Below are positions 1-64,000 of a stretch of 64,000 nt of DNA, one piece after another (the stretch's first letter is position 1; every line of letters starts with the position of its first letter). Both the position numbers and the translations under genes were made by a program. The stretch is from Parabacteroides sp. FAFU027. Its GTDB lineage: Bacteria; Bacteroidota; Bacteroidia; Bacteroidales; UBA7332. Under the pieces are notes generated by a model. The model ran no database searches. It had not been told where the DNA came from and saw only the letters and a program-made list of their open reading frames with translations. The DNA lies in the NCBI RefSeq assembly GCF_022808675.1, contig NZ_JAKZKV010000010.1, forward strand, positions 62,001-126,000, in the 5' to 3' direction.

Positions 1-2
1 CT

Positions 3-3000
3 TTTCTGTTTTGCATTGGCGTTATGAATGTAAAATCAGCGGGTACAGAAAAAGGACAACAAAAAATGTTATCCATTGCCGGGGTAGTACGTGATGCGCA
101 TACTAAACTACCTATTACGGCAGCACAGATCACCGACTTCAAAAAAAGTGTATCAGCAACAACCGATAAAAATGGGGTGTTTCGGATAAAAATTTCATCA
201 GCGAAAGAAGTTCTCTTTGTTTCGGCCTTTGATTACGGTTCGCGCGAAATTCCTGTTCAGGGGAAAGATTCTGTTGTGATTGATCTGTATCCGGATGCTT
301 TTGGTAGCTATTTTAAAGAGGTCGAGGGATTAACCGGAAGCAATTATAATTCGTTTCAGGTGCCGGCATCTAAGCAGGCCAGTGACTTTAGCCAATCAAC
401 AGCTATCTCGGTCGATGACCTGCTGCAAACAGAGTTGGGCGGTAGTGTAAAAGCAACCTCCCGTTCGGGCCTGACTGGAATAGGAGCTTCTGCTTTTATT
501 CGTGGCATTAACTCGCTGAATGCAAATGCGCAGCCATTGTACATTGTGGATGGTATCATTTGGAATAACTATTATAGCGACGGTTCTTTATTCGATGGGT
601 ATTACTCTAATCCGTTGGATAATATCGATGTGAATGATGTCGAAAGTGTGTCCGTTTTGAAGGATGGTACTTCTATTTACGGCAGTAAAGCTGCCAATGG
701 GGTTATCCTGATTAAAACCAAAAGAGGTAAAAGTACGGTTACCAAAATAAATCTGAATATTATGACCGGAATTACCGATCAGCCTAAAACGATACCGGTA
801 ATGAATGCTGACCAGTACAGGGTGTATGTGAGTGATATTTTGGGAACAACCGGATTCGATAACAATACGATTTCCAGTTTGCCTTATTTACTTGAAGATC
901 CTTCAAAACCAATTTATAACACCTACCACAACAATACAAACTGGAATGATCAGGTATACCGTCAGGGGGCAACCAACAGCTATTCGATCAGCGCAAATGG
1001 TGGTGATGAAAAAGCGTTATACTATTTCTCTTTGGGTTATACCGGAAATACAGGGGTTGTAAAATCGACGGATTTTGAGAGAATGAACGCCCGGTTTAAT
1101 GCTGATGTCAATGTGTTTAAAGGGATGAAATTAGGTCTGAATATCGGATTTACACACATCAGCCGCACATTGCTGGATGATGGAGTGAACGATTATACTT
1201 CTTCCACTTGGCTTAGCCGGATTAAGTCACCATTTTTGAGTCCCAATACTTTTACTTCATTGGGTAAGCAAACAATCGACTACGATGACAGCGATATTTT
1301 TGGTCTTGGTAATCCTTCTGCTATCATTGCCAATTCTAATAACGCATTAAAACAATTCCGTTTCAACCTCGGTGTTACACCAACCTTTAATTTTACACCG
1401 AATCTGTCATTGAGCTCTCAGTTTGATTTCAGTTTGTACAAAAACAATGAAGAGTATTTCATTCACTCGACTGGTATTCCTACGAGATATTTAGACGGTA
1501 TAGGAAATGTAGAAAACTTCAGATACAGTTTAATGGTACATGATGTCGCTGTGTTTGACGAAACGAAACTGACTTATCAGAATAAATTTGATGGGTTCCA
1601 TAACCTTAAGGCTATACTGGGATGCCGATATACCGGAAGCAACTATGAAAGTGATCTTGCCGGCGGTTATAATAATGACAAAGTACCTCTCTCAAACAGT
1701 TATGAGCATTTGAATGTAACAGGAGCCAATAACTTAGTGCATACTGTTTCGAATTATGTAAATCTGGAGTATAACTATGATCGTCGTTATTTTCTTACCG
1801 GTGTGGCTTCGATGGATGGCTCTTCCCGTTTTGGAAACGACGTCAAGGGGGGATTTGATTTTCTGGGACAAAGTTGGGGACTTTTTCCTTCAATCAATGC
1901 AGCCTGGTTGATGTCGTCTGAAAAATTCATGAAACATATTGAGTTCCTGAACTTCTGTAAAATCAGAGCAGGGTATGGATTGACCGGAAACGATGATATT
2001 GAGGATTATCGGACCAGAACTTATTTTTCCTCAATTCGCTATATGGATAGAGCCAATGGCCTGATTCTTCGCAATATCGCAAATCCCGGGCTGCAATGGG
2101 AAACAACCCGTAAGGCAAATCTTGGAGTGGATATGGGGCTTTTCAATGACAGACTCTCCCTTTCATTTGATCTCTTCTCTAATGTGACTGACAATATGCT
2201 CAATCTCAGAACCTATCCTGACGTTACCGGTTTGGGTACTTATTGGGGCAATGGCGGTAAAATGTCAAATAAGGGCTATGAGTTATCTCTTGATGTAAAA
2301 GCTTTGAATCTGAAGAACCTGACCTGGGAATTAGGATTAAATGTAGGTCATTACAAAAATGAGATTTTGGCTTTGCCAGAGGGAGATTACACAACGTCAA
2401 TATATGGCGGAGAAGTGCTAACTGCTGTTGGCCACCCGGTTGGTACATTCTACGGATATAAAACAGATGGTGTTTTTGCAACACAACAAGCGGCAGCAGC
2501 GGCTAATCTCAAAACACTGGATCAGAGCGGAACATATCGTAGCTTTACAGCTGGAGATATTCACTTTGTAGATGTGAATAAAGATGGTATGATTGATGCT
2601 AAAGATAAACAGGTAATTGGAAATCCCAATCCGGATGTTTACGGTACAGTGTCGAGCAAATTGACCTATAGGAGATTAACCTTAAATACACTGTTTACTT
2701 ACTCCTTCGGTAATGATATCTATAATTATCAACGGAGCCAGTTAGAGTCTGGCAGTAATTTTTACAATCAATCAACCACTATGCTTTCAAGATGGACCGG
2801 CGATGGACAGCATACGTTACAGCCAAAAGCTGTTTATGGTGATCCGGAGGGCAATGCACGCTTTTCTGACCGATGGATTGAGGATGGCTCATATTTCCGT
2901 TTGAAGACCGTTTCACTTTCATACAATGTGCCTTTGAAAATTAAATTCCTGGATGGATTGACAATTTGGGCTTCTGCTAATAACTTGTTGACCTTCACGA

Positions 3001-3119
3001 AATACCTGGGTTCGGATCCTGAATTCTCAGCCCGTAACTCGGTTTATTATCAGGGTATAGACAACGGATTAGTTCCTCAGAGCAAAAGTTACTATCTGGG
3101 AGTGAAAATAAATCTCTAA
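3..3119 (+). CDS. SusC/RagA-type TonB-dependent outer membrane receptor (5' end outside window)
   Basis: This is an outer membrane porin-like transporter that imports oligosaccharides together with a SusD lipoprotein, powered by TonB. The frame is open from base 3, and the residues before the first ATG at 24 (FLFCIGV) look like the end of a signal peptide, so the true start lies left of the window. After a carboxypeptidase-regulatory-like domain (about residues 15-90 from the first Met) come the plug, with the typical SusC motifs FIRGINSLN, PLYIVDGI and SVLKDGTSIYGSKAANGVILIKT, and then a long beta-barrel ending in YYLGVKINL. It is followed 43 bp later by its SusD partner. It belongs to the arabinan locus by position; the substrate is inferred from the neighbouring GH43 and GH51 genes. 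Confidence 0.93.
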   Translation, partial: FLFCIGVMNVKSAGTEKGQQKMLSIAGVVRDAHTKLPITAAQITDFKKSVSATTDKNGVFRIKISSAKEVLFVSAFDYGSREIPVQGKDSVVIDLYPDAFGSYFKEVEGLTGSNYNSFQVPASKQASDFSQSTAISVDDLLQTELGGSVKATSRSGLTGIGASAFIRGINSLNANAQPLYIVDGIIWNNYYSDGSLFDGYYSNPLDNIDVNDVESVSVLKDGTSIYGSKAANGVILIKTKRGKSTVTKINLNIMTGITDQPKTIPVMNADQYRVYVSDILGTTGFDNNTISSLPYLLEDPSKPIYNTYHNNTNWNDQVYRQGATNSYSISANGGDEKALYYFSLGYTGNTGVVKSTDFERMNARFNADVNVFKGMKLGLNIGFTHISRTLLDDGVNDYTSSTWLSRIKSPFLSPNTFTSLGKQTIDYDDSDIFGLGNPSAIIANSNNALKQFRFNLGVTPTFNFTPNLSLSSQFDFSLYKNNEEYFIHSTGIPTRYLDGIGNVENFRYSLMVHDVAVFDETKLTYQNKFDGFHNLKAILGCRYTGSNYESDLAGGYNNDKVPLSNSYEHLNVTGANNLVHTVSNYVNLEYNYDRRYFLTGVASMDGSSRFGNDVKGGFDFLGQSWGLFPSINAAWLMSSEKFMKHIEFLNFCKIRAGYGLTGNDDIEDYRTRTYFSSIRYMDRANGLILRNIANPGLQWETTRKANLGVDMGLFNDRLSLSFDLFSNVTDNMLNLRTYPDVTGLGTYWGNGGKMSNKGYELSLDVKALNLKNLTWELGLNVGHYKNEILALPEGDYTTSIYGGEVLTAVGHPVGTFYGYKTDGVFATQQAAAAANLKTLDQSGTYRSFTAGDIHFVDVNKDGMIDAKDKQVIGNPNPDVYGTVSSKLTYRRLTLNTLFTYSFGNDIYNYQRSQLESGSNFYNQSTTMLSRWTGDGQHTLQPKAVYGDPEGNARFSDRWIEDGSYFRLKTVSLSYNVPLKIKFLDGLTIWASANNLLTFTKYLGSDPEFSARNSVYYQGIDNGLVPQSKSYYLGVKINL

Positions 3120-3162
3120 TCCGAGTTGAACAAAATAGTGTATAAAATCAAATACAAGAGAC

Positions 3163-4839
3163 ATGAAACGACTATGTAAGATATTGATATTCTCATTTAT
3201 TGCATCAGCATTTCTGCTGGCAACGGGATGTAAAGATTTTCACGATGTGGATTCCGAACGTTTGCTGTTTGATGAGGAATATCAGATGAAATCTCCCACA
3301 GATACACTCTATTCGATGGTGGGTATATTTTCCCAACTACAGAAAATTTCACAGAGTTATGTGTTGTTAGGTGAGTTAAGAGGTGATTTACTGGATGTTA
3401 CCGGATCATCGAACCAGTATCTGAAAGAGATCAATAACTTTGAGATTTCACAGAATAATCCCTATGTGAATAACATTAAGGATTATTATTCTATCATCAA
3501 CAACTGTAACTATGTGATTCATAATATCGATACGGCTTATGTAAGCAAAGGACAGAAGGTGATGTATAAGACATTCGCTGCGGCTAAGGCGATTCGCGCC
3601 TGGACTTATATGCAGATTGCCCTGAATTATGGCAAGGCGAAATATTATACAAATCCTATCGTCACGATGGCAGACGCCAATAAGAGTTATCCGGAGTATT
3701 CCATAACCGAACTGGCTGATCTTTTGATTGAAGACCTGTTGCCTTGGAAGGATATCCGGAATCCTCAGATCGGAAGTATTGGTTCGAATACAGACACGCG
3801 ATACTCTTATTTCCCGATTCGTTTCCTGTTGGGGGATCTTTATCTCTGGAAAGGTGATTACTTGAATGCTGCAAATGAATACCGCGATCTGATGTATAAC
3901 GGAAGTTATATCATTTCACCGGATTTCAATGATAGAGCCAAAATTGCAAATAATGTGCTTGATAGTTGGGAAAGTTTTAAATGGACGGATATTTTTGCTC
4001 GTTCTTCATCCGAAAATATTACTTCGATCGCTGTTTCTACACAGTATGGTGTCAAATTTGATTTAGACAGTCTGAACTATAAGCATATGTTCAAGCCGTC
4101 AGCAGCAGCCATAAATAATTGGTTGTCGCAGCAATATTACCCTCATGCCGCCTGGAATACCACGTTCCGTAAATATCTGTCAGCGAACTATGGTGTTACC
4201 TCCGATTCATTGACTGATATCAGAATGCTGAGTTCGTATAATGACACGTACAGTTTGTCAACCAGAATAACAACAGCATCGCCCTCTTCGTATTTTATTA
4301 ATAAGTTTAGCTACATGGACTTTCAATACGATGATTATACCAAAAACGTATTAATCTATCGTTCGGCATTACTTTACCTACGTTATGCAGAGGCGGTAAA
4401 CCGATTGGGAAAACCAAACCTTGCATTTGCCGTTTTACGGTTTGGGTTGACTAACTCTAATATTAGTAGTTCGAAAGTTGTTCCAAAATGGGAAAAACCG
4501 ACACCGCTACCTAATTACATGAATTTCGCTGATGTAAGGTTTGAACGGAATGTCGGTATCAGATCACGCGGTCTTGGCCCGGTAAATCTGGATTCCAGCT
4601 ATGTAATTCCAGCAAAACCAACCTTGTCAGATTCGGTCCTGTATGTTGAGGATTTGATCCAGAAGGAACTTGCTTTGGAGACCGCATTTGAAGGTAACCG
4701 TTTCCAGGATCTCATGCGTTTTGCTTACCGTCGGAATGAACCTGCATATCTTGCAAATAAGGTGGCTGCAAAATATACACAAAACAAGGAAGCTATTAGA
4801 AGTAAACTAATGAATACAGCTAACTGGTTTATCAAATAG
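3163..4839 (+). CDS. SusD/RagB-family nutrient-binding outer membrane lipoprotein
   Basis: This is a surface lipoprotein that caps the SusC barrel and binds oligosaccharides. The N-terminus is a lipoprotein signal with lipobox ending LATGC near residue 23. The body has the alpha-helical TPR-like organisation of SusD proteins, including YSIINNCNYVIHNIDTAY and the AIRAWTYMQIALNYGKA region. Near the C-terminus is the family motif ELALETAFEGNRFQDLMRFAYRR. The length of 558 aa is normal. It follows the first SusC by 43 bp and the pair is presumably one transcript that ends at the strong terminator about 80 bp downstream. Confidence 0.92.
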   Translation: MKRLCKILIFSFIASAFLLATGCKDFHDVDSERLLFDEEYQMKSPTDTLYSMVGIFSQLQKISQSYVLLGELRGDLLDVTGSSNQYLKEINNFEISQNNPYVNNIKDYYSIINNCNYVIHNIDTAYVSKGQKVMYKTFAAAKAIRAWTYMQIALNYGKAKYYTNPIVTMADANKSYPEYSITELADLLIEDLLPWKDIRNPQIGSIGSNTDTRYSYFPIRFLLGDLYLWKGDYLNAANEYRDLMYNGSYIISPDFNDRAKIANNVLDSWESFKWTDIFARSSSENITSIAVSTQYGVKFDLDSLNYKHMFKPSAAAINNWLSQQYYPHAAWNTTFRKYLSANYGVTSDSLTDIRMLSSYNDTYSLSTRITTASPSSYFINKFSYMDFQYDDYTKNVLIYRSALLYLRYAEAVNRLGKPNLAFAVLRFGLTNSNISSSKVVPKWEKPTPLPNYMNFADVRFERNVGIRSRGLGPVNLDSSYVIPAKPTLSDSVLYVEDLIQKELALETAFEGNRFQDLMRFAYRRNEPAYLANKVAAKYTQNKEAIRSKLMNTANWFIK

Positions 4840-4921
4840 AGGAGATTTCTGTTTTTTGATTCGTGGTGAGAATTTTCCATTGAGTGAGACACTTAATGGG
4901 GACCTGTGTAAACAGAAAAAG

Positions 4922-4947
4922 AGGGACTTTCGGGTCCCTTTTTTTTA
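4922..4947 (+). terminator. Rho-independent terminator after first SusCD pair
   Basis: AGGGAC and GTCCCT form a stem around a short loop and are followed directly by a run of eight to nine T. The position, 80 bp after the SusD stop, suggests that the first SusCD pair is transcribed separately from the following genes. Confidence 0.85.
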
Positions 4948-5617
4948 TACCTATGTGAAGGGTAATCCATAAAAAGATTCGATTAATCCAAAAACGAATA
5001 GGATTGTCCCTTTTTATATTGAGTTTCCACCACGAGTGTAGTGTCCCAATCAATATTCTCGTGGTGGAACGTTCACTTCGCTCGTGGTGAATGAATCGCA
5101 TTGCCTGGTGCGGTTGAGAAGAAGAGTACAAATATCCATTTCGAAGAAATTCCAGACGAAAAAATGAACTTCGGTTAGGGTAAAATAACGAACAGGAAGT
5201 TCGAAGAGCTATAAAAATGAGATCGTGAATTTTTTACACCACAAAAAAACATTTATCCACCCCGATTGGTTGGATATAGTAGTAATTTGCAATACCGAAA
5301 AACACATCTGATAGTTAACCTTAAAAGTGATTGCTTATGAAAAGCTGTGCCTAGTATTTTCTTCCTGAAGACGCAATTCTGATATTTTGACCCCGGATTA
5401 ATCAAACGTTGAGTCTAAATTGAAACGATTTCTCTCTATTGAAACTTCATTTATTCTCTTATATGGATTATCTCCCAATAATGGGTAGGAATATTCGGTT
5501 ATTCTGTCAGAAACCATTGAAAAGAAGACAACTTTCCAAATCAAGAAATAACGGAATGTTGGTTGTATGCCTGACATCCCGGATATATTAGTACAAATAA
5601 CACTTAAAATTAATTCT
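4948..5617. other. Long non-coding gap between the two SusCD modules
   Basis: About 670 bp with no convincing gene. Short open frames here have no Bacteroidetes-like start or protein character. The left part carries repeats of TCGTGGTGA/G (near 4861, 5059 and 5082) and the inverted repeat described separately. The right part is AT-rich and should hold the promoter of the lipoprotein-SusC-SusD unit, possibly with the operator for the hybrid regulator, but I found no full TTTG/TAnnTTTG match. Confidence 0.5.
5025..5069. repeat. 12-bp perfect inverted repeat TTCCACCACGAG / CTCGTGGTGGAA
   Basis: The arms lie at 5025-5036 and 5058-5069 with a 21-nt loop. A third half-site, CTCGTGGTGA, follows at 5081-5090, and TCGTGGTGA also occurs at 4861-4869. 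There is no T-run, so this is not a terminator. It may be an operator or a decayed mobile palindrome. Confidence 0.6.
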
Positions 5618-7339
5618 ATGAAAATCACTAAACTAATGAGGTGCGTTTTATACGTACTTTTCGCATCATTTAGCTTAGTTGGGTGCGATCAATTGGGTAG
5701 TTTTTCAATTGACTCCCCTGCTGACTTGCTAAGCAAGATCGATTCAATTGCAAATTCTAAACCGAACACAGGTGACACAACCTACGTCACCATCAATAAC
5801 GCAATCGTTGGAAACGAGGATAACAGTTCCGGTTGGTGGACTGCATTCTCTGATTATTTCGCCATCCCATCTAACAAGTTGTTACATTTGGAGTTTATCA
5901 ACTACGGTTCAGGTGCTAATAACTGGAACAACTGGAATCTCGCTGTTACTAATAATATAGCAGATCGATCTTCCACAGACTATAAGGAATACTTCCTGCT
6001 CCGCTCTGATGCTTACGGCTGGGGTAACAGTGATTTTAATTTGAAAATGATTACCCAAAACTATCCTGACACAGATGGAGACGGTGATATCTGGAATGAC
6101 TTCCGTAAAACTATGCAAGGCGCCCGTGTTTCTATCGATATTGACCATTCTGCTACCGGCAATGTATATGTAACAGCCACTGCCGTTGGGACTAATGGTA
6201 CTACGCTGGTCGAAACATATCAACAACCGGTTTCTGCCACAGATGCCATAAATGCTTTCTTAGTTTGTGACGGTAGCCATTTCGTGATGAAAAAAGCATA
6301 CCTAATACCTTCGAAAGTTACAACGGTCGTAGATGCTACTCCGGTTTCAATCTCTGTTTCGGGAACTCCTACATTTGTTGAATTAGGTAATAAAGACTAC
6401 TGGGGCAGTGCAACTGCAACTGTTACATTCTCTGATGGATCTTCTAAGGTGGTGGATTCTAAAGATATATCCTTTAATGTTGTTCCTGATATGACTACTG
6501 TTGGTAAGAAAACAGTTATTGTAGCATATAGTAAAACCAAACAAGGGGCGTACACTCAGGCTGTTTCAACCTTTTACTCACTGGATGTAACTCTATCAGT
6601 TACAGCTCTGGAGGTTACAACAGCTCCTACCATTACGAAATATTATTTCTACAACAGCGACCCTATTATTTTCAATACAGCAGGTCTTGTTGTCACAGCC
6701 ACCTATTCCGACGGTTCAAAAGCCGTTATTCCAAACTCAACGCTTACTTTTGGAAAGATAACTGCTGCTGCAGGTTCTCAATCGGCTGACATTTCTTATG
6801 CGGGTGCATCGAAAACAGTTACTACAACTTGTCCGTTAACTCTTGTGAAAGGTGCAAGTCAGGTAGGAAATACAGATTTCTCTTCTGCCTGGTGGACGGC
6901 ATTCTCCTCTGATTATAATGTTGCTTCAGGTTCGAGCAAGACAATTACAATGTACTGCTATTCTGACAATGTTTCAAACTGGCACAGCCCATGTGTCGTT
7001 TTGCGCAAATCTACCGATACCAAAGCTGTTGGAGATCCTGTTAATGCTACGTTTGATGCAGTAGTTCGCATGGACAATTATGGATGGGGCAGCAGAGGTT
7101 ATAGTACAGCCACTCTTACATCTGACTGGAATTGGAGTACATTCACATCAAACATCAGTGGATCAAAAGTAGTGATTACAGTTACAAACAATGGTAACAA
7201 TACAGCAGATGTACTTTACAATGTTACATATGCCAACGGCGAAACTCATACCCAGAAGTATGCCGGTATCACTGTAGACAGTTCTGATTTGAATTGTGCT
7301 CTCGTAACAGAGGAGTCATATCTCGTAATTACTCAATAA
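5618..7339 (+). CDS. Lipoprotein with duplicated beta-rich module and two Ig-like domains; probable surface glycan-binding protein
   Basis: The ATG at 5618 is chosen over an in-frame ATG at 5567 because it gives a clean lipoprotein signal (MKITKLMRCVLY, lipobox LVGC). The mature protein has a first module with WWTAF at residues 73-77, two bacterial Ig-like domains at about 235-415 (each with the pattern ATYSDGSK or VTFSDGSSK), and a second module with WWTAF at about 425-429. The two outer modules share WWTAFSxDY and a later DxYGWG motif, so they are an internal duplication. No catalytic signature is visible. Position just before a SusC/SusD pair and lipid anchoring suggest a SusE/SGBP-like binding protein. 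The function is inferred from context; I do not recognise the exact family. Confidence 0.75.
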   Translation: MKITKLMRCVLYVLFASFSLVGCDQLGSFSIDSPADLLSKIDSIANSKPNTGDTTYVTINNAIVGNEDNSSGWWTAFSDYFAIPSNKLLHLEFINYGSGANNWNNWNLAVTNNIADRSSTDYKEYFLLRSDAYGWGNSDFNLKMITQNYPDTDGDGDIWNDFRKTMQGARVSIDIDHSATGNVYVTATAVGTNGTTLVETYQQPVSATDAINAFLVCDGSHFVMKKAYLIPSKVTTVVDATPVSISVSGTPTFVELGNKDYWGSATATVTFSDGSSKVVDSKDISFNVVPDMTTVGKKTVIVAYSKTKQGAYTQAVSTFYSLDVTLSVTALEVTTAPTITKYYFYNSDPIIFNTAGLVVTATYSDGSKAVIPNSTLTFGKITAAAGSQSADISYAGASKTVTTTCPLTLVKGASQVGNTDFSSAWWTAFSSDYNVASGSSKTITMYCYSDNVSNWHSPCVVLRKSTDTKAVGDPVNATFDAVVRMDNYGWGSRGYSTATLTSDWNWSTFTSNISGSKVVITVTNNGNNTADVLYNVTYANGETHTQKYAGITVDSSDLNCALVTEESYLVITQ

Positions 7340-7363
7340 TCACTAAGATAAAATCTATATACA

Positions 7364-10300
7364 ATGAAATATTCATATTTATTCCTCTTAGGATTGCTGG
7401 CGTTCTCACCTGCGACATACGCAGAAAGTGCAGGTAATGCCGGCCAGATGTCAATGACTCAACAAAGTAAGATCACCGTAAAAGGAAAAGTCGTTGACGA
7501 TAAAGGAGAACCGCTTATTGGAGCTACTGTGCAGCAAAAAGGCACAACTACCGGTGTTATCACCGATCTGGATGGAGAGTTTTCTCTTGCTGTACCTTCA
7601 GGTGCTACGCTGGTAGTATCATACGTAGGATGCAAAAAACAGGAAGTAAACATTGGTAGTAAGACTAAACTCGGAAGCATTACCCTGATTTCTGATTCGA
7701 AAGAGCTAAACCAATTGGTAGTTATAGGTTACGGTACACAGCGTAAGGTGGATCTTACCGGCTCGGTTGCCATTGTCAATACGGAAGAGATGAAAAAAGT
7801 ATCTCATTCTAATATTTCTACCATGCTCGAAGGAAAAGTTGCAGGTGTACAAATTACATCTGACGGACAACCGGGGGCAGACCCTTCTGTGCGTATTCGT
7901 GGTCTTGGAACTTTTGGTTCAACTTCACCGCTATATGTTATAGATGGAGTGCCTATGGGTACAACTATACGTGACTTCTCTCCAAATGATGTTGAAACTG
8001 TACAGGTTTTAAAAGATGCATCTGCTGCTGCAATTTACGGTTCGCGTGCGGCTAATGGGGTGATAATTATCACGACCAAGCAAGGTAAAAAGAACCAACC
8101 TATGAGAATCGATTATAGTGGTTACACTGGTTTTGACAATGTTCAAAAAGGTGTGTACGATGTAATGGATTCGAAACAGTATGGTCAGTATATAGACATG
8201 TCTTACGCTAACAGTAACATGAGTGTTCCCGGTGGATACGATCCTACTAATGCGAACTATTTGTACAATGCTGATGGCAGTGCAAAAGTGAATACAGACT
8301 GGTTCAAAGAAGCATTCAAAACAGGTATTCGTCAGGATCATAATATTAACTTGTCAGGTGGCGGAAACAACAATACTTACAACATTGGGCTTGACTATTT
8401 TAGCCAAAAGGGTACTATGGAAGGCGCCGGTCCTAACTTTGACCGTTACACTGCCCGTATTACCAATGCTATGGATATTAAGTTTGTAAAACTGAAATCG
8501 AATCTTGTGTATAGTCATAGTAAACAGGATAATATGGCACTCAGTAATGCTAACGAATATGTGCAGGGGCTATATGGTGCACAATATCCGGTAATGGCTT
8601 CTGTTCTGCTTTTACCCCCAACTATTAAGGCTTACGATCCTTCGACCTGGGTGCTTGATGGAAAGCTTTCGGCTGCATCCAATTATACATACGACTCGTA
8701 TGGATATGGTACTTATTATGACGATGTACATGGTGACTTACGTGTAACTAATGTACTACTGGAAAATAATCTGATTAAGAGAAATACAACAGTTGACCGT
8801 ATTGTAGCTACAGGATCGGCTGATGTTGACCTTTTTGACATGGTTGGTCGTAAAAATAAAAATCACAAATTGGATTATAATTTGAATTTGTCTTATAGCC
8901 GAACTTATGTTAAAGGACTATCATTCGTTCCTTCGTTTATACAGAGTACAACCAATTATCTGGCAAAAGGCGATGAAGCACTGAATGAATATTATAACAG
9001 CAGTAGTGATGCTCTGGTCGAGAATACGTTAACCTATGATGGTAAAATGGGGCTTCATCACGTTAATGCAGTGATTGGTCATACATTTGAGCACGATCTC
9101 GGTCACACACTCGCTGGTTGGGGTAAAAGTTTGTCAGAACCTTATTATCTGCAGGTAGGCAATGCTGAGTCGAGGGATGCCTCTAGTTCTGAATGGGAAC
9201 ATAAAATGTCCTCTTATATCGGTCGAGTCAATTATGATTTCAATGAAAAATACCTGATTTCGTTATCGGCACGTCGCGATGGTGATAGCCGTCTTTCTGA
9301 AAGACGTTGGGAATGGTTCCCGGCTATATCAGGAGGTTGGCGCTTTGAACGCGAAAACTTTTTCCCGGAATTTGCGAAATCATCTATCAATCTCTTCAAA
9401 ATCAGGGGTAGCTATGGGGTATTGGGGAATACAACTAACCTTGGTAACTATGATTACATGCTAACGATGTTGAGAAATAACTATACTTATAGTTTTGGAA
9501 ATAATAAAGTTACCGGTTCTTCCATTTCTACATATGCTAACACAGCTATCAGATGGGAAAAGAAGAAAACAATGGATTTTGGTAGTGATATTTCTTTCTT
9601 CAACAGTCAATTGGAATTTAATTTTGACTATTATAAGTCAACTTCGGAAGATCTTCATTATGGAGTTAGAGTTCCACCAAGTGCAGGTGTTGATAATACA
9701 ACTGTTAATATGAACGCAGCAACTATGATAAATTCGGGTCTTGAATTCGCGTTAGCATACCATAATCACAAGAATGATTTTAAATATGACATCTCGGCAA
9801 ACTTCTCTACCCTTAAAAATAAAGTGACAAGTCTTGGGGTTTTAAATGAACCTCAAACTGATGGATACTGCCGTACAGAGGTAGGTCGGGAAGTGGGGTC
9901 ATTCTATGGTTATGTTTCAGAAGGTATTTATCAGTCTCAATCGGAAGTTGACAACCGGGTTAACTCGAAAGGTGCGCATATTACTCAAAATGGAGCAGTG
10001 GCAGGTGATATAAAATACGCCGATCTCAATAATGATGGAACAATCTCAGATGCTGACCGTACATATCTGGGTAGTGGTATGCCAAAGGTAAATTTCGGTT
10101 TAAATTTCCGTGGAGAATGGCGAGGTTTCGATCTGAGCATCTCGACTTATGGTGCTGCCGGTTTCAAAGCGTTAGATTTTGTTGATATGACTCTACATAG
10201 CTCATATGGCGCACTCAATAAAAGCGTCGATATGTTAAATGCCTGGACACCTGATAATACAAATACAAACATTCCCCGTGTAGCATACAAAGTGACTCCT

Positions 10301-10582
10301 GGAGCTTCGATCACCAACGATGCATTCAGCCAGCGATTCCTTCAGAACGCATCATATCTGAAAATCGCTAATGTTGAATTGGGCTACAATTTCTCTGACA
10401 AATTGTTTGGTAATTACATTCACGGGGTTCGTGTTTACGCATCAGGTCAAAACCTGACTACTTTGACTAAGTATAAAGGTTACAATGTGGACTTCGCTGG
10501 TGGAACATTCACTCCGGGTTTCAACTATTGTTCGTACCCGACACCTCGAACAGTGATGTTTGGACTACGTGCTTCTTTCTAA
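7364..10582 (+). CDS. SusC/RagA-type TonB-dependent receptor, second copy
   Basis: This is a complete SusC protein of 1072 aa. It has a signal peptide (residues 1-20, ending ATYAES), a carboxypeptidase-regulatory-like domain (ITVKGKVVDDKGEPLIGATV, about 35-115), a TonB-box-like stretch (QLVVIGYGTQRKVDLTGSV), the plug with PLYIVDGVPMG and VLKDASAAAIYGSRAANG, and a 22-strand barrel to the C-terminal aromatic residue (LRASF). It starts 24 bp after the lipoprotein gene and is followed by SusD after 27 bp, so the three genes form an operon. Inferred role: uptake of arabino-oligosaccharides. Confidence 0.95.
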   Translation: MKYSYLFLLGLLAFSPATYAESAGNAGQMSMTQQSKITVKGKVVDDKGEPLIGATVQQKGTTTGVITDLDGEFSLAVPSGATLVVSYVGCKKQEVNIGSKTKLGSITLISDSKELNQLVVIGYGTQRKVDLTGSVAIVNTEEMKKVSHSNISTMLEGKVAGVQITSDGQPGADPSVRIRGLGTFGSTSPLYVIDGVPMGTTIRDFSPNDVETVQVLKDASAAAIYGSRAANGVIIITTKQGKKNQPMRIDYSGYTGFDNVQKGVYDVMDSKQYGQYIDMSYANSNMSVPGGYDPTNANYLYNADGSAKVNTDWFKEAFKTGIRQDHNINLSGGGNNNTYNIGLDYFSQKGTMEGAGPNFDRYTARITNAMDIKFVKLKSNLVYSHSKQDNMALSNANEYVQGLYGAQYPVMASVLLLPPTIKAYDPSTWVLDGKLSAASNYTYDSYGYGTYYDDVHGDLRVTNVLLENNLIKRNTTVDRIVATGSADVDLFDMVGRKNKNHKLDYNLNLSYSRTYVKGLSFVPSFIQSTTNYLAKGDEALNEYYNSSSDALVENTLTYDGKMGLHHVNAVIGHTFEHDLGHTLAGWGKSLSEPYYLQVGNAESRDASSSEWEHKMSSYIGRVNYDFNEKYLISLSARRDGDSRLSERRWEWFPAISGGWRFERENFFPEFAKSSINLFKIRGSYGVLGNTTNLGNYDYMLTMLRNNYTYSFGNNKVTGSSISTYANTAIRWEKKKTMDFGSDISFFNSQLEFNFDYYKSTSEDLHYGVRVPPSAGVDNTTVNMNAATMINSGLEFALAYHNHKNDFKYDISANFSTLKNKVTSLGVLNEPQTDGYCRTEVGREVGSFYGYVSEGIYQSQSEVDNRVNSKGAHITQNGAVAGDIKYADLNNDGTISDADRTYLGSGMPKVNFGLNFRGEWRGFDLSISTYGAAGFKALDFVDMTLHSSYGALNKSVDMLNAWTPDNTNTNIPRVAYKVTPGASITNDAFSQRFLQNASYLKIANVELGYNFSDKLFGNYIHGVRVYASGQNLTTLTKYKGYNVDFAGGTFTPGFNYCSYPTPRTVMFGLRASF

Positions 10583-10609
10583 TTATATCATCTTAAATGA
10601 AAGTATCTT

Positions 10610-12364
10610 ATGAAAAATATAAATAAAATTCTTACTATATTGGTGTTGGCTGCAAGCTTGACTGCTTGTAACGAAAACCTGGATATTACGAATCCGAATA
10701 GTCAGACAACTGCAGATTTTGGTAAAACAGAGGCGGATCTTCAGGATGCGGTTATTGCATGTTATAACCGTATTCGTCTAGAAGGTACATTTGCACGCGT
10801 TGGTTATACATTGGATGCTGTACGTGGTGATGAAGTCTGGAACTCATCTCAGCAGTGGTACATTGGATATGACAACCTAAGTGCAGCGGCTACTGATGAG
10901 ATTGGTAATTTATGGCCTTGGCGCGACTGCTATCATGTGGTAAACCGCACAAATTATGTATTGTCTAAAATAGATGTTGTTAAGATGTCAACTGACTCTT
11001 ATAATCAGATAAAAGGTCAGGCTCTTTTCTTACGTTCATTGGCATATTATGAACTGGCAACCTATTACCAGACAGTTCCATTGATCACAGACTATGCCTC
11101 TTATTCGAACATTAATACCATGTATGCTGCGAGTAATACACAAGATGAAGTGTTTGACCAAATCGAAAAAGATCTGACAACAGCAATGCAAATCTTGCCA
11201 TCGCGCAGTAAAGGTGGCGAATGGGCTAAAGGTCGTGCTACATGTGGTTCTGCAGCCGGATATCTGGCCCGGGCAATGATGTTCCGTCACAAATATACCG
11301 AAGCTTATGCCGTACTGAAAGACATCATTGCCGGTAAATACGGATCTTATGGACTGATGGCTGACTATGGTGACAACTTCAAAGAAGGTGCGGCTTACGA
11401 AAACAACAAAGAGAGCCTTTTCGAAGTACAATTTATGGACTATGGAACAGGTGGTACCGACCAGGAATGGACTCCGGTAAACATCAGTTCGCAAGCTACT
11501 CAGGGGCATGCAGTAGAGAGCAACTACGCTTCGCAACAATTGGGCAGCTGGGGCGACCTTGCAGGATCCCCCTGGTTATATAATCTGTTCAAAAAAGAAA
11601 ATTGTACGGATGGCCGTCTCGATCCTCGTTTATATTGGACATTGGTTACCTACGAAAGTGATTATAACAATTACAAAGGTGCAAAAACTGCGGCCTATCC
11701 GAATGGTGACCCTCGTTGCAACACCGTTTATCAACAAGACATCACCACAACTCCACTTTCGAACACCTCACAAGGTGGTATATCCATTGCTAAGTTCACA
11801 AATGCCAGAACTAATATTTACAATGCGATTACTACCGGTTTGCATTGTGGAATCAACCTGCGCCTGATGCGTTATAGTGATGTGTTGTTGCGAGCTGCTG
11901 AGTGTGAAAATGAAATCAATGGTCCAACCCAGGCTGCGATCGATTATATCAACCTCGTACGTCGTCGTGTTGCTCTGGCAGACCTCAAACTGTCTGACTT
12001 TCCAACTAAAGATGCTCTTTTTGAACAAATAGCAAATGTGGAGCGTCCGAAAGAATTTGGTTGCGAAAACGGACGTGGTATCGACTTACTTCGTTGGGGA
12101 TTCTTCTACACTACAGATCGGTTGAATCAGTTGGTGGAACATGGTTATTATAAGCTCGATGGTACTGCCAATACTGATGAGCTTACAGCCGCAACAGCCA
12201 GCGCTTCATCGTTCCAGTCCTTCAACAAAGGACATGAGTATTTCCCAATATTACAAGCAACACTAGATGGAGATCCGAATCTTGTAGGAAACTCGGCAAA
12301 CAAGAATGAAGATAACGGACCTGCATTCTTAGCTAAATGGACTGTTCACCCTGTTGTAAAATAG
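10610..12364 (+). CDS. SusD/RagB-family nutrient-binding lipoprotein, second copy
   Basis: This is a surface partner of the preceding SusC. The lipoprotein signal ends LTACNENLD. SusD-type helical repeats follow, with typical motifs QALFLRSLAYYELATYYQTVPLI and LMRYSDVLLRAAECENEI. The conserved C-terminal motif ERPKEFGCENGRGIDLLRWG marks the family. The length of 584 aa is usual. It lies 27 bp after susC. Confidence 0.94.
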   Translation: MKNINKILTILVLAASLTACNENLDITNPNSQTTADFGKTEADLQDAVIACYNRIRLEGTFARVGYTLDAVRGDEVWNSSQQWYIGYDNLSAAATDEIGNLWPWRDCYHVVNRTNYVLSKIDVVKMSTDSYNQIKGQALFLRSLAYYELATYYQTVPLITDYASYSNINTMYAASNTQDEVFDQIEKDLTTAMQILPSRSKGGEWAKGRATCGSAAGYLARAMMFRHKYTEAYAVLKDIIAGKYGSYGLMADYGDNFKEGAAYENNKESLFEVQFMDYGTGGTDQEWTPVNISSQATQGHAVESNYASQQLGSWGDLAGSPWLYNLFKKENCTDGRLDPRLYWTLVTYESDYNNYKGAKTAAYPNGDPRCNTVYQQDITTTPLSNTSQGGISIAKFTNARTNIYNAITTGLHCGINLRLMRYSDVLLRAAECENEINGPTQAAIDYINLVRRRVALADLKLSDFPTKDALFEQIANVERPKEFGCENGRGIDLLRWGFFYTTDRLNQLVEHGYYKLDGTANTDELTAATASASSFQSFNKGHEYFPILQATLDGDPNLVGNSANKNEDNGPAFLAKWTVHPVVK

Positions 12365-12390
12365 GAATCATTTTCTATAAATAGAGGCTA

Positions 12391-12423
12391 CCTTATCAAC
12401 GTATTCTTTATATGTTGATAAGG
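12391..12423 (+). promoter_or_regulatory. Stable intercistronic hairpin between susD and the GH43 gene
   Basis: CCTTATCAAC (12391-12400) and GTTGATAAGG (12414-12423) pair perfectly over 10 bp with a 13-nt loop. No T-run follows, so it is not a normal terminator. It ends 39 nt before the chosen GH43 start and may be an RNA processing or stability element. A spurious in-frame ATG at 12412 falls within its loop and distal arm, which argues against that start. Confidence 0.6.
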
Positions 12424-12462
12424 AAGTTCTGGTATCTGTCATTTACTTATTATTTTCTTATC

Positions 12463-14124
12463 ATGAAACTAAAGTATTTCCCGATTTTATTAGTCGGTAT
12501 ATCAGCTCTATTATTTGTAGGATGCAAAAAAGAAGAACCAACGACAAACGGTGGTACAGACGGAACCGATACCGTATTCAGCATTCCTACCTACGCTGAT
12601 GATTATTCCTCCATATCCTCTTGGTCAAACCGGAACAAGTGGAATCTGGCTAATGTTCATGATCCATCAGTAGCCTATTATAATGGCTATTACTATATGT
12701 ATGGCACTGATGCTTCATATGGTAATGCTGCTGATGGACACGGACATTTTCAAGGCAAACGTTCAAAAGATTTAGTTAACTGGGATTGGGTAGGCGGGCC
12801 TTTTTATAACCCGCCCTCCTGGGTAGCTGATTCGCTCAACGCTATTCGTTCGCGTATGGGACTGGCTGCCATTGCTAAAGATAAAATAGAATACGGCTAC
12901 TGGGCACCGGTGGTACGCAAGGTCACCGTCGGAGGAAAAGTCATCTTGCGGATGTACTACAGCATAGTTATCTTTAACTATATTAAAACCGGGAACTCCA
13001 GTTCAGCCAGTTTTGATGGTAGCTGGACTGAGCGTGCTTTTATAGGCATGTGCGAATCGACTGATCCTGCAGGAGCTGTGTGGACTGATAAGGGTTTTGT
13101 TACCTGTTCGTCATCCGATCGTGGCTTAAATTACAGTCGGGCCAGTACATCGGATTGGAGTGCGTATTTCTACTACAATGCCATCGACCCAACCTATATA
13201 GTAACACCGGAAGGTAAACATTACCTGATACATGGTTCATGGCATAGCGGCTTTGCATTGTTGCAACTTAATTCAACAACAGGAAAGCCCCTCAATATAC
13301 TAGGTAACCCATGGGCAAGTAGTACCACTGAGCTTACAAGCCGATATGGCGTCAGGGTTGGTACACGAACAGCTTCTTCGCGCTGGCAGGGCAGCGAAGC
13401 TCCCGAAGTAATCTACAAAGATGGTTATTACTATTTGTTTATGGCCTACGATGGCCTCGATGTACCTTACAACACACGCGTGGTGAGAAGTACCAATATT
13501 GAGGGTCCGTACTACGACATTACCGGACGCAACTTTACCGCCGGAGAAGGTGACTGTTACCCGATCGTAACACATCCTTACAAATTTAACCTCAGTAACG
13601 GTTGGGTGGGGATATCGCATTGTTGCGTATTTCAAAAGAATAATACCAACGAATGGTTCTACATGTCGCAAGGACGATTGCCTGCCGGCGTTAATGGCAA
13701 TGCATACTCCAATGCTCTTATGATGGGACATGTTCGTCGTCTGGTGTGGTGTCCGGCTTCTACCACTGAACCTAATAACCTTTGGCCAATCGCATTGCCC
13801 GAGCGTTACGCTGCTGTACCCGATTACGGTACGATAACCAAAGACTCACTGGTAGGAACCTGGCAACACATAAACCTCAAATACAGCTATGCCACACAGG
13901 ATGTTGCCACTGCTTTAACCCTTAATGCCGACGGGACTATGTCGGGAGCACTGACCGGTAGCTGGAGTTATGATGCGACAAAAAAACAACTAACATTGGG
14001 AAATGTGATTGTTTGCGTTGAACGAGAGGTGGATTGGGAAGCTACTCCACGCCGGGTAACATTTGTGTATGCCGGAACTGAAAAGAATCTGAATGCGACT
14101 TATTGGGGCAAAAAGAATAGATAA
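12463..14124 (+). CDS. GH43 endo-arabinanase-like lipoprotein
   Basis: A predicted secreted glycoside hydrolase that cleaves alpha-1,5-arabinan. The start at 12463 gives a lipoprotein signal (MKLKYFPILL, lipobox LFVGC). The five-blade propeller of GH43 runs from about residue 55 to 440. Candidate catalytic residues are Asp67 (HDPSV, base), Asp242 (AIDPTY, pKa modulator) and Glu312 (GSEAPEV, acid). A small C-terminal beta domain (about 460-553, LVGTWQHINLKYSY) matches the domain found after GH43 subfamily 4/5 arabinanases. Family membership is clear; the endo-arabinanase assignment comes from overall similarity and from GH51 in the same locus. It lies about 100 bp after susD. Confidence 0.85.
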   Translation: MKLKYFPILLVGISALLFVGCKKEEPTTNGGTDGTDTVFSIPTYADDYSSISSWSNRNKWNLANVHDPSVAYYNGYYYMYGTDASYGNAADGHGHFQGKRSKDLVNWDWVGGPFYNPPSWVADSLNAIRSRMGLAAIAKDKIEYGYWAPVVRKVTVGGKVILRMYYSIVIFNYIKTGNSSSASFDGSWTERAFIGMCESTDPAGAVWTDKGFVTCSSSDRGLNYSRASTSDWSAYFYYNAIDPTYIVTPEGKHYLIHGSWHSGFALLQLNSTTGKPLNILGNPWASSTTELTSRYGVRVGTRTASSRWQGSEAPEVIYKDGYYYLFMAYDGLDVPYNTRVVRSTNIEGPYYDITGRNFTAGEGDCYPIVTHPYKFNLSNGWVGISHCCVFQKNNTNEWFYMSQGRLPAGVNGNAYSNALMMGHVRRLVWCPASTTEPNNLWPIALPERYAAVPDYGTITKDSLVGTWQHINLKYSYATQDVATALTLNADGTMSGALTGSWSYDATKKQLTLGNVIVCVEREVDWEATPRRVTFVYAGTEKNLNATYWGKKNR

Positions 14125-14180
14125 TTCTAACCCCCAACTTTTATCAAAACGACGATCATTAAGCTGATAAGAAGGGTTAA

Positions 14181-14222
14181 AGAGGGTGTCCATGAGAGGA
14201 TTGGGACGCTCTCTTTTCCTTT
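14181..14222 (+). terminator. Terminator after the GH43 gene
   Basis: An 11-bp stem (14181-14191 with 14204-14214, two G-U pairs) closes a 12-nt loop and runs into TTTTCCTTTTT. It separates the susCD-GH43 transcript from the regulator gene. Confidence 0.75.
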
Positions 14223-14345
14223 TTATATGTAGGTTGTTTCAAATCAGAAGCAATTGGTGCTATACATAAGTCAGGTATCATAATCTGTTACAAAAATATC
14301 CTCACCAAATAACTATAAATCCACTATATTGCGCATTTATTTGTC

Positions 14346-14353
14346 TAAATTTG
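14346..14353 (+). promoter_or_regulatory. Likely promoter -7 element of the hybrid regulator gene
   Basis: TAAATTTG fits the Bacteroidetes -7 consensus TAnnTTTG and lies 22 bp before the start codon. No good -33 TTTG is seen at the right spacing. Confidence 0.5.
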
Positions 14354-14375
14354 TATCTACCTTAGGTCTGATGAT

Positions 14376-17300
14376 ATGAAGATGAAGTTCAGAATAATTT
14401 TAATCCTTTTCGCCATTACCGGTTTGCTATCGGTAAAAGCGCTCCCCTACAAGATAAATTATATAACAGCCGACAATGGATTGTCCCAGAATATGATTGA
14501 CCATATCTTCAGGGATAGCCGTGGTTTTATGTGGGTATCAACCTGGAATGGACTGGATCGGTATGACGGTTATGAATTTGTCCATTTTAACAGCCGGAAT
14601 GCAATAAACTCATTACGAAATGATAATGTGCATTGTGTGGAAGAAGACCCTCAGGGAAATCTTTGGATTGCTACAGAAACCGGGGTTGATTTTCTTGAAT
14701 ATCATTCCGGTAAGATTATCCATTCAGAGCAGAAGTTAGGTAAGAAAATGCCTTTTGACAATAAGTCAGTTACTTTTATCCAGAAAGATGAGAATGGTGA
14801 TTTATGGATTGGATATGATTCCGGACTAGCTTGTATTCATTTTACCAAAGACGGAAAAATTAATGCAGAAGAAGTTTATAGGAGTGAATCCTCAATCAAT
14901 GCATTGCTAATTCAAAACGGTAGTCTATACATCGGATACAACAATGGAGTATTCCGATTAGTCAAAGGCTCCAACGGTAAATATAACCGGGTGAATGCAG
15001 GTGAGTCACTCCGGCAGCTTCAACGCATTGTAAATACTTTTTTTTATGATAATGGAGTGATCTGGATCGGTACCACTTTAGGTCTTTACAAATATGATCC
15101 GACAACTGAAAACCTCATTGCTTACGTAGCTAAATCAGGTGACTCGAATTCATTATCCTCCAATTTTATAACCGATATCAAGAAAAATAAAGATGGCCAA
15201 TTATTAATCGGTACCCTCATAGGGTTGAATATTTATGATTACAGGACAGATTCTTTCTCTCATATTCTTTCTGAAAGTAATCAGGATGGTGTCTCGCTTA
15301 ATAACAACTTCGTCAATTGCATTTTTCTTGACCATCAGGCCGTATGGGTTGGTACGGAAAAAGGAGGAATAAATCTTCTGGTACCGGATCAAAAGATATT
15401 CACCAATTACGTTCATTCCCCATCAGACCCGGGAAGCGTTTCCAAAAATCCGGTGAATGCCATTTATGAAGATGAAGCCGGAACCCTATGGGTAGGAACC
15501 GTGGAAGGTGGTTTAAATGTGAGAAAAAAAGGGTCGACTGGTTTTATTCACTATTCTGCACAGGCCGGAAATCCGGGTACGTTGAGTCATAACACTGTCA
15601 GTTATATTTGCCGGGACTTCAAAGGCGATTATTGGTTTGCTACATGGGGTGGGGGGATTAACCGTATGAAGTTGTCTGATAAGGAAAATCCCAGATTTCA
15701 ACGATTTATGTACAATCCGGCTATTAAGACCGGAATTCAGAATGATTTTGTTGCTACAATGATCTCTGATTCTAAGAATCGGGGACTTTGGGTCGGTACG
15801 CGTGAAGGTCTCGACTTTATGGATATTGAATCGAATCGGTTTGTTCATGTACTGAGTTATCTGCCTGACAGTAAAAAGATTCGCTATAGTACTGGAATGT
15901 TTATTGATAGCAAAAACCGGTTGTGGATTGGTACCGGAAACGGATTGTTTTGCATTTACCTGAATAAGACAGATATTAAGCACAATAAAATAACTTACCG
16001 TCATTTCCACTATCTTTTATCGAATCCGTCCTCCCATCGTATTGAAAAGATCAACTGCATTCATCAATGTAAAAACGGAGAGCTGTGGTTTGGTAGTAAC
16101 GGTAATGGTTTGTACCGTTTGGATGAATCAGAGGGTCGGCTCACTTTTCATAATATAGATGAGCTAATGGGCTTATCTGATAATGTGATTTATGGAATCC
16201 TGGAAGATGAAACCGGGACTTTCTGGTTAAGTACTGATAAAGGATTGTGTGCATACAATCCTGATAAAAACAGTTTCCGTAGTTTCAATACTTCGGATGG
16301 ATTGCGTTCAAACCAGTTTTACTGGAATGCTTATTGCAAGGGGCATGATGGTAAAATGTATTTCGGACATGTGAGTGGATTGACTGAGTTTGATCCGCTT
16401 AAGACGACTCCGGTTGCAGCCCAGAATAGAGCTTCTATTACCCGTATTAAGGTTTTGAATGACGATATCTTCCCTGCCAATCTGAAACAATCGGGAGAGC
16501 ATCTCTTTTTTGAAGGCAACTTTTTATCACACATCGAGCTTAGAGAAGCGGATAAGGCTTTTAGCTTCGAGTTTTCAGCCTTGTCTTATATTTTTCCTGA
16601 GAAAATCAAATATGCCTATCGACTCAAAGGGTTTGATAACGAATGGACTGAGGTCTCTTCGGATCGCCGTTTTGCCAGTTATACAAACTTAAAGGCCGGA
16701 AAATATTCTTTTGAAGTTAAATGCACCAATCCTGACGGAACCTGGTCAACGGATATCACTTCTCTAAAGATTAGTGTTGTTCCTCCGTTTTATAAAACCT
16801 GGTGGTTCCTGATATTCGTGTTTGGACTCCTCATCTATTCAGCCTATAAATATTACGTATATCGTATTCAACAGCTGAAAAAACAAAAGATTCACCTGAA
16901 ACAGATGATCGATGAACGTACCCGTGAGATTGAGTATCAAAAAGAGGTGCTTGAGAATCAGGCCAAAGAGTTGCAGTTTACACTCAAAGAGTTGATTGAA
17001 CATCAGGATGAAATTTCGCGTCAGAATGAGGTGCTGACTCAGCAAAATGAGAAGATTACCCGTCAGAAAGAACAACTTGTGGATATGGCTAAAAAGGTAC
17101 AAGAGGCAACCTTGGATAAAATTGCCTTTTTTACCAATATCACCCATGAGTTTCGTACTCCGATCACCCTGATCATGGGACCGGTAGAACGTGCTCTGAA
17201 ATTGAGCCAGAATCCGGCAGTACAGGAACAACTCCAGATTGTACAACGCAATTCAAAGTTGTTGTTGTCGCTGATTAACCAGTTGATGGATTTCCGGAAA

Positions 17301-18689
17301 GTGGATTCCGGCAAAATGGAGATTGTCAAGACCCAGAATAATTTTCTTGATTTTCTCGATAATCTGATTTTGCCTTTTGAAGAATTGGTAAAAGACAGGG
17401 GAATTGTGATTCGCAAACAGTATCGGATTGAACAACCGGAATTCCCTTTTGATCCCAATAATATGCAAAAGGTGATAGGTAATCTGCTGTCAAATGCGAT
17501 TAAGTTTACTCCGGACAAGGGAATAATAACGGTGATCGCCAGCACCTATCTGGATAAACTGGACAAGAAAGAACGCCTGTATGTGGCGATTAAAGATAAT
17601 GGAAAAGGGATTCCGGAAGAAGACATAGAGAAGGTTTTCGACCGTTTTTACCAGTCCAAACAAAGTGAAGCGTATGCCGGTTACGGACAAAGCGGTACCG
17701 GTATCGGGCTTTACCTATGTAAACGATTGGTACAACTTCACAACGGTAAGATTGAAGCTCGAAACAATCGTAACGGAGGAGCCTGTTTCCGTTTCTTTAT
17801 CCCGATCGAACGAGGACTAACAACCGTAGTTTCAGCCGATGGGAAGCCAATGCAAATGTTAGTGGCCAACCCCAATATAGAAAAAGAGCAACCGCAATTT
17901 GAGATTTCCAAAGGGAAGCCGGTATTGCTCATTGTTGAGGATAACGCCGATATGCGACAATACGTGAAATCTATTCTCGACGCTGATTACAATGTGCTTG
18001 AGGCTGCCAACGGAGCTATTGGCCTGGAACTAACAAACCGTTATCAACCTGATTTGATTATCAGTGATATCATGATGCCGGTCATGGACGGGCTTGAATT
18101 TTGCAAAAAGGTAAAATCCAACTTTGTGACTTCACATATTCCTGTGATATTGCTTACGGCTAAATCAGCAACAGATACGCAAATAGAAAGTTTTAATCAG
18201 GGTGCAGACGCTTTTTTGGTGAAACCTTTCAATGAAGACCTGCTTAAGGCAATGATTCAGAATCTGAATGATCGTCGCCAACGGGTGCAGATGCGATTTG
18301 CCGACAGCATGGACACCGGAGCGTTGAATATCGCCGAGGAGTCGCAGGATAAGAAGTTTATGGATAAAGCGCTGAAAGTAATTAAAGAGAATTACACTGA
18401 CTCAAATTTTGATGTAAGCGAGTTTATCGAAGCAATGGGAATCAGCCGAAGCCTGTTGCATAAGAAACTCCAGAATCTTGCCGGACAGTCAGCCAGTCGT
18501 TTTATCCGGACATATCGTTTGAATGTCGCTCGTGAATTGATCGTGAAAAACCGGATTAATCATACGCTTAATATTTCGGAAATTGCCTATGAAGTAGGAT
18601 TCAACGACCCCAAATATTTTACACGTTGCTTTACCAAGCACTTTGGCGTTACGCCAAGTTCCTTCCTTGATGAGGGTGCGGAAGCCTAA
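14376..18689 (+). CDS. Hybrid two-component system sensor/regulator (HTCS) of the arabinan locus
   Basis: A single-chain sensor kinase, receiver and DNA-binding protein that senses oligosaccharides in the periplasm and activates its own locus. In order it has a signal peptide or N-terminal membrane segment, two-component-regulator propeller repeats over about residues 25-690 (repeated WIGT, WVGT and LWIG motifs), a Y_Y_Y domain (about 720-800), one transmembrane helix (about 808-830), a coiled coil, a HisKA domain with His924 (NITHEFRTP), an HATPase domain (NLLSNAIKFTP, DNGKGIPEED, GTGIGLYL), a receiver with phospho-acceptor Asp1231 (IISDIMMPVMDG), and a C-terminal AraC-type helix-turn-helix ending ARELIVKN to ITPSSF-like sequence. 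The 1437-aa length is standard. It resembles the HTCS of known Bacteroides arabinan loci by context. Confidence 0.95.
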   Translation: MKMKFRIILILFAITGLLSVKALPYKINYITADNGLSQNMIDHIFRDSRGFMWVSTWNGLDRYDGYEFVHFNSRNAINSLRNDNVHCVEEDPQGNLWIATETGVDFLEYHSGKIIHSEQKLGKKMPFDNKSVTFIQKDENGDLWIGYDSGLACIHFTKDGKINAEEVYRSESSINALLIQNGSLYIGYNNGVFRLVKGSNGKYNRVNAGESLRQLQRIVNTFFYDNGVIWIGTTLGLYKYDPTTENLIAYVAKSGDSNSLSSNFITDIKKNKDGQLLIGTLIGLNIYDYRTDSFSHILSESNQDGVSLNNNFVNCIFLDHQAVWVGTEKGGINLLVPDQKIFTNYVHSPSDPGSVSKNPVNAIYEDEAGTLWVGTVEGGLNVRKKGSTGFIHYSAQAGNPGTLSHNTVSYICRDFKGDYWFATWGGGINRMKLSDKENPRFQRFMYNPAIKTGIQNDFVATMISDSKNRGLWVGTREGLDFMDIESNRFVHVLSYLPDSKKIRYSTGMFIDSKNRLWIGTGNGLFCIYLNKTDIKHNKITYRHFHYLLSNPSSHRIEKINCIHQCKNGELWFGSNGNGLYRLDESEGRLTFHNIDELMGLSDNVIYGILEDETGTFWLSTDKGLCAYNPDKNSFRSFNTSDGLRSNQFYWNAYCKGHDGKMYFGHVSGLTEFDPLKTTPVAAQNRASITRIKVLNDDIFPANLKQSGEHLFFEGNFLSHIELREADKAFSFEFSALSYIFPEKIKYAYRLKGFDNEWTEVSSDRRFASYTNLKAGKYSFEVKCTNPDGTWSTDITSLKISVVPPFYKTWWFLIFVFGLLIYSAYKYYVYRIQQLKKQKIHLKQMIDERTREIEYQKEVLENQAKELQFTLKELIEHQDEISRQNEVLTQQNEKITRQKEQLVDMAKKVQEATLDKIAFFTNITHEFRTPITLIMGPVERALKLSQNPAVQEQLQIVQRNSKLLLSLINQLMDFRKVDSGKMEIVKTQNNFLDFLDNLILPFEELVKDRGIVIRKQYRIEQPEFPFDPNNMQKVIGNLLSNAIKFTPDKGIITVIASTYLDKLDKKERLYVAIKDNGKGIPEEDIEKVFDRFYQSKQSEAYAGYGQSGTGIGLYLCKRLVQLHNGKIEARNNRNGGACFRFFIPIERGLTTVVSADGKPMQMLVANPNIEKEQPQFEISKGKPVLLIVEDNADMRQYVKSILDADYNVLEAANGAIGLELTNRYQPDLIISDIMMPVMDGLEFCKKVKSNFVTSHIPVILLTAKSATDTQIESFNQGADAFLVKPFNEDLLKAMIQNLNDRRQRVQMRFADSMDTGALNIAEESQDKKFMDKALKVIKENYTDSNFDVSEFIEAMGISRSLLHKKLQNLAGQSASRFIRTYRLNVARELIVKNRINHTLNISEIAYEVGFNDPKYFTRCFTKHFGVTPSSFLDEGAEA

Positions 18690-18724
18690 TGTTGAATGAT
18701 TTTCAATGCAATCTGAACGAATAG

Positions 18725-18757
18725 TTGTTCAGGGTAAAATCTTTTATGTTAAATTTG
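18725..18757 (+). promoter_or_regulatory. Likely promoter of the GH51 gene
   Basis: A -7 element TAAATTTG at 18750-18757 follows a GTTG-type -33 element at 18724-18727 with a 22-bp spacer. The start codon is 42 bp downstream. This suggests the GH51 gene has its own promoter, apart from the regulator gene. Confidence 0.55.
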
Positions 18758-18799
18758 CGAACACGTTTTACAGATAAATCTGATTTAAAATAGACACAC

Positions 18800-20764
18800 A
18801 TGAAACACAATCTCAAAAAGACGTGCCTCACGGCATCGCTTGCATTCTCTACATTGCTGGGTTTCCAGCAGGTAAATGCTCAGGAGTACAATGTACAGGT
18901 CGATACCAAAAAAGTGGGTTCGCCGATTCAGAAAACAATGTACGGTATCTTCTTCGAAGACATCAACTTCGGAGCTGATGGTGGTTTGTACGCCGAGTTG
19001 GTGAAAAACCGTTCGTTTGAATTCGATCACAACCTGGTCGGTTGGTTGCCTTTCGGAAACGTAAAAGTGATGAATACCAATCCTTGCTTTGACAAAAATC
19101 CGAACTATGTACAGATCAGCTACGACAAAGAGCTTACCGGAAGTGGCTTGGAAAATGAAGGCTTTGCCAAAGGTATGGGGATTAAAGCCGATGAGACTTA
19201 CAAATTCTCTGTATATGCCCGTTGTGTCGAAGCGCCGGTTAAGCTGAGAGTTCAATTGGTTAATTCGCATAGTGACATAATGGCATCTACAGAGGTGGAA
19301 TTTTCCGGTAAGGAATGGAAAAAGTATTCTGTAGAGCTGAAATCAAGATCAACTGATGCGCACAGCAAACTGCGTTTGACTTTGGTGAACAAAGGAGTGG
19401 TTGATTTGGATCATATCTCGCTTTTCCCTTCCAAAACATTCAAAGGACGTGAAAATGGTATGCGTGAAGACCTTGCTCAGGCGTTGGCTGACCTGCATCC
19501 CGGAATCTTCCGTTTCCCTGGCGGTTGTATCGTAGAGGGCACTAACTTGGCTACCCGTTATCAGTGGAAAAACACCATCGGAGCCGTTGAAAATCGCCCA
19601 ACCAACATCAACCGTTGGAATTATACTTTCGGAGATAAAAAATACTTCGATTACTATCAGTCATACGGTCTTGGTTTCTACGAATATTTCCAGTTAAGTG
19701 AAGATATTGGTGCAGAACCGCTTCCGGTTTTGAGCTGCGGACTTTCCTGCCAGTTTGAAAACCACGATCCTAACGAAAACTGTGCAGTAGATAAGCTGCA
19801 ACCTTTCATCCAGGATGCATTGGATTTGATCGAGTTTGCTAATGGTCCTTCAACTTCTAAATGGGGAAAAGTGCGTACCGATATGGGACACCCGGCGCCA
19901 TTTAACCTGAAATTCATCGCAATCGGTAACGAACAGTGGGGGCCACTTTATCCGGAACGTCTGGAGCCATTCCTCAAAGCGATTCGTGCTAAATACCCGA
20001 ACATCAATGTCATCGGAACTGCCGGTCCAAGTCCTGACGGTAAAGACTTTGATTTTGGCTGGAAAGAGATGAAACGACTGAAAGCTGATTTGGTAGATGA
20101 ACATTACTACAAAGATCCGCAGTGGTTCCTCGATAATGCTAAACGCTATGATAATTACGATCGCAAAGCTCCAAAAGTTTTTGCAGGAGAATACGCTTGC
20201 CATCCGAAAAACAAAAAGAACGACTTCGAGGGAGCTTTGTGCGAATCAGCTTTCATGACCGGATTTGAGCGTAATGCTGATGTGGTAAAAATGTGTACTT
20301 ATGCACCGTTGTTTGCTCATGTTGATGCATGGCAATGGCGCCCGGACCTTATCTGGTTCGATAACCTGAAGAGCGTTAAGAGTGTAAACTACTACGTACA
20401 GCAGCTTTACGGTATGAATGTTGGTACCAACGTATTGACCACTACATACAACAATGGACCTTTGGCTGGTCAGGACGGTCTTTACGCTTCTACAGCTTTG
20501 GATAAAAACAAAATGGAGATCATTGTGAAAATAGCCAATACGTCGAAAGAGGTTCGTAAAGTGAAATTCACGCTTAATGGTCTGAAAGCAGCTGAAAGAA
20601 AAGGTACGCACACCATTCTTACATCTGATAATATAGATGCTGAGAATACTTTGGATAAACCAAACACTGTAGTTCCGGCTACCAAAGAGATTTCTGTTTC
20701 AGGAAATGCTTTGCAGGTGGAATTGGCTCCTCAGTCATTCAACCTTTATACAATCAAGCTTTAA
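18800..20764 (+). CDS. Alpha-L-arabinofuranosidase, GH51
   Basis: This enzyme removes terminal arabinofuranosyl residues from arabinan-derived oligosaccharides. A signal peptide (residues 1-28, ending VNAQEY) directs it to the periplasm. A CBM4/9-like beta domain inserted near residues 80-215 (YKFSVYARC, VDLDHISLFPS) precedes the barrel motif LADLHPGIFRFPGGCIVEG. The predicted acid/base is Glu378 (AIGNEQWG) and the nucleophile Glu464 (FAGEYACH). The C-terminal beta domain ends SFNLYTIKL. The length of 654 aa fits the family. It is downstream of the HTCS gene and ends in its own terminator. Confidence 0.94.
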   Translation: MKHNLKKTCLTASLAFSTLLGFQQVNAQEYNVQVDTKKVGSPIQKTMYGIFFEDINFGADGGLYAELVKNRSFEFDHNLVGWLPFGNVKVMNTNPCFDKNPNYVQISYDKELTGSGLENEGFAKGMGIKADETYKFSVYARCVEAPVKLRVQLVNSHSDIMASTEVEFSGKEWKKYSVELKSRSTDAHSKLRLTLVNKGVVDLDHISLFPSKTFKGRENGMREDLAQALADLHPGIFRFPGGCIVEGTNLATRYQWKNTIGAVENRPTNINRWNYTFGDKKYFDYYQSYGLGFYEYFQLSEDIGAEPLPVLSCGLSCQFENHDPNENCAVDKLQPFIQDALDLIEFANGPSTSKWGKVRTDMGHPAPFNLKFIAIGNEQWGPLYPERLEPFLKAIRAKYPNINVIGTAGPSPDGKDFDFGWKEMKRLKADLVDEHYYKDPQWFLDNAKRYDNYDRKAPKVFAGEYACHPKNKKNDFEGALCESAFMTGFERNADVVKMCTYAPLFAHVDAWQWRPDLIWFDNLKSVKSVNYYVQQLYGMNVGTNVLTTTYNNGPLAGQDGLYASTALDKNKMEIIVKIANTSKEVRKVKFTLNGLKAAERKGTHTILTSDNIDAENTLDKPNTVVPATKEISVSGNALQVELAPQSFNLYTIKL

Positions 20765-20790
20765 TTCAATAGGTAGCTATCAATATTTTT

Positions 20791-20821
20791 GCCCGATTTG
20801 TGAATGCAGTCGGGCTTTTTT
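20791..20821 (+). terminator. Terminator of the GH51 gene
   Basis: GCCCGA (20791-20796) and TCGGGC (20810-20815) form a stem followed by six T. It lies immediately before the 21-bp repeat array. Confidence 0.85.
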
Positions 20822-21136
20822 CACTCCCATTGCTTAACCTTCGGATGTCATTGTTTGCCTGACGGAAGTCATTGTTTGAGTGACGGATGCCAATGTTTCA
20901 CTGACGGAAGTCATTGTTTGACCGTCGGATGCTATTGTTTAGGTGTCGTATGCCATTGTGTCATGTGCGAAGCCCACTGTGTAATTGATTTTTGCCATTG
21001 TGTCAGTGACGGAGGTCAATGTGCAACCGTTGCATGGGACTGTATCGATGACTTTAGTCACTGTGCGACTGTCGGAATGCATTGTACAGGTTACGCAGTC
21101 CATTGTTTAAGTTTCGCATGTGAATGTGATTATATA
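20822..21136. repeat. Degenerate tandem array, 15 units of exactly 21 bp
   Basis: Fifteen consecutive 21-bp units, with no insertion or deletion, fill the space between the GH51 terminator and the murA terminator. The consensus contains CATTGTTTGAGTGACGG. Positions 8, 10 and 11 of the unit (A-N-T-G) are the same in all 15 copies; other positions vary widely, most of all in the right half. One forward frame is open throughout and would read a heptad G-x-H-C-L-x-D with Cys in every copy. Its only ATG upstream (20804) lies inside the GH51 terminator, and there is no ribosome binding site, so I do not call a gene. Confidence 0.9.
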
Positions 21137-21142
21137 AAAGAA

Positions 21143-21187
21143 AAACCGCCTATCAGACAAGCAAGTCCGATAGGCGGTTTCTTTTTT
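21143..21187. terminator. Bidirectional terminator between the array and murA
   Basis: AAACCGCCTATC (21143-21154) pairs perfectly with GATAGGCGGTTT (21169-21180). A T-run follows on the plus strand and, read on the minus strand, another run follows for murA, whose stop is at 21204. Confidence 0.85.
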
Positions 21188-21203
21188 ATGTGGCACTTGA
21201 GTA

Positions 21204-22508
21204 TTACAATCGGGTAATCTTAGCACCCAATGCATTTAATCGTTTGTCAATATCCTGGTAACCACGGTCAATCTGGTCAATGTTATGGATGGTGCTGATG
21301 CCTTCAGCAGACATGGCAGCAATCAACAGTGCAATTCCTGCACGGATATCCGGTGAGGACATGGTGGCTGCACGAAGAGGATTCGTTTTAGCATTTCCGA
21401 TTACGGTAGCACGGTGCGGATCGCAAAGGATAATCTGAGCGCCCATGTCGATTAATTTATCTACGAAGAAGAGACGGCTTTCGAACATCTTCTGGTGAAT
21501 CAGCACGCTGCCTTTAGCCTGGGTAGCTACGACCAGAAATACGCTCAACAAGTCCGGTGTTAATCCCGGCCAGGGTGCATCGGCAACCGTCAGGATAGAA
21601 CCGTCGATAAAGGTATCAATCGTATAACAGTCCTGCTGAGGAATATGGATATCGTCACCTTGCAGTTCCATTTGAATACCCAGACGGCGGAAGCTGTCCG
21701 GAATCATGCCCAAATCAGGGTAGGAGACGTTTTTGATAGTCAGTTCAGAGCCGGTCATGGCAGCCATACCGATGAAGCTACCGATCTCAATCATATCAGG
21801 AAGAATCGTATGTTCACATCCCCACAACGATTCTACACCTTCGATGGTCAGCAGATTTGAGCCGATACCTTCGATATTGGCACCCATAGCATTCAGCATT
21901 TTGCAAAGCTGTTGCAGGTAAGGCTCACAGGCTGCATTGTAGATAGTGGTTTTACCTTCGGCCAATACAGCTGCCATCACGATGTTGGCAGTACCGGTTA
22001 CAGAAGCCTCATCGAGCAACATGTAAGTTCCTTTCAGCTTATCGGCTTTGATTTCGTATATCTGGCGGGTAGAATCGTAGTTAAAATCAGCTCCCAGTTT
22101 CTGGATACCAATGAAGTGGGTGTCCAGACGGCGACGGCCAATCTTGTCACCACCCGGTTTGGGGATAAGTGCTGAGCCGAAGCGGGCAACCAATGGTCCG
22201 ATAATCATGACCGAACCGCGCAATGAGGCACTTTTTTTTAGGAATTCATCTGATTTCAGGTAGTTGAGGTCAACGTTGTCTGCTTTGAAACTGTAGGTGT
22301 TTTCTCCCATTTTGGAGACTTTGACCCCCATTTCGCGTAACAGCTGAATCAGATTGTTGATATCGAGAATGTTCGGAATGTTATGGACGATCACCTCTTC
22401 CGGTGTCAGAAGGGTTGCACAAATAATCTGTAATGCTTCGTTTTTAGCTCCCTGAGGAGTAATGGAGCCGTGCAGACGGTGTCCGCCTTCAATAATAAAT
22501 GATCCCAT
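21204..22508 (-). CDS. murA: UDP-N-acetylglucosamine 1-carboxyvinyltransferase (MurA) with Asp at the catalytic Cys position
   Basis: The first committed step of peptidoglycan synthesis: transfer of enolpyruvate from PEP to UDP-GlcNAc in the cytoplasm. The protein of 434 aa has the EPSP-synthase fold with GAKNEALQI (substrate Lys) near the N-terminus and GPLVARFG before the active-site loop. The loop reads PKPGGDKIGRRRLDTH: Asp121 stands where E. coli MurA has Cys115. Cys-to-Asp enzymes are known to remain active and to resist fosfomycin in other phyla. The gene is followed by a strong terminator. Confidence 0.96.
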   Translation of the reverse strand: MGSFIIEGGHRLHGSITPQGAKNEALQIICATLLTPEEVIVHNIPNILDINNLIQLLREMGVKVSKMGENTYSFKADNVDLNYLKSDEFLKKSASLRGSVMIIGPLVARFGSALIPKPGGDKIGRRRLDTHFIGIQKLGADFNYDSTRQIYEIKADKLKGTYMLLDEASVTGTANIVMAAVLAEGKTTIYNAACEPYLQQLCKMLNAMGANIEGIGSNLLTIEGVESLWGCEHTILPDMIEIGSFIGMAAMTGSELTIKNVSYPDLGMIPDSFRRLGIQMELQGDDIHIPQQDCYTIDTFIDGSILTVADAPWPGLTPDLLSVFLVVATQAKGSVLIHQKMFESRLFFVDKLIDMGAQIILCDPHRATVIGNAKTNPLRAATMSSPDIRAGIALLIAAMSAEGISTIHNIDQIDRGYQDIDKRLNALGAKITRL

Positions 22509-22601
22509 GTTTATCGTTGAGTGACTATTATGTTATTAGCTTGTATTTTGCTTAAGGTGGGGAATTTAATTTCAGATTCTCAAATCCTCACATTTTCAAA
22601 T

Positions 22602-23198
22602 CTATTTTCCCTGACGTTTGATGTTGACTTTGTTACGGCGTACGAAAGCTTCTTTCGATTCCATCAATTTCATGAGTTCAGGAGTAACCTGTATTTTTCC
22701 ACCGGTATAATCGCAGAAATCCTCCAGAATTTTCTGGTCTTCCACATTGTCTTTATTCCAGGCAATGAAAGATTTCTTCATGTGGTTGACGATTAGTTTG
22801 ATCAGCTCCTCGCGCTCGCGTGAACCTTCCGGATAATCATCAATCTTTTTGATCATGGTTTCAATAACCAATCCGTAATGGCGGTATCTGATGCGGCTGG
22901 TTTTGTATGGAGCGTTATCAGGGTGTGTATAAAGGTTTTCCTTTTTTACGATTTCGTACGGATAGTCAATGTCCAGTTTGAAATCGGCCATAATGGCAAG
23001 GTGGTCCCAGAGTTTGTATTTGAAGTCCTCAACATTGCGCAGGTGTGGAAACATATTTCCCATCAGGTTAATGATGGTATTGGCACAACGGGTGCGTTCT
23101 GCTCTGTCTTCGATAGTCAGGGCATGATCCACCATGTTTTGGATATTACGTCCGTATTCGGGCAATACCAGTTTTTTGAGTTGAGTGAAGTATTCCAT
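22602..23198 (-). CDS. DUF4290 domain protein
   Basis: A 198-aa cytoplasmic protein of the Bacteroidetes-specific DUF4290 family, recognised from MEYFTQLKKLVLPEYGRNIQ and the following IINLMGNMFPHLRNVEDFKYKLWDHL. No signal peptide or membrane segment. Function unknown. It lies between tsaB and murA on the same strand, a neighbourhood that fits a housekeeping role, and may be cotranscribed with them (gaps of 48 and 93 bp). Confidence 0.85.
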   Translation of the reverse strand: MEYFTQLKKLVLPEYGRNIQNMVDHALTIEDRAERTRCANTIINLMGNMFPHLRNVEDFKYKLWDHLAIMADFKLDIDYPYEIVKKENLYTHPDNAPYKTSRIRYRHYGLVIETMIKKIDDYPEGSREREELIKLIVNHMKKSFIAWNKDNVEDQKILEDFCDYTGGKIQVTPELMKLMESKEAFVRRNKVNIKRQGK

Positions 23199-23246
23199 TT
23201 TATTAGGGAATGAGGGGGTGAAGGATTGAGGGATATGTTTCCCTTT

Positions 23247-23939
23247 TTAAAACACTTTATTCTTTGGAGTTGTAGCCACAAATTCTTTCAGGTAAAATGG
23301 CTCGAAATAGGCGACATCTACAAAGTTTTCTTTCCGAAAATCAATCTCGGCCAGTGCCATCATGTTGCTAGCTAATGGATCGATGCCGCTGACAAAGATG
23401 GCATTCGGATGCGTAATGGTCGAACGGCATTTATCAGCGCCATTTCCGAAGAAAATTACTTTTCCCTTTTCAAGATATTCAAGGTATGAATTTTCATCAA
23501 TGATATCTGCTGAAGTTGGTTTAACTTCGGCCAAAGAACGGTCATAGATGGTTGCAAATACTTCCATCCGGCGGGCGTCAATCATCGGGCAAAGCAAGGC
23601 TTCTTCATCGGTTGACGGGTCAAACAACAATGCACAAGCCATCACCTTCAGCGTAGGAATGGCAATCAGCGGGATGTTCAGCCCGTAGCAAAGACCTTTA
23701 GCGGTGGAAACACCGATGCGCAATCCGGTATAGGAACCCGGTCCGCAACTGACTGCCACTGCATCGAGCTTCAGCTCGTGAGCTTTGGCAAAATCAAGGG
23801 CTTCCTGTACAAATACGCCCAACTTTTCGGTATGTGAAGGACCTTCGTTGTCCTGTTGGTTGAAAATAACGGCGCCGTCTTTGGATAATGCTACCGAGCA
23901 GACTGGCGTAGAAGTTTCAATATTCAATATAACTGCCAT
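23247..23939 (-). CDS. tsaB: tRNA threonylcarbamoyladenosine biosynthesis protein TsaB
   Basis: Scaffold partner of TsaD in the synthesis of t6A37 on ANN-decoding tRNAs. The 230-aa protein has the ASKHA-fold N-terminus ILNIETSTPVCSVALSKDG, the TsaB motif VSCGPGSYTGLRIGVSTAKGL (here within residues 63-85), and a degenerate C-terminal half as usual. It is first in the minus-strand group tsaB-DUF4290-murA and faces yicC across a divergent promoter region. Confidence 0.93.
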   Translation of the reverse strand: MAVILNIETSTPVCSVALSKDGAVIFNQQDNEGPSHTEKLGVFVQEALDFAKAHELKLDAVAVSCGPGSYTGLRIGVSTAKGLCYGLNIPLIAIPTLKVMACALLFDPSTDEEALLCPMIDARRMEVFATIYDRSLAEVKPTSADIIDENSYLEYLEKGKVIFFGNGADKCRSTITHPNAIFVSGIDPLASNMMALAEIDFRKENFVDVAYFEPFYLKEFVATTPKNKVF

Positions 23940-24033
23940 GGGGCTTTCTTACAACGTGATAAGTTACTTTAGTTTTGTTCCCAAAAGGGATGACGGGAAG
24001 TTATTGTCCGGCATTCTTTAGTCGAACGGATTG

Positions 24034-24041
24034 CAAAGATA
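24034..24041 (-). promoter_or_regulatory. Likely -7 element of the tsaB transcript
   Basis: TATCTTTG on the minus strand, about 95 bp upstream of the tsaB start, fits TAnnTTTG. The -33 region is not clear. Confidence 0.45.
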
Positions 24042-24083
24042 TATTTTTTTGCCGTTAGTATCGGTTTAGTGAACTATAAAAAC

Positions 24084-24091
24084 TACTTTTG
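24084..24091 (+). promoter_or_regulatory. Likely -7 element of the yicC-gmk transcript
   Basis: TACTTTTG matches TAnnTTTG exactly and lies 31 bp before the yicC start, divergent from the tsaB promoter. The -33 box is weak. Confidence 0.55.
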
Positions 24092-24122
24092 CACCTACTT
24101 TTAAACAAATTATGATAGCACA

Positions 24123-24995
24123 ATGATTCTATCCATGACTGGTTTCGGCAAAGCGGTTGCCGAGTTTCCCACAAAACGTGTTACCGTTGAGGTTAAGTCT
24201 TTAAACAGTAAACAATTGGATTTGTCAACCCGTATTCCCGGTCTCTATCGGGAGAAAGAGATGGAAATCCGCAACGAGCTTTCGCAGTTGATCGAGCGGG
24301 GAAAGGTAGATTTCTCCATTTACATTGAAAATCTGGGCAAAGAGAGTTCGACTCAAATCAATGCGTCGGTTGTGGATAGCTATATCAAACAGATATCGAA
24401 TATTGCTGAAAACAGCGGTGTTGCCCTGCCTGCTGATTGGTTTTCAGTGGTACTTCGCCTGCCTGAAGCGCTTAAGACCGAGATTCAGGAGCTGGATGAA
24501 GAGGAATGGAAAGGCGTGCATGATGCAATTGTCAGAGCCGCGAAGCAGTTGATTGATTTCCGCAAGCAAGAAGGAGCTGGACTCCAAACCTTGTTGGGAC
24601 AAAAGATCGAAGCTATCTCTTCTTTGCTCAAAGAGGTGGATAACTACGAAGGGGAGCGCATCGAACGCGTTAAAACCCGTCTTGCAGAAGGTCTTGCCAA
24701 GTTGGAGAATGTAGATTATGACCGCAACCGTTTTGAGCAGGAGCTGATTTTCTACATCGAAAAGCTGGATGTCAACGAAGAGAAGCACCGTCTTGCTCAT
24801 CACCTGAAATATTTCCTCGAGACTATGGATCACACTCACGGTCAGGGTAAGAAACTGGGCTTTATCAGCCAGGAGATTGGCCGCGAGATTAATACCTTGG
24901 GTTCCAAATCCAATCATGCTGAGATGCAGAAGATTGTTGTTCGTATGAAGGATGAATTGGAACAAATCAAGGAACAAGTATTGAATGTGCTTTAA
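24123..24995 (+). CDS. YicC/YloC-family endoribonuclease
   Basis: A 290-aa cytoplasmic protein with the family start SMTGFGKAVAEFPTKRVTVEVKSLNSKQLD and the conserved C-terminal block HRLAHHLKYFLETMD to LGFISQEIGREINTLGSKSN. Homologues are reported as endoribonucleases acting on small RNAs or structured RNA. It lies 56 bp upstream of gmk, the usual order in Bacteroidetes. Confidence 0.93.
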   Translation: MILSMTGFGKAVAEFPTKRVTVEVKSLNSKQLDLSTRIPGLYREKEMEIRNELSQLIERGKVDFSIYIENLGKESSTQINASVVDSYIKQISNIAENSGVALPADWFSVVLRLPEALKTEIQELDEEEWKGVHDAIVRAAKQLIDFRKQEGAGLQTLLGQKIEAISSLLKEVDNYEGERIERVKTRLAEGLAKLENVDYDRNRFEQELIFYIEKLDVNEEKHRLAHHLKYFLETMDHTHGQGKKLGFISQEIGREINTLGSKSNHAEMQKIVVRMKDELEQIKEQVLNVL

Positions 24996-25009
24996 TGATC
25001 TTCATTTCT

Positions 25010-25046
25010 TAGTGAAACTTTGTGCCCTTAGTGTCTTAGTGGTAAT
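25010..25046 (+). repeat. Short low-complexity repeat element between yicC and gmk
   Basis: CTTAGTGAAACTTTGTGCCC and the following CTTAGTGTCTTAGTGGT contain three CTTAGTG units. This wording resembles a dispersed sequence common in Bacteroidetes intergenic regions; the link is from memory and not checked. Confidence 0.4.
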
Positions 25047-25051
25047 ATAAT

Positions 25052-25618
25052 ATGAATTCAAAAATCGTCATCTTTTCCGCACCATCCGGTTCCGGGAAAT
25101 CAACCATAATCAACTATCTACTCACGCAGAACCTGAATCTTGCGTTCTCCATTTCGGCAACCAGCCGTGAGCCGCGGGGTACGGAGCAGCACGGCGTAGA
25201 ATACTATTTCCTTTCTCCCGAAGAGTTTCGTACAAAGATTGCTGCCGGTGAATTTCTCGAATATGAAGAGGTATATACCGACCGCTATTACGGTACGTTA
25301 AAGTCAGAAGTGGATCGCATCCTGAATGACGGACATCATGTCGTTTTCGATGTGGATGTATTGGGTGGAGTCAATATCAAGAAGTATTACGGTGAGCGTG
25401 CTTTATCTGTATTCATTCAACCTCCAAGCATTGAGGAGCTGCGTAATCGGTTGGTATTTCGTAACACTGATGCCGCAGAGGTGATTGATTCACGTATTGA
25501 CCGCGCTGAGTTTGAGCTGGGTTTTGCTTCTCAGTTTGATGTGGTGATTGTCAATGACGATCTGGAAAAGGCAAAAGCCGAAACGTTGACGGTTTTGAAA
25601 AACTTTTTTGAAAAATAA
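25052..25618 (+). CDS. gmk: Guanylate kinase
   Basis: Phosphorylates GMP to GDP with ATP in nucleotide synthesis. The P-loop is APSGSGKSTIINYL at residues 10-23, the GMP-binding region is SATSREPRGTEQHGVEYYF, and the Asp-rich motif VVFDVDVLGGVNIK follows. The length of 188 aa is typical. It is followed by a small stem-loop. Confidence 0.97.
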   Translation: MNSKIVIFSAPSGSGKSTIINYLLTQNLNLAFSISATSREPRGTEQHGVEYYFLSPEEFRTKIAAGEFLEYEEVYTDRYYGTLKSEVDRILNDGHHVVFDVDVLGGVNIKKYYGERALSVFIQPPSIEELRNRLVFRNTDAAEVIDSRIDRAEFELGFASQFDVVIVNDDLEKAKAETLTVLKNFFEK

Positions 25619-25619
25619 G

Positions 25620-25646
25620 ATAGCCTTTTCTTTCAAAGGCTATTTA
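25620..25646 (+). terminator. Weak terminator after gmk
   Basis: ATAGCCTTT pairs with AAAGGCTAT across a 6-nt loop, starting right at the gmk stop. Only TTTATG follows, so termination may be partial. Confidence 0.55.
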
Positions 25647-25708
25647 TGTATAACCTTATAAATAAACACGTTTTCCCTTGAAAATAGGGCGTGGTTCCTT
25701 TAACTGCT

Positions 25709-26413
25709 ATGTTTATTTTTCGTTGGATCAGAAATCTGATTATCCTTTTCTTCGCTTCATCAATCCTGATGGTTTTGGTCTATCGGGTGGTGCCGGTATA
25801 TTTTACACCGTTGATGTTTATCCGTGTATTTCAGCAGATGGCCGATGGTGAGGCTCCGAAACTGCATCACAAATGGGTGCCGCTCGAAGATATTTCTCCG
25901 AAACTGCCCCGTGCAGTGATTGCATCCGAAGATAATCTTTTTATGAAACACCACGGTTTTGACTTCAACCAGATTGAGAAAGCCGTTGCTGAGAATAAAC
26001 GTCGCAAGAAAGCTCGTGGAGCCAGTACCATTTCCCAACAGACAGCTAAAAACGTCTTCCTTTGGCCGACCAGCTCCTTTATCCGCAAAGGCTTTGAGGT
26101 ATATTTTACCGTATTGATTGAATTTGTGTGGGGGAAAGAGCGCATCATGGAGGTTTATCTCAACTCTATCGAGATGGGGGATGGAATCTATGGTGCAGAG
26201 AGCGTGGCCCAACTTCATTTTGATAAGTCAGCTAAGGATTTAACCTCATCAGAAGCTGCTACTATTGCCGCCACTTTACCTAATCCTATTCGATTCAATT
26301 CAGCACATCCTTCTGCTTATATCCGGAAGCGTCGGGAACAGATTGTTCGCCAGATGCCGCACATGGGTAAGATTGATTTTCTGGATAAACACAAAAGGAA
26401 GAAAAACGATTAA
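25709..26413 (+). CDS. mtgA: Monofunctional peptidoglycan glycosyltransferase (GT51)
   Basis: Polymerises lipid II into glycan strands at the outer face of the inner membrane. The ATG at 25709 ([12 protein letters not shown]) is preferred to a GTG at 25691. An N-terminal membrane anchor (residues 3-25) is followed by the GT51 domain with the catalytic Glu motif [14 protein letters not shown], the second motif [18 protein letters not shown] and [17 protein letters not shown]. No transpeptidase domain. It lies 15 bp before lipB, so the two are likely cotranscribed. Confidence 0.94.
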
Positions 26414-26427
26414 TCCGATATTTAACC

Positions 26428-27123
26428 GTGTCATCAGATATTCAGCATAGTGAAGCATTCGACTTCCGGGATTGGAGAACGACCGATTACCGGGAAGCGT
26501 GGGACAGGCAGAAAGAGATCTTCGATGCTGCCGTCTCAGCTAAACTTGCGGCTGGAAAAGCACAGAACACTCTGATATTTTGCGAACATCCTCCGGTGAT
26601 TACTATCGGTAAAAGCGGGGACAAAGCCAATCTGCTCTTTACCGGTGAACGGTTGGCGCAACGGGGTGTCGCTTTCTACGAGATTGATCGGGGAGGCGAT
26701 GTGACCTTCCACGGTCCCGGCCAGATAGTCGGTTATCCCATCTTCGACCTCGAACAGTTCCATCTCGGGCTGAAACAATACATCATGTTACTTGAAGAGT
26801 CTATTATCCGTCTGCTTGCTCTGTACGGATTAAAAGGCGAGCGGTTGGAGTCGGCTACCGGAGTCTGGCTTGACACCGACAATCCCCAACGCACGCGCAA
26901 GATTTGTGCCATTGGAGTACGCAGTAGCCGTTATGTGACCATGCATGGTTTTGCGTTGAATGTCAATACCGACCTTTCCTATTTCTCTCTCATTCATCCT
27001 TGTGGCTTTATCGATAAAGGGGTGACCTCCCTGCAAAACGAACTGGGGCTCCCCCTCGATATGGAGATGGTAAAAACGCAGCTTCTCGCAATTATGCAGG
27101 AGTTGTTTGTGATTCCTTTATAA
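26428..27123 (+). CDS. lipB: Octanoyltransferase LipB
   Basis: Transfers octanoate from acyl carrier protein to lipoyl domains, the first step of endogenous lipoate synthesis. Family motifs are CEHPPVITIGKSG, YEIDRGGDVTFHGPGQIVGYP-like sequence, KICAIGVR with the catalytic Lys, and the nucleophile Cys in LIHPCGFIDKGVTSL. The start codon is GTG; an in-frame TAA lies just upstream, so no earlier start is possible. Its 3' end overlaps the convergent cobS gene by 6 bp. Confidence 0.95.
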   Translation: MSSDIQHSEAFDFRDWRTTDYREAWDRQKEIFDAAVSAKLAAGKAQNTLIFCEHPPVITIGKSGDKANLLFTGERLAQRGVAFYEIDRGGDVTFHGPGQIVGYPIFDLEQFHLGLKQYIMLLEESIIRLLALYGLKGERLESATGVWLDTDNPQRTRKICAIGVRSSRYVTMHGFALNVNTDLSYFSLIHPCGFIDKGVTSLQNELGLPLDMEMVKTQLLAIMQELFVIPL

Positions 27124-27873
27124 GCTATTCAGCAATCCTACCGCCCCCAGATAAAACATCACCTCGCAAAGCAGCGTTGTTGCTCCGCAGATGTCTCCCG
27201 TATAACCCTGTATCTTCTTTTTGATGTAGAGATAGATAAATGCCATCATCGCCAGTGACAATATTCCGGCACACCAAAGCTTCACCGGTAGAAACAATAC
27301 CATCGGTAATAATCCGAATACCAATACTCCAATTATCCCGATAAATGTCAGTTTATCGTAAATGGTTTTTGCCTTGCTTTCGCTCTCTTTGCGGGCGTAG
27401 GGGAGGTAGTTGATCATCAGTGCCGTGAGCATCTTGGATAATGGATCGGCGGAGAAGATTAATAGCATGGCAGTCTTTGCCGGGACGGAGGCCAGCAGAT
27501 TGACCAGCAACAGGTAATAGACCACAATCCCGATCAGGGCGTAGCTGCCCACGTGCGAATCTTTCATGATGCGCAGGATGTCGTCTTTGGTCCGCCCGCC
27601 ACCGAAACCATCGAAGAAATCTCCCAGTCCGTCTTCGTGGAAAGCTCCCGTCAGTAACAGTCGAACAACGAATGCCAGTATCACGGCTACCACCGGTGGG
27701 ACCAGAAAAGAGGATCCCCACAATGTCAGTCCCGTGATTCCTCCTGTAATCCATCCGGTCAATGGCCAGTATCCGATGATTTTGCGGAAGGCTTCTCCGG
27801 GGATTTCCACGAGTTTCCATAAGGGAATGCGGGTAAAGAAGGTGATGGCGGCGAGGAGAGAGAAGGGATACAT
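27118..27873 (-). CDS. cobS: Adenosylcobinamide-GDP ribazoletransferase (cobalamin synthase)
   Basis: Joins adenosylcobinamide-GDP and alpha-ribazole (or its phosphate) at the inner membrane in the last stage of cobalamin assembly. The start at 27873 (MYPFSLLAAITFFTRIP) matches family N-termini better than an ATG at 27903. The motifs AFHEDGLGDFFDGFGGG and YALIGIVVYYLL are seen, with several membrane helices. It is the last gene of the minus-strand cobalamin cluster and sits 6 bp after an AT-rich gene of unknown role. Confidence 0.95.
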   Translation of the reverse strand: MYPFSLLAAITFFTRIPLWKLVEIPGEAFRKIIGYWPLTGWITGGITGLTLWGSSFLVPPVVAVILAFVVRLLLTGAFHEDGLGDFFDGFGGGRTKDDILRIMKDSHVGSYALIGIVVYYLLLVNLLASVPAKTAMLLIFSADPLSKMLTALMINYLPYARKESESKAKTIYDKLTFIGIIGVLVFGLLPMVLFLPVKLWCAGILSLAMMAFIYLYIKKKIQGYTGDICGATTLLCEVMFYLGAVGLLNSL

Positions 27874-27878
27874 GCGAT

Positions 27879-29087
27879 TTATAATTTTTGTCTTCCAATG
27901 CATAATCCAGAAGTACTTTGAAGTATGTCAGTTTTCATTTTAAAATGAATATACTGAGTGTCTTTTAAGTTTGAAGATAATGTAATGTTTAAAGAATCCT
28001 TCATATCAGACTTTCTCCATTCATTTTTTGATTTTTTGCAGTCCAAGATCAAACTCTGAGTAAATGGTACGGTTTTAATTTCCAAGATTCTATTAAAATC
28101 TTGACTGATGATTATATCTACAATATCTTTTGATATTCCCAAAAAGAATATATGAGAATCATAGGAGTATGTGTTACCTAATATTTCTTTTTCGAGATTA
28201 TACGCTTTAAAGTTGACAAAGCTTTCCGATAATTCAATTTTATTAAACCCCCCATTGACAAGAGGTACTTTATTTAAATGCATATAGTCATTCGTATTTT
28301 CAATCGCTTTTATTCTATCAGCTAACGCAATGGTTAAATGAGATCTTTCTGTAATATATCGAATTATTGAATGATAGAAATATAGTCTTTTCAATAACCT
28401 CGTTTTTTTAGGAGAAATATCAAAACTTCTGATAGGAGGATCAACTAACCATGCTTGTAAGTTATGATTTCTGTCAGCAACAGTTATAATACCAATATTG
28501 GTATTATTTGAGATAGGACGTCTATTGATGAATTTGGGATCTAGTTTTTTTCCAATAATACTATTCTTGTGATTTGAAACTGAACTACTTTTTTTTGAGT
28601 TGTCAGGAATTATACTTCCCTTTGTTTCAATATTAATGAAGCGTTCTTCTAATGAAGAGATTCTATTAAAGTCAAAATCTTTGTGTTTACTAATTGGTAT
28701 TTTGGTCCAATCTGCTTGCGTGAAGCCATACAGTGTACTTGCTACAGATAAGCCACCTGCAATTCCTATCATTTCAGATACATCGTTTGCTTCAATGATT
28801 TCACCAGGAAATTTGTTTATTAAAGCACCTCTTTCATCAAGTTCCAAATATAGATCATAATGTCCCCAATTCTGGGCCATTTCTTTCAAATCAATAAAAG
28901 AGCTTTCTTTCCCATTTAAAGAGTGCTTATGTCTAAAGAAAGCATATGTTTTAAAGTCTTCAAGTGGAATGCTAATTGTTTTCCCAGCTATTTTTTCAAT
29001 GACATCAAAGTCTTTTGGGAAATTGTTTTGTATTAGACCTTTTTGTTCTTGGTCATAATAATCGATTCTTATTTTAACTGATGCCAT
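27879..29087 (-). CDS. AT-rich hypothetical protein inserted in the cobalamin cluster
   Basis: A 402-aa protein I do not recognise. There is no signal peptide or clear membrane segment. A short stretch around Glu154-Lys156 (FINIETKGS) followed by a strand-like AWLVDPPI recalls the E-x-K of PD-(D/E)XK nucleases, but this is a weak hint. Base composition is unlike its neighbours: 16 of 60 bases are G or C at 28081-28140 against 36 of 60 in cobT at 29581-29640. It lies between cobT (58 bp) and cobS (6 bp) on the same strand, so it is probably transcribed with them but acquired separately. Confidence 0.7.
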   Translation of the reverse strand: MASVKIRIDYYDQEQKGLIQNNFPKDFDVIEKIAGKTISIPLEDFKTYAFFRHKHSLNGKESSFIDLKEMAQNWGHYDLYLELDERGALINKFPGEIIEANDVSEMIGIAGGLSVASTLYGFTQADWTKIPISKHKDFDFNRISSLEERFINIETKGSIIPDNSKKSSSVSNHKNSIIGKKLDPKFINRRPISNNTNIGIITVADRNHNLQAWLVDPPIRSFDISPKKTRLLKRLYFYHSIIRYITERSHLTIALADRIKAIENTNDYMHLNKVPLVNGGFNKIELSESFVNFKAYNLEKEILGNTYSYDSHIFFLGISKDIVDIIISQDFNRILEIKTVPFTQSLILDCKKSKNEWRKSDMKDSLNITLSSNLKDTQYIHFKMKTDILQSTSGLCIGRQKL

Positions 29088-29145
29088 TTTTGTGTAATGA
29101 TAAGTTATTGATTTAAATGCATATATATTGAAGGAAGGCCTCCCC

Positions 29146-30189
29146 TTAAAAATACTTAGTCACACTAGCCTTTTGCCACGAGCTCATCTCGTTAATCATG
29201 CGCACAGCCGATTCTATCAACGGATAGGCGCAGAGCGCACCCGAACCTTCACCCAGTCGGAGGCCGAAGTTAATCAACGGTTTGGCACCGAGGAAGTCCA
29301 GAAGCATTTTGTGGCCCGCTTCGTCGCCCTGGTGGGTGAAGATAGCGTATTCCAGCACCTCCGGACAGATGCGCGATGCCGCCAGGATGCAGTTGGTCAT
29401 GATAAATCCGTCGATGAGGATCACCATTTTTAGTTCAGCCGCTTTGAGCATGCCGCCCACCGCCATCACCATCTCGTAACCGCCGAAATAGCGGATGTAG
29501 TCGAGGTCTGAACCATCACCTTTGTAGTTATCGAGCGCTGCTTTGAGGATGCGGTATTTGCGTTTCACCCCTTCGCTGTCGAAGCCGCTTCCCGCGCCCA
29601 CGCATTTCTCCAGTTCGATACCTGTCAGGCAAGCCATCCACATGGAAGATGATGATGTGTTGCCGATACCCATCTCCCCGAAGCTGACGAGGTTCGTCCC
29701 TTCGCGGTGACACATCTCTATGACGCTGGCACCCCGTTCCAGGCAGAGATTAAACTCCTCTTCGGTCATGGCCGCTTCGTGCAAATAGTTGCGCGTACCT
29801 TTTCGTACCTTGAGGTCAATCAGTTCAGACATGGGTTCAAAATCGTAATTAATCCCCGAGTCCACCACTTTCATTCCGATGCCGTGCTGACGGGCAAAGA
29901 AGTTGATTCCCGCGCCCCCTTCGATGAAGTTGAAGACCATTTGCGGTGTGATTTCGGGCGGGGAGAAGCTGATTCCTTCGGCGGCGATGCCGTGGTCACC
30001 CCCGTAGATGATATTTTGCGGGTTGGTAATGGTGGGAGTGAGGGTTTGCTGGATGGTTCCGATCTGTACGGCCATCTCTTCCAGACGACCCAGCGAACCT
30101 TTCGGTTTGGTTAGGTTGTCAATTTTGTCCTGCAACTGAGTCGCAATCTCTTTGCAGGGTTTTTCGATTTTGAATGAATGCTTGTTCAT
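29146..30189 (-). CDS. cobT: Nicotinate-nucleotide--dimethylbenzimidazole phosphoribosyltransferase
   Basis: Makes alpha-ribazole phosphate, the activated lower ligand of cobalamin, from nicotinate mononucleotide and a base. The start at 30189 ([15 protein letters not shown]) gives 347 aa, the usual size. Motifs include [45 protein letters not shown] and, near the C-terminus, [16 protein letters not shown] with the expected catalytic Glu. The frame stays open upstream for 97 more codons through the 21-bp array, which would add an Arg-rich repeated tail; I treat that as non-coding. Confidence 0.95.
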
Positions 30190-30260
30190 ACGCGTTATGT
30201 TTTTATTGCTTTCTGGCAATGCGTTGTTTCGGTGTTGTTTTATTCTGAAGATATTTCCTT

Positions 30261-30533
30261 CAGTCGTCATCCTTGCTCTTGCAGTCGTCATTCTTGCTCT
30301 TGCAGTCGTCGTCCTTGCTCTTGCAGTCGTCGTCCTTGCTCTTGCAGTCGTCATCCTTGCTCTTGCAGTCGTCATCCTTGCTCTTGCAGTTGTCATCCTT
30401 GCTCTTGCAGTCGTCATCCTTGCTCTTGCAGTCGTCGTCCTTGCTCTTGCAGTCGTCATCCTTGCTCTTGCAGTCGTCATTCTTGCTCTTGCAGTCGTCG
30501 TCCTTACTCATGCAGTCGTCGTCCGAGGTGTTG
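30261..30533. repeat. Tandem array, 13 units of exactly 21 bp, between cobU and cobT
   Basis: Thirteen units beginning CAGTCGTCATCCTTGCTC (plus strand) with no length change. Units 1-11 differ at only three sites; units 12 and 13 are more diverged and a partial copy follows at 30534. The order of variants in units 1-3 (A/C, A/T, G/C at unit positions 9 and 11) recurs in units 10-12, which points to block duplication. All six frames are open because the unit has no stop and its length is a multiple of three. Confidence 0.95.
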
Positions 30534-30563
30534 CAGTCTTTAATCAGGTGTGGTGAAAGCTCT

Positions 30564-31073
30564 CTATTTTACCATTAATGGAATCCCAGATACCAGCATC
30601 ACCACTTCATCACAATGTTTGGCTATAAACTGGTTGGTCCAACCGATTAAATCTGTAAAGCGACGTTGCAAATCATTAGGAGAAGTGCCTCCCAGCCCGA
30701 TTTCGTTGGTTACAAAGATAAAGACAGCTTCCTGATTGATAAAGGCTTCGAAGTTTTTTTTGACGGAAGATAAAGATTGTTCCACGTCGCCATTTGTCTC
30801 TGTGAAGAAGTTGGTACACCAGAGCGTTACGCAGTCTATCACGACCACGCGGCCGGTTACATTGATGTTTTGCAGCTCTTTCTCTTCTTCGATGTTGGTC
30901 CATTCGGGGCCGCGGTCGCGCTTATGACGCTCGATGCGTTCGCGGTGTTCGTCGTCCCAGATGGCCGAGGTCGCGAGATAGACGGGATTTTCCGATAAAG
31001 ACAGGGCCAGGTTTTGCGCGTAACTGCTTTTACCGGAACGCTGTCCGCCTGTGACGAGGATGATTTTTTTCAT
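30564..31073 (-). CDS. cobU: Adenosylcobinamide kinase / adenosylcobinamide-phosphate guanylyltransferase
   Basis: Phosphorylates adenosylcobinamide and attaches GMP to form adenosylcobinamide-GDP, the substrate of CobS. The P-loop is VTGGQRSGKSSYAQNLA at the N-terminus, followed by YLATSAIWDDEHRERIERHK with the His that receives GMP, and TNEIGLGGTSPNDLQRRFTDLIG. The length of 169 aa is typical. The stop is 30 bp before the repeat array. Confidence 0.95.
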   Translation of the reverse strand: MKKIILVTGGQRSGKSSYAQNLALSLSENPVYLATSAIWDDEHRERIERHKRDRGPEWTNIEEEKELQNINVTGRVVVIDCVTLWCTNFFTETNGDVEQSLSSVKKNFEAFINQEAVFIFVTNEIGLGGTSPNDLQRRFTDLIGWTNQFIAKHCDEVVMLVSGIPLMVK

Positions 31074-31089
31074 TGGTTGTTATTCGGTT

Positions 31090-31122
31090 AAACCTCCAAG
31101 GTTTTTAAAACCTTGGAGGTTT
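31090..31122. repeat. 33-bp palindrome between btuF-like and cobU
   Basis: AAACCTCCAAGGTTTT and its reverse complement meet at one central T. It could stop some transcripts in the operon (T-rich end on both strands) or be a dispersed palindrome. The type differs from the other stem-loops here. Confidence 0.7.
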
Positions 31123-31133
31123 TGGGATAATCG

Positions 31134-32273
31134 TTATTTTATTTTGAAATAATATTTCGGTTGGTAATCCGGCAACAGTTCCGGGTGGAATATCTTCACC
31201 AGATCTGCCAGTATCACGTCCGGTTCCATCGGTCCCTCTTCGTAGAAAGGTGTTTTGGCACTGTTGCAGGCAAAGACATTTTTATTTCTGAATGCATCAA
31301 ACTGTTTGTACAGTTCGTAATCCTTTTGCAGGAGCGGGTAGGTGAGTTCACCCTTCGCATCGTTGTATTTGATGAGCCAGTATTGCGCTTTTTCCGCTTT
31401 GGCATAGACTGTTTCGAAGGAGAGGGGTGTCGAACCCGCGTTACGAGAATCCGCCCAGAGGTAATCAGCCCCTGCATCCGCAAGGAAGCGTCCCATGTAG
31501 CTGTTTCCTCCCGGTACATACCACACCTGACCGTATTTCTTTTCGGTGAATACCGTCGGTTTGTCTTTTTCCTGTCGGGCCAACGCCGCAAGTTTGTTGT
31601 ATTTGGCCTCTATTTTGGAGAAAATCTCTTCCGCACGCTTCTCTTCACCGGTGAAAAGGGCTTCAAACTTAATCCATTCCGCGCGACCGAGCGGCGATTC
31701 CTCCATATATGACGCATCAATCACCACCGGCACGCCCGTCTTCTCAAACCGTCCGTAGCTGCTGTTTTCAAACGGTGAAACAATCAGCGCTTCGGGCGAT
31801 GCCGCGATCAATTGTTCCAGGTCAATGGCCGTAGCCAGTCCGAGGTTAATGATACTTCCTTTAGCAAGACCGTCTTTGATCTCTTGCAGGTCGATAAATT
31901 CCGGTTCGCACACTGCCACGATGTTATCCACCTTGCCCAGTTGCTTAAGAATGCCCGCATGCACGGCGGTACATACAGCTATGGTCTGGATCGGGGTCTT
32001 TACCACCACGCCTTCGGGCAGATGGGCGGGTTTCTCTGCATCCCTGTCCACCAGAATGTAGGTTTGGAGGATTTTCGTGGTATCCCACGGGTTGCGCACC
32101 TTCACCTCGGTATAGTTATCGAAATATTGCACCGTGAAACCGCGGGCATAGCGCAGGTGAGTGCGCGTTTTTTCGCTTTTATCAGCCGTTTTATTTGTTT
32201 TCGCCGGGTTGCAGGAGGTAAATGTTGCAATCAATAGGGCGAGAAGGAGGGGGAATATGTGTTTTGTTTTCAT
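31134..32273 (-). CDS. BtuF-like ABC transporter substrate-binding lipoprotein
   Basis: A periplasmic binding lipoprotein, probably for cobalamin or cobinamide. The lipobox is TFTSCNPAK at about residues 17-25. The metal-chelate binding fold (Fe/B12 type) is indicated by IQTIAVCTAVHAGILKQLGKVDNIVAVCEPEF, with later VWYVPGGNSYMGRFLADAGADYLWAD. No btuC or btuD lies in this window, so the permease must be elsewhere if it is used. The B12 role is inferred from the location between cobalamin genes; siderophore binding is an alternative. Confidence 0.8.
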   Translation of the reverse strand: MKTKHIFPLLLALLIATFTSCNPAKTNKTADKSEKTRTHLRYARGFTVQYFDNYTEVKVRNPWDTTKILQTYILVDRDAEKPAHLPEGVVVKTPIQTIAVCTAVHAGILKQLGKVDNIVAVCEPEFIDLQEIKDGLAKGSIINLGLATAIDLEQLIAASPEALIVSPFENSSYGRFEKTGVPVVIDASYMEESPLGRAEWIKFEALFTGEEKRAEEIFSKIEAKYNKLAALARQEKDKPTVFTEKKYGQVWYVPGGNSYMGRFLADAGADYLWADSRNAGSTPLSFETVYAKAEKAQYWLIKYNDAKGELTYPLLQKDYELYKQFDAFRNKNVFACNSAKTPFYEEGPMEPDVILADLVKIFHPELLPDYQPKYYFKIK

Positions 32274-32342
32274 ATTTAGGAAAATGAAAATTGTTTTACC
32301 ATCTGTAGGGAAGCAATGCTTTAAGTCAATTGAGGCGAGTGT

Positions 32343-33083
32343 TTATCTATTTGCTTCTTTAATCTCAAAATAGCACTTCTCACAAACGATTTTTATCCCT
32401 GCAAATTTCATGGCTTTAGCATTCCAGCCATCGTTCTTTAGTCTAACTTTCTCACAAGCATCACACCAAGCTTGAAAATCATCATCTTCGTATTCAAATT
32501 CCATGTTTTCGAGAGTTTCAAATGATTCATGGAATCCAGTTTTCTTTCTTTTATTCAAATGCTTGCAAACGAATGCTCTCCTTTTTCGTTCATGATTTTC
32601 ACAATCAACATACTTGTCTTTTTCTTCCTTAGCTTGAAGATTGTCAACAAGTTCAGAAATAACCATAAAAATCTGTAGGTTATTACTGACAGGTCTATAT
32701 GCTCCTATACCATTAAGCAATTTGCATGCAATTGCCGTAAACTCCCAGCCTTCATTCTCTTCGCTGTCAATGAGCCCAGTTGTAAGTTTTTCAAAACCAT
32801 GTTGTTTGCCAAATTCGAGTACAAGTTCCATTTTCTTCTTTACTTTAGGTAATGTGTTATCATTATCCCATGACCATTTCCATGTATTTGATTTTGTAGA
32901 GAATGTTCCGACAGCGATATATCTGAAGTTTATTTCGGTTGTTTCAGTTGAAAATGTCAAGAGGCCACTCGCTTGGTCATAAAACCAATTTGAGTATGAA
33001 TTCAAATCAAATCTTTTTTTGAACTCATCTTGCTTCTTTGTCAATTCATCAAAGCAATCGGATAGAAACTCTGTATATTTCAT
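32343..33083 (-). CDS. AT-rich hypothetical protein, DUF6882-like with Cys-rich C-terminus
   Basis: A 246-aa cytoplasmic protein. The N-terminal half (YDQASGLLTFSTE, YIAVGTFSTKSNTWKWSWDN) resembles the DUF6882 family. The C-terminal part has Cys pairs (FVCKHL, AWCDACEKVR, VCEKCYFE) that could bind zinc. Composition is low in G+C (18 of 60 at 32641-32700) compared with the cob genes. It sits between cbiB and the btuF-like gene on the operon strand. Function unknown; not part of known cobalamin pathways. Confidence 0.65.
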   Translation of the reverse strand: MKYTEFLSDCFDELTKKQDEFKKRFDLNSYSNWFYDQASGLLTFSTETTEINFRYIAVGTFSTKSNTWKWSWDNDNTLPKVKKKMELVLEFGKQHGFEKLTTGLIDSEENEGWEFTAIACKLLNGIGAYRPVSNNLQIFMVISELVDNLQAKEEKDKYVDCENHERKRRAFVCKHLNKRKKTGFHESFETLENMEFEYEDDDFQAWCDACEKVRLKNDGWNAKAMKFAGIKIVCEKCYFEIKEANR

Positions 33084-33170
33084 GACTTTTCTTTTTTACA
33101 CTTACACTTTATTCGTATATGTCACTTTTAATTGATTCTGGAAGAAGTGATGCATCACGTTTCTACATCG

Positions 33171-34109
33171 TTATCCGTGTGCCAACAACATCACCGCCAT
33201 CACCATCCCCACGAATGCAACCTGCGTCCACACATTTACCTTAATCGCTTTGGCAAAATCATCGTAGGTCAGTTCCCGTGCCGTGGTGCCGATGTAGGGT
33301 TTCTCCACGATTTTGCCGAAATAGACATTCGGCCCGCCGAAACGACAATCGAGAATGGCTGCCAGCGCCGCTTCCGGGTAGCCTGAATTGGGACTGCTGT
33401 GGCATCGCCCGTATTTCTGCACAAAGGTAAATCCTTTCCATTTTCCCGAAACCATCAACATGATCCAGCCGGTCAATCTTGCGGGAATCCAATTGGCGGC
33501 ATCGTCCAGTTTAGCGGCGAATCTCCCGAAAAGCTGGTATCGCTCGTTCTTGTAACCAATCATCGAATCGAGCGTGTTCACCATCTTGTAGGCGAGCATG
33601 CCCGGTGCTCCCAGTAGCGCAAACCAAAACAGCGGTGCAATCACGCCATCGCTGAGGTTTTCGGCCAATGTTTCGAGGGCGGCGGTCCGGATTTGGTGGG
33701 CGTTGAGGTTTGAGGTGTTGCGCCCCACTATCCGTGCCACCTGTGTGCGTCCCTGCTCCAGACTTTGTGCCAATGCGCGGTTGACGTTGCGTACCTCTTT
33801 GATTAAGGTGTGTGCTGCGAGGCAGAAGAAGACGATGATGGCGTTTGCAATCAGATAAACAGTATGGTTGAGGTTCCCTATTCCCTGTAACAATGCATAA
33901 CTTCCGGCAAATACGCTTCCCACGCAAAGCAGTGTCAGGATTGCGCCTTTGAGAAATCGTTTTTTGCCGTTGTTGAGAAACTTTTCTCCCCACGAGATCA
34001 CTTTCCCGAAAGCAATGACCGGATGTGGCCAGTGCTCGGGGTCGCCTATCAGGGCATCGAGTACAATTCCCGCCAGCAAGGGCAGAATCAGTTCGGTTGA
34101 GAGTACCAC
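33171..34109 (-). CDS. cbiB: Adenosylcobinamide-phosphate synthase
   Basis: Attaches the aminopropanol phosphate arm to adenosylcobyric acid at the inner membrane. Motifs are LDALIGDPEHWPHPVIAFGKVISWGEK near the N-terminus, LSDGVIAPLFWFALLGAPGMLAYKMVNTLDSMIGYKNERY and the C-terminal GTTARELTYDDF. Several membrane helices are present. Its start overlaps the end of the upstream cobD gene by 22 bp. Confidence 0.95.
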   Translation of the reverse strand: MVLSTELILPLLAGIVLDALIGDPEHWPHPVIAFGKVISWGEKFLNNGKKRFLKGAILTLLCVGSVFAGSYALLQGIGNLNHTVYLIANAIIVFFCLAAHTLIKEVRNVNRALAQSLEQGRTQVARIVGRNTSNLNAHQIRTAALETLAENLSDGVIAPLFWFALLGAPGMLAYKMVNTLDSMIGYKNERYQLFGRFAAKLDDAANWIPARLTGWIMLMVSGKWKGFTFVQKYGRCHSSPNSGYPEAALAAILDCRFGGPNVYFGKIVEKPYIGTTARELTYDDFAKAIKVNVWTQVAFVGMVMAVMLLAHG

Positions 34110-35113
34110 GCTTTGATGTATTGGATCAATGTTTCGTTTTCTTCGGGCGTCTGGGTGCAGAGACGGATGTATTCACCCTCCAGACCGCGGAAGTTGGTGG
34201 CGTCACGCACCAGTATGCCTTTACCCAGGAGGTATTTCTTCAGGTCGGCGGCTTTCCCATGCCGTAGTCCGACTAAAAAGAACGGAGTAATAGAAGCATG
34301 CACTTCAAGTTGCCCGATTTCACAAAGCTGGTTCTGTAGGTTTCTTGAATCAACGAGCCATTGGGCTGTTGGCATATTTTTTTCGTCATGTTCTAATATG
34401 AACTTTCCAGCTTCGATAGCCAGGGTATTGACGCTCCAGGGCATTCTCAGAGAAGTGAATTTATCAATGAGCCGTTTAGAACCGATCATATAACCTAATC
34501 GTAGCCCCGGTATTTTATAGCTTTTAGTCAATGAGTGGACAAGGATCAGATTATCGTGTTGATGGACCGCTGTAGGAGCAAGAGTACGTTGCAATGTGAA
34601 ATTGGCATAAGCCTGATCAATGACAAAGGTGGTTTTGGGATATTTATTTACCCAGTCTAAGATGTTATTTTTCGAATAGAAGTACCCGTCAGGATTATTA
34701 GGCAAACATAGCCACATCAAGTCGGGTTGGAATCGCCTCAATGCGTCCTGAATGTCTTGCCTGGAGGTGAAATAAAGCCTGTGCGAGTGGATGCGGCAAG
34801 CATCTTCATACTCCGAAAATGAAGGTGTGGCTATCAGTGAATTATGCGAACGGAAAGCCTGTGCTATCAGATAAAAAGCTTCGGTCGATCCGTTGGTCAC
34901 CAATAACCGGTTTGCCGCAACGTTGAGTTTTTTGCTTAACGCTTTCACCAGCGAGTCTGCATTAGGCTCAGGATAGCTGACGGTGGTAGGTAATGCCTTT
35001 GACAGATGCTCGTACAGCTCTGTCATATCTGCTCCAAACCATACGTTGGAACTGAAATTGGAGATTATCTCCTCATTTGATGTGTAATTGTCGTCTCCGT
35101 GTCCGTAGATCAT
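34088..35113 (-). CDS. cobD: L-threonine-O-3-phosphate decarboxylase (CobD-like aminotransferase)
   Basis: A PLP enzyme that makes (R)-1-amino-2-propanol phosphate for the CbiB reaction. The start at 35113 (MIYGHGDDNYTSN) fits family N-termini better than 35152. Class I/II aminotransferase motifs include LLVTNGSTEAFYLIAQAF, WLCLPNNPDGY and LVHSLTKSYKIPGLRLGYM, where the Lys before SYK is the expected PLP lysine. It overlaps cbiB. Histidinol-phosphate aminotransferase is a related alternative, but the neighbours favour CobD. Confidence 0.9.
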   Translation of the reverse strand: MIYGHGDDNYTSNEEIISNFSSNVWFGADMTELYEHLSKALPTTVSYPEPNADSLVKALSKKLNVAANRLLVTNGSTEAFYLIAQAFRSHNSLIATPSFSEYEDACRIHSHRLYFTSRQDIQDALRRFQPDLMWLCLPNNPDGYFYSKNNILDWVNKYPKTTFVIDQAYANFTLQRTLAPTAVHQHDNLILVHSLTKSYKIPGLRLGYMIGSKRLIDKFTSLRMPWSVNTLAIEAGKFILEHDEKNMPTAQWLVDSRNLQNQLCEIGQLEVHASITPFFLVGLRHGKAADLKKYLLGKGILVRDATNFRGLEGEYIRLCTQTPEENETLIQYIKAWYSQPN

Positions 35114-35223
35114 AGTGTCGATTGTGTTGTTGATTGACTCCTTATATATCAAGGTTCAAAATTAAGTGTTCAAGGCAAATATCTGTGTTTTATATCGCTA
35201 AAGAGTGAGCGAAAATTCGCATT

Positions 35224-35317
35224 GTCATCCCGTGCTTGACACGGGATCTCAAATTGCAGATAAGTATAACCTGAAATGTTGTCAGATTGAGAGATCCCGC
35301 ATCAAGTGCGGGATGAC
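35224..35317. repeat. Paired REP-like palindromes (BIME-like) in the cobalamin cluster
   Basis: Two 27-bp units, at 35224-35250 and 35291-35317, each form a hairpin with a CCCG/CGGG stem and are also near-complementary to each other, so the 94-bp element can fold as one large cruciform. The wording (GTCATCCCGTGCTTGACACG) resembles REP elements. It lies between cobQ and cobD. Confidence 0.75.
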
Positions 35318-35334
35318 ATCACTAACATTTGATC

Positions 35335-35371
35335 CAACCTGACAGCGTGCTTGTACCTGTCAGCGTTAAAA
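35335..35371. repeat. Stem-loop after cobQ
   Basis: AACCTGACAG pairs with CTGTCAGCGTT (one bulge) around a loop of about 10 nt. On the operon strand no T-run follows, so read-through into cobD is likely. Confidence 0.45.
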
Positions 35372-35377
35372 ATAGAA

Positions 35378-36856
35378 CTATTTCATCATCTCATACACCA
35401 GCTCCATATTCACATGCTTGCGCACATGGTCGGCCAGCTTGTCGTATTGCTTTTCCTTGAAAGCTTTATAGTCAAATTCCGTCTCCTGCTCTTTTTCCGA
35501 GAGCCACGGCGCTATCAATGCATCGGTAAACTCGCGGTTATCGAGAATACCGTGCAGATAAGTCCCTTGGCAATTGCCTTTTCGGCAACCTTCCGGTTCT
35601 CCGTTTTCGAAACGGTTAATGGTTTCGGCATCCGGTTCGGTAAGCGTTGAGCGACCGTTATGGATTTCATAACCCTCGCACAACTCTTTGCTTTCTCCGA
35701 AATAGAATTTGGATTGACGGGTAATCTTATCGCCGTCCATCGTGGTTGCAATAGGCAGTAGCCCCAATCCCGGGATGCGTCGCATGTTGCTTTCTACGCC
35801 GAGCGGGTCTTCGATGGATTCGCCCATCATCTGGTAACCTCCACAAATTCCGAGAATGGTTTTGCCATTCTTCGCTTCGGTCACGATGGCTTTGGCCAGA
35901 CCTTCATTACGCAGTACTGCGAGGTCGTGGATGGTGCTTTTCGAGCCCGGCAGAATGATGATATCTGCTTTCGAAAGCTCTTTGGGATTGTTTGTATAAA
36001 AGAGATGCACACGCGGGTCGCGTTCCAGTGCGTTGAAGTCGGTAAAGTTGGAGAGGTGTTGCAACAAAACCACGGCGACGTTCACCTTTCCGTGCATCGC
36101 TTCCCGCTGTTTGGTTTGCAGCATCACCGAATCTTCCTCTTCGATGTAGATGTCTTTGTAGTAAGGGACAACTCCCACCACAGGTATGCCGCAAAGTTCC
36201 TCAATCATCGTGATTCCCGATTCAAAGAGGCGGATATCCCCGCGGAATTTATTGATCAGAATGCCTTTGACATGCATGCGTTCTTCCTCTGTTAATAGCA
36301 TGATGGTGCCATACACCGATGCAAACACCCCGCCGCGGTCAATATCTGCGACCAGAATCACAGATGCTCCGGCATGCATCGCCATTGGCATGTTTACCAG
36401 GTCGAGGTTGCGCAGGTTAATCTCCGAGATACTGCCCGCACCTTCCATCACGATGGGATGAAACCTCGTTGTCAGACGGTCGAAGGCTGCGTTGACCTCT
36501 ACCCGTAGTCTGGCTTTGTTGTCGGCTTTGAAATAGTCCACCGCCTGTTGGTTGCCGATGGCTTTGCCGTGCAGCACTACCTGCGCCACACTGTCGGCTA
36601 CGGGCTTTAATAGTAACGGATTCATGTCGGTGTGACAAGGCACGCCAGCCGCTTCAGCCTGTACTGCCTGGGCACGACCGATTTCGAGACCTTCGGGCGT
36701 GGCAAAGGAGTTCAACGCCATGTTTTGTGCTTTGAAGGGGGCGGGCGTGTATCCGTCTTGTTTGAAGATGCGGCAGAATGCTGCGGCTATCACGCTTTTA
36801 CCAACGTCGCTGCCGGTTCCGGCTAACATGAGGGGGCGGAGTTTCATCTGTGTCAT
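35378..36856 (-). CDS. cobQ: Cobyric acid synthase
   Basis: Amidates four side chains of adenosylcobyrinic acid diamide with glutamine and ATP. The start at 36856 (MTQMKLRPLMLAGTGS) is preferred to 36868. The N-terminal half has the dethiobiotin-synthetase-like P-loop AGTGSDVGKSVIAAAFC and the motif APFKAQNMALNSF. The C-terminal glutamine amidotransferase domain has the nucleophile Cys in TILGICGGYQMMG and the His in CQGTYLHGILDN. Length 492 aa, as usual. It is the first biosynthetic gene after btuB and btuG. Confidence 0.96.
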   Translation of the reverse strand: MTQMKLRPLMLAGTGSDVGKSVIAAAFCRIFKQDGYTPAPFKAQNMALNSFATPEGLEIGRAQAVQAEAAGVPCHTDMNPLLLKPVADSVAQVVLHGKAIGNQQAVDYFKADNKARLRVEVNAAFDRLTTRFHPIVMEGAGSISEINLRNLDLVNMPMAMHAGASVILVADIDRGGVFASVYGTIMLLTEEERMHVKGILINKFRGDIRLFESGITMIEELCGIPVVGVVPYYKDIYIEEEDSVMLQTKQREAMHGKVNVAVVLLQHLSNFTDFNALERDPRVHLFYTNNPKELSKADIIILPGSKSTIHDLAVLRNEGLAKAIVTEAKNGKTILGICGGYQMMGESIEDPLGVESNMRRIPGLGLLPIATTMDGDKITRQSKFYFGESKELCEGYEIHNGRSTLTEPDAETINRFENGEPEGCRKGNCQGTYLHGILDNREFTDALIAPWLSEKEQETEFDYKAFKEKQYDKLADHVRKHVNMELVYEMMK

Positions 36857-36871
36857 GACTTTAAACAACTT

Positions 36872-36924
36872 AACCGGCTGCCCGAATCCGGTGCTATTTC
36901 AGCATCGGTTCGGGTTTGCCGGTT
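36872..36924. repeat. Strong stem-loop between btuG-like gene and cobQ
   Basis: AACCGGC (36872-36878) pairs with GCCGGTT (36918-36924), with further inner pairing of CCCGAA with TTCGGG. No T-run follows on the minus strand. It may attenuate or stabilise the transcript between the uptake and biosynthesis genes. Confidence 0.6.
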
Positions 36925-36957
36925 GGTTTATGGCAGAAAAAGGACTTATCTTATTTA

Positions 36958-38064
36958 TTACTTGATAAACAGGGTCTTCATCGGATTTACTCCGGTTGAG
37001 AATGTGTATTTCAGTTTACCGTTTGCGTCAAAGCAATACATTTTACCTGGATTGATATAATCTGTTTCCCCAATGAAAATTTCTTTCGTTGTCGGATTGA
37101 TATCCAAACTATATGGAACACCTGTTATGTCTGCAGTATTGATAAAACTGCTGTTACTGAACGATTCACTTTTTACGTTGTAAATCATGTACTTCTTATT
37201 TACAATGCTCCAATTGCTGTCGTATTCGTAGGAATACATGTATAGATTATCTCCATCCAGTTTGATATTGAATGGGGTTACTCCGGAAATAGTAGTTACT
37301 TTGTCTGTGATTGTTGCTACTCTTTGTAATGTAATTGGCACATCATAGTAATTTCCCATTGATACGACATAGAGATCGCCATAGCTGTCAGCCTGAATCA
37401 TCGTTGGATTATATGCTACAGTGATTTTTTTAGTTTCTGTAAATGTTACCGGATCAATTACTGATATAGTACTATCAGGCATCGAGTTCACCACATAAAG
37501 CTTATTGTTAGCTGCAATAATTTGTTCGGGACTTGATCCAACTTCAATCATTTTCTCTACACTCAGAGATGTTGTGTCAATGCGTGCAACATGTCCGTCA
37601 TAAAGTGACAGATAAATTTTACCGTTATATGCAGCAAGACTTCTTACTTTCCTTGGCGCATTAGCGTCATTGACAAAAGAAATAGATTTGATTGACTTTC
37701 CGGTTGTTGCATTTAGAACTTCAACAAGGCTCGATGTTGAAACACCTACATAAATTTTGGATCCATACTGAATCATATCCTGTCCGGTATCACCCAATCC
37801 CCGGTCGTTTATTCCACTAAAGAAATCATTATAAGAGGTTTTAGTAGTCAGATTGCAAAATGTAAGTGAAGCATTGTTTCCATTCATCTTTCCACTATTA
37901 AGTACCATGACTCCATTCGAAATAGAAGAAATTGACTTAATAGTAGAAGTGCTTTCAACATTGGATAATGTATATGCCGCATCGTCTGTCTTTTCACATG
38001 AAGTGAAAACCATGCTGCTCAAAGCGATTAACGATAAAAACAATGAGAGTTTTTGTTTTTTCAT
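36958..38064 (-). CDS. BtuG-like cobalamin-binding beta-propeller surface lipoprotein
   Basis: A 368-aa lipoprotein (signal ending MVFTSCEKTD) whose body is a YncE/DUF5074-type seven-blade propeller with repeats such as KIYVGVSTSSLVEVLNATTGKSI and KLYVVNSMPDSTISVIDPVTFTETKKI. In Bacteroides, BtuG proteins of this kind bind B12 on the cell surface with high affinity and cap BtuB. Here it follows the btuB-like gene by 27 bp under a cobalamin riboswitch, which supports that role strongly although the binding residues cannot be judged. Confidence 0.85.
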   Translation of the reverse strand: MKKQKLSLFLSLIALSSMVFTSCEKTDDAAYTLSNVESTSTIKSISSISNGVMVLNSGKMNGNNASLTFCNLTTKTSYNDFFSGINDRGLGDTGQDMIQYGSKIYVGVSTSSLVEVLNATTGKSIKSISFVNDANAPRKVRSLAAYNGKIYLSLYDGHVARIDTTSLSVEKMIEVGSSPEQIIAANNKLYVVNSMPDSTISVIDPVTFTETKKITVAYNPTMIQADSYGDLYVVSMGNYYDVPITLQRVATITDKVTTISGVTPFNIKLDGDNLYMYSYEYDSNWSIVNKKYMIYNVKSESFSNSSFINTADITGVPYSLDINPTTKEIFIGETDYINPGKMYCFDANGKLKYTFSTGVNPMKTLFIK

Positions 38065-38091
38065 AACTTGTTTTTGATTTGTGTTTGAAGT

Positions 38092-40131
38092 TTAAAAAGA
38101 ATACGAGAGCAATAATCTGTAATTTCGTCTTGGCATTGGGTAGTATTGCACTACTTCAAATTGCTTGTTTAACAGATTATTTACTTCACATTTTATATTC
38201 AGTTTGTTGAATTTCTTTTGGGCAAAAAGGGAATGATCCTGATATCCTTTCAGTGAGTTAAACGGATAGTTGTCAGTTTGGCGACTACTTACAACACAGA
38301 GATTATAACCTGCTTCATATCCCGGTCCGGACAACGCTAGCGAGCAACCTCCGGTATGTTTGGGCGAGTATATCAGCTGTTTGCCATACGTTGAGCTCCG
38401 TGGAGTCACATCTTTTATATCCTGAAAGGTATAATTCCCCTTAAAGATGATGTATACTTGCTTCTGACTAACCTTTTTCCTGAAATCTAGCGTTACGTCA
38501 CAGCCAAGGATATCAACTTTTCCTTTATTGATCATTGTCCAGTGAAACAGATCTTTGGGGATGGCAATGATTTTGTCAGTGATATTATTGTAATAAAAGT
38601 CTGATGTGATGGACAACTCAGATTCCCTTAACAATGTGTTTGAAGAGAAGGTAACTCCAGCATCGTACTGTCGGGTTTGTTCCGGCCGTAAAGATGTATT
38701 TCCAAAGTCCTGATAATAGAGGTCATTAAATGTAGGGACTCTAAACTCCTCCTTGTAATATGATCTGATTCTGAACTCTTTGCTTTTAAATGGTTTGTAT
38801 GAAAGCCCGATAGTAGGACTTAATTTGTTTTGATTTTTAGCCGCTACGCCGGTTTTAACCTGCTCACGGGTTAAAGTATAAAGAAGATTCCCGTTAATAC
38901 TCCAGAATTCCGTAACGTATTTAGTCGAAAAGTTAGCCTGTCCGTTATGTCTGGTTGGGTAATTAAACTTAGCAAAAGGATTGCTGGCATATTTGAAGAG
39001 GTTATTATACCACCAGTCAACAGCAAGAGCTGAAGCTAAATTATCATTATAGATGTATTTTACAGTTGAGGTCAGATATATCTCGTTCTGAGTATATTTT
39101 TCATGCCGTTCTCCTGCATGTACCCCCGGATCTTTATACGTTGAATCTTTATCCAGGAAGGAATTAAAGTTACGATTGTATTTGGCCGATGCCTGGTATT
39201 GTATTTTATTCGATTCCCTGTTTTCGTAATGAAGTTGTGAGATGAAATTATTTTCGGAAAGTCTTTTGGCACTATATGAATTATAAAATACAACAGGGCC
39301 GGGCAATCCTCTTTCTGAATTGTAATAATTGAGCTTTAGTAAAATGTTTTCGTTGGAGTGTAGAGCAAAACGTGTATTGAGTTCTGTTCTGATACTTTTG
39401 ACATCACTGTTTTTACGGGAAAGAATTTCGCCAACATTGGAACTGGAACCGTAATATTGGATAAACTTGTATTTCCCATCCGCTAAAATTCCATCAGCCG
39501 ATACATTCATCGCCCATTTCTTACCAAATGTCCGATTCATGAACAATGACGGATTAAATAACCCGAACGACCCCGTTTTTACAGTTGCATTTCCTTTCAG
39601 TTGATTCTTACCATCATACTCCGGCAATTTCGTATTGAGGCAAAGCACTCCGGCTGAAGCAAACATGCGTGCAGTCTGGAAAATATCGTTGGGCTGACCG
39701 TTATTCAAAGAAATATCAGAGATGTTATCCAGTGAAAAGCGGCTCAGGTCAATCTGTCCTGATTGAATATCGCTCAGCATAATTCCGTCGTAGCTTACCC
39801 CTGTATGTTGCGCCCCGAGTCCCCGCAATGAAACCGTTTTCAATCCGCCGATGCCGCCGTAATCTTTCACGGTCACTCCGGCAAAATGCTTGGCCACGTC
39901 TGAAACGGAAGCAGCATTGAGTCGGTTGATATCTTCCTTAGCAAATACCTGCACAGGCATGGCAGCTCTGACAACCTGCGAATTGTGCCCATTTACAAGT
40001 ACCTCCTGCAACTTAACCTGAGTCTTCACGGAATCCTTTTCTGTCGCACAAAAGGCAGAAAAAGGGATGACGCTAAACAACGCAAGTGTCAGGTTGCGGC
40101 ATGAAATGTAATATGGGCGTTTCTGATTCAA
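38092..40131 (-). CDS. btuB: BtuB-like TonB-dependent cobalamin receptor
   Basis: An outer membrane active transporter for corrinoids. The signal peptide ends FCATEKDS. A TonB-box region and plug follow (LQEVLVNGHNSQVVRA, ASVSDVAKHFAGVTVKDYGGIGGLKTVSLRGLGAQHTGV), then the barrel to the C-terminal YRLLLSYSF. The 679-aa length and the absence of a carboxypeptidase-like N-terminal domain separate it from SusC proteins. It is the first gene after the cobalamin riboswitch, which fixes the substrate class. Confidence 0.93.
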   Translation of the reverse strand: MNQKRPYYISCRNLTLALFSVIPFSAFCATEKDSVKTQVKLQEVLVNGHNSQVVRAAMPVQVFAKEDINRLNAASVSDVAKHFAGVTVKDYGGIGGLKTVSLRGLGAQHTGVSYDGIMLSDIQSGQIDLSRFSLDNISDISLNNGQPNDIFQTARMFASAGVLCLNTKLPEYDGKNQLKGNATVKTGSFGLFNPSLFMNRTFGKKWAMNVSADGILADGKYKFIQYYGSSSNVGEILSRKNSDVKSIRTELNTRFALHSNENILLKLNYYNSERGLPGPVVFYNSYSAKRLSENNFISQLHYENRESNKIQYQASAKYNRNFNSFLDKDSTYKDPGVHAGERHEKYTQNEIYLTSTVKYIYNDNLASALAVDWWYNNLFKYASNPFAKFNYPTRHNGQANFSTKYVTEFWSINGNLLYTLTREQVKTGVAAKNQNKLSPTIGLSYKPFKSKEFRIRSYYKEEFRVPTFNDLYYQDFGNTSLRPEQTRQYDAGVTFSSNTLLRESELSITSDFYYNNITDKIIAIPKDLFHWTMINKGKVDILGCDVTLDFRKKVSQKQVYIIFKGNYTFQDIKDVTPRSSTYGKQLIYSPKHTGGCSLALSGPGYEAGYNLCVVSSRQTDNYPFNSLKGYQDHSLFAQKKFNKLNIKCEVNNLLNKQFEVVQYYPMPRRNYRLLLSYSF

Positions 40132-40267
40132 AATAGCTGTGTTTTGGTAACAAGTAATGACTAGTCACAATGACAGCTTTCGGAATAAATGATTGCAACA
40201 AGGGCAAAAGAGGTAAATCAGTTTGCAGATGTTTCTCAGCTTTATCCTCGAAAGCTTTTGAACTAAC

Positions 40268-40440
40268 GTTGCCGTGGCAGGTCTTCTGACTTACTTCCGT
40301 TTGGGGCGGCCTTCCCGTCGCATGACAGTGGCGAAAGTTTTGCCCAAACGTTTGGTGAAGCTTACAGCAGCGGGACTGTTCAGGATTCTCACCTGATTCC
40401 CTTTTCATCCTCGACCGCGAATGCGGCTTCGGAACCAAAG
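40268..40440 (-). ncRNA. Cobalamin (AdoCbl/B12) riboswitch
   Basis: Read on the minus strand, the leader contains the conserved elements of the cobalamin riboswitch: GGGAATCAGGTGAGAATCC, ACAGTCCCGCTGCTGTAA, GCCACTG, GGGAAGGC and, at the 3' side, the B12 box region AGTCAGAAGACCTGCC. It is 137 nt upstream of the btuB start and immediately downstream of a matching promoter. It should switch off the btuB-btuG and following cob genes when cobalamin is plentiful. Confidence 0.97.
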
Positions 40441-40446
40441 CGGTTG

Positions 40447-40476
40447 CAAAGGTAAGGATTATTTTCGGAAATCAAA
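40447..40476 (-). promoter_or_regulatory. Promoter of the riboswitch-btuB operon
   Basis: On the minus strand TTTG (40476-40473) and TACCTTTG (40454-40447) are separated by 18 bp, a good Bacteroidetes -33/-7 pair. Transcription would start at about 40440, exactly at the edge of the riboswitch. Confidence 0.75.
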
Positions 40477-40564
40477 TTTGATGGTTTTAATTTGGAAATG
40501 AATCGGATTGTGAAGTATTATTTGGCTTCTAAATCATTAGCAGCAAATGATTTTAGTGAAATGA

Positions 40565-40974
40565 CTGGGTTGAAACAGGTTTTTATCCTTTAGAAAGTGA
40601 TTTTTGACCGTCGAAAATCATCCTATAAAATTATAGACCGGATTTCGGCGATTGAAATTTGTCCTATAAAATTATAGCGTTAAAATTGACCGTTGAATTT
40701 AACGCTATAATTTTATAGGCTTAAATAATTCCGTTGGAAATGCTCCTGTAATTTTATAGGCGACTTTCTGACGGTATATTTTGAGTCTGGAAAATTATAG
40801 AGGCCCTTCAAACGACAGAAAATGGCTCTATAATTTTATAAGATGGTTTTTAACCGCAAAGTTTATCTCTCAGAATTTACAGACTGCCATTCGATGGTTG
40901 AAAATTACATTCCAATTATTTAGAGCCGCATTATTCCTTCAACTTCCTGTTTTTAATCTTAAAATCACCCCTTG
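40565..40974. repeat. Degenerate tandem array, about 10 units of exactly 41 bp, between divergent promoters
   Basis: Each unit has two conserved parts. The first is GACCGTTGAAAAT-like, at 40606, 40647, 40688, 40729, 40770, 40811, 40852 and 40893, with weaker copies at 40565 and 40934. The second is a palindromic core CTATAAAATTATAG or its reverse complement, centred at 40629.5 and then every 41 bp to 40834.5, with weaker copies at 40875.5 and 40916.5. The step is exactly 41 bp each time. It is non-coding in all frames and lies between the btuB promoter and the promoter of the SpoIID-like gene. Confidence 0.9.
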
Positions 40975-40980
40975 TTTAGC

Positions 40981-40988
40981 TATCTTTG
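40981..40988 (+). promoter_or_regulatory. Likely -7 element of the SpoIID-ampG-amgK-murU transcript
   Basis: TATCTTTG matches TAnnTTTG, 87 bp before the start codon and directly after the 41-bp array. A -33 box is not clear; if it exists it lies within the last array unit. Confidence 0.5.
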
Positions 40989-41075
40989 CATCCTAAATTA
41001 GGTATAAGCAATAGATGGATTATGGAAATGTGAATTTACTATCCGTTTTGCCCATTGCCGATATAACATTAATCC

Positions 41076-42398
41076 ATGCAAGAACCCATACTTTCCGTCG
41101 GAATTGTATCCGACCTTGAGATTCCGTTTTCTTTTCAGGGAAAATACCTGCTGAATGGAGCTGAAGAGCTTCATCCCGGTGATTATACTGCCTATTTGAT
41201 TGATGCCAAAATCATTTTCAATGGTAAATTTTACGATGAAGTGGCTTTTCAGCCCGCTTCCGATGATGCTTCTTTTACGCTAAAAGAGGTGGTGATTGGT
41301 ATCGGTTTCCATTGGGAACGGAAGGAAGTGCAATCGTTTCTTGGCTCACTAAAACTGATTCAGGAAAATCATAAAATTACGGCGGTCAACCTGATTCCGG
41401 TAGAAGAATACCTGAAAAGCGTGATTTCGTCGGAAATGAGTGCGACCAGTTCACCTGAATTGTTGAAGGCTCATGCCGTCATTTCGCGTAGTTGGCTGCT
41501 GTCGCAATTGGCTAAGAAGAATGATCTGGCGGCAAAATCAGTCACGTATGTTTCGGATACGCAGACAGAAACCGAATGGATCAAGTGGTGGGACCGCGAG
41601 GATCATCTGCTGTACGATGTCTGTGCCGACGACCATTGCCAACGCTATCAGGGCATTACCCGTGCTTCGACTGAAAAGGTAGTGGAGGCCGTGGAGGCAA
41701 CACGTGGAGAACTTTTGATGTATGATGAAAATATTTGCGATGCACGTTTCTCGAAATGTTGCGGCGGAGTACTTGAGAAATTTGATAATTGCTGGGAACC
41801 GGCTTCACATCCCTATCTGCAAAAGGTGTTTGACCGTGCCGAAAATTCCATCTCTGAAACACCCGACCTGACTATCGAAGCTGAGGCGGAGAAATGGATT
41901 CGAACTTCTCCCGAAGCTTTCTGTAACACTGAAGATGCAAATGTACTGAGCCAGGTGCTAAATAACTATGACCAGGAGACTGCTGATTTTTACCGTTGGA
42001 AAGTGACCTATAGCCAAGCAGAAATATCCGATTTGATTCGTCGTCGCACGGGTATTGATTTCGGAGAAATTATAGATTTGCAACCGATGGAGCGGGGCGT
42101 TTCAGGCCGATTAATAAAACTACGCATTGTCGGTATGAAAAAGACATTAGTAATCGGCAAAGAATTACTCATTCGCAAATCACTTTCTGAGTCTCACTTA
42201 TACAGTTCCGCATTTGTTGTGGATAAAGTGATGGGCGAAAACAATATTCCAGCCACTTTTACCCTCACCGGAGCAGGGTGGGGGCATGGCGTAGGCCTTT
42301 GCCAGATTGGAGCTGCCGTGATGGGGGATAAGGGTTATTCGTACCGTGATATTTTATTGCACTATTACCGAGATGTGACTTTGGAAAAAAAATATTGA
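41076..42398 (+). CDS. SpoIID/LytB-domain protein
   Basis: A 440-aa protein with the SpoIID/LytB core VNLIPVEEYLKSVISSEMSATSSPELLKAHAVISRSWLL and the C-terminal motif GAGWGHGVGLCQIGAAVMGDKGYSYRDILLHYY. SpoIID of Bacillus is a lytic transglycosylase on denuded glycan. No signal peptide is evident at this start (MQEPILSVGIVSD), so its location is uncertain. It heads a plus-strand set with ampG-, amgK- and murU-like genes, which suggests a part in cell-wall turnover and recycling. Confidence 0.88.
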   Translation: MQEPILSVGIVSDLEIPFSFQGKYLLNGAEELHPGDYTAYLIDAKIIFNGKFYDEVAFQPASDDASFTLKEVVIGIGFHWERKEVQSFLGSLKLIQENHKITAVNLIPVEEYLKSVISSEMSATSSPELLKAHAVISRSWLLSQLAKKNDLAAKSVTYVSDTQTETEWIKWWDREDHLLYDVCADDHCQRYQGITRASTEKVVEAVEATRGELLMYDENICDARFSKCCGGVLEKFDNCWEPASHPYLQKVFDRAENSISETPDLTIEAEAEKWIRTSPEAFCNTEDANVLSQVLNNYDQETADFYRWKVTYSQAEISDLIRRRTGIDFGEIIDLQPMERGVSGRLIKLRIVGMKKTLVIGKELLIRKSLSESHLYSSAFVVDKVMGENNIPATFTLTGAGWGHGVGLCQIGAAVMGDKGYSYRDILLHYYRDVTLEKKY

Positions 42399-42405
42399 AT
42401 ACAAA

Positions 42406-42494
42406 GCACACAGATGACACAGATTTAAATCGGTTTTCACAGATAAGAAAATCCGTGTAAATCTGTGTTGCCTGCATCTGTGTCATCTGTGTGC
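42406..42494. repeat. Inverted-repeat element, copy 1, before ampG
   Basis: An 89-bp element with perfect 18-bp terminal inverted repeats (CACACAGATGACACAGAT at 42407-42424 and its complement at 42476-42493) and further internal pairing. A related copy lies on the other side of ampG at 43791. It contains the GTG at 42491 that could be mistaken for the ampG start. Confidence 0.85.
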
Positions 42495-42508
42495 CATTAA
42501 AACAAGAA

Positions 42509-43783
42509 ATGGAACAAAAATCTAAAAATCCGTGGAGTTGGATTCCTTCGCTCTACTTTGCCGAAGGGTTGCCTTATGTGGCGGTAATGGTCGTAGCCGG
42601 AATCATGTACAAACGTCTGGGACTCGCCAACGATACAATCGCAATGTACACCGGTTGGCTCAATCTACCCTGGGTGATCAAACCTTTGTGGAGTCCTTTT
42701 GTGGAAATATTCAAAACCAAGCGCTGGTGGATTGTTCTGATGCAGCTTGTGCTTGGCGTAGGATTGGCCGGAGTTGCCTTCTCTTTACATGCTACACATT
42801 GGGTGCAATTGACTTTTGCCTTCCTGTTTTTGGTGGCCTTTTCTTCGGCCACACATGACATCGCCTGTGATGGCTTTTATATGCTGGCGCTTCCGGCGCA
42901 TAATCAGGCCGCTTTTATGGGCATTCGAAATACCTCTTACCGCATTGCGATGATCACCGGACAGGGATTGTTGGTGATGTTGGCCGGATACATTGAGCAA
43001 ATGACACAAAATCTCAAAGTGGCGTGGATGATTGTGTATGGTATTTTTACCGCACTTTTTATACTGCTGCTGGCTTTGCATAAGTTTTCCTTGCCAAGAC
43101 CGGACGGCGATCACTCTCTTGAGGCAAATTCGGTAAGCCATATCCTGAGAGAGTTCGGAGGAACATTCGTTAGTTTTTTCCAGAAAAAACAAGTATGGGG
43201 AACTCTGCTGTTTATTTTGTTTTACCGTTTCGGAGAAGCTCAGATCACGGTGATCAGTAAGCTGTTTATGCTGGACCAGAGATCGGCAGGCGGACTTGGT
43301 CTGAGTACGGAAGAGGTTGGCTTCCTGTATGGAGTCGTATCTGTTGTTTTTCTGCTTTTAGGCGGGATTCTCGGCGGTGTTTTTATATCCCGAAACGGAC
43401 TGAAATATTGGTTGTGGCCAATGGGATTGATGATCAACGTTCCGCATCTGACCTATGTCTATCTATCGCAGTTTTATCCAACCAGTCTGTGGGCGGTTTC
43501 GACTTGTGTGGCTATTGAGCAATTCGGATACGGATTCGGATTTGTCGCGTTTATGGTTTATCTGATGTATTTTTCCGAAGGTAAATACAAAACGGCGCAT
43601 TACGCCATTTGTACCGGAATTATGGCATTGGGTATGATGCTGCCGACTATGGTCGCCGGAAAAGTGCAGAAATGGTTGGGTTATCCTCATTTCTTCCTTT
43701 GGGTAATGTTTTGTACTGTGTTCACCTTTATTGGGGTGGCTGTGGTTAAAGTGGATAAGGATTTTGGAAAGAAAAAGATTTAA
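42509..43783 (+). CDS. AmpG-like muropeptide MFS permease
   Basis: An inner membrane transporter of about 12 helices, 424 aa from the ATG at 42509 (MEQKSKNPWSWIPSLYFAEG). Family motifs are FAEGLPYVAVM, WLNLPWVIKPLWSPFVE and the THDIACDGFYMLALP loop. AmpG proteins import anhydro-muropeptides for recycling. The following amgK- and murU-like genes support a recycling role. Two copies of an inverted-repeat element flank the gene. Confidence 0.88.
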   Translation: MEQKSKNPWSWIPSLYFAEGLPYVAVMVVAGIMYKRLGLANDTIAMYTGWLNLPWVIKPLWSPFVEIFKTKRWWIVLMQLVLGVGLAGVAFSLHATHWVQLTFAFLFLVAFSSATHDIACDGFYMLALPAHNQAAFMGIRNTSYRIAMITGQGLLVMLAGYIEQMTQNLKVAWMIVYGIFTALFILLLALHKFSLPRPDGDHSLEANSVSHILREFGGTFVSFFQKKQVWGTLLFILFYRFGEAQITVISKLFMLDQRSAGGLGLSTEEVGFLYGVVSVVFLLLGGILGGVFISRNGLKYWLWPMGLMINVPHLTYVYLSQFYPTSLWAVSTCVAIEQFGYGFGFVAFMVYLMYFSEGKYKTAHYAICTGIMALGMMLPTMVAGKVQKWLGYPHFFLWVMFCTVFTFIGVAVVKVDKDFGKKKI

Positions 43784-43790
43784 GAAATAG

Positions 43791-43874
43791 TACACAGATG
43801 ACACTGATTTAAATCGATTGACACTGGTAATCTGTGAGAATCCGTGTTGCGAAGCATCTGAGTCATCTGTGTGC
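43791..43874. repeat. Inverted-repeat element, copy 2, after ampG
   Basis: An 84-bp element with terminal repeats TACACAGATGACACTGAT (43791-43808) and ATCTGAGTCATCTGTGTG (43856-43873), clearly related to the element at 42406 and in the same orientation. Confidence 0.8.
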
Positions 43875-43889
43875 AAAAAATAAAACAGA

Positions 43890-44873
43890 ATGGAGACGTT
43901 GAAAAAACTATTTGAAGATTACTTTGGCGAACCACTAAAAACAACTGAAGCAATACCCGGTTCTGGTTCGAATCGCTTCTATATTCGTCTGATTGGAGAG
44001 CACAATTCTTGCATTGGTACCCGTGGCGAATCGAGTGCAGAAAACGAAGCCTTTATTTATCTGGCTCAGCATTTCAATGGGAAAGGGCTGCCTATACCTC
44101 AATTGTATGCTGTGTCGGAAGACCAGATGCACTACATTCAGCAAGATTTAGGTGACCTTGCCTTGTTTGATTACGTCGCTAAAGGTCGTGATACAAATCA
44201 TTATTCGGCAAATGAAAAAGATATTCTCTGCAAAACAATGGCTGCTCTTGCAGATGTTCAGGTGAAAGGAGCCGAAGGACTCGATTATTCAGTTTGTTTT
44301 CCCCGGGCGGAGTTTGACCGTCGTTGCATCTTCTGGGATTTGAATTATTTCAAATATTGTTTCCTGCGCCCTTACGGTGTCGCATTTAGTGAAAATGCCC
44401 TGGAAGATGAGTTCGAAATCATGGCGGATCTGCTTGAAGCTGAAGAAAACGATGTTTTCCTGTATCGTGATTTCCAATCGCGCAATGTGATTGTTAAAGA
44501 CGGAAAACCGTGGTTTATCGATTTTCAAGGCGGTCGCCGTGGACAGGTCTATTACGATGTGGCGTCATTTATTTGGCAGGTTGAGGCTCACTATTCAGCT
44601 GAAATGACTGATTTGCTGATTGATTCTTATCTGACTTCTTTACGCAAATATCGTCCGGTGGATGATGCTGCTTTCCGTGAGCGATTGAGACACTTTGCCC
44701 TGTTTCGCCTGTTGCAGGTGTTGGGTGCCGGTGGCTTCCGTGGCTTGATTGAGAAGAAGCAATATTTCATCGACATGATTCCGAAAGCCATCCGCAATAT
44801 TAATTCGCTGCTGGGTGAGGAGGGTTTCAAGGAATATCCTTACCTGACTAACCTATTGAAAGAACTAAACTAA
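43890..44873 (+). CDS. AmgK-like sugar kinase (aminoglycoside phosphotransferase fold)
   Basis: A 327-aa phosphotransferase with the catalytic loop FLYRDFQSRNVIVKDGKPW and the metal-binding Asp in FIDFQGGRRG. AmgK phosphorylates MurNAc and GlcNAc at the anomeric position to feed MurU. The next gene is a MurU-like nucleotidyltransferase, and ampG precedes, which makes the AmgK role likely; other APH-fold kinases cannot be excluded from the sequence alone. Confidence 0.8.
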   Translation: METLKKLFEDYFGEPLKTTEAIPGSGSNRFYIRLIGEHNSCIGTRGESSAENEAFIYLAQHFNGKGLPIPQLYAVSEDQMHYIQQDLGDLALFDYVAKGRDTNHYSANEKDILCKTMAALADVQVKGAEGLDYSVCFPRAEFDRRCIFWDLNYFKYCFLRPYGVAFSENALEDEFEIMADLLEAEENDVFLYRDFQSRNVIVKDGKPWFIDFQGGRRGQVYYDVASFIWQVEAHYSAEMTDLLIDSYLTSLRKYRPVDDAAFRERLRHFALFRLLQVLGAGGFRGLIEKKQYFIDMIPKAIRNINSLLGEEGFKEYPYLTNLLKELN

Positions 44874-44932
44874 ACATAACGATCTCACTCCAATTCTCGC
44901 TAGGGAAGGTAGGAAGAAACTGCGATTGCGTC

Positions 44933-44966
44933 TTTCTCCCCTCCTTCGGAGGGGTTTGGGGAGGTC
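44933..44966. repeat. Short palindromic dispersed-type repeat between amgK and murU
   Basis: CCCCTCC TTCG GAGGGG is a GC-rich hairpin followed by TTTGGGGAGG. Such cassettes recur in Bacteroidetes intergenic regions as far as I recall; not checked. Confidence 0.5.
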
Positions 44967-44976
44967 ACTTTGAATT

Positions 44977-45705
44977 ATGAAAGCCCTCATATTTGCCGCG
45001 GGACTCGGTACCCGCATGAAGCCTTTTACACACTCGATGCCAAAGGCCTTGATTCCGGTCAATGGTAAACCGCTGCTCCAAATCTCTATTGAAAAGCTCA
45101 AAGCAGCTGGATTTGATGAAATCATTGTCAATGTTCATCATTTTGCCAATCAGGTAATTCGTTTTTTAGATGAAAACGACCGTTTTGGTATTCGTGTCGA
45201 GATTTCGGACGAACAGGACTTGCTCCTTGAAACCGGTGGGGGCATCAAAAAAGCCTCCTGGTTTTTCGATGACGGAAAGCCTTTTCTGGTACATAATGTC
45301 GATATTCTTTCCGATGTGGATTTGGCAAGGATGTATCAGTACCATCTTGACTCAGAATCCGATGCAACGCTTTTGGTAAAAGAGGTCGATGCTGACCGCT
45401 CATTGTTGTTCGATGATGCCGGAATGATGAAAGGCTGGACCAACAGTGTCACCGGCGAGGTGAAATCACCTATTGCGGGCTTTAATCCGGCTGATTACCG
45501 GAAATATTCCTTTGGAGGAATTCATATTCTTTCGCCTTCAGTATTGAACGATATGGATAAATGGGAGGGAAAGTTCTCTATTATTGACTATTATCTTTCT
45601 ATTGCCGAGAAAGCCAAATTACAGGCTTATTTGCAGAACGATTGTTATTTGCTCGATGTGGGAAAACCGGAAGCGATAGAAAAGGCAGAAGCCTTTCTTC
45701 GATAA
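44977..45705 (+). CDS. MurU-like sugar-1-phosphate nucleotidyltransferase
   Basis: A 242-aa nucleotidyltransferase with the signature AAGLGTRMKPFTHSMPKALI and the conserved Asp in VHNVDILSDVDL. MurU makes UDP-MurNAc from MurNAc-1-phosphate, bypassing MurA. Glucose- or mannose-1-phosphate transferases share the fold; the adjacent AmgK-like kinase and AmpG-like permease favour MurU. It is the last gene of the group, ending at a strong terminator. Confidence 0.82.
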   Translation: MKALIFAAGLGTRMKPFTHSMPKALIPVNGKPLLQISIEKLKAAGFDEIIVNVHHFANQVIRFLDENDRFGIRVEISDEQDLLLETGGGIKKASWFFDDGKPFLVHNVDILSDVDLARMYQYHLDSESDATLLVKEVDADRSLLFDDAGMMKGWTNSVTGEVKSPIAGFNPADYRKYSFGGIHILSPSVLNDMDKWEGKFSIIDYYLSIAEKAKLQAYLQNDCYLLDVGKPEAIEKAEAFLR

Positions 45706-45707
45706 TA

Positions 45708-45749
45708 AAAAAGACCCGCTGTCAGAATCATTTGACAGCGGGTCTTTTT
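45708..45749. terminator. Bidirectional terminator between murU and the OmpA-family gene
   Basis: AAAAAGACCCGCTGTCA (45708-45724) pairs perfectly with TGACAGCGGGTCTTTTT (45733-45749) over an 8-nt loop. It serves both convergent genes. Confidence 0.92.
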
Positions 45750-45751
45750 GG

Positions 45752-47383
45752 TTAATACATTATTTTTCCGAATAGCCTTTTGGCTTTAGCGATTGACTCG
45801 GGATTGGAGGAATCAATTCCGTATTTCTCTTTAGAAGGAATATCAATCACGGTTCCTACAGGAACAGTATTCGGATTTCGGATTTTCTTCTTATTATATT
45901 CGTAGATATAGACCCAGAAAATCTTATCGTCATAATATTTTAATGCCAGTAACGTCAGTCTGGAACCGGGTTGCATGACTTCTGTTGCAATGGTATCAGT
46001 CGAATTTGCTTGAGTAGGCTGTTCTGCTTCAATTTTCGGTTTGGCGGTTTCCTGGTTGTTGGTTGCAGCTTCAGTCTTTGGCTCTGTTGTCGACTCTGCC
46101 AGAGTGTCTGTCGATGGTGATTTAGATAAGAAGAACAAGGCAATCTTATTCGTAGCACGATTTTCGATCGGAGCCTGATTGCCACCAAAATGTTTGATCA
46201 CAATTCTGTTTGCCGGAATATTATATTTCGTTTTCAATATGTTTGCTACATATTCGGCTCTTCGTTTACTTAAGTTGAGGTTGTAAGAGCGGGTTCCCGT
46301 GCTTGGATCTGCATACCCGTAGATCTCAATAACACAGTCTTTACTTTTGGCAAACTCATCAGCCGCTTTACGGATATTATCTTCTTCATTGGGTTGATAC
46401 ACGCTCTTGTCTATGTCAAAACTTACGAAGTCACAAAGTAAAATTTTACTACGCTCCGGTAAGTCATATTTTTTGATCAACTGCTTGAGCTCAGTGGCGC
46501 TCTGAGCCGCTTTCTCATAGTCTGATTTCAGTTCATCATAGGCTTTTACGAGTTTTTCATTTTCAGCATTGAGTTTGCTCTTGTCATCGGTTAGTTCGTT
46601 GATTTTTTTGTTGAGTTTATCCTTCTCTTCCTGTAAAAATGCAGTACGGAAACCTCGGTATGTTCCTGGAAATGTATAAGTTACACCGAGGGTCAACGAT
46701 GCAAAGCCTTCATATTTGATATTTGACGAATTGAAACTGGAATTGAATTTGAAATACAACGGAATTATTGATTCTTTGACATCTGCAAAGAATGCGAGTG
46801 AACTGTTGAATTTATGCTCGAAAATCAATCCCGAATTAACGATGAGGTTTTTATACACTTCAGATGAATCTTTGATCTTCATGGCTGTAAATCCAGGTCC
46901 TAGATAAATCGAGAATGAATTTTTTCTTTCAGGATTGTATCCGGCTATGAGATTATTCAAATTAAAAAGTGCTTCTCCGTGTAAGTCAAATCCAAGAATA
47001 TCCTGTTTGATTTTTGTGGTAGTCGTGTTTACCGATATTATTCCGGGAGGAATAATACTTCCAGAAATAGTGGTGTGAGGAATCCATGTATTGATATCCC
47101 ATATTCCGGTTTCTAGTCGCAGACCCACTCCTGGTGTCAGCCATTTTCCTCCAAAGATATTTATTACCGGGGGGGCAAGTTTTATAGAAGAGTTACCCGA
47201 GCTACCGAATCCTTTTTCAAGGGAGTGGTTACTGATCCCAGCTCCAATCCCAGCCCCGATGAACCAGTTATCTGACGATTTACTTGTGGTAAGCTTTGGG
47301 AAATTGTTTGAATCACTTACTTGTGCTTGGGTAAATGGTAGACAAACAGTAAAAAGAAGAAAGAGAAAATGTTGTTTCTTCAT
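45752..47383 (-). CDS. OmpA-family outer membrane protein with C-terminal LysM-like domain
   Basis: A surface or envelope-linking protein. The start at 47383 (MKKQHFLFLLFTVCLPF) gives a signal peptide ending FTQAQ. A beta-barrel-like domain (about residues 30-250), a coiled coil (KINELTDDKSKLNAENEKL) and an OmpA peptidoglycan-binding domain follow (VSFDIDKSVYQPNEEDNIRK, IEIYGYADPSTGTRSYNLNLSKRRAEYV). A Thr/Glu-rich linker leads to a LysM-like end (GSRLTLLALKYYDDKIFWVYIYEYN). Combining two cell-wall binding domains suggests a tether between outer membrane and peptidoglycan. Confidence 0.87.
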   Translation of the reverse strand: MKKQHFLFLLFTVCLPFTQAQVSDSNNFPKLTTSKSSDNWFIGAGIGAGISNHSLEKGFGSSGNSSIKLAPPVINIFGGKWLTPGVGLRLETGIWDINTWIPHTTISGSIIPPGIISVNTTTTKIKQDILGFDLHGEALFNLNNLIAGYNPERKNSFSIYLGPGFTAMKIKDSSEVYKNLIVNSGLIFEHKFNSSLAFFADVKESIIPLYFKFNSSFNSSNIKYEGFASLTLGVTYTFPGTYRGFRTAFLQEEKDKLNKKINELTDDKSKLNAENEKLVKAYDELKSDYEKAAQSATELKQLIKKYDLPERSKILLCDFVSFDIDKSVYQPNEEDNIRKAADEFAKSKDCVIEIYGYADPSTGTRSYNLNLSKRRAEYVANILKTKYNIPANRIVIKHFGGNQAPIENRATNKIALFFLSKSPSTDTLAESTTEPKTEAATNNQETAKPKIEAEQPTQANSTDTIATEVMQPGSRLTLLALKYYDDKIFWVYIYEYNKKKIRNPNTVPVGTVIDIPSKEKYGIDSSNPESIAKAKRLFGKIMY

Positions 47384-47402
47384 AATCCAGACTTTAATAT
47401 TG

Positions 47403-47410
47403 CAAATATA
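47403..47410 (-). promoter_or_regulatory. Likely -7 element of the OmpA-family gene
   Basis: TATATTTG on the minus strand lies 20 bp upstream of the start codon and matches TAnnTTTG. No -33 box is evident. Confidence 0.5.
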
Positions 47411-47541
47411 AAAGATTTCACATCTGTCAGCTAACAAATCTCTAAAAATTTGAAGAGTATGTTTGCTAAGTTATAATATGCTGCAAAGGGATAGTCGGTT
47501 TATAAGATACAACATTGCTGTTTTATTAAAAGTTTGAATAA

Positions 47542-47606
47542 AAGCTACCCTATAAATCGATTCATTCTAAAACAATATAGAAAGAAGGCGACTTATAGGG
47601 TAGCTT
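47542..47606 (-). terminator. Long inverted repeat after the wzz-like gene, likely terminator
   Basis: AAGCTACCCTATAA (47542-47555) and TTATAGGGTAGCTT (47593-47606) pair perfectly over 14 bp with a 37-nt loop. On the minus strand TTTTATTC follows. It lies just after the stop of the polysaccharide genes. Confidence 0.6.
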
Positions 47607-47623
47607 ATTTGTAGCAGAATAGC

Positions 47624-48700
47624 TTATACTATTTGACTACGTAACTTTTCTATTATTAAGAGTCCTATTATATATATAAATGAGATGAAACACCCAACTG
47701 TAAACCCTATTGCAGTGCCTTTTATTTTACCAATTCGTATTTTTTCTAATGGGAAAATAGGGGCATCAATTATTTGTATGAGAGGGGTTTCTCTTCCTAA
47801 GCTGATTTTTAGCATTTCCAGGTTTTTCTTCATTTCAATATAAGCATTAGCGGAAACCTGTATATCTGTTTGTTTTTTTGCAAGACCTATGCCTGCAGAA
47901 GGCTTAACTGCATTAAGTAGATTGTCTGCCATAAATGCTCGTTGAGAAACGGCTCTGTCAAGTTCAGCTTTGATAGAATCAGTTTGGTGCTTTAACGTTT
48001 CGTAGTTTTGACGGGTAATTTTTGTTTTTGTATCAACGTAAAATTGTGTTGTTACTTGAGTTAAGTTCTCTACGAAATATTTTGATAAAGCTTCATTCTC
48101 AGAAACAAAAGAAATATCTCCGATGCTTAGCTTTTTACTTCTTCTACTAACAGTTAGCAATGGCTTTTTTAAGATCTGTCCGTAGATTAATTTGATAATG
48201 CTATCCTGAGGTCTGCTAAACGTTTCCTGTTTTTGATCAATTGGAAAGTTTAATTCTCTTATCTCTTTGAATTTGCTTTTTTTCCATTTTTCATCCAACT
48301 CATACGTCTTAATATATAGATTGAGAAGATTGGTTTTTTGGTTGTCAATCGTAATTGGAGATAAAAGTGTTTTTTCAATGAGGTAATGAGAGGTAAATAG
48401 TTCAAAAAGATTATCTCCTCCAAAGGCTCCACTTGAAGAACCTCCTAATGAGAATCCAAACTGACTGGCCAGATTTGATATTCCACTTGCTTTTTCATCA
48501 TCTTCAACTGCAAAAGAGAGAGAAGCTGTGTATTTGGGCTTAGTGGTTAAAGAGATTGTAAGTCCAATTGCTGCAGACAGCGCTATTATTATTGAAATTG
48601 TGATTGATTTCTTTCGAATCAACCTTTTTACGTCTTTAAAGTGTTTGATTAAATCCTTAATGGATATTTCGCCGTCTTCGTTTATAATATTTTCTTCCAT
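47624..48700 (-). CDS. Wzz-type chain-length determinant / polysaccharide co-polymerase
   Basis: An inner membrane protein of 358 aa with an N-terminal transmembrane helix (about residues 35-55, SITISIIIALSAAIGLTISL), a large periplasmic coiled-coil domain and a second helix near 330-350 (IGKIKGTAIGFTVGCFISFIYIIGLL). The PxxPxxP-like motif before the second helix is represented by DAPIFPLEKIRIG. It follows the Wza-like gene by 40 bp and acts with it in capsule or O-antigen export. No tyrosine kinase domain is present. Confidence 0.87.
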   Translation of the reverse strand: MEENIINEDGEISIKDLIKHFKDVKRLIRKKSITISIIIALSAAIGLTISLTTKPKYTASLSFAVEDDEKASGISNLASQFGFSLGGSSSGAFGGDNLFELFTSHYLIEKTLLSPITIDNQKTNLLNLYIKTYELDEKWKKSKFKEIRELNFPIDQKQETFSRPQDSIIKLIYGQILKKPLLTVSRRSKKLSIGDISFVSENEALSKYFVENLTQVTTQFYVDTKTKITRQNYETLKHQTDSIKAELDRAVSQRAFMADNLLNAVKPSAGIGLAKKQTDIQVSANAYIEMKKNLEMLKISLGRETPLIQIIDAPIFPLEKIRIGKIKGTAIGFTVGCFISFIYIIGLLIIEKLRSQIV

Positions 48701-48740
48701 ATATTCCAGTATCTCTTTTGTATTAATCTTTTAGAGGCGT

Positions 48741-51200
48741 TTAAAACGATTTTATTACGCTTAATAATATAGCTAATACAGAAACCAAACTTGTTGAAAT
48801 AGCAACTGTCTCTGCAGTAGTCATTGATTTTCTAACTGGTTTCTCTGGTACAATAATGCGTGATCCCGGTTTTACTTTCGGGTAAAATTTAAGTCCTAAA
48901 AAGCAGGTCGTAACCTCTACTGAACCATTGGCATGTATAATGTAAGATTTACTCGTTTTAGCATTTGTACTATACCCACCTGCATTGTTGACATAAAAGC
49001 CAAAAGATTTTCCTTTTTGATAACGAACGGTATTTGGACGCAGCACTTCTCCGTTTATTGTGACTGTTTCAAGGGATTTAGGAATAGATAATACATCACC
49101 GGCTTCAAGTTTAAGATCGTAGTCCGAACCCGGTTTTTTCAATATCTTTTCAAGGTTAATCGCAACGGTTTGAGTTTCATTGAGAATTTCTTTCTTAACT
49201 CTTAGGCTGTCAATTTCATTTCCTTTTTTTATCACTTTTGAAGATATACTACCGGAGATGTCTTCCAGTAATTTCTTCTGGGATTCATTACTCTCTAACT
49301 TGCGAATTAAGAAAGCGCCTTCTGGGTAAGCGTAGTTTGTTAAACCTCCGGCTAATTTAATCAGATCTGAAATTCGCTGGTTCTTTGAGGTTATTACATA
49401 ACTACCTGCAGATCTGACTTCACCCTCGATCTTAACATCTTTCATATTCTCAAATCCAAAAATTGGACGAATCATGACGCGGTCTTCTCTTTTTAATTTG
49501 AAAGAAGCAGTCTGCTCAAGTGACAGGTTTTTGTCCATCCGGATTTTAAATGATTCCGCTTTGTTGATATTTTTATTCAGAATATTTTCATCCGTAATTT
49601 GGCGATATATTTCAATTTCACCTACGTTAGCCGTATTCTTAAATCCATTTGACATCAGGATAATATCCTTTAGGCTCATACCTTCAGCAAAAGGAAATCT
49701 TCCAGGGTTCATCACTTCCCCTGAAATATAAACAAACTCTTTTTCTTTCAGATCAAGAACAGAAGAGATGAATATACTATCTTCTCTTTGTAGAAGAATT
49801 GTACTTTTTCCTTCTAATATATCTTTAGGACAGAAAGTGGTCATTTCGGGTAGTCCGGTTGCATTCTTTCTGAAGATGGTGGCACTATTTACGAATGCAT
49901 CTTCTTTCAGTCCGTCAGCCTTTTCAAGCAGAGTTCTAAGATTCATGTCTTTGGTAAGAGCATAGGCTCCCGGACGATAAACAGCTCCGGCTATTTGAAC
50001 ACGGTTGGTGTAACGATTCAAAATCTCACCTACCTTGTATTCATCTCCGGGTTCGGTTTTAAATATCTTGAATTCATCATAAGCGATATCAATAACAGAC
50101 TTTTCTTTCAATGTGTTTCTGTTAGCTGTAATGCGTTCGCGGTAAGCTTTTTCTGTAAATCCACCGGCAAATTCGATAAGTTCTTTGAGCGTTTCTCCGG
50201 GTTTCATTTCAAAAATAGCCGGATTTTTAACCTCACCGGTGATTGTTACACGATTGCGATAAGGGAGTACTTTGATAGCGTCCTGATCATGAAGGCGAAG
50301 ATTACTTTGTTTGCCGTAAACCAGGAAATCATATAAGTCAATGGTTGCAATCACTTTACTGTTACGAATCACCTGGATGTCACGGAATGACCCACTTTCC
50401 TTGGGACCGCCCGACTGATAAAGAGCATTGAATACAGTAGCTAATGATGGTATTGTATATGAGCCGGGATAAACAATTTCACCAATAACATTTACCGTGA
50501 TACTGCGGATATCTCCTAATGCGATACTAACAAATGTATTTCCTGCAGAAATTCCTCCATAAACTCTGGCAAGTCGTGATTTAATTATTTTCTTAGCCTC
50601 TTCAATAGTTAATCCTCCAACAGAGATTACACCGACATTGGGGATTCTGATATTTCCTTCCGGGCTGACATTTACTTTATGACTGACTTCCGATACCCCA
50701 TAGACATCAATGAGTAATTCGTCATCAGGACCTAATATGTAGTTTTGAGGAGTCGCTAATCTCAGGTTGGGCTCAAATGATAGATTAACGTCTTTGAAGA
50801 TAGAGGCTCCGAAGATTTTGGGTTTAGCAGCTTTGATGGAATCCTGTTTTGCTAAATAAGCTTCGTAATATTTTGCTTTTTCAGGATCGAACCGGAATTC
50901 TTCCGGCATTTGGTTTTCGTCAGATGTAGAAATTCGTTTTTTTGCTCCGCCTAATTTGTCATTGTATTTGACGATTCTTTTTTTGAGTTTGGCGATCTCT
51001 TCTTTGGATGCACCTTTAGCAGTGGCATATTGGTCCAGTTGATTCATAGAGACACCTTCCGATTGCATTTTAGAGACAATATCCTGAACCTGTTGCTCAC
51101 TCAAATCGTCGGTGTTCAAATTCTTTAAAAGATCTAAGGATTGCGCTTGTATGACATTAAAACAAATCAGAGCAAAGAGTAAACATACGATTTTCTTCAT
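48741..51200 (-). CDS. Wza-like polysaccharide export outer membrane protein with multiple SLBB domains
   Basis: An 819-aa secreted protein (signal ending IQAQSLDLL). A helical region rich in Lys and Glu (QVQDIVSKMQSEGVSMNQ) is followed by the Poly_export domain (NYILGPDDELLIDVYGVSEVSHKVNVSPEGNIRIPNVG) and about six SLBB repeats (for example VNVIGEIVYPGSYTIPSLATV, VTITGEVKNPAIFEMKPGETL, VYISGEVMNPGRFPFAEG). A C-terminal hydrophobic stretch ends the protein. It forms the export channel with the Wzz-like partner. Confidence 0.93.
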   Translation of the reverse strand: MKKIVCLLFALICFNVIQAQSLDLLKNLNTDDLSEQQVQDIVSKMQSEGVSMNQLDQYATAKGASKEEIAKLKKRIVKYNDKLGGAKKRISTSDENQMPEEFRFDPEKAKYYEAYLAKQDSIKAAKPKIFGASIFKDVNLSFEPNLRLATPQNYILGPDDELLIDVYGVSEVSHKVNVSPEGNIRIPNVGVISVGGLTIEEAKKIIKSRLARVYGGISAGNTFVSIALGDIRSITVNVIGEIVYPGSYTIPSLATVFNALYQSGGPKESGSFRDIQVIRNSKVIATIDLYDFLVYGKQSNLRLHDQDAIKVLPYRNRVTITGEVKNPAIFEMKPGETLKELIEFAGGFTEKAYRERITANRNTLKEKSVIDIAYDEFKIFKTEPGDEYKVGEILNRYTNRVQIAGAVYRPGAYALTKDMNLRTLLEKADGLKEDAFVNSATIFRKNATGLPEMTTFCPKDILEGKSTILLQREDSIFISSVLDLKEKEFVYISGEVMNPGRFPFAEGMSLKDIILMSNGFKNTANVGEIEIYRQITDENILNKNINKAESFKIRMDKNLSLEQTASFKLKREDRVMIRPIFGFENMKDVKIEGEVRSAGSYVITSKNQRISDLIKLAGGLTNYAYPEGAFLIRKLESNESQKKLLEDISGSISSKVIKKGNEIDSLRVKKEILNETQTVAINLEKILKKPGSDYDLKLEAGDVLSIPKSLETVTINGEVLRPNTVRYQKGKSFGFYVNNAGGYSTNAKTSKSYIIHANGSVEVTTCFLGLKFYPKVKPGSRIIVPEKPVRKSMTTAETVAISTSLVSVLAILLSVIKSF

Positions 51201-51446
51201 AGGAACTATTATAAACTTTTGAGATATTAGAACGGTAAAACTACTGATCTAATTGTGTTTTGATGAAAATAATCTATTGTGGTAATTTTTCCACGTCAAA
51301 ATTAATACAATTATTCCAAAAAGGAACGGGAAGTTGAGTCTCTTAGTTCTATGAATTGATGAGATTAGTTTCCAATGGTTTTTTAATCTGAAAGATAACA
51401 GACAGTTGCCTGAGATTTATCGTTGAATGAAATGTCAATTTTTTAT

Positions 51447-51920
51447 TCAAACTTTCCCCATCATCTTCAGATATTGCTCCAGTCTTTCCGGCTGTTGCGT
51501 GCCGATAAGGATTTTCTTTCCCGTTTTGAGATAGAGTTGCAGACCTTTGTTGCCGGAGAGGTTGATGGCCTTGCCGCTTTTGCGTCCGTATTTGAGTCCC
51601 CAGCCGCTGTATTCACCCATTGGGTTGTAGGTGCGGACTTCGCAACGCTCAATCAGCATCCACGGGATTTTGCGGAAAGTCAGATGAAACGGAAAGAGTT
51701 TGTACGAGATGTTGAATTCGTCAATGATGGTCGTCAGCTTCATGGTTTTGAAGAAGAGGGTCATCAGCGCGGAGAGGGATGAGAATATTGCGATGGTTTC
51801 CGGACGTAATGCCTTAGTTGTAGCCAACTCTATAAGGACAATAAAAACGAATAGGAAAGCGACGAGCAGTCCGATCCAAAGCCAGACGTACTTGATTTCC
51901 TGAGTTTCTTTGTAGCGCAT
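51447..51920 (-). CDS. Membrane protein with bacterial PH-like domain
   Basis: A 157-aa protein with two N-terminal transmembrane helices (about residues 12-30 and 40-58) followed by a PH-like beta domain (MKLTTIIDEFNISYKLFPFHLTFRKIPWMLIERCEVRTYNP). The final part (KGLQLYLKTGKKILIGTQQPERLEQYLK) is typical of small bacterial PH proteins. Role unknown. It is 4 bp before the end of the small gene at 51925 on the same strand. Confidence 0.75.
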   Translation of the reverse strand: MRYKETQEIKYVWLWIGLLVAFLFVFIVLIELATTKALRPETIAIFSSLSALMTLFFKTMKLTTIIDEFNISYKLFPFHLTFRKIPWMLIERCEVRTYNPMGEYSGWGLKYGRKSGKAINLSGNKGLQLYLKTGKKILIGTQQPERLEQYLKMMGKV

Positions 51921-51924
51921 AGGA

Positions 51925-52089
51925 TTATAATTGTCTTTTTTGTTTTCTGGCTTTTATAACCGATTTTTTTATTCCCAGTTTTTGGCCCCAAGTGGCTAAA
52001 TCTGAATTAGGGTCGATCATTTGTTCGTCCATTTCTTTTTTTGTTAACCCTCTAAAATTCTTTATTGTGATATGAATGCTTCTTGACAT
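51925..52089 (-). CDS. Small conserved-looking basic protein
   Basis: A 54-aa protein from the ATG at 52089 (MSRSIHITIKNFRGLTKKE). It is Lys-rich at the C-terminus (IKKSVIKARKQKRQL). Its compact pattern (SIHITIKNFRGLTKKEM, DPNSDLATWGQKLGIKK) resembles small Bacteroidetes proteins I recall, without an assigned function. It sits between the DUF6261 gene and the PH-domain gene on the same strand. Confidence rests mainly on the coherent protein pattern. Confidence 0.5.
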   Translation of the reverse strand: MSRSIHITIKNFRGLTKKEMDEQMIDPNSDLATWGQKLGIKKSVIKARKQKRQL

Positions 52090-52148
52090 GGTTTGAATGC
52101 TTTTATTCAGAGGGTGACCCGAAGTCACCCTCTGAATGGATTATAAAT

Positions 52149-52886
52149 TTACTGCCCCTCACTCTTTTTCGCCTCCTCCGCTTTCTGGTTGGCAGCACGG
52201 GTAGCGGCGGCCTTGGCGGAAGAGAGGGATTGGGTGATGAGATTGTTGATGGTGGCGATAAGAGGTGTGAATTCCGGCATCGAAGGTTCGAGCAGGGAGA
52301 TCAGAGAGAAGAGATTCTTCAATGCCTTGATCAGATCTGGTCGGGTAATCGTCAGAGTTGGCAAGTCGGTTGGCGCGTTGGCAGCGCTTTCGGCAACTCC
52401 CTTTTCATACGCCACCTGAGCAGCCTCCATCTCCCCGAACCATTCCGAAAGATTCAGAAGCGTCATTTCGGCAGCATAATTGTTGCGGAGATCATTCATC
52501 AGATTAGCCAAAGCCGCTGTTTCGGCTTTGTCGCCCAACGCGTGTGCACTCCAGTCATAGCGTCGGATCACGGATAGAATCTTCAGGGCAGCTTCCCGTT
52601 TTTCAACGTTGGCTCGGTGGCTCCAGGCCTCCGTACAGAATCGGAATGCCAGAAAACCTTCGTCCCGGATTTCATCCAGATTCCGAAGAATCGGGGTGGC
52701 ACTGTTTTTACTTTCCCGCTTAAAAGCAAGGTCGAATTTCTCAAAAGCCTGTCCTGCTACATTGATCAAAGGCTTCACCGGCGAAGCATCTGTCAGATTT
52801 AATCCGTTGCAGGCAGTCATAACCCGTTGCGTCAACGTGTATAATTCGTCGTTGGGCAACAATGAATAATTAAATGTCTCAATCAT
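52149..52886 (-). CDS. DUF6261-family protein
   Basis: A 245-aa protein, helical throughout, that resembles the Bacteroidetes DUF6261 family (IETFNYSLLPNDELYTLTQRVM, RNLDEIRDEGFLAFRFCTEAW). No signal peptide. The C-terminus is rich in Ala, Lys and Glu. Function unknown; such genes often occur in variable regions. The region upstream carries the second 41-bp array. Confidence 0.75.
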   Translation of the reverse strand: MIETFNYSLLPNDELYTLTQRVMTACNGLNLTDASPVKPLINVAGQAFEKFDLAFKRESKNSATPILRNLDEIRDEGFLAFRFCTEAWSHRANVEKREAALKILSVIRRYDWSAHALGDKAETAALANLMNDLRNNYAAEMTLLNLSEWFGEMEAAQVAYEKGVAESAANAPTDLPTLTITRPDLIKALKNLFSLISLLEPSMPEFTPLIATINNLITQSLSSAKAAATRAANQKAEEAKKSEGQ

Positions 52887-52939
52887 AGTTTTTTTCTTTA
52901 TCAGTTAAACAAAAATGAGAATTTCAATCATTATCATCC

Positions 52940-53226
52940 TCTTGGGACGGGTTTAGGCTAAATCGAAACAGTAAAATTTATCTCTGGCAAATCCGGATGT
53001 CGGAATTTTTCGTTTTTTTCGTGCCTGGCTGATTCAGTTGTCTCCCCAAACGTTTTTTTTCGTGTCCGGGAAATTCCAAAGTCGGAAAAAAGAGTTTTTT
53101 TTGCCTCTGGCGCGCGCCAGCCTCAAAAAAAACTGTTTTTTGAGACCCGGAATCCAGCCAGAGTGGAAATTGACGGTTTATTTTGACTTCGGAATTTCCC
53201 AGGGGCAAAATTTACGGGAAAATTCC
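52940..53226. repeat. Degenerate tandem array, 7 units of exactly 41 bp
   Basis: Units start at 52940, 52981, 53022, 53063, 53104, 53145 and 53186. Each begins with a CTGG/CCGG-like motif, has a central CAGA/CGGA block, and most end in a run of six to eight T followed by CG or G (for example TTTTTTTCG). The step is exactly 41 bp. Copies are degenerate, and the first (52940) and last are the weakest. The region fills the gap between the DUF6261 start (52886) and the end of a lipoprotein gene (53246). I see no gene in it. Confidence 0.8.
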
Positions 53227-53245
53227 TCAAATCTATCCCAGTTTG

Positions 53246-53938
53246 TCAGATCTTTAACCTCAATCTCACATAATCAAACTGCAAATTCTCAGTTTTATCG
53301 ACTTTTGCTCGTTTGATGACAAGACAAGAATCATTTTCCCATTTTACTTCATCCGGCCCCCAATCTAAGATTTCTTTTTCAAATACTTTATCAAAACCTC
53401 CATTTTTTTCTTTGTAGAGTTGGATTCCATTTTCTTCAAAACAAGCAATTAAGTCGGATGAAGCACAGACAAAGTATTTTTTACTTGGAGAAAATAAAGG
53501 CGGTTCCCATAATTCCATTTTCGTCCCATTCTTTAGATTTATAAATAACTCATAAGAGTACTCTGAATATTGTGCATTTACATGGACATATGGAATATGA
53601 CTAAGAGTTTTTATATATTCATGATAGAAAGGTGAATGTTGCTCTGTCGAATCATTTTTCAAAAATATGATTTGATTGTTTTGTAAATGAATTTTGATAC
53701 CCTCTTTAGTCTGTTTTATTCGGTTTGTATCGAGCGGAATTGTGTCTTGATCCGATGGGTATTTGTAATGAACCGAATTATAATAGTTTTCGCTGATGGA
53801 ATCCAGTGCGTAAACCTTGCCGTTAATCATTAATGTATCGAATGGTGGACGAACATCAGCCTTTGGTAAATCTGCTTTTTTATGGTTACATGCAGTTGTT
53901 AGTATAATCAATAGGGTGGGGATGAATAATATTTTCAT
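53246..53938 (-). CDS. Hypothetical lipoprotein
   Basis: A 230-aa lipoprotein from the ATG at 53938 (MKILFIPTLLIILTTACNH, lipobox LTTAC). The earlier in-frame ATG at 53989 lacks a signal. I do not recognise the family. The mature part alternates charged and aromatic residues (FLKNDSTEQHSPFYHEYIKT, PPLFSPSKKYFVCASSDL). It may be a beta-propeller fragment (FSPSKKYFV, GPDEVKW). A minus-strand TACATTTG at 54013-54020 could be its promoter -7 box. Confidence 0.65.
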   Translation of the reverse strand: MKILFIPTLLIILTTACNHKKADLPKADVRPPFDTLMINGKVYALDSISENYYNSVHYKYPSDQDTIPLDTNRIKQTKEGIKIHLQNNQIIFLKNDSTEQHSPFYHEYIKTLSHIPYVHVNAQYSEYSYELFINLKNGTKMELWEPPLFSPSKKYFVCASSDLIACFEENGIQLYKEKNGGFDKVFEKEILDWGPDEVKWENDSCLVIKRAKVDKTENLQFDYVRLRLKI

Positions 53939-54104
53939 TGGCGGATTCTGATTTTTGTTATTCCAACAGTCGATATTATGTCTATACAAGTGATTCCGAT
54001 ATTCCTTAACTGCAAATGTAAAAGAATCTTTCTAATTCCCTGATTGCATTTGATGAAAAATCCTACGAAGTGGTAAAATTTGAATAAAGGTGGGTGTGCT
54101 ATAC

Positions 54105-54129
54105 CAGACAGGTTTTCAAAACCTGTCTG
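54105..54129. repeat. 25-bp palindrome upstream of uvrA
   Basis: CAGACAGGTTTT and its exact complement around a single C. It resembles the 33-bp palindrome at 31090 in design (GGTTTT and AAAACC in the centre) but has different arms. Confidence 0.7.
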
Positions 54130-54237
54130 ATGTTAGAATAACCCGATTTCCCCTGTTAATAATCCGCAACATCCCAAGGCATTGATTTTTTACCTGCCCG
54201 AAAAGGCGTAAATTTGCGTTTCTGAAAAAACAACGCT

Positions 54238-57060
54238 ATGAACGAGCAAGAAGTGATCGAGGTATTGGGCGCCCGCGTCCACAACCTCAAAAATATAGAT
54301 GTGACGATTCCGCACAACAGCTTTACCATCATTACCGGGTTGAGCGGCAGCGGTAAATCGTCGCTGGCATTCGATACCATCTTTGCCGAAGGGCAGCGCC
54401 GCTACATCGAGACCTTCTCGTCGTATGCGCGTAATTTCCTCGGTAATCTGGAGCGACCGGATGTGGATAAAATCTCCGGCCTCTGCCCGGTGATCTCCAT
54501 CGAGCAAAAGACCACCAACAATTCCCCTCGCTCAACCGTGGGAACGACTACCGAGATTTACGACTTTCTCCGTCTGCTTTTTGCCCGCGCCGGTGAGGCC
54601 TATTCATACAATACCGGCGAGAAGATGGTGAAATACACCGAAGAGCAAATCCTCGAACTGATCCTGGAGCGCTACATCGGCAAGAAGATTTACATCCTCA
54701 CACCATTGGTACGTAACCGCAAAGGACATTACAAGGAACTCTTCGAAAACCTGCGCAAGAAAGGCTATCTCAACGTTCGTATTGACGGTGAAATCCGCGA
54801 AATCCTGCCCGGACTCAAGCTCGACCGTTATAAAAACCACAGCATCGAATTGCTGATCGATAAGCTTCTGGTGTCGAACAAAGACGAGCAACGTCTCAAA
54901 CAGAGCGTTCGCACCGCGATGAAACAGGGCGAAGGACTGATGATGGTGTTGATGCCCGACACGGGTGATCTTCGCCACTACAGCCGCCAGCTGATGTGTC
55001 CTTCGACCGGACTTTCGTATGGCGAACCGGCACCGCACAACTTCTCATTCAATTCCCCGCAGGGAGCTTGTCCAAAGTGTAAGGGATTGGGCATTATCAA
55101 TCAAATCGATCAGGAAAAAATCATTCCGAATCCCGATAAAAGCATTCACAACGGTGGAATTGTGCCGCTTGGCAGCTACCGTCAGACCACGATATTCTGG
55201 CAAATCGAAGCCATTGCCGAAAAGTACGGCTTTGCACTAAAAACTCCGATTAAGGATATTCCCGACGAGGCGTTGGAGGAAATCCTCTACGGAACCGACG
55301 AGCGTCTTTCGATTAAAAATCATGTGTTAGGAGTAAATTCCAACTTGTTCCTCAGTTATGACGGAGTGGTGAAATACATCGAGATGCAGCAGGAGAGCAG
55401 CGCTTCGGCCACGGGACAAAAGTGGGCTAACCAGTTTGTCAAAGTCTCCACCTGTCCCGAATGTAAAGGTTACCGGCTCAATCAAGAGGCGATGCATTAT
55501 CGTATAGCCAATAAAAATATTTCGGAACTGGCTGAGATGGATATTTCGGAGCTTAATCTGTGGCTTGCTAACGTCGAAGACCAGCTGAATGACAAACAAC
55601 GGCTCATTGCTATCGAGATTCTGAAGGAAATCCGTTCCCGCCTGAGCTTTTTGCTCGATGTGGGCTTGAATTACCTTTCGCTCAACCGTTCCTCGCAATC
55701 GCTTTCGGGTGGAGAGAGCCAGCGCATTCGTCTGGCTACACAAATCGGTTCGCAACTCGTAAATGTGCTTTACATTCTCGATGAGCCGAGTATCGGACTT
55801 CACCAGCGCGATAATGACCGTCTGATTCATTCGCTCAAGCAACTCCGAGATACCGGCAACAGCGTGGTAGTTGTGGAGCACGACAAGGATATGATGCTCA
55901 GTGCCGATTATGTCATCGACATGGGGCCGAAAGCCGGAAGGCTGGGAGGGGAGGTCGTCTTTTCCGGAACTCCACAGGAGATGCTGAAGCAACATACGCT
56001 CACCTCGGCCTATCTCAATGGTGAAATGGAAATTGCCGTGCCGAAAGAACGTCGTGCAGGCAATGGCAAGTCCATTCTTTTGAAAGGGGCAAAAGGACAC
56101 AATCTCAAAAACGTAGATGTGGAATTTCCTTTGGGTAAATTGATATGTGTGGCGGGAGTTTCCGGTAGCGGCAAGTCCAGTCTGATCAACGGGACACTAC
56201 AACCGATCATCAGTCAGAAGTTCTACCGTTCGCTCCAAGATCCTCTCGAATACGAAACTATCGAGGGCATCGAACACATTGATAAAATCGTAACCGTTGA
56301 CCAAAGTCCGCTGGGAAGAACGCCGCGTTCCAATCCGGCGACCTATACGGGAGTATTTTCCGATATTCGTAATCTCTTTGTCGGAATGCCGGAAGCAAAA
56401 ATACGCGGTTACAAGCCGGGCCGTTTTTCCTTTAACGTAGCCGGTGGCCGTTGCGAAACCTGTAGCGGAAACGGTTACAAAACCATCGAGATGAACTTCC
56501 TGCCGGATGTGCTTGTCCCTTGCGAGGATTGCCACGGCAAGCGTTACAACCGCGAAACGCTTGAAGTTCGCTTCAAGGGAAAATCCATTGCCGATGTGCT
56601 GGATATGACCATTGATGCGGCGGTGGATTTCTTTGAAAACATCCCGTCCATTTTGCAAAAGGTAAAAGTGCTTCAGGATGTGGGGCTGGGTTACATTCGA
56701 CTTGGACAACCTTCCACCACTTTATCCGGAGGTGAAAGCCAGCGCGTAAAACTGGCTACCGAATTAGCTAAACGAGATACAGGAAAAACACTCTACATTC
56801 TCGATGAACCGACTACCGGGCTTCACTTCGAAGACATCAACGTGCTGATGGGCGTAATCAATCGTCTGGTGGATAAAGGCAATACGATGATTATCATCGA
56901 GCACAACATTGATGTCATCAAATGCGCCGACTATATCATTGACATGGGACCGGAAGGAGGCCGTGGAGGCGGTGAGTTGCTTTGTGCTGGTACTCCGGAA
57001 GAGATTTGTGCCAAATACGATACATTTACCACGAAATATCTGAAGCAGGAGCTTCACTAA
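54238..57060 (+). CDS. uvrA: Excinuclease ABC subunit A
   Basis: DNA damage recognition ATPase of nucleotide excision repair. The 940-aa protein has the UvrA start VLGARVHNLKNIDVTIPHNS, two Walker A motifs (GLSGSGKSSLAFDTIFAEG and GVSGSGKSSLINGT), two ABC signatures (LSGGESQRIRLATQIGSQL and LSGGESQRVKLATEL) and zinc-binding Cys pairs (CPKCKGLG, CPECKGYR, CETCSGNGYK, CEDCHGKRYN). Complete; a bidirectional terminator follows. Confidence 0.98.
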   Translation: MNEQEVIEVLGARVHNLKNIDVTIPHNSFTIITGLSGSGKSSLAFDTIFAEGQRRYIETFSSYARNFLGNLERPDVDKISGLCPVISIEQKTTNNSPRSTVGTTTEIYDFLRLLFARAGEAYSYNTGEKMVKYTEEQILELILERYIGKKIYILTPLVRNRKGHYKELFENLRKKGYLNVRIDGEIREILPGLKLDRYKNHSIELLIDKLLVSNKDEQRLKQSVRTAMKQGEGLMMVLMPDTGDLRHYSRQLMCPSTGLSYGEPAPHNFSFNSPQGACPKCKGLGIINQIDQEKIIPNPDKSIHNGGIVPLGSYRQTTIFWQIEAIAEKYGFALKTPIKDIPDEALEEILYGTDERLSIKNHVLGVNSNLFLSYDGVVKYIEMQQESSASATGQKWANQFVKVSTCPECKGYRLNQEAMHYRIANKNISELAEMDISELNLWLANVEDQLNDKQRLIAIEILKEIRSRLSFLLDVGLNYLSLNRSSQSLSGGESQRIRLATQIGSQLVNVLYILDEPSIGLHQRDNDRLIHSLKQLRDTGNSVVVVEHDKDMMLSADYVIDMGPKAGRLGGEVVFSGTPQEMLKQHTLTSAYLNGEMEIAVPKERRAGNGKSILLKGAKGHNLKNVDVEFPLGKLICVAGVSGSGKSSLINGTLQPIISQKFYRSLQDPLEYETIEGIEHIDKIVTVDQSPLGRTPRSNPATYTGVFSDIRNLFVGMPEAKIRGYKPGRFSFNVAGGRCETCSGNGYKTIEMNFLPDVLVPCEDCHGKRYNRETLEVRFKGKSIADVLDMTIDAAVDFFENIPSILQKVKVLQDVGLGYIRLGQPSTTLSGGESQRVKLATELAKRDTGKTLYILDEPTTGLHFEDINVLMGVINRLVDKGNTMIIIEHNIDVIKCADYIIDMGPEGGRGGGELLCAGTPEEICAKYDTFTTKYLKQELH

Positions 57061-57072
57061 GGTAGAAAAACG

Positions 57073-57110
57073 AAATCGGCGGATTCAGATTGAGTCCGCC
57101 GATTTTTTAT
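57073..57110. terminator. Bidirectional terminator after uvrA
   Basis: AAATCGGCGGA (57073-57083) pairs with TCCGCCGATTT (57095-57105), followed by TTTTAT. The convergent beta-barrel gene ends within it (57107). Confidence 0.85.
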
Positions 57111-57757
57111 TTGGATAAATTGAGCTTTTGCCATGGAATAAGATAAGTCAGGTTGACGGATATTGAATTATTTGCCGAACGGTCAAAATATTCCTTTTTT
57201 GCATTAGAGAAAACATCACTTAATGCATAGTAATAACGGCCTTCCAATAAAAAGCATCCAACTCCGGTACGGAGTTCAAATCCGGCACCTCCCACCAATC
57301 CATAATCCAGCCGGTTATCAATTGTCTTTCCATGCTCTTCCAGCAACTTGTTCGTAAAGTTTCGCTTCTCTTTATCTGAAAGCAGAAATGCTACCTTGGG
57401 GCCCAGATTCACGAAAAAGCGGTATTTATGGTTTCCGAAAGTAACGTGAGTCAGGAATGGAATTTCCAGGTAATTCAATGTTCGTGAATAGGAGAGAGTC
57501 GTGTCTGTAAAGTTTTCTTTCCATCCCCGCTGAGCAAGATTACTTTCGATGATTAACCCGAAATGACTTTCGGAAATATATCGAAAGGTAAGTCCGCCAT
57601 CGAGTCCCTGTAACATACTTTGTTTTACGACCGGAATAAAGTTAACCTGAGAAAGAGTAACACCTCCATTTACCCCCAAATAGGTTTCAGGTTTATAGTT
57701 TTGTGCCTGCAGGCTCAGTGTTGCTAAAAGGAAAAGGGAAATAATAGTCTTCTTCAT
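57107..57757 (-). CDS. Outer membrane beta-barrel protein (PorT-like)
   Basis: A 216-aa secreted protein with signal peptide ending LSLQAQ. Alternating strands (YLGVNGGVTLSQVNF, GGLTFRYISESHFGLIIESNLAQRG, LNYLEIPFLTHVTFG) indicate a small barrel of the Bacteroidetes PorT family type. The name implies no confirmed role in secretion. It starts 19 bp after the stop of the LysM protein gene on the same strand and is probably cotranscribed. Confidence 0.82.
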   Translation of the reverse strand: MKKTIISLFLLATLSLQAQNYKPETYLGVNGGVTLSQVNFIPVVKQSMLQGLDGGLTFRYISESHFGLIIESNLAQRGWKENFTDTTLSYSRTLNYLEIPFLTHVTFGNHKYRFFVNLGPKVAFLLSDKEKRNFTNKLLEEHGKTIDNRLDYGLVGGAGFELRTGVGCFLLEGRYYYALSDVFSNAKKEYFDRSANNSISVNLTYLIPWQKLNLSK

Positions 57758-57776
57758 TGTGTTTTATTTCAGTATA

Positions 57777-59768
57777 TCAGCGAGAGTGAACGTTATCCGG
57801 ACTGATTTTCTCAATCTCATAATTTCGCTTATAATGGATCAGATAAACGTTCTTATTGATCAGTCCGCCCCAGTTGTTGACACGCTCAAAAGAGAATCCG
57901 GTCTGGATTCCATCGTAACGATTCCCTGCAATACTTTTATCAAAGTTATTACCGGTGGATGAAAGTGCTTTGAGGAAATATAAGCCACTGTCATAACCTA
58001 ACACCCCGTACTTAGGATAACTGTTGATGATGTCCCGCTGGTACCAGCTCCGGAATCGGCTGCTGAATTCCTTGTAGCTATATTCGGTCGGATTTACAAA
58101 GAAGGTCGAATAGATGTAGGTATTCAGGCGGTAAAACGCATCAATATAGTCCTTGACATAGGTTTGCCATTCCGGGTATCCAAATAAGGAGATTTTGTAG
58201 CTTGAGTTATTAACGGCTACAGATTGCAATTCCGGAATAAAAGGCTTAATAGCATTAGATGTCCCGGAAGTCGGAACGATTATATTTTCTTCGCTTTCCG
58301 ATAATACCGAAGTTATCTTTTCAATATCCTCCGGTTCGGTAACGGTGTAAGTCTGATAATATATTGCATTACGTTTGAGTTCGGTTTTCAGCGTATTGAT
58401 GAATTCGGTCTTGTCTCCCTCTTTGTCTTTTTCAGAAAGGAAAATCACCTTGGCGTTTCTGAATTGTTTACAGAACATCTGAGATGCTTCTGAGTAGAGG
58501 TAAGAATGAGGTGTATTTACCTGGAAAATGTGTGAATTGGTCAGCACATCTTCATTTTTTGAAGTGAATGGAATGACAAGAGAGATGTTATTCGCTTTGG
58601 CAAATTTTGCCACCGGTGTAATGTGTGCACTATAAAATGGTCCGATAATCATCTGCACATCGCTCATTTCAGGAGAATGAAGGATTTTATTGATCGATTT
58701 GCTTTCAGATCCGGTATCGTGTACGTAAAGATTGATTGAAACCCCCTGGTTTCTCAGCTTTTCCACAGCAAGCAGCAACCCTTCGTAATACTCGATGAAA
58801 CGACGGGACTGTTTAGATGCTTCTTCCCCGGTTTCATCCAGCATAAAAGGCAACAGTACCGCAACTTTGATAGGTTCGATAGTTGCAGGTGTAATGATAG
58901 GTGTCTCTTCTGTAGGTTTAACTTCTTGTTGTGCTTCCTCTTCCTTTTCGGGAAGCTGTTTTTCTGCCTGGGCCGGAGTCGGTATTTTGATAGTGATCCC
59001 GGCTCTGAATCGTCCTGCTAATCCCGGATTTATTGCCAGTATAGAATCGATAGGTACATTGAATTTACGGCTGATGCTGTATAGAGTTTCATTTTTCTTT
59101 GTAAGATATTCGAAGAATGCTTCTTCAATAGTTTCTTTTTTCTCAACTTCGGTTTTCTTCGCTTTAGATATATCAATCCGGATAACTTTACCAATCTGGA
59201 AATTTTCAGCTGTCAATCCGGGATTGAGATCGGTAATATTCTGAATCGTGATTCCATATTGTTTCGCTAAAGAGGAAAGAGTTTCCTTAGGAGCGATTGT
59301 ATGATATTTGTAATCTTCCTTGCCTGTTTCTTCCGCCACTTTCACTGTCTGAGGAATTTTCAGCGTAAACCCGATCTTGAAATTTTTATCGGATTCAGGA
59401 TTTAGCTTTTTAATAGATGCCGTTGAGACGCCGTACATAATTGCAATAGATGACAGTGTTTCACCTTGTTCGATAGTGTGATAAAAGAACCCTGATTCGT
59501 CTTGCTTGCCATTGGGCTTTTTTACGGGGATACGGAGTGTTTGTCCTGATTTTAGTCCGTTCTCGATATCCGGATTACTTTTGATGATTTCGTCCTGGGT
59601 AACATTGAATTTCTTACAAATAGAGTAAAGTCCTTCACCTGAAGCGACCTGATAAATGTAATATTCTTTGCCCTCTTTCGTTTCTTTTTTGTATGGCAAA
59701 TCCTGTGATGATAGCGTTAATGATAGCAATAATGCCAGATTCAAAAGGAGGAATTTTAGTGTGCGCAT
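57777..59768 (-). CDS. LysM repeats fused to a type 1 periplasmic-binding domain
   Basis: A 663-aa envelope protein with signal peptide (SLTLSSQDLPY). Four LysM domains follow at about residues 30-265 (EYYIYQVASGEGLYSICKKF, YHTIEQGETLSSIAIMYGV, YHTIAPKETLSSLAKQYGI, LTKKNETLYSISRKFNV). After a Glu/Pro-rich linker comes a Leu/Ile/Val-binding-protein-like domain (IKVAVLLPFMLDE, RFIEYYEGLLLAVEKLRNQGV, MIIGPFYSAHITPVAKFAKAN). Wall anchoring of a ligand-binding domain suggests a sensor or scaffold role, but none is established. Confidence 0.88.
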   Translation of the reverse strand: MRTLKFLLLNLALLLSLTLSSQDLPYKKETKEGKEYYIYQVASGEGLYSICKKFNVTQDEIIKSNPDIENGLKSGQTLRIPVKKPNGKQDESGFFYHTIEQGETLSSIAIMYGVSTASIKKLNPESDKNFKIGFTLKIPQTVKVAEETGKEDYKYHTIAPKETLSSLAKQYGITIQNITDLNPGLTAENFQIGKVIRIDISKAKKTEVEKKETIEEAFFEYLTKKNETLYSISRKFNVPIDSILAINPGLAGRFRAGITIKIPTPAQAEKQLPEKEEEAQQEVKPTEETPIITPATIEPIKVAVLLPFMLDETGEEASKQSRRFIEYYEGLLLAVEKLRNQGVSINLYVHDTGSESKSINKILHSPEMSDVQMIIGPFYSAHITPVAKFAKANNISLVIPFTSKNEDVLTNSHIFQVNTPHSYLYSEASQMFCKQFRNAKVIFLSEKDKEGDKTEFINTLKTELKRNAIYYQTYTVTEPEDIEKITSVLSESEENIIVPTSGTSNAIKPFIPELQSVAVNNSSYKISLFGYPEWQTYVKDYIDAFYRLNTYIYSTFFVNPTEYSYKEFSSRFRSWYQRDIINSYPKYGVLGYDSGLYFLKALSSTGNNFDKSIAGNRYDGIQTGFSFERVNNWGGLINKNVYLIHYKRNYEIEKISPDNVHSR

Positions 59769-59803
59769 AATTCTGATTTCTTTAGGTAAGAAAATTACTC
59801 CTG

Positions 59804-59811
59804 CAAAATTA
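59804..59811 (-). promoter_or_regulatory. Likely -7 element of the LysM gene
   Basis: TAATTTTG on the minus strand, about 36 bp upstream of the start codon. Confidence 0.45.
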
Positions 59812-59894
59812 GAAATAATATTGCAATAGTGCCTTTAAATCATCTTGTGGGCGTATTATTTGAGCAAAATAGAACAGGTAACCGGTAAAAGTAT

Positions 59895-59902
59895 TAATTT
59901 TG
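59895..59902 (+). promoter_or_regulatory. Likely -7 element of the type IX cargo gene
   Basis: TAATTTTG, 61 bp upstream of the start at 59963. The nearest TTTG upstream (59859) is too far to be its -33 box. Confidence 0.4.
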
Positions 59903-59962
59903 AGATGGAGTATGATAGATTTTATACGTCATTAATCAGGAAATCATAATTATCAATTTATA

Positions 59963-61297
59963 ATGAGAAAATTTATTTCACTATTGTTCTTCACTATGGC
60001 GGTTTCTTATTTGACCATGCATGCTGAATCTATTAATGTAACGTCAAGTAGTTCAAATAAGCCCATAAGGATTCAAACATCTGATTCTTTGTCTTTTGTT
60101 TATGTTTGCTATAATTTGGATGATATAACGATGTTTATTGATTCAACTACAGCAAATACAATCCCTCAATGGTATAAATATAACAAAGGAAAAGCTCCTG
60201 AGCTAATTCCTGGTGCTACTTATTTCAAGTTGAAAAAAACGGAGAGTGAAGCTGGGTATTCTCTTTCGTATAATGCTAAAACATATTGGGTGTGGTTGAT
60301 AGACTATCAAGGTTATCAAGATTCTTTAAAGCTAAATAAATCGATTTATTTAGGTTCAAATCCAACTAGCACCTGTGATCAACTTGTGTTAAACTCTAAT
60401 GGGTTAGATAAAAAATATTCTATACCATATTATGCTCCTTCATCTTCGAATGTTAACTATTATGATGTAAATTGGGTGTTGTCTTATAAATCAAAGACGT
60501 TTGATCCTATATCAAAAGCATACATTCCAATGGACACAGTTATAATACTATCTTATGGTGATAATTTAAAAACTGGTGGGGGGATATATCTCTTTGATGA
60601 TGAACTTCCGTTAATGAATACAAATTTTAGTATTGCTGATCAGTTTGCATATCATTGGAAATTGGGTAGCGCCGCTGAAAGCCCTGATATCTATTTGGCT
60701 AAAAGGGTTAAAATAACTGTTCTTCACGAACATAATCCTCTTCGTAATGAATCAAATAATATGATCAGGGGAGAAGAGCCAAACTCGACAACAGGTACAG
60801 CTCCGTTTGATATTACTTTTACAGCTTATGCAAATAAACCAGTAGCTAGCTATTTCAGTTGGTCTATTCTGGATTCCCTGGACAATAAAATAACAGCTTC
60901 CTCAGATGAATCACTTCGTTATACCTTCAATAGTGGAAAATATAAGGTGAATTTATCTGTTGTAAATGCTAAAGACTCCTGTGAGGTCACCTACTCTGAA
61001 TCCATTGATGTTGCTGAGTCAGGGCTGAAAATACCAAATGCATTTTCCCCAAATGGAGATGGGCATAATGATGAGTTTAAAGTATCTTATAAGTCTCTGT
61101 CTAGTTTCAAAGGTTGGATCTTTAACCGATGGGGTGTTCAGCTGTTTTATTGGACAGATCCTTCAAAAGGATGGAATGGAAAGGTGAATGGAAATTATGT
61201 TTCTACCGGTGCTTATTTTTATGTAATAGAAGCTACAGGATCTGATGGGCATAAGTATAAGGAAAAAGGTGCTGTAAATGTATTCAGCAATAAATGA
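59963..61297 (+). CDS. Type IX secretion cargo protein with gliding-type C-terminal domain
   Basis: A 444-aa secreted protein with signal peptide (MRKFISLLFFTMAVSYLTMHAES). A middle beta domain of unknown type is followed by a PKD-like domain (about residues 275-350, FDITFTAYANKPVASYFSWSI). The end is a CHU_C/type B sorting domain (IPNAFSPNGDGHNDEFKVSY, FNRWGVQLFYW, TGAYFYVIEA). The sorting domain directs export through the type IX system and cell-surface attachment. The gene is more AT-rich than its neighbours. Confidence 0.88.
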   Translation: MRKFISLLFFTMAVSYLTMHAESINVTSSSSNKPIRIQTSDSLSFVYVCYNLDDITMFIDSTTANTIPQWYKYNKGKAPELIPGATYFKLKKTESEAGYSLSYNAKTYWVWLIDYQGYQDSLKLNKSIYLGSNPTSTCDQLVLNSNGLDKKYSIPYYAPSSSNVNYYDVNWVLSYKSKTFDPISKAYIPMDTVIILSYGDNLKTGGGIYLFDDELPLMNTNFSIADQFAYHWKLGSAAESPDIYLAKRVKITVLHEHNPLRNESNNMIRGEEPNSTTGTAPFDITFTAYANKPVASYFSWSILDSLDNKITASSDESLRYTFNSGKYKVNLSVVNAKDSCEVTYSESIDVAESGLKIPNAFSPNGDGHNDEFKVSYKSLSSFKGWIFNRWGVQLFYWTDPSKGWNGKVNGNYVSTGAYFYVIEATGSDGHKYKEKGAVNVFSNK

Positions 61298-61315
61298 TAT
61301 TTTTTAGGATAACAC

Positions 61316-61352
61316 AGAGGCTTTGATTTTTTAATCAAAGCTTCTCTTTTTT
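61316..61352 (+). terminator. Terminator after the type IX cargo gene
   Basis: AGAGGCTTTGATT pairs with AATCAAAGCTTCTCT (one bulge) and is followed by TTTTTT. Confidence 0.8.
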
Positions 61353-61361
61353 ATTTGGAAT

Positions 61362-62333
61362 ATGAAGATAAACAAAGTAATAACTTTTTGTGCCGGTGTT
61401 GCATTTCCGGCATTCGTAACCATGGCGGCGGATATTGATGCCAGTCGCCCTAAACCGGTTAAAGAGAAAGTCGAGATTGTCCCGCTTTCGCCTGCTCCTG
61501 CCTTTTCTCCCAGAATTGAGTTTTGTGGTCAGGCAATTGATCTTAAGCGCTACGATATGTATGAGCGATTTGATCGCGAATTGACTACGATGGTCTATAT
61601 GCAGTCATCTACTTTGCGTATTATTAAGTTAGCTAACCGATATTTTCCGGTGATTGAACCGATATTGGAACGGATGGGAATTCCAAACGATATGAAATAT
61701 CTGGCCGTCATAGAAAGTAGTCTGAATGTGCGTGCGATCTCACCGGCCAAAGCTGCCGGATTGTGGCAGTTTATGCCGGCAACAGGACGTCAGTATGGTC
61801 TGGAGGTAAATGATACTATTGACGAAAGGATGCACGTTGAGTTGTCAACCATTGCAGCTTGTAAATATCTGAAGGATATGTACGCCAAGTTCCAGAACTG
61901 GCCTTCAGTGGCGGCTGCATATAATATCGGTGCTGGACGTATCACAACAGAGCTTGAAAATCAAAAAGCCAATACATCTCTTGATTTGTGGCTTGTTGAG
62001 GAAACATCACGTTATGTATTTCGGATTCTTGCTGCGAAGGAATTAATGTCTCATCCGTCAAAATACGGCTATACTATAAAAGCTAATCAACTTTATAAGC
62101 CAATTCGCTGTAATGAGGTTGTTGTTAATGCAGTCGTGGATGATTTGTACAAATTTGCCACAGACAATAATACGACCTATTATCTTATTAAAGATTTTAA
62201 TCCATGGTTACGAAGTAAGAGTATTTCCAATGTTTCGGGTAAATTGTATAAGGTGAAAATCCCTGTGATAGAGGATTTGAATTACTCCTCAGAGCCAATG
62301 ACTCCTTTTGATAAGAATTGGATAACCGAATAA
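61362..62333 (+). CDS. Lytic murein transglycosylase (SLT domain)
   Basis: A 323-aa secreted enzyme that cleaves peptidoglycan glycan strands with formation of anhydro-MurNAc. The signal peptide is followed by the SLT core with the catalytic Glu in YLAVIESSLNVRAISPAKAAGLWQFMPATGRQYGL (residues 116-150), then YLKDMYAKFQNWPSVAAAYNIGAGRI. It is MltD-like, but no LysM domain is present. Products would suit the AmpG-type recycling genes elsewhere in the window. Confidence 0.93.
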   Translation: MKINKVITFCAGVAFPAFVTMAADIDASRPKPVKEKVEIVPLSPAPAFSPRIEFCGQAIDLKRYDMYERFDRELTTMVYMQSSTLRIIKLANRYFPVIEPILERMGIPNDMKYLAVIESSLNVRAISPAKAAGLWQFMPATGRQYGLEVNDTIDERMHVELSTIAACKYLKDMYAKFQNWPSVAAAYNIGAGRITTELENQKANTSLDLWLVEETSRYVFRILAAKELMSHPSKYGYTIKANQLYKPIRCNEVVVNAVVDDLYKFATDNNTTYYLIKDFNPWLRSKSISNVSGKLYKVKIPVIEDLNYSSEPMTPFDKNWITE

Positions 62334-62351
62334 GATAGTGATAGTAAAAAG

Positions 62352-62383
62352 AAAAAGGACGATTTAAATAAATCGTCCTTTTT
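62352..62383. terminator. Bidirectional terminator between the transglycosylase and tRNA genes
   Basis: AAAAAGGACGATTTA (62352-62366) pairs perfectly with TAAATCGTCCTTTTT (62369-62383), loop of two bases. It serves the plus-strand transglycosylase gene and the last tRNA on the minus strand. Confidence 0.9.
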
Positions 62384-62385
62384 AG

Positions 62386-62458
<73 letters not shown>

Positions 62459-62557
62459 GTGTTTACGTGTGCAAAGGTAATACTTTTATTTTAAGTTGCA
62501 ACACCTTTGCGAAATATTTTCTGATTATGCTACCCCGAAGGATATTCTGGTATAAAA

Positions 62558-62584
62558 AAAGAGTATCTGAAACAGATACTCTTT
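62558..62584 (-). terminator. Terminator of tRNA copy 2 (repeated in later units)
   Basis: AAAGAGTATCTG pairs with CAGATACTCTTT and is followed on the minus strand by a T-run. The same sequence recurs at 62763-62789 and 62968-62994 for copies 3 and 4. Confidence 0.9.
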
Positions 62585-62587
62585 ACT

Positions 62588-62663
<76 letters not shown>

Positions 62664-62792
62664 ATGTTTACGTGTGCAAAGGTAATACTTTTATTTTAAG
62701 TTGCAACACCTTTGCAAAATATTTTCTGATTATGCTACCCCGAAGGATATTCTGGTATAAAAAAAGAGTATCTGAAACAGATACTCTTTACT

Positions 62793-62868
<76 letters not shown>

Positions 62869-62997
62869 ATGTTTACGTGTGCAAAGGTAATACTTTTATT
62901 TTAAGTTGCAACACCTTTGCAAAATATTTTCTGATTATGCTACCCCGAAGGATATTCTGGTATAAAAAAAGAGTATCTGAAACAGATACTCTTTACT

Positions 62998-63073
<76 letters not shown>

Positions 63074-63086
63074 ATGTTTACGTGTG

Positions 63087-63117
63087 CAAAAGTAGTGCTT
63101 TTGTTTGATCTGACAAA
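63087..63117 (-). promoter_or_regulatory. Promoter of tRNA copy 4
   Basis: TTTG (63117-63114) and TACTTTTG (63094-63087) with a 19-bp spacer match the Bacteroidetes -33/-7 consensus in full. Confidence 0.85.
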
Positions 63118-63280
63118 TTTTTATGTGATGAAAATTGTGTTCAATATGTTTGAGATAGGCTTATGCGCAGAGGCATAGTTAGATAGAGCGGTGTTAAATA
63201 GTGTGTATGTGTGTGGGGCTTGCATGAAAGGACTTGTTTTCTGAAGATACTTGCTGTTTTTCTTGTGGACAAACAATCAA

Positions 63281-63315
63281 AAAGCGTGACTGAAAAATGA
63301 CTTCAGTCACGCTTT
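63281..63315. terminator. Terminator after the GHMP kinase gene
   Basis: AAAGCGTGACTGAA (63281-63294) pairs perfectly with TTCAGTCACGCTTT (63302-63315), with T-runs on both sides. It lies 15 bp past the stop of the minus-strand gene. The stretch 63118-63280 between this and the tRNA promoter holds nothing I recognise. Confidence 0.85.
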
Positions 63316-63329
63316 TATATACGATTCTA

Positions 63330-64000
63330 CTATTCAATAGTGCCCCTTCTGATTCTGATTTTAATGGCCGGTTCTATTGGGTTCTCAGAAATAAAGATTA
63401 GGTAACCGCCTCCACCTGCGCCGCTGAGTTTCCAACCATAGGCCATATCTTTATAGCTCTCGATCTGTTCCCATACCCCGTCCGTAATCATATTGGGAAA
63501 CATGGATATTTGTGCTTCAAATGATTCGCGAAAGGCATTGCCAAATGCTTTAAGGTCTTTGGCTTGTATGGCTTCCCAGCAATCTTGTGCTGCTTTGCCA
63601 AGGCGCGCAGCTCCCTCTTCATTGATATGGGTGTTGTCCAATACATTGTAGCTCGAATTGCGTGGATATAACGGAATCATATAAATATGATCCTCAATCC
63701 AGGATAAAGTATCGTTATCAGTGATAGATTGAATATTAGTAGGCCAATAATTTCCCTTATCGTACCAATGTTTATTCAGCCCCGGTAAGACAATGCCTAA
63801 GGAATCCTGTGATCCGCTCACATATTGTGTGCCAGGGGGATTTTCAAAGCAGAAGAGAGTTTTTGCTAGTTTTACTTTATCGCCCGCTGGAATATCTGTC
63901 TGCCAGAGTTCGATTGCTTTTTTACGTGAACTGGTGGACATTCCGCTTCGGTCGTTGAATTCATAATCCGGTTCGATACAAATAGTGAGTACCGGGCCGG
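63330..64000 (-). CDS. GHMP-family kinase, C-terminal part (5' end outside window)
   Basis: The frame is open to the right edge of the window, with residues such as GPVLTICIEPDYEFNDRSG before the first Met at 63941, so only the C-terminal part is present. The glycine-rich motif WKLSGAGGGGYLIFISE near the end is GHMP motif 3. The family phosphorylates small metabolites such as sugars or mevalonate; the substrate cannot be told from this fragment. Composition and terminator are normal for the region. Confidence 0.8.
   Translation of the reverse strand, partial: GPVLTICIEPDYEFNDRSGMSTSSRKKAIELWQTDIPAGDKVKLAKTLFCFENPPGTQYVSGSQDSLGIVLPGLNKHWYDKGNYWPTNIQSITDNDTLSWIEDHIYMIPLYPRNSSYNVLDNTHINEEGAARLGKAAQDCWEAIQAKDLKAFGNAFRESFEAQISMFPNMITDGVWEQIESYKDMAYGWKLSGAGGGGYLIFISENPIEPAIKIRIRRGTIE

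What the first reader, a model, noticed from the sequence alone, without database searches (positions are those of the whole stretch)
20822..21136. 15 x 21-bp degenerate array between two terminators, with one stop-free Cys/His-rich frame
The unit core A-N-T-G is invariant in 15 of 15 copies. One frame (heptad G-x-H-C-L-x-D) stays open over all units, Cys is kept even where TGT becomes TGC, and about six stops would be expected from roughly 96 changes if mutations were random (my rough estimate with uniform substitution). The array is sealed between the GH51 and murA terminators and has no start site, so either a DNA-level constraint or a cryptic small protein must explain this.
Basis: partly seen in the sequence, partly recalled or inferred. 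Interest (0 to 1): 0.7.

Follow-up and report, generated by a model that had tools for sequence, protein, structure and literature searches.

The report
Genome-wide 21-bp helically phased intergenic arrays
The "Cys/His-rich" stretch is not a gene but one of roughly a hundred non-coding repeat arrays between the genes of this Bacteroidales bacterium; they differ in sequence, but nearly all keep copies exactly 21 bp (two DNA turns) apart, which suggests that the spacing itself matters.

Summary
Fifteen 21-bp units lie at 20822-21136, A-N-T-G is invariant in 15/15, and one frame is stop-free. The coding reading fails: column shuffles expect 1.6 stops, not six (P(no stop) = 0.12); the orthologous array in a congener (G002) has two in-frame stops; several sister arrays have no open frame; and diversity is equal at codon positions 1, 2 and 3.

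The array is one of a genome-wide class. In 0.68 Mb scanned without a motif, lag 21 gives 19 arrays and no other primary lag more than 5; extrapolated, about 100 per genome. All checked arrays are intergenic, with any flanking-gene orientation. Unit sequences differ widely between arrays, yet 27 arrays hold 2 off-register indels against 2017 substitution-type departures (other intergenic DNA: 35 per 417). Most orthologous arrays change length by 0 or whole units (+1, +5, +8). Columns conserved within an array diverge 3.1% between species, variable columns 13.9%, other intergenic DNA 5.7%.

Best reading: DNA-level repeats with one constrained core per two helical turns, probably a one-face platform for cooperative protein binding, with units turned over by recombination. 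Spacing constraint is well supported; the binding protein is inferred. No RNA structure or tuned curvature was found.

The parts
20822..21136 (+). degenerate array of 15 x 21 bp, consensus about GGATGCCATTGTTTGACTGAC, core CANTGT; non-coding
   Evidence: member of the genome-wide set
20791..20821 (+). intrinsic terminator of the GH51 gene (GCCCGA-loop-TCGGGC-T6), directly abutting the array; its loop holds the ATG of the spurious ORF
   Evidence: read from the sequence
20804..21217 (+). 137-aa ORF through the array; spurious (no Pfam match, stops in the G002 ortholog)
21141..21182 (-). terminator of murA at the other end of the array
18800..20764 (+). flanking GH51 alpha-L-arabinofuranosidase gene (context)
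21204..22508 (-). flanking murA (EPSP synthase family) gene (context)
30261..30538 (+). second 21-bp array of the window (13 units of CAGTCGTCATCCTTGCTCTTG, 92% alike); 18 units in G002, conserved part TTGCAGTCGTC and a variable part

Best explanation
The feature is a non-coding intergenic tandem array, one of roughly a hundred in this genome. Each array repeats a unit at exactly 21 bp, two turns of B-DNA, so a short core (here CANTGT) recurs on the same face of the helix. Units are duplicated, lost and shuffled as whole 21-bp blocks by recombination or slippage. Selection keeps the spacing and, more weakly, the core, and tolerates change elsewhere. The most likely function is a platform on which a DNA-binding protein (nucleoid-type or otherwise cooperative) assembles along one face between genes. 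Shown: the class, the exact period, the near absence of indels, unit-wise length change, slower core and faster variable columns, non-coding status. Inferred: the protein, its binding, and any effect on chromosome or transcription.
For: Motif-free scan of 680 kb: 19 arrays at lag 21, at most 5 at any other lag outside multiples of 21. Noncoding fundamental periods in 1.08 Mb: 21 (21 arrays), 11 (11), 41-44 (8), 8 (8, weak), 23 (3), others single; 3 arrays in total after shuffling. Four CANTG cores at 21-bp steps: 89 hits per strand against 0 for the reversed pattern in G000; 41 against 0 in G002. All inspected arrays are intergenic, overlapped only by short ORFs that the arrays themselves make or, for the second window array, by an over-extended ORF start, with 18 tandem, 6 divergent and 5 convergent neighbours against 105/45/25 in the background. 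Indels: 2 per 2017 departures in 27 arrays against 35 per 417 in other intergenic DNA; if the intergenic ratio held, about 100 of 150 simulated indels would be recovered and 1 is seen. Length change G000 to G002: 0 (4 arrays), +21, +105, +168; three more lie within 2 bp of a multiple of 21. Column divergence: 20/648 conserved, 89/641 variable (P = 9e-13); four arrays without length change 11/344 against 33/345 (P = 9e-4); conserved columns below intergenic 417/7261 (P = 0.003). Coding excluded.
Against: No binding protein is identified, and cores differ between arrays, so one sequence-specific binder cannot serve all of them. Exchange among units produces changes only at columns that already vary, which explains part of the conserved/variable contrast without selection. 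Departures from consensus are not independent events, so the indel depletion is overstated (still extreme if halved). The profiles used to count indels were trained in register. About a third of the arrays have palindromic units and the rest do not, so the class may be mixed. In the window array the 3' half is not alignable above about 0.6-0.7 with its G002 ortholog. Array positions do not appear to be shared with the more distant congener G001 where synteny could be followed.
Confidence: 0.45

Rival explanations
1. Neutral minisatellites: a lineage-specific process (slippage or recombination) makes 21-bp duplications, and exchange between units keeps the register; the arrays have no function.
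For: Whole-unit gains and losses, including a recent multi-unit duplication inside the G002 window array; families dispersed over many loci; the 3' half of the window array resembles other arrays of the genome more than its G002 ortholog; variable columns diverge faster than intergenic DNA.
Against: Ordinary mutation should add off-register indels at about 8 per 100 substitutions; 2 are seen against an expected 85-169. Conserved columns diverge less than intergenic DNA (P = 0.003). One array (L180) differs by 10 in 252 bp while its flanks differ by 53 in 600.
Confidence: 0.33
2. Intrinsic DNA curvature or supercoil localisation: any feature repeated every 21 bp bends in phase, and the arrays act as bent DNA.
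For: Fundamental periods cluster at 11, 21 and 41-44 bp, near multiples of the helical repeat; helical-period sequence bias is known in bacterial genomes (PMC1242344, PMC4132750).
Against: Column order gives no more 10.5-bp roll or wedge power than permuted columns (mean z -0.29 and 0.23, s.e. 0.17; parameter tables from memory). Only 11 arrays in the scan had the 11-bp period, and those inspected are AT-rich and look different.
Confidence: 0.1
3. Structured RNA or transcription-end element: the array is transcribed and works as an RNA.
For: The window array lies between two terminators; about a third of the arrays have palindromic units.
Against: Neither strand folds better than shuffles (z -0.23 and -0.03); no Rfam match at the array; arrays occur with every neighbour orientation; promoter-like sites are at chance level.
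Confidence: 0.06
4. Cryptic small Cys/His-rich heptad-repeat protein.
For: One frame is open over 15 units and an ATG exists at 20804; over 27 arrays there are more open frames than column shuffles give (20 against 13).
Against: Two in-frame TAA in the G002 ortholog; arrays with no open frame; no codon-position signal; shuffles are too strict a null, since several control triplet sets also show excess (z up to 2.6 against 3.7 for stops); no Pfam match.
Confidence: 0.02

Closest known systems
Bacterial minisatellites / VNTR loci
   Same: Head-to-tail units of about 20 bp, intergenic, copy number differs between relatives by whole units
   Different: Many unit families share one exact period within a genome; copies are only about 65-80% alike yet almost free of off-register indels; about 100 arrays per genome (extrapolated)
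Small dispersed repeats of cyanobacteria (Elhai et al. 2008, cited in PMC2884548)
   Different: Not tested for homology; here the constant is the 21-bp period, and unit sequence varies between arrays
Helical-period sequence bias of prokaryotic genomes ('class A flexible patterns' PMC1242344; Atzinger and Lawrence PMC7537859)
   Same: Selection or bias for sequence features repeated at the helical period; PMC7537859 reports periodic motifs that do not impart bending
   Different: Those are weak statistical biases across genes and genomes; these are discrete 100-480 bp intergenic arrays with strict register
Cooperative direct-repeat binding, e.g. BldC of Streptomyces (PMC5859096)
   Same: A way of working: a small protein multimerises along head-to-tail repeats on DNA
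   Different: No BldC-like protein or site is shown here; analogy of mechanism only

Membership tests
Bacterial minisatellite / VNTR | tandem units of about 10-100 bp | tested here: met
   21 bp
Bacterial minisatellite / VNTR | copy number varies by whole units between relatives | tested here: met
   +1, +5, +8 units between G000 and G002
Bacterial minisatellite / VNTR | copies near-identical (one minisatellite survey used at least 90%, PMC2884548) | tested here: not met
   most arrays 62-80% by TRF; the second window array (92%) meets it
Protein-coding repeat gene | frame kept open in relatives | tested here: not met
   two in-frame TAA in G002
Protein-coding repeat gene | variation concentrated at third codon positions | tested here: not met
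   0.394/0.384/0.373
CRISPR array | near-identical repeats of about 23-50 bp separated by unrelated spacers | tested here: not met
   one continuous degenerate 21-bp unit
REP/BIME palindromic elements | palindromic unit | tested here: not met
   window array dyad z = -0.7, P = 0.72; about a third of other arrays are palindromic
Structured RNA family (Rfam) | match to a covariance model or folding better than shuffles | tested here: not met
Protein-bound direct-repeat platform (iterons, plasmid centromeres, BldC sites) | direct repeats in helical phase with a conserved core | tested here: met
Protein-bound direct-repeat platform (iterons, plasmid centromeres, BldC sites) | cognate DNA-binding protein | not testable with these tools
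   no binding data

The most novel reading that the evidence does not exclude
Some Bacteroidales chromosomes carry a dispersed, helically phased set of intergenic binding platforms in which the period (21 bp here; degenerate 22-bp arrays were seen in several Bacteroides and Parabacteroides contigs) is conserved rather than the sequence. A protein that reads spacing more than sequence would organise the chromosome or insulate neighbouring transcription units.
Probability: 0.25. Interest if true: 0.85.

Novelty: new variant of a known kind. Interest (0 to 1): 0.58.

Why it matters
Degenerate tandem arrays that hold an exact two-turn register while their sequence changes, in many unrelated unit families of one genome, are not what neutral minisatellite decay predicts. 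If spacing is under selection, the arrays mark an undescribed DNA-level organiser in Bacteroidales, testable by deletion, re-spacing and DNA pull-down. It also warns annotators: such arrays readily produce stop-free frames of 100 codons or more that look like repeat proteins.

Tried and rejected
Coding: stops in ortholog and sisters, codon-position test, control triplet sets. RNA structure. Intrinsic curvature by column permutation. General palindromy: only about a third of the arrays. Link to convergent genes or terminators: none. Spread by plasmid or phage: no match in either collection. An apparent excess of array indels in blastn alignments (31) was traced at least largely to misalignment of expanded units in the second window array, whose G002 copy is in perfect 21-bp register; the rest was not itemised. 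Literature: eight searches found no description of 21-bp intergenic arrays in Bacteroidales; the library lacks most subscription papers, and I recall, unverified, that 22-bp direct repeats were reported in Porphyromonas gingivalis. Naming the organism: murA places it in Bacteroidales without a firm family.

Full report
Observation. The array is at the stated place: 15 units of 21 bp, 20822-21136, with A, T and G of A-N-T-G invariant and the following T at 14/15. Three invariant columns at 69% mean identity to consensus is unlikely by chance under a homogeneous model (P = 6e-5). One frame is stop-free, but column-preserving shuffles expect only 1.6 stops there and give none in 12% of trials. 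An in-frame ATG exists at 20804, inside the GH51 terminator loop.

Not a protein. The closest relative with a complete ortholog, G002 of the same genus, carries the array at the same place between GH51 and murA. The last 160 bp of GH51 are identical, units 1-6 are about 86-93% alike in 42-bp pieces, and the 3' half is only about 0.57-0.71 alike. The GxHCLxD frame has two TAA codons there. Among 27 arrays several have stops in all six frames. More arrays have an open frame than column shuffles predict (20 against 13), but this null is too strict because units share ancestry, and control triplet sets also exceed it (z up to 2.6 against 3.7 for stops). Codon positions 1, 2 and 3 vary equally. The ORF has no Pfam match.

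A genome-wide class. A pattern of four CANTG cores at 21-bp steps has 89 hits per strand in the own genome with one mismatch allowed and none for the reversed control; without mismatch, 44 in G000, 41 in G002, 1 in G001, and none in most other Bacteroidales tested, apart from a few with ordinary homogeneous repeats. Tandem Repeats Finder, then a motif-free lag scan, show that the motif is not the point. In 680 kb, lag 21 gives 19 arrays while other lags outside 42 and 63 give 0 to 5. Unit sequences differ widely, e.g. GTCCCAAGTAGGACAGCTGTT, GTGTACACTGTTGCGGGAAAA, TCGGTCGCAGCTTAATTCGGG, AGAAATGCGAGAGAGTCGCGC. With 400 kb more, noncoding fundamental periods are 21 (21 arrays), 11 (11), 41-44 (8), 8 (8, near threshold), 23 (3) and singles; block-shuffled sequence gives 3 in all. 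This is about 20 arrays of 21 bp per Mb, so about 100 in 4.9 Mb by extrapolation. The sampled parts of G001 and G003 also have lag-21 arrays, and degenerate 22-bp arrays occur in contigs named Bacteroides ndongoniae, Parabacteroides acidifaciens, Candidatus Bacteroides merdavium and two Bacteroidaceae genomes. The arrays are intergenic and indifferent to gene orientation. Families recur at several loci.

Evolution. In 27 arrays (321 units) with 2017 departures from consensus a cyclic-profile alignment finds 2 indels. Intergenic DNA outside arrays shows 35 indels per 417 substitutions between G000 and G002, coding DNA 39 per 4185. Simulated indels at the intergenic rate would mostly be recovered (about 100 of 150). 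A raw blastn count gave 31 non-unit indels in arrays. I traced at least the main contributor to misalignment of the expanded second window array, whose G002 copy is in perfect register with 18 units against 13, but did not itemise every gap. Length differences between orthologous arrays are 0, 0, 0, 0, +21, +105 and +168; three more are -1, -19 and -107, within 2 bp of a multiple of 21, and the window locus differs by 49 because its murA-side flank also changed. In aligned orthologous units the seven most conserved columns differ at 3.1%, the seven most variable at 13.9%, other intergenic DNA at 5.7%. Exchange among units explains part of this contrast, but the shortfall of conserved columns against intergenic DNA (P = 0.003) suggests constraint. 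Whole arrays can also change: next to one conserved gene G000 and G002 carry arrays of unrelated units within a replaced stretch.

Mechanism. Exact two-turn spacing, tolerance of sequence change and a core per unit fit a surface on which proteins line up on one face of the helix. Intrinsic curvature is not tuned, RNA folding is at shuffle level, and palindromy is limited to about a third of the arrays. The binder is unknown; different cores between arrays speak against one strictly sequence-specific protein. A neutral account with lineage-specific 21-bp duplication is the main rival and fails chiefly on the missing indels.

Known context. Helical-period bias is known genome-wide (PMC1242344, PMC4132750, PMC7537859); minisatellites and small dispersed repeats of about 20 bp are known (PMC2884548); cooperative binding to direct repeats is known (PMC5859096). 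I found no description of this class in eight searches of the held library, which lacks most subscription papers.

Noticed in passing
window 62385-63106: Four tRNA-Met(CAT) genes in a 205-bp tandem array, 98% alike.
   Followed up: no
window 40552-40829 and 52976-53219: Degenerate arrays with 41-bp period (about four helical turns); the first lies next to a cobalamin riboswitch (40259-40454, - strand).
   Followed up: partly
L160:17438-17585, L165:2985-3178, L185:8319-8465, L189:2559-2726, L190:9176-9271: AT-rich intergenic stretches with 11-bp period, a second helical class in the same genome.
   Followed up: partly
L163 about 14612-14768 and 16953-16988, with many matches in G002: Other dispersed repeats, about 140 bp and about 35 bp (matching on both strands, so palindromic), in many copies in G002.
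   Followed up: no
L061:1774-1976, L063:1772-1918, L074:7783-7935, L088:8981-9156, L103:4467-4620: Degenerate 22-bp arrays in other Bacteroidales; the period may be fixed per lineage.
   Followed up: partly
L164:6838-7001: His-rich low-complexity stretch with 18-30 bp periods, apparently coding.
   Followed up: no

Follow-up and report, generated by a model that had tools for sequence, protein, structure and literature searches.

Arrays of 41- and 42-bp units upstream of DUF6261 genes in Bacteroidales: a candidate one-gene module

Known array systems and the DUF6261 locus

Among the closest described systems, ParR of pSK41 binds 20-bp repeats, and parC, as described in PMC9426499, has iterated sites before the genes of its locus, a sequence private to each system and a spacing matched to protein assembly, in all of which it resembles the arrays described here, which lie in front of DUF6261 genes. 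However, DUF6261 loci have no recurring ParM-type ATPase, Pfam gives no match of that kind among the neighbours of the focal array, and no ParR domain was found in DUF6261 with Pfam. Moreover, parC consists of simple direct repeats, whereas the sites of DUF6261 arrays are palindromic and set in 41/42-bp units. DUF6261 arrays are also chromosomal and multicopy. Carriage of DUF6261 by plasmids or phages was rejected, as single-query searches of plasmids with the DUF6261 protein of the window (the whole stretch of 64,000 nucleotides analysed), of phages with the L029 protein and of IMG/VR with a three-sequence alignment returned no match, each being a search by which distant members would be missed. 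The iteron arrays of plasmid replication initiators have a spacing of about two helical turns and adjoin the gene of their cognate protein, and both traits are shared by the DUF6261 arrays. Nevertheless, DUF6261 has no Rep domain match, a chromosome can carry tens of candidate copies of it, and its arrays keep their period as their sequences are replaced. On the best reading, the DUF6261 module would resemble parC and iterons in its logic and belong to neither.

In TIGR-Tas, as described in PMC12045711, Tas carries a Nop domain and the tigRNAs are 36 nt long with a split spacer of 16-18 nt; the likeness lies in tandem dual-repeat arrays beside one protein gene. DUF6261 differs in lacking a Nop domain (a Pfam scan returned DUF6261 only), in its array period of 41/42 and in mismatches that have no RNA strand bias. 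From CRISPR, the arrays are set apart by degenerate units (~50% identity at one period), by the lack of recurring neighbour genes and by the lack of a PADLOC match at E<=0.001 for four DUF6261 proteins (best two values 0.009 and 0.012, from the same protein). Intergenic imperfect tandem repeats are also found in Bacteroidales as BrickBuilt, a MITE minisatellite of Porphyromonas gingivalis, which in the excerpt of PMC4596501 has one shared 23-nt unit with leader and tail inverted repeats and no linked protein family, whereas the 41/42-bp units of DUF6261 arrays are private to each locus. A literature search found no description of DUF6261 arrays, and the mention of DUF6261 that surfaced belongs to a paper titled on daptomycin resistance in Streptococcus; the set of repeat arrays in front of DUF6261 genes in Bacteroidales is thus apparently undescribed.

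The focal array and its gene

The focal array, directly upstream of a DUF6261 gene and between two minus-strand genes, spans 287 bp, i.e. 7 x 41 (Table 1). Autocorrelation bears out the 41-bp periodicity of the original prediction, with an identity of 0.496 at lag 41 where 500 dinucleotide shuffles give 0.253 (sd 0.028; z 8.7); the top identity of the shuffled array at any lag from 15 to 99 was 0.395 (200 shuffles). Under strict detection the strong core comprises 5.7 units, and unit 1 is weakly similar. The further claim that a run of six to eight T and then CG or G closes most units holds narrowly, with such runs of at least six T in 4/7 units (53013, 53053, 53095 and 53136), and the array at 40565 indeed has the same spacing (lag-41 identity 0.517) and a different sequence, as had been proposed. 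Tandem Repeats Finder detected neither of these two arrays, and Rfam returned no family match at the focal array.

Table 1. Coordinates of the array, its gene and other features of the window
Feature	Position	Strand	Remarks
41-bp focal array	52940..53226	no strand	7 units; strict core ~52984-53216; evidence: lag-41 identity
Spacer, array to DUF6261 ATG	52887..52967	minus	about 80-100 bp
DUF6261 protein gene, 245 aa	52149..52886	minus	Pfam PF19775, E 7e-19; AlphaFold model all-helical, pLDDT 89.4
Orphan 41-bp array	about 40565/40580..40920	no strand	no DUF6261 beside; cores CCTATAAAATTATAGG and reverse complement
Orphan 42-bp array	20826..21130	no strand	21-bp half units; between convergent genes
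Four tRNA-Met genes	62385-63106		near-perfect 205-bp tandem repeat
21-bp tandem repeat x13	30261-30538		92% matches; overlaps start of a 444-aa minus-strand ORF
Cobalamin riboswitch	40259-40454		Rfam RF00174, 98.5 bits; ahead of a TonB-dependent receptor gene

The T tracts had been put forward as a cause of DNA curvature. They form one arm of AAAAA-N3-TTTTT palindromes that alternate with GG..CC palindromes. The array (locus L038) has a palindrome axis at z 4.6 and a second one half a period, or 20.5 bp, away, axis 1 being the A-tract/T-tract palindrome and axis 2 the GG..CC one. The A/T tracts are phased at 10.25 bp, with a resultant of 26.6 out of 31 against 6.9 (sd 3.6) in shuffles, 0/500 of which were as high, a weak control since any 41-bp repeat is automatically in phase at 41/4. 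Taken by itself, the focal array has a weak 10.25-bp conservation peak (power 1.51). Over the 83 strong arrays analysed (45 of 41 bp and 38 of 42 bp), the median number of A/T tracts per unit is 0.81; the focal array has 1.6 and 11% of the arrays reach at least 1.5. Phased tracts are therefore not general, and curvature was rejected as the function of the class. The in-phase T tracts of the original prediction are real and a mild bend at the focal array is plausible, but curvature does not explain the class and is incidental to this array's private sequence. Common to the class are a period of 41/42 bp, symmetry of the two-fold kind, conserved positions spaced at the helical repeat and the presence of a DUF6261 gene downstream of the array.

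The same observations bear on an explanation that takes the arrays for bent or flexible tracts, selected for shape and bound by a general nucleoid protein of the HU/IHF type, DUF6261 being merely the regulated gene. The phased tracts of the focal array, the helical-repeat conservation and a period that is kept while the sequence turns over would fit it. Nonetheless, A/T tracts are not general, the period varies among loci of one genome and tracks the DUF6261 lineage, and a general protein leaves the association with one family unexplained, so we regard it as unlikely.

With regard to the protein, the focal DUF6261 scores 68.7 bits against PF19775 (curated cut-off 27), its sole match in a Pfam scan. 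AlphaFold models two DUF6261 proteins as all-helical bundles (pLDDT 86.9 and 89.4), in which no DNA-binding domain is recognisable; the predicted bundle has no DNA-binding relative that is known. As regards a ribbon-helix-helix fold, DUF6261 is the only Pfam match, the model is all-helical and no PDB match is significant: Foldseek returned nothing at E<=0.001 in the PDB, and no PDB sequence relatives were found (best E 0.88). The best matches of a VIA fold search (Z 8.5) are generic helical bundles, which count neither for nor against a fold family. The family has a median pI of 6.0. Fast evolution is seen at residues 1-12 and in the tail, and a search for a specificity hot spot found no clear one beyond these.

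Arrays at DUF6261 genes and orphan arrays

In 456 kb of the window's own genome, a scan for degenerate periodicity gave 22 matches at z>=5.5, including four at lag 21, five at lag 41 and seven at lag 42; with 16/22 matches at these lags, the two arrays of the window are part of a set. The same genome has 11 DUF6261 matches, 10/11 of which have a strong 41/42-bp (or double) array directly upstream, and the array of each distinct gene differs in sequence. On contigs C1 and C7 of G000, two DUF6261 loci ~113 kb apart recur with equal scores and array signals, which suggests that these pairs are copies in a redundant assembly (contamination 4.29%).

DUF6261 was found in 45/393 genomes of the order, of which one, a single contig, yielded as many as 43 candidates at first look, and in 5/295 genomes of a class-level sample, 4 of them from the same order. 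The loci are a non-random set, mostly top Pfam matches together with several from chosen genomes; removal of proteins below 150 aa or more than 0.93 similar reduced 110 to 104, and one was skipped as short or masked, leaving 103 unique genes. An upstream array is present at 85/103 of these (lag 41-43 in 65, lag 82-86 in 20) and a downstream one at 6/103, while 18/103 have no detectable upstream array. The arrays hold about 4-9 units each and end at a median of 98 bp from the ATG (83 arrays). Upstream of ordinary ORFs, the corresponding counts are 1/276 in DUF6261-free genomes and 6/202 in DUF6261-bearing ones, with 13/224 in the sampled parts of the window's own genome and 13/126 in G196, two genomes rich in DUF6261.

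A separate named set, drawn from Bacteroidales and other Bacteroidota contigs, has an upstream array at 17/23 DUF6261 genes. It started from 33 loci, from which L227, L240, L244, L245, L253 and L257 (duplicates, or too little upstream sequence) and 3 further near-duplicates were removed, giving 24, and one was skipped. In G413, which belongs to a different order, one of three DUF6261 genes has a clear 42-bp array, one a weaker 41-bp array and one none. A near-consensus DUF6261 gene (L062/L227) has an 87-bp repeat at its locus and no 41/42-bp array directly upstream. A conserved partner gene was also sought among the neighbours and excluded, the top flank cluster occurring at 4/148 loci; as no other family recurs, array and DUF6261 gene would make up the whole unit.

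Arrays are also found with no DUF6261 gene beside them, in convergent, divergent and codirectional gaps. Both orphans of the window are kept at orthologous places in the congeneric G002, the one at 20826 with turnover of its units. Several places in G002, on contigs C157 and C2, have arrays of the 41-bp orphan family that is marked by the core CCTATAAAATTATAGG, and the window's 42-bp orphan shares a CATTGTGCGAC-like unit with those at L010:4850-5120 and L018:5870-6240, unlike the private arrays linked to DUF6261. The orphan at L026:4260-4560 matches the L032 array at 91% identity over 408 bp, yet no DUF6261 gene is detectable in its 20-kb stretch. Orphans number ~13 in 456 kb of G000 and ~9 (41/42 bp) in 200 kb of G196, both DUF6261-rich. 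By contrast, 334 kb sampled across 20 DUF6261-bearing genomes hold 2 with a period of 41-43, and 251 kb of DUF6261-free genomes hold 2 that are weak. This genome-level co-occurrence with DUF6261 is suggestive only; the orphans could be remnants, or additional sites of the DUF6261 system.

Symmetry, turnover and a candidate reader

A palindrome axis is present at p<=0.02 in 48/83 strong arrays, the other 35 missing the cut-off, and a second axis half a period off is frequent. The axis falls between bases in 22/25 of the 42-bp arrays and on a base in 19/23 of the 41-bp ones. One array has the palindromic core CTACAAAATGTAG with its reverse complement CTACATTTTGTAG, another has GGAAACTCAGTTTCC with GGAAACTGAGTTTCC. 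Each unit contains two conserved blocks, with dips of conservation at the axes and between half-sites. The fundamental and the fourth harmonic alone form clear peaks in the conservation spectrum, the latter at 10.25 bp in 41-bp arrays (z 10.9) and at 10.5 bp in 42-bp arrays (z 7.5); 17 further arrays replicate this peak (z 4.6), with the third harmonic also at 3.1, and 21 orphan arrays have it (z 4.7) together with a 21-bp peak (z 5.0). Conserved positions thus recur every 10.25 or 10.5 bp, that is, once per helical turn, and the spacing common to the arrays amounts to about four turns of DNA.

If the palindromes acted as hairpins of RNA, G-U mismatches would be better tolerated than A-C ones on one of the strands. 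Among the mismatches of the array palindromes, GT pairs occur at 0.69x and AC pairs at 0.65x of expectation, and array by array the comparison stands at 27 to 21 (p 0.45). This lack of strand bias favours symmetric double-stranded DNA sites, which the symmetry of the arrays looks like, and RNA hairpins were rejected on this basis. Furthermore, palindrome centres are found in both orientations. A promoter just before the array was sought with the -7 box of Bacteroidetes promoters; convincing-looking boxes precede the arrays at L032, L034 and L047, but overall such boxes are about as common at the start of an array as chance would give (11/83 against ~9 expected), and this candidate was dropped. 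Alternatively, transcription of the arrays might yield RNAs, either tandem hairpins or dual guides, to which DUF6261 would bind as in TIGR-Tas or a hairpin leader, an arrangement for which an array of about 4-9 units next to a single protein gene, the two conserved blocks per unit and the boxes at those three loci could speak. Yet there is no excess of GU over AC on either strand, centres occur in both orientations, conservation tracks the DNA helical repeat, there is no Nop domain match in Pfam or Rfam match at the array, and the boxes are no more frequent than chance, all of which makes an RNA system quite improbable.

Array sequences can be exchanged at a locus that keeps its gene and flanks. 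Units are alike in 5/5 gene pairs above 90% protein identity, in 6/7 at 75-90% (gapped comparison, pairs above the 99% null) and in 11% of 35 at 40-50%, so that array sequences appear to turn over below about 75% protein identity. A stronger version, in which arrays are unrelated at 78-83% identity according to an ungapped consensus, was discarded, as gapped comparison finds likeness. At L090/L098 the array has been largely replaced between flanks that are both ~81.6% identical, with parts of the arrays alike by eye. At L051, an insert that resembles a MITE and has GAGCCTGTTT..AAACAGGCTC as its inverted ends lies at ~-300 to -105 upstream and splits the array of the L035 ortholog. The L032/L047 locus, from two congeneric species, is collinear (90.7% over 2.85 kb) and has CTAC..GTAG in 7/7 units of one array and CTGC..GCAG in 7/7 units of the other, a difference that reads as one symmetric, compensated two-base change. 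Gene conversion is a likely route of turnover, since the tract of L047 beside the gene start resembles the paralog L034.

Such exchange could also belong to a selfish or neutral satellite whose units spread through slippage, recombination and gene conversion, its place upstream of DUF6261 genes being due to hitch-hiking or to preferred insertion there. Higher-order repeats within arrays, with periods of 82-86 bp and of three units, turnover between orthologs and the orphans of two DUF6261-rich genomes are what it would produce. It sits badly, however, with the 85 to 6 excess of upstream over downstream arrays among 103 genes, with a compensated change carried by all seven units at L032/L047 and with conservation at the helical repeat, and we consider it very unlikely.

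The period, in turn, appears to follow the DUF6261 lineage, with an effect of moderate size. On a 'quick' tree of 79 proteins less than 70% identical, limited to arrays with a lag identity of at least 0.58, it changes 18 times against 26.5 (sd 2.3) with shuffled labels (0/300 as low), and pairwise concordance is 0.55 at 40-50% protein identity and 0.69 at 50-60% (16 pairs). Both periods, 41 and 42, are present within one genome, and the period is therefore not a genome-wide property.

The explanation that we favour, and that we hold to be probable by a small measure, is a one-gene module formed by an iterated, two-fold symmetric double-stranded DNA site and the adjacent DUF6261, a candidate reader that would assemble on its own array. 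The analysis shows the association of array and gene, the symmetry, the helical-repeat conservation, the lack of strand bias and the link between period and DUF6261 lineage; we infer protein binding, DUF6261 as the binder and the role of the complex alike. Points against this explanation are the lack of a recognisable DNA-binding domain, the orphan arrays, the 18 genes with no detectable upstream array, the limited concordance of period between proteins of 40-60% identity, the weak 10.25-bp peak of the focal array and the 35 strong arrays that miss the palindrome cut-off. Each 41/42-bp unit would offer two palindromic sites ~20.5-21 bp apart, so that a symmetric protein could touch the major groove on the same helix face, once in each turn, and build up over the full length of the array. 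DUF6261 is the natural candidate for this reader because no other partner is constant and the spacing can be predicted from its lineage; as the likeliest reader, it would form a nucleoprotein assembly at its own gene, and the complex might serve autoregulation and/or local anchoring or organising.

Apart from the N-terminal residues and the tail noted above, DUF6261 has no clear fast-changing recognition segment, which would be odd if private arrays were read base by base. This lack, together with rapid array turnover, fits a reading of geometry better, although the same would be expected if another protein were the reader. It is conceivable, if doubtful, that DUF6261 reads geometry more than sequence and polymerises along one face of any array with the right helical period and two-fold symmetry. 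The protein and the period would then be passed on together while the units of an array drift jointly in sequence, like the satellite DNA of eukaryotic centromeres, and a genome would hold many separately addressed, self-marking nucleoprotein sites.

DUF6261, a family of unknown function, is now tied to a DNA element in cis that escapes a standard repeat finder, and the link provides a directly testable candidate function, namely binding to its own array. Concerted satellite evolution under geometric constraint is a question that comes mainly from eukaryotic centromeres; if the DUF6261 protein sets the period while the sequence turns over, these arrays would be a bacterial, satellite-like case of it.
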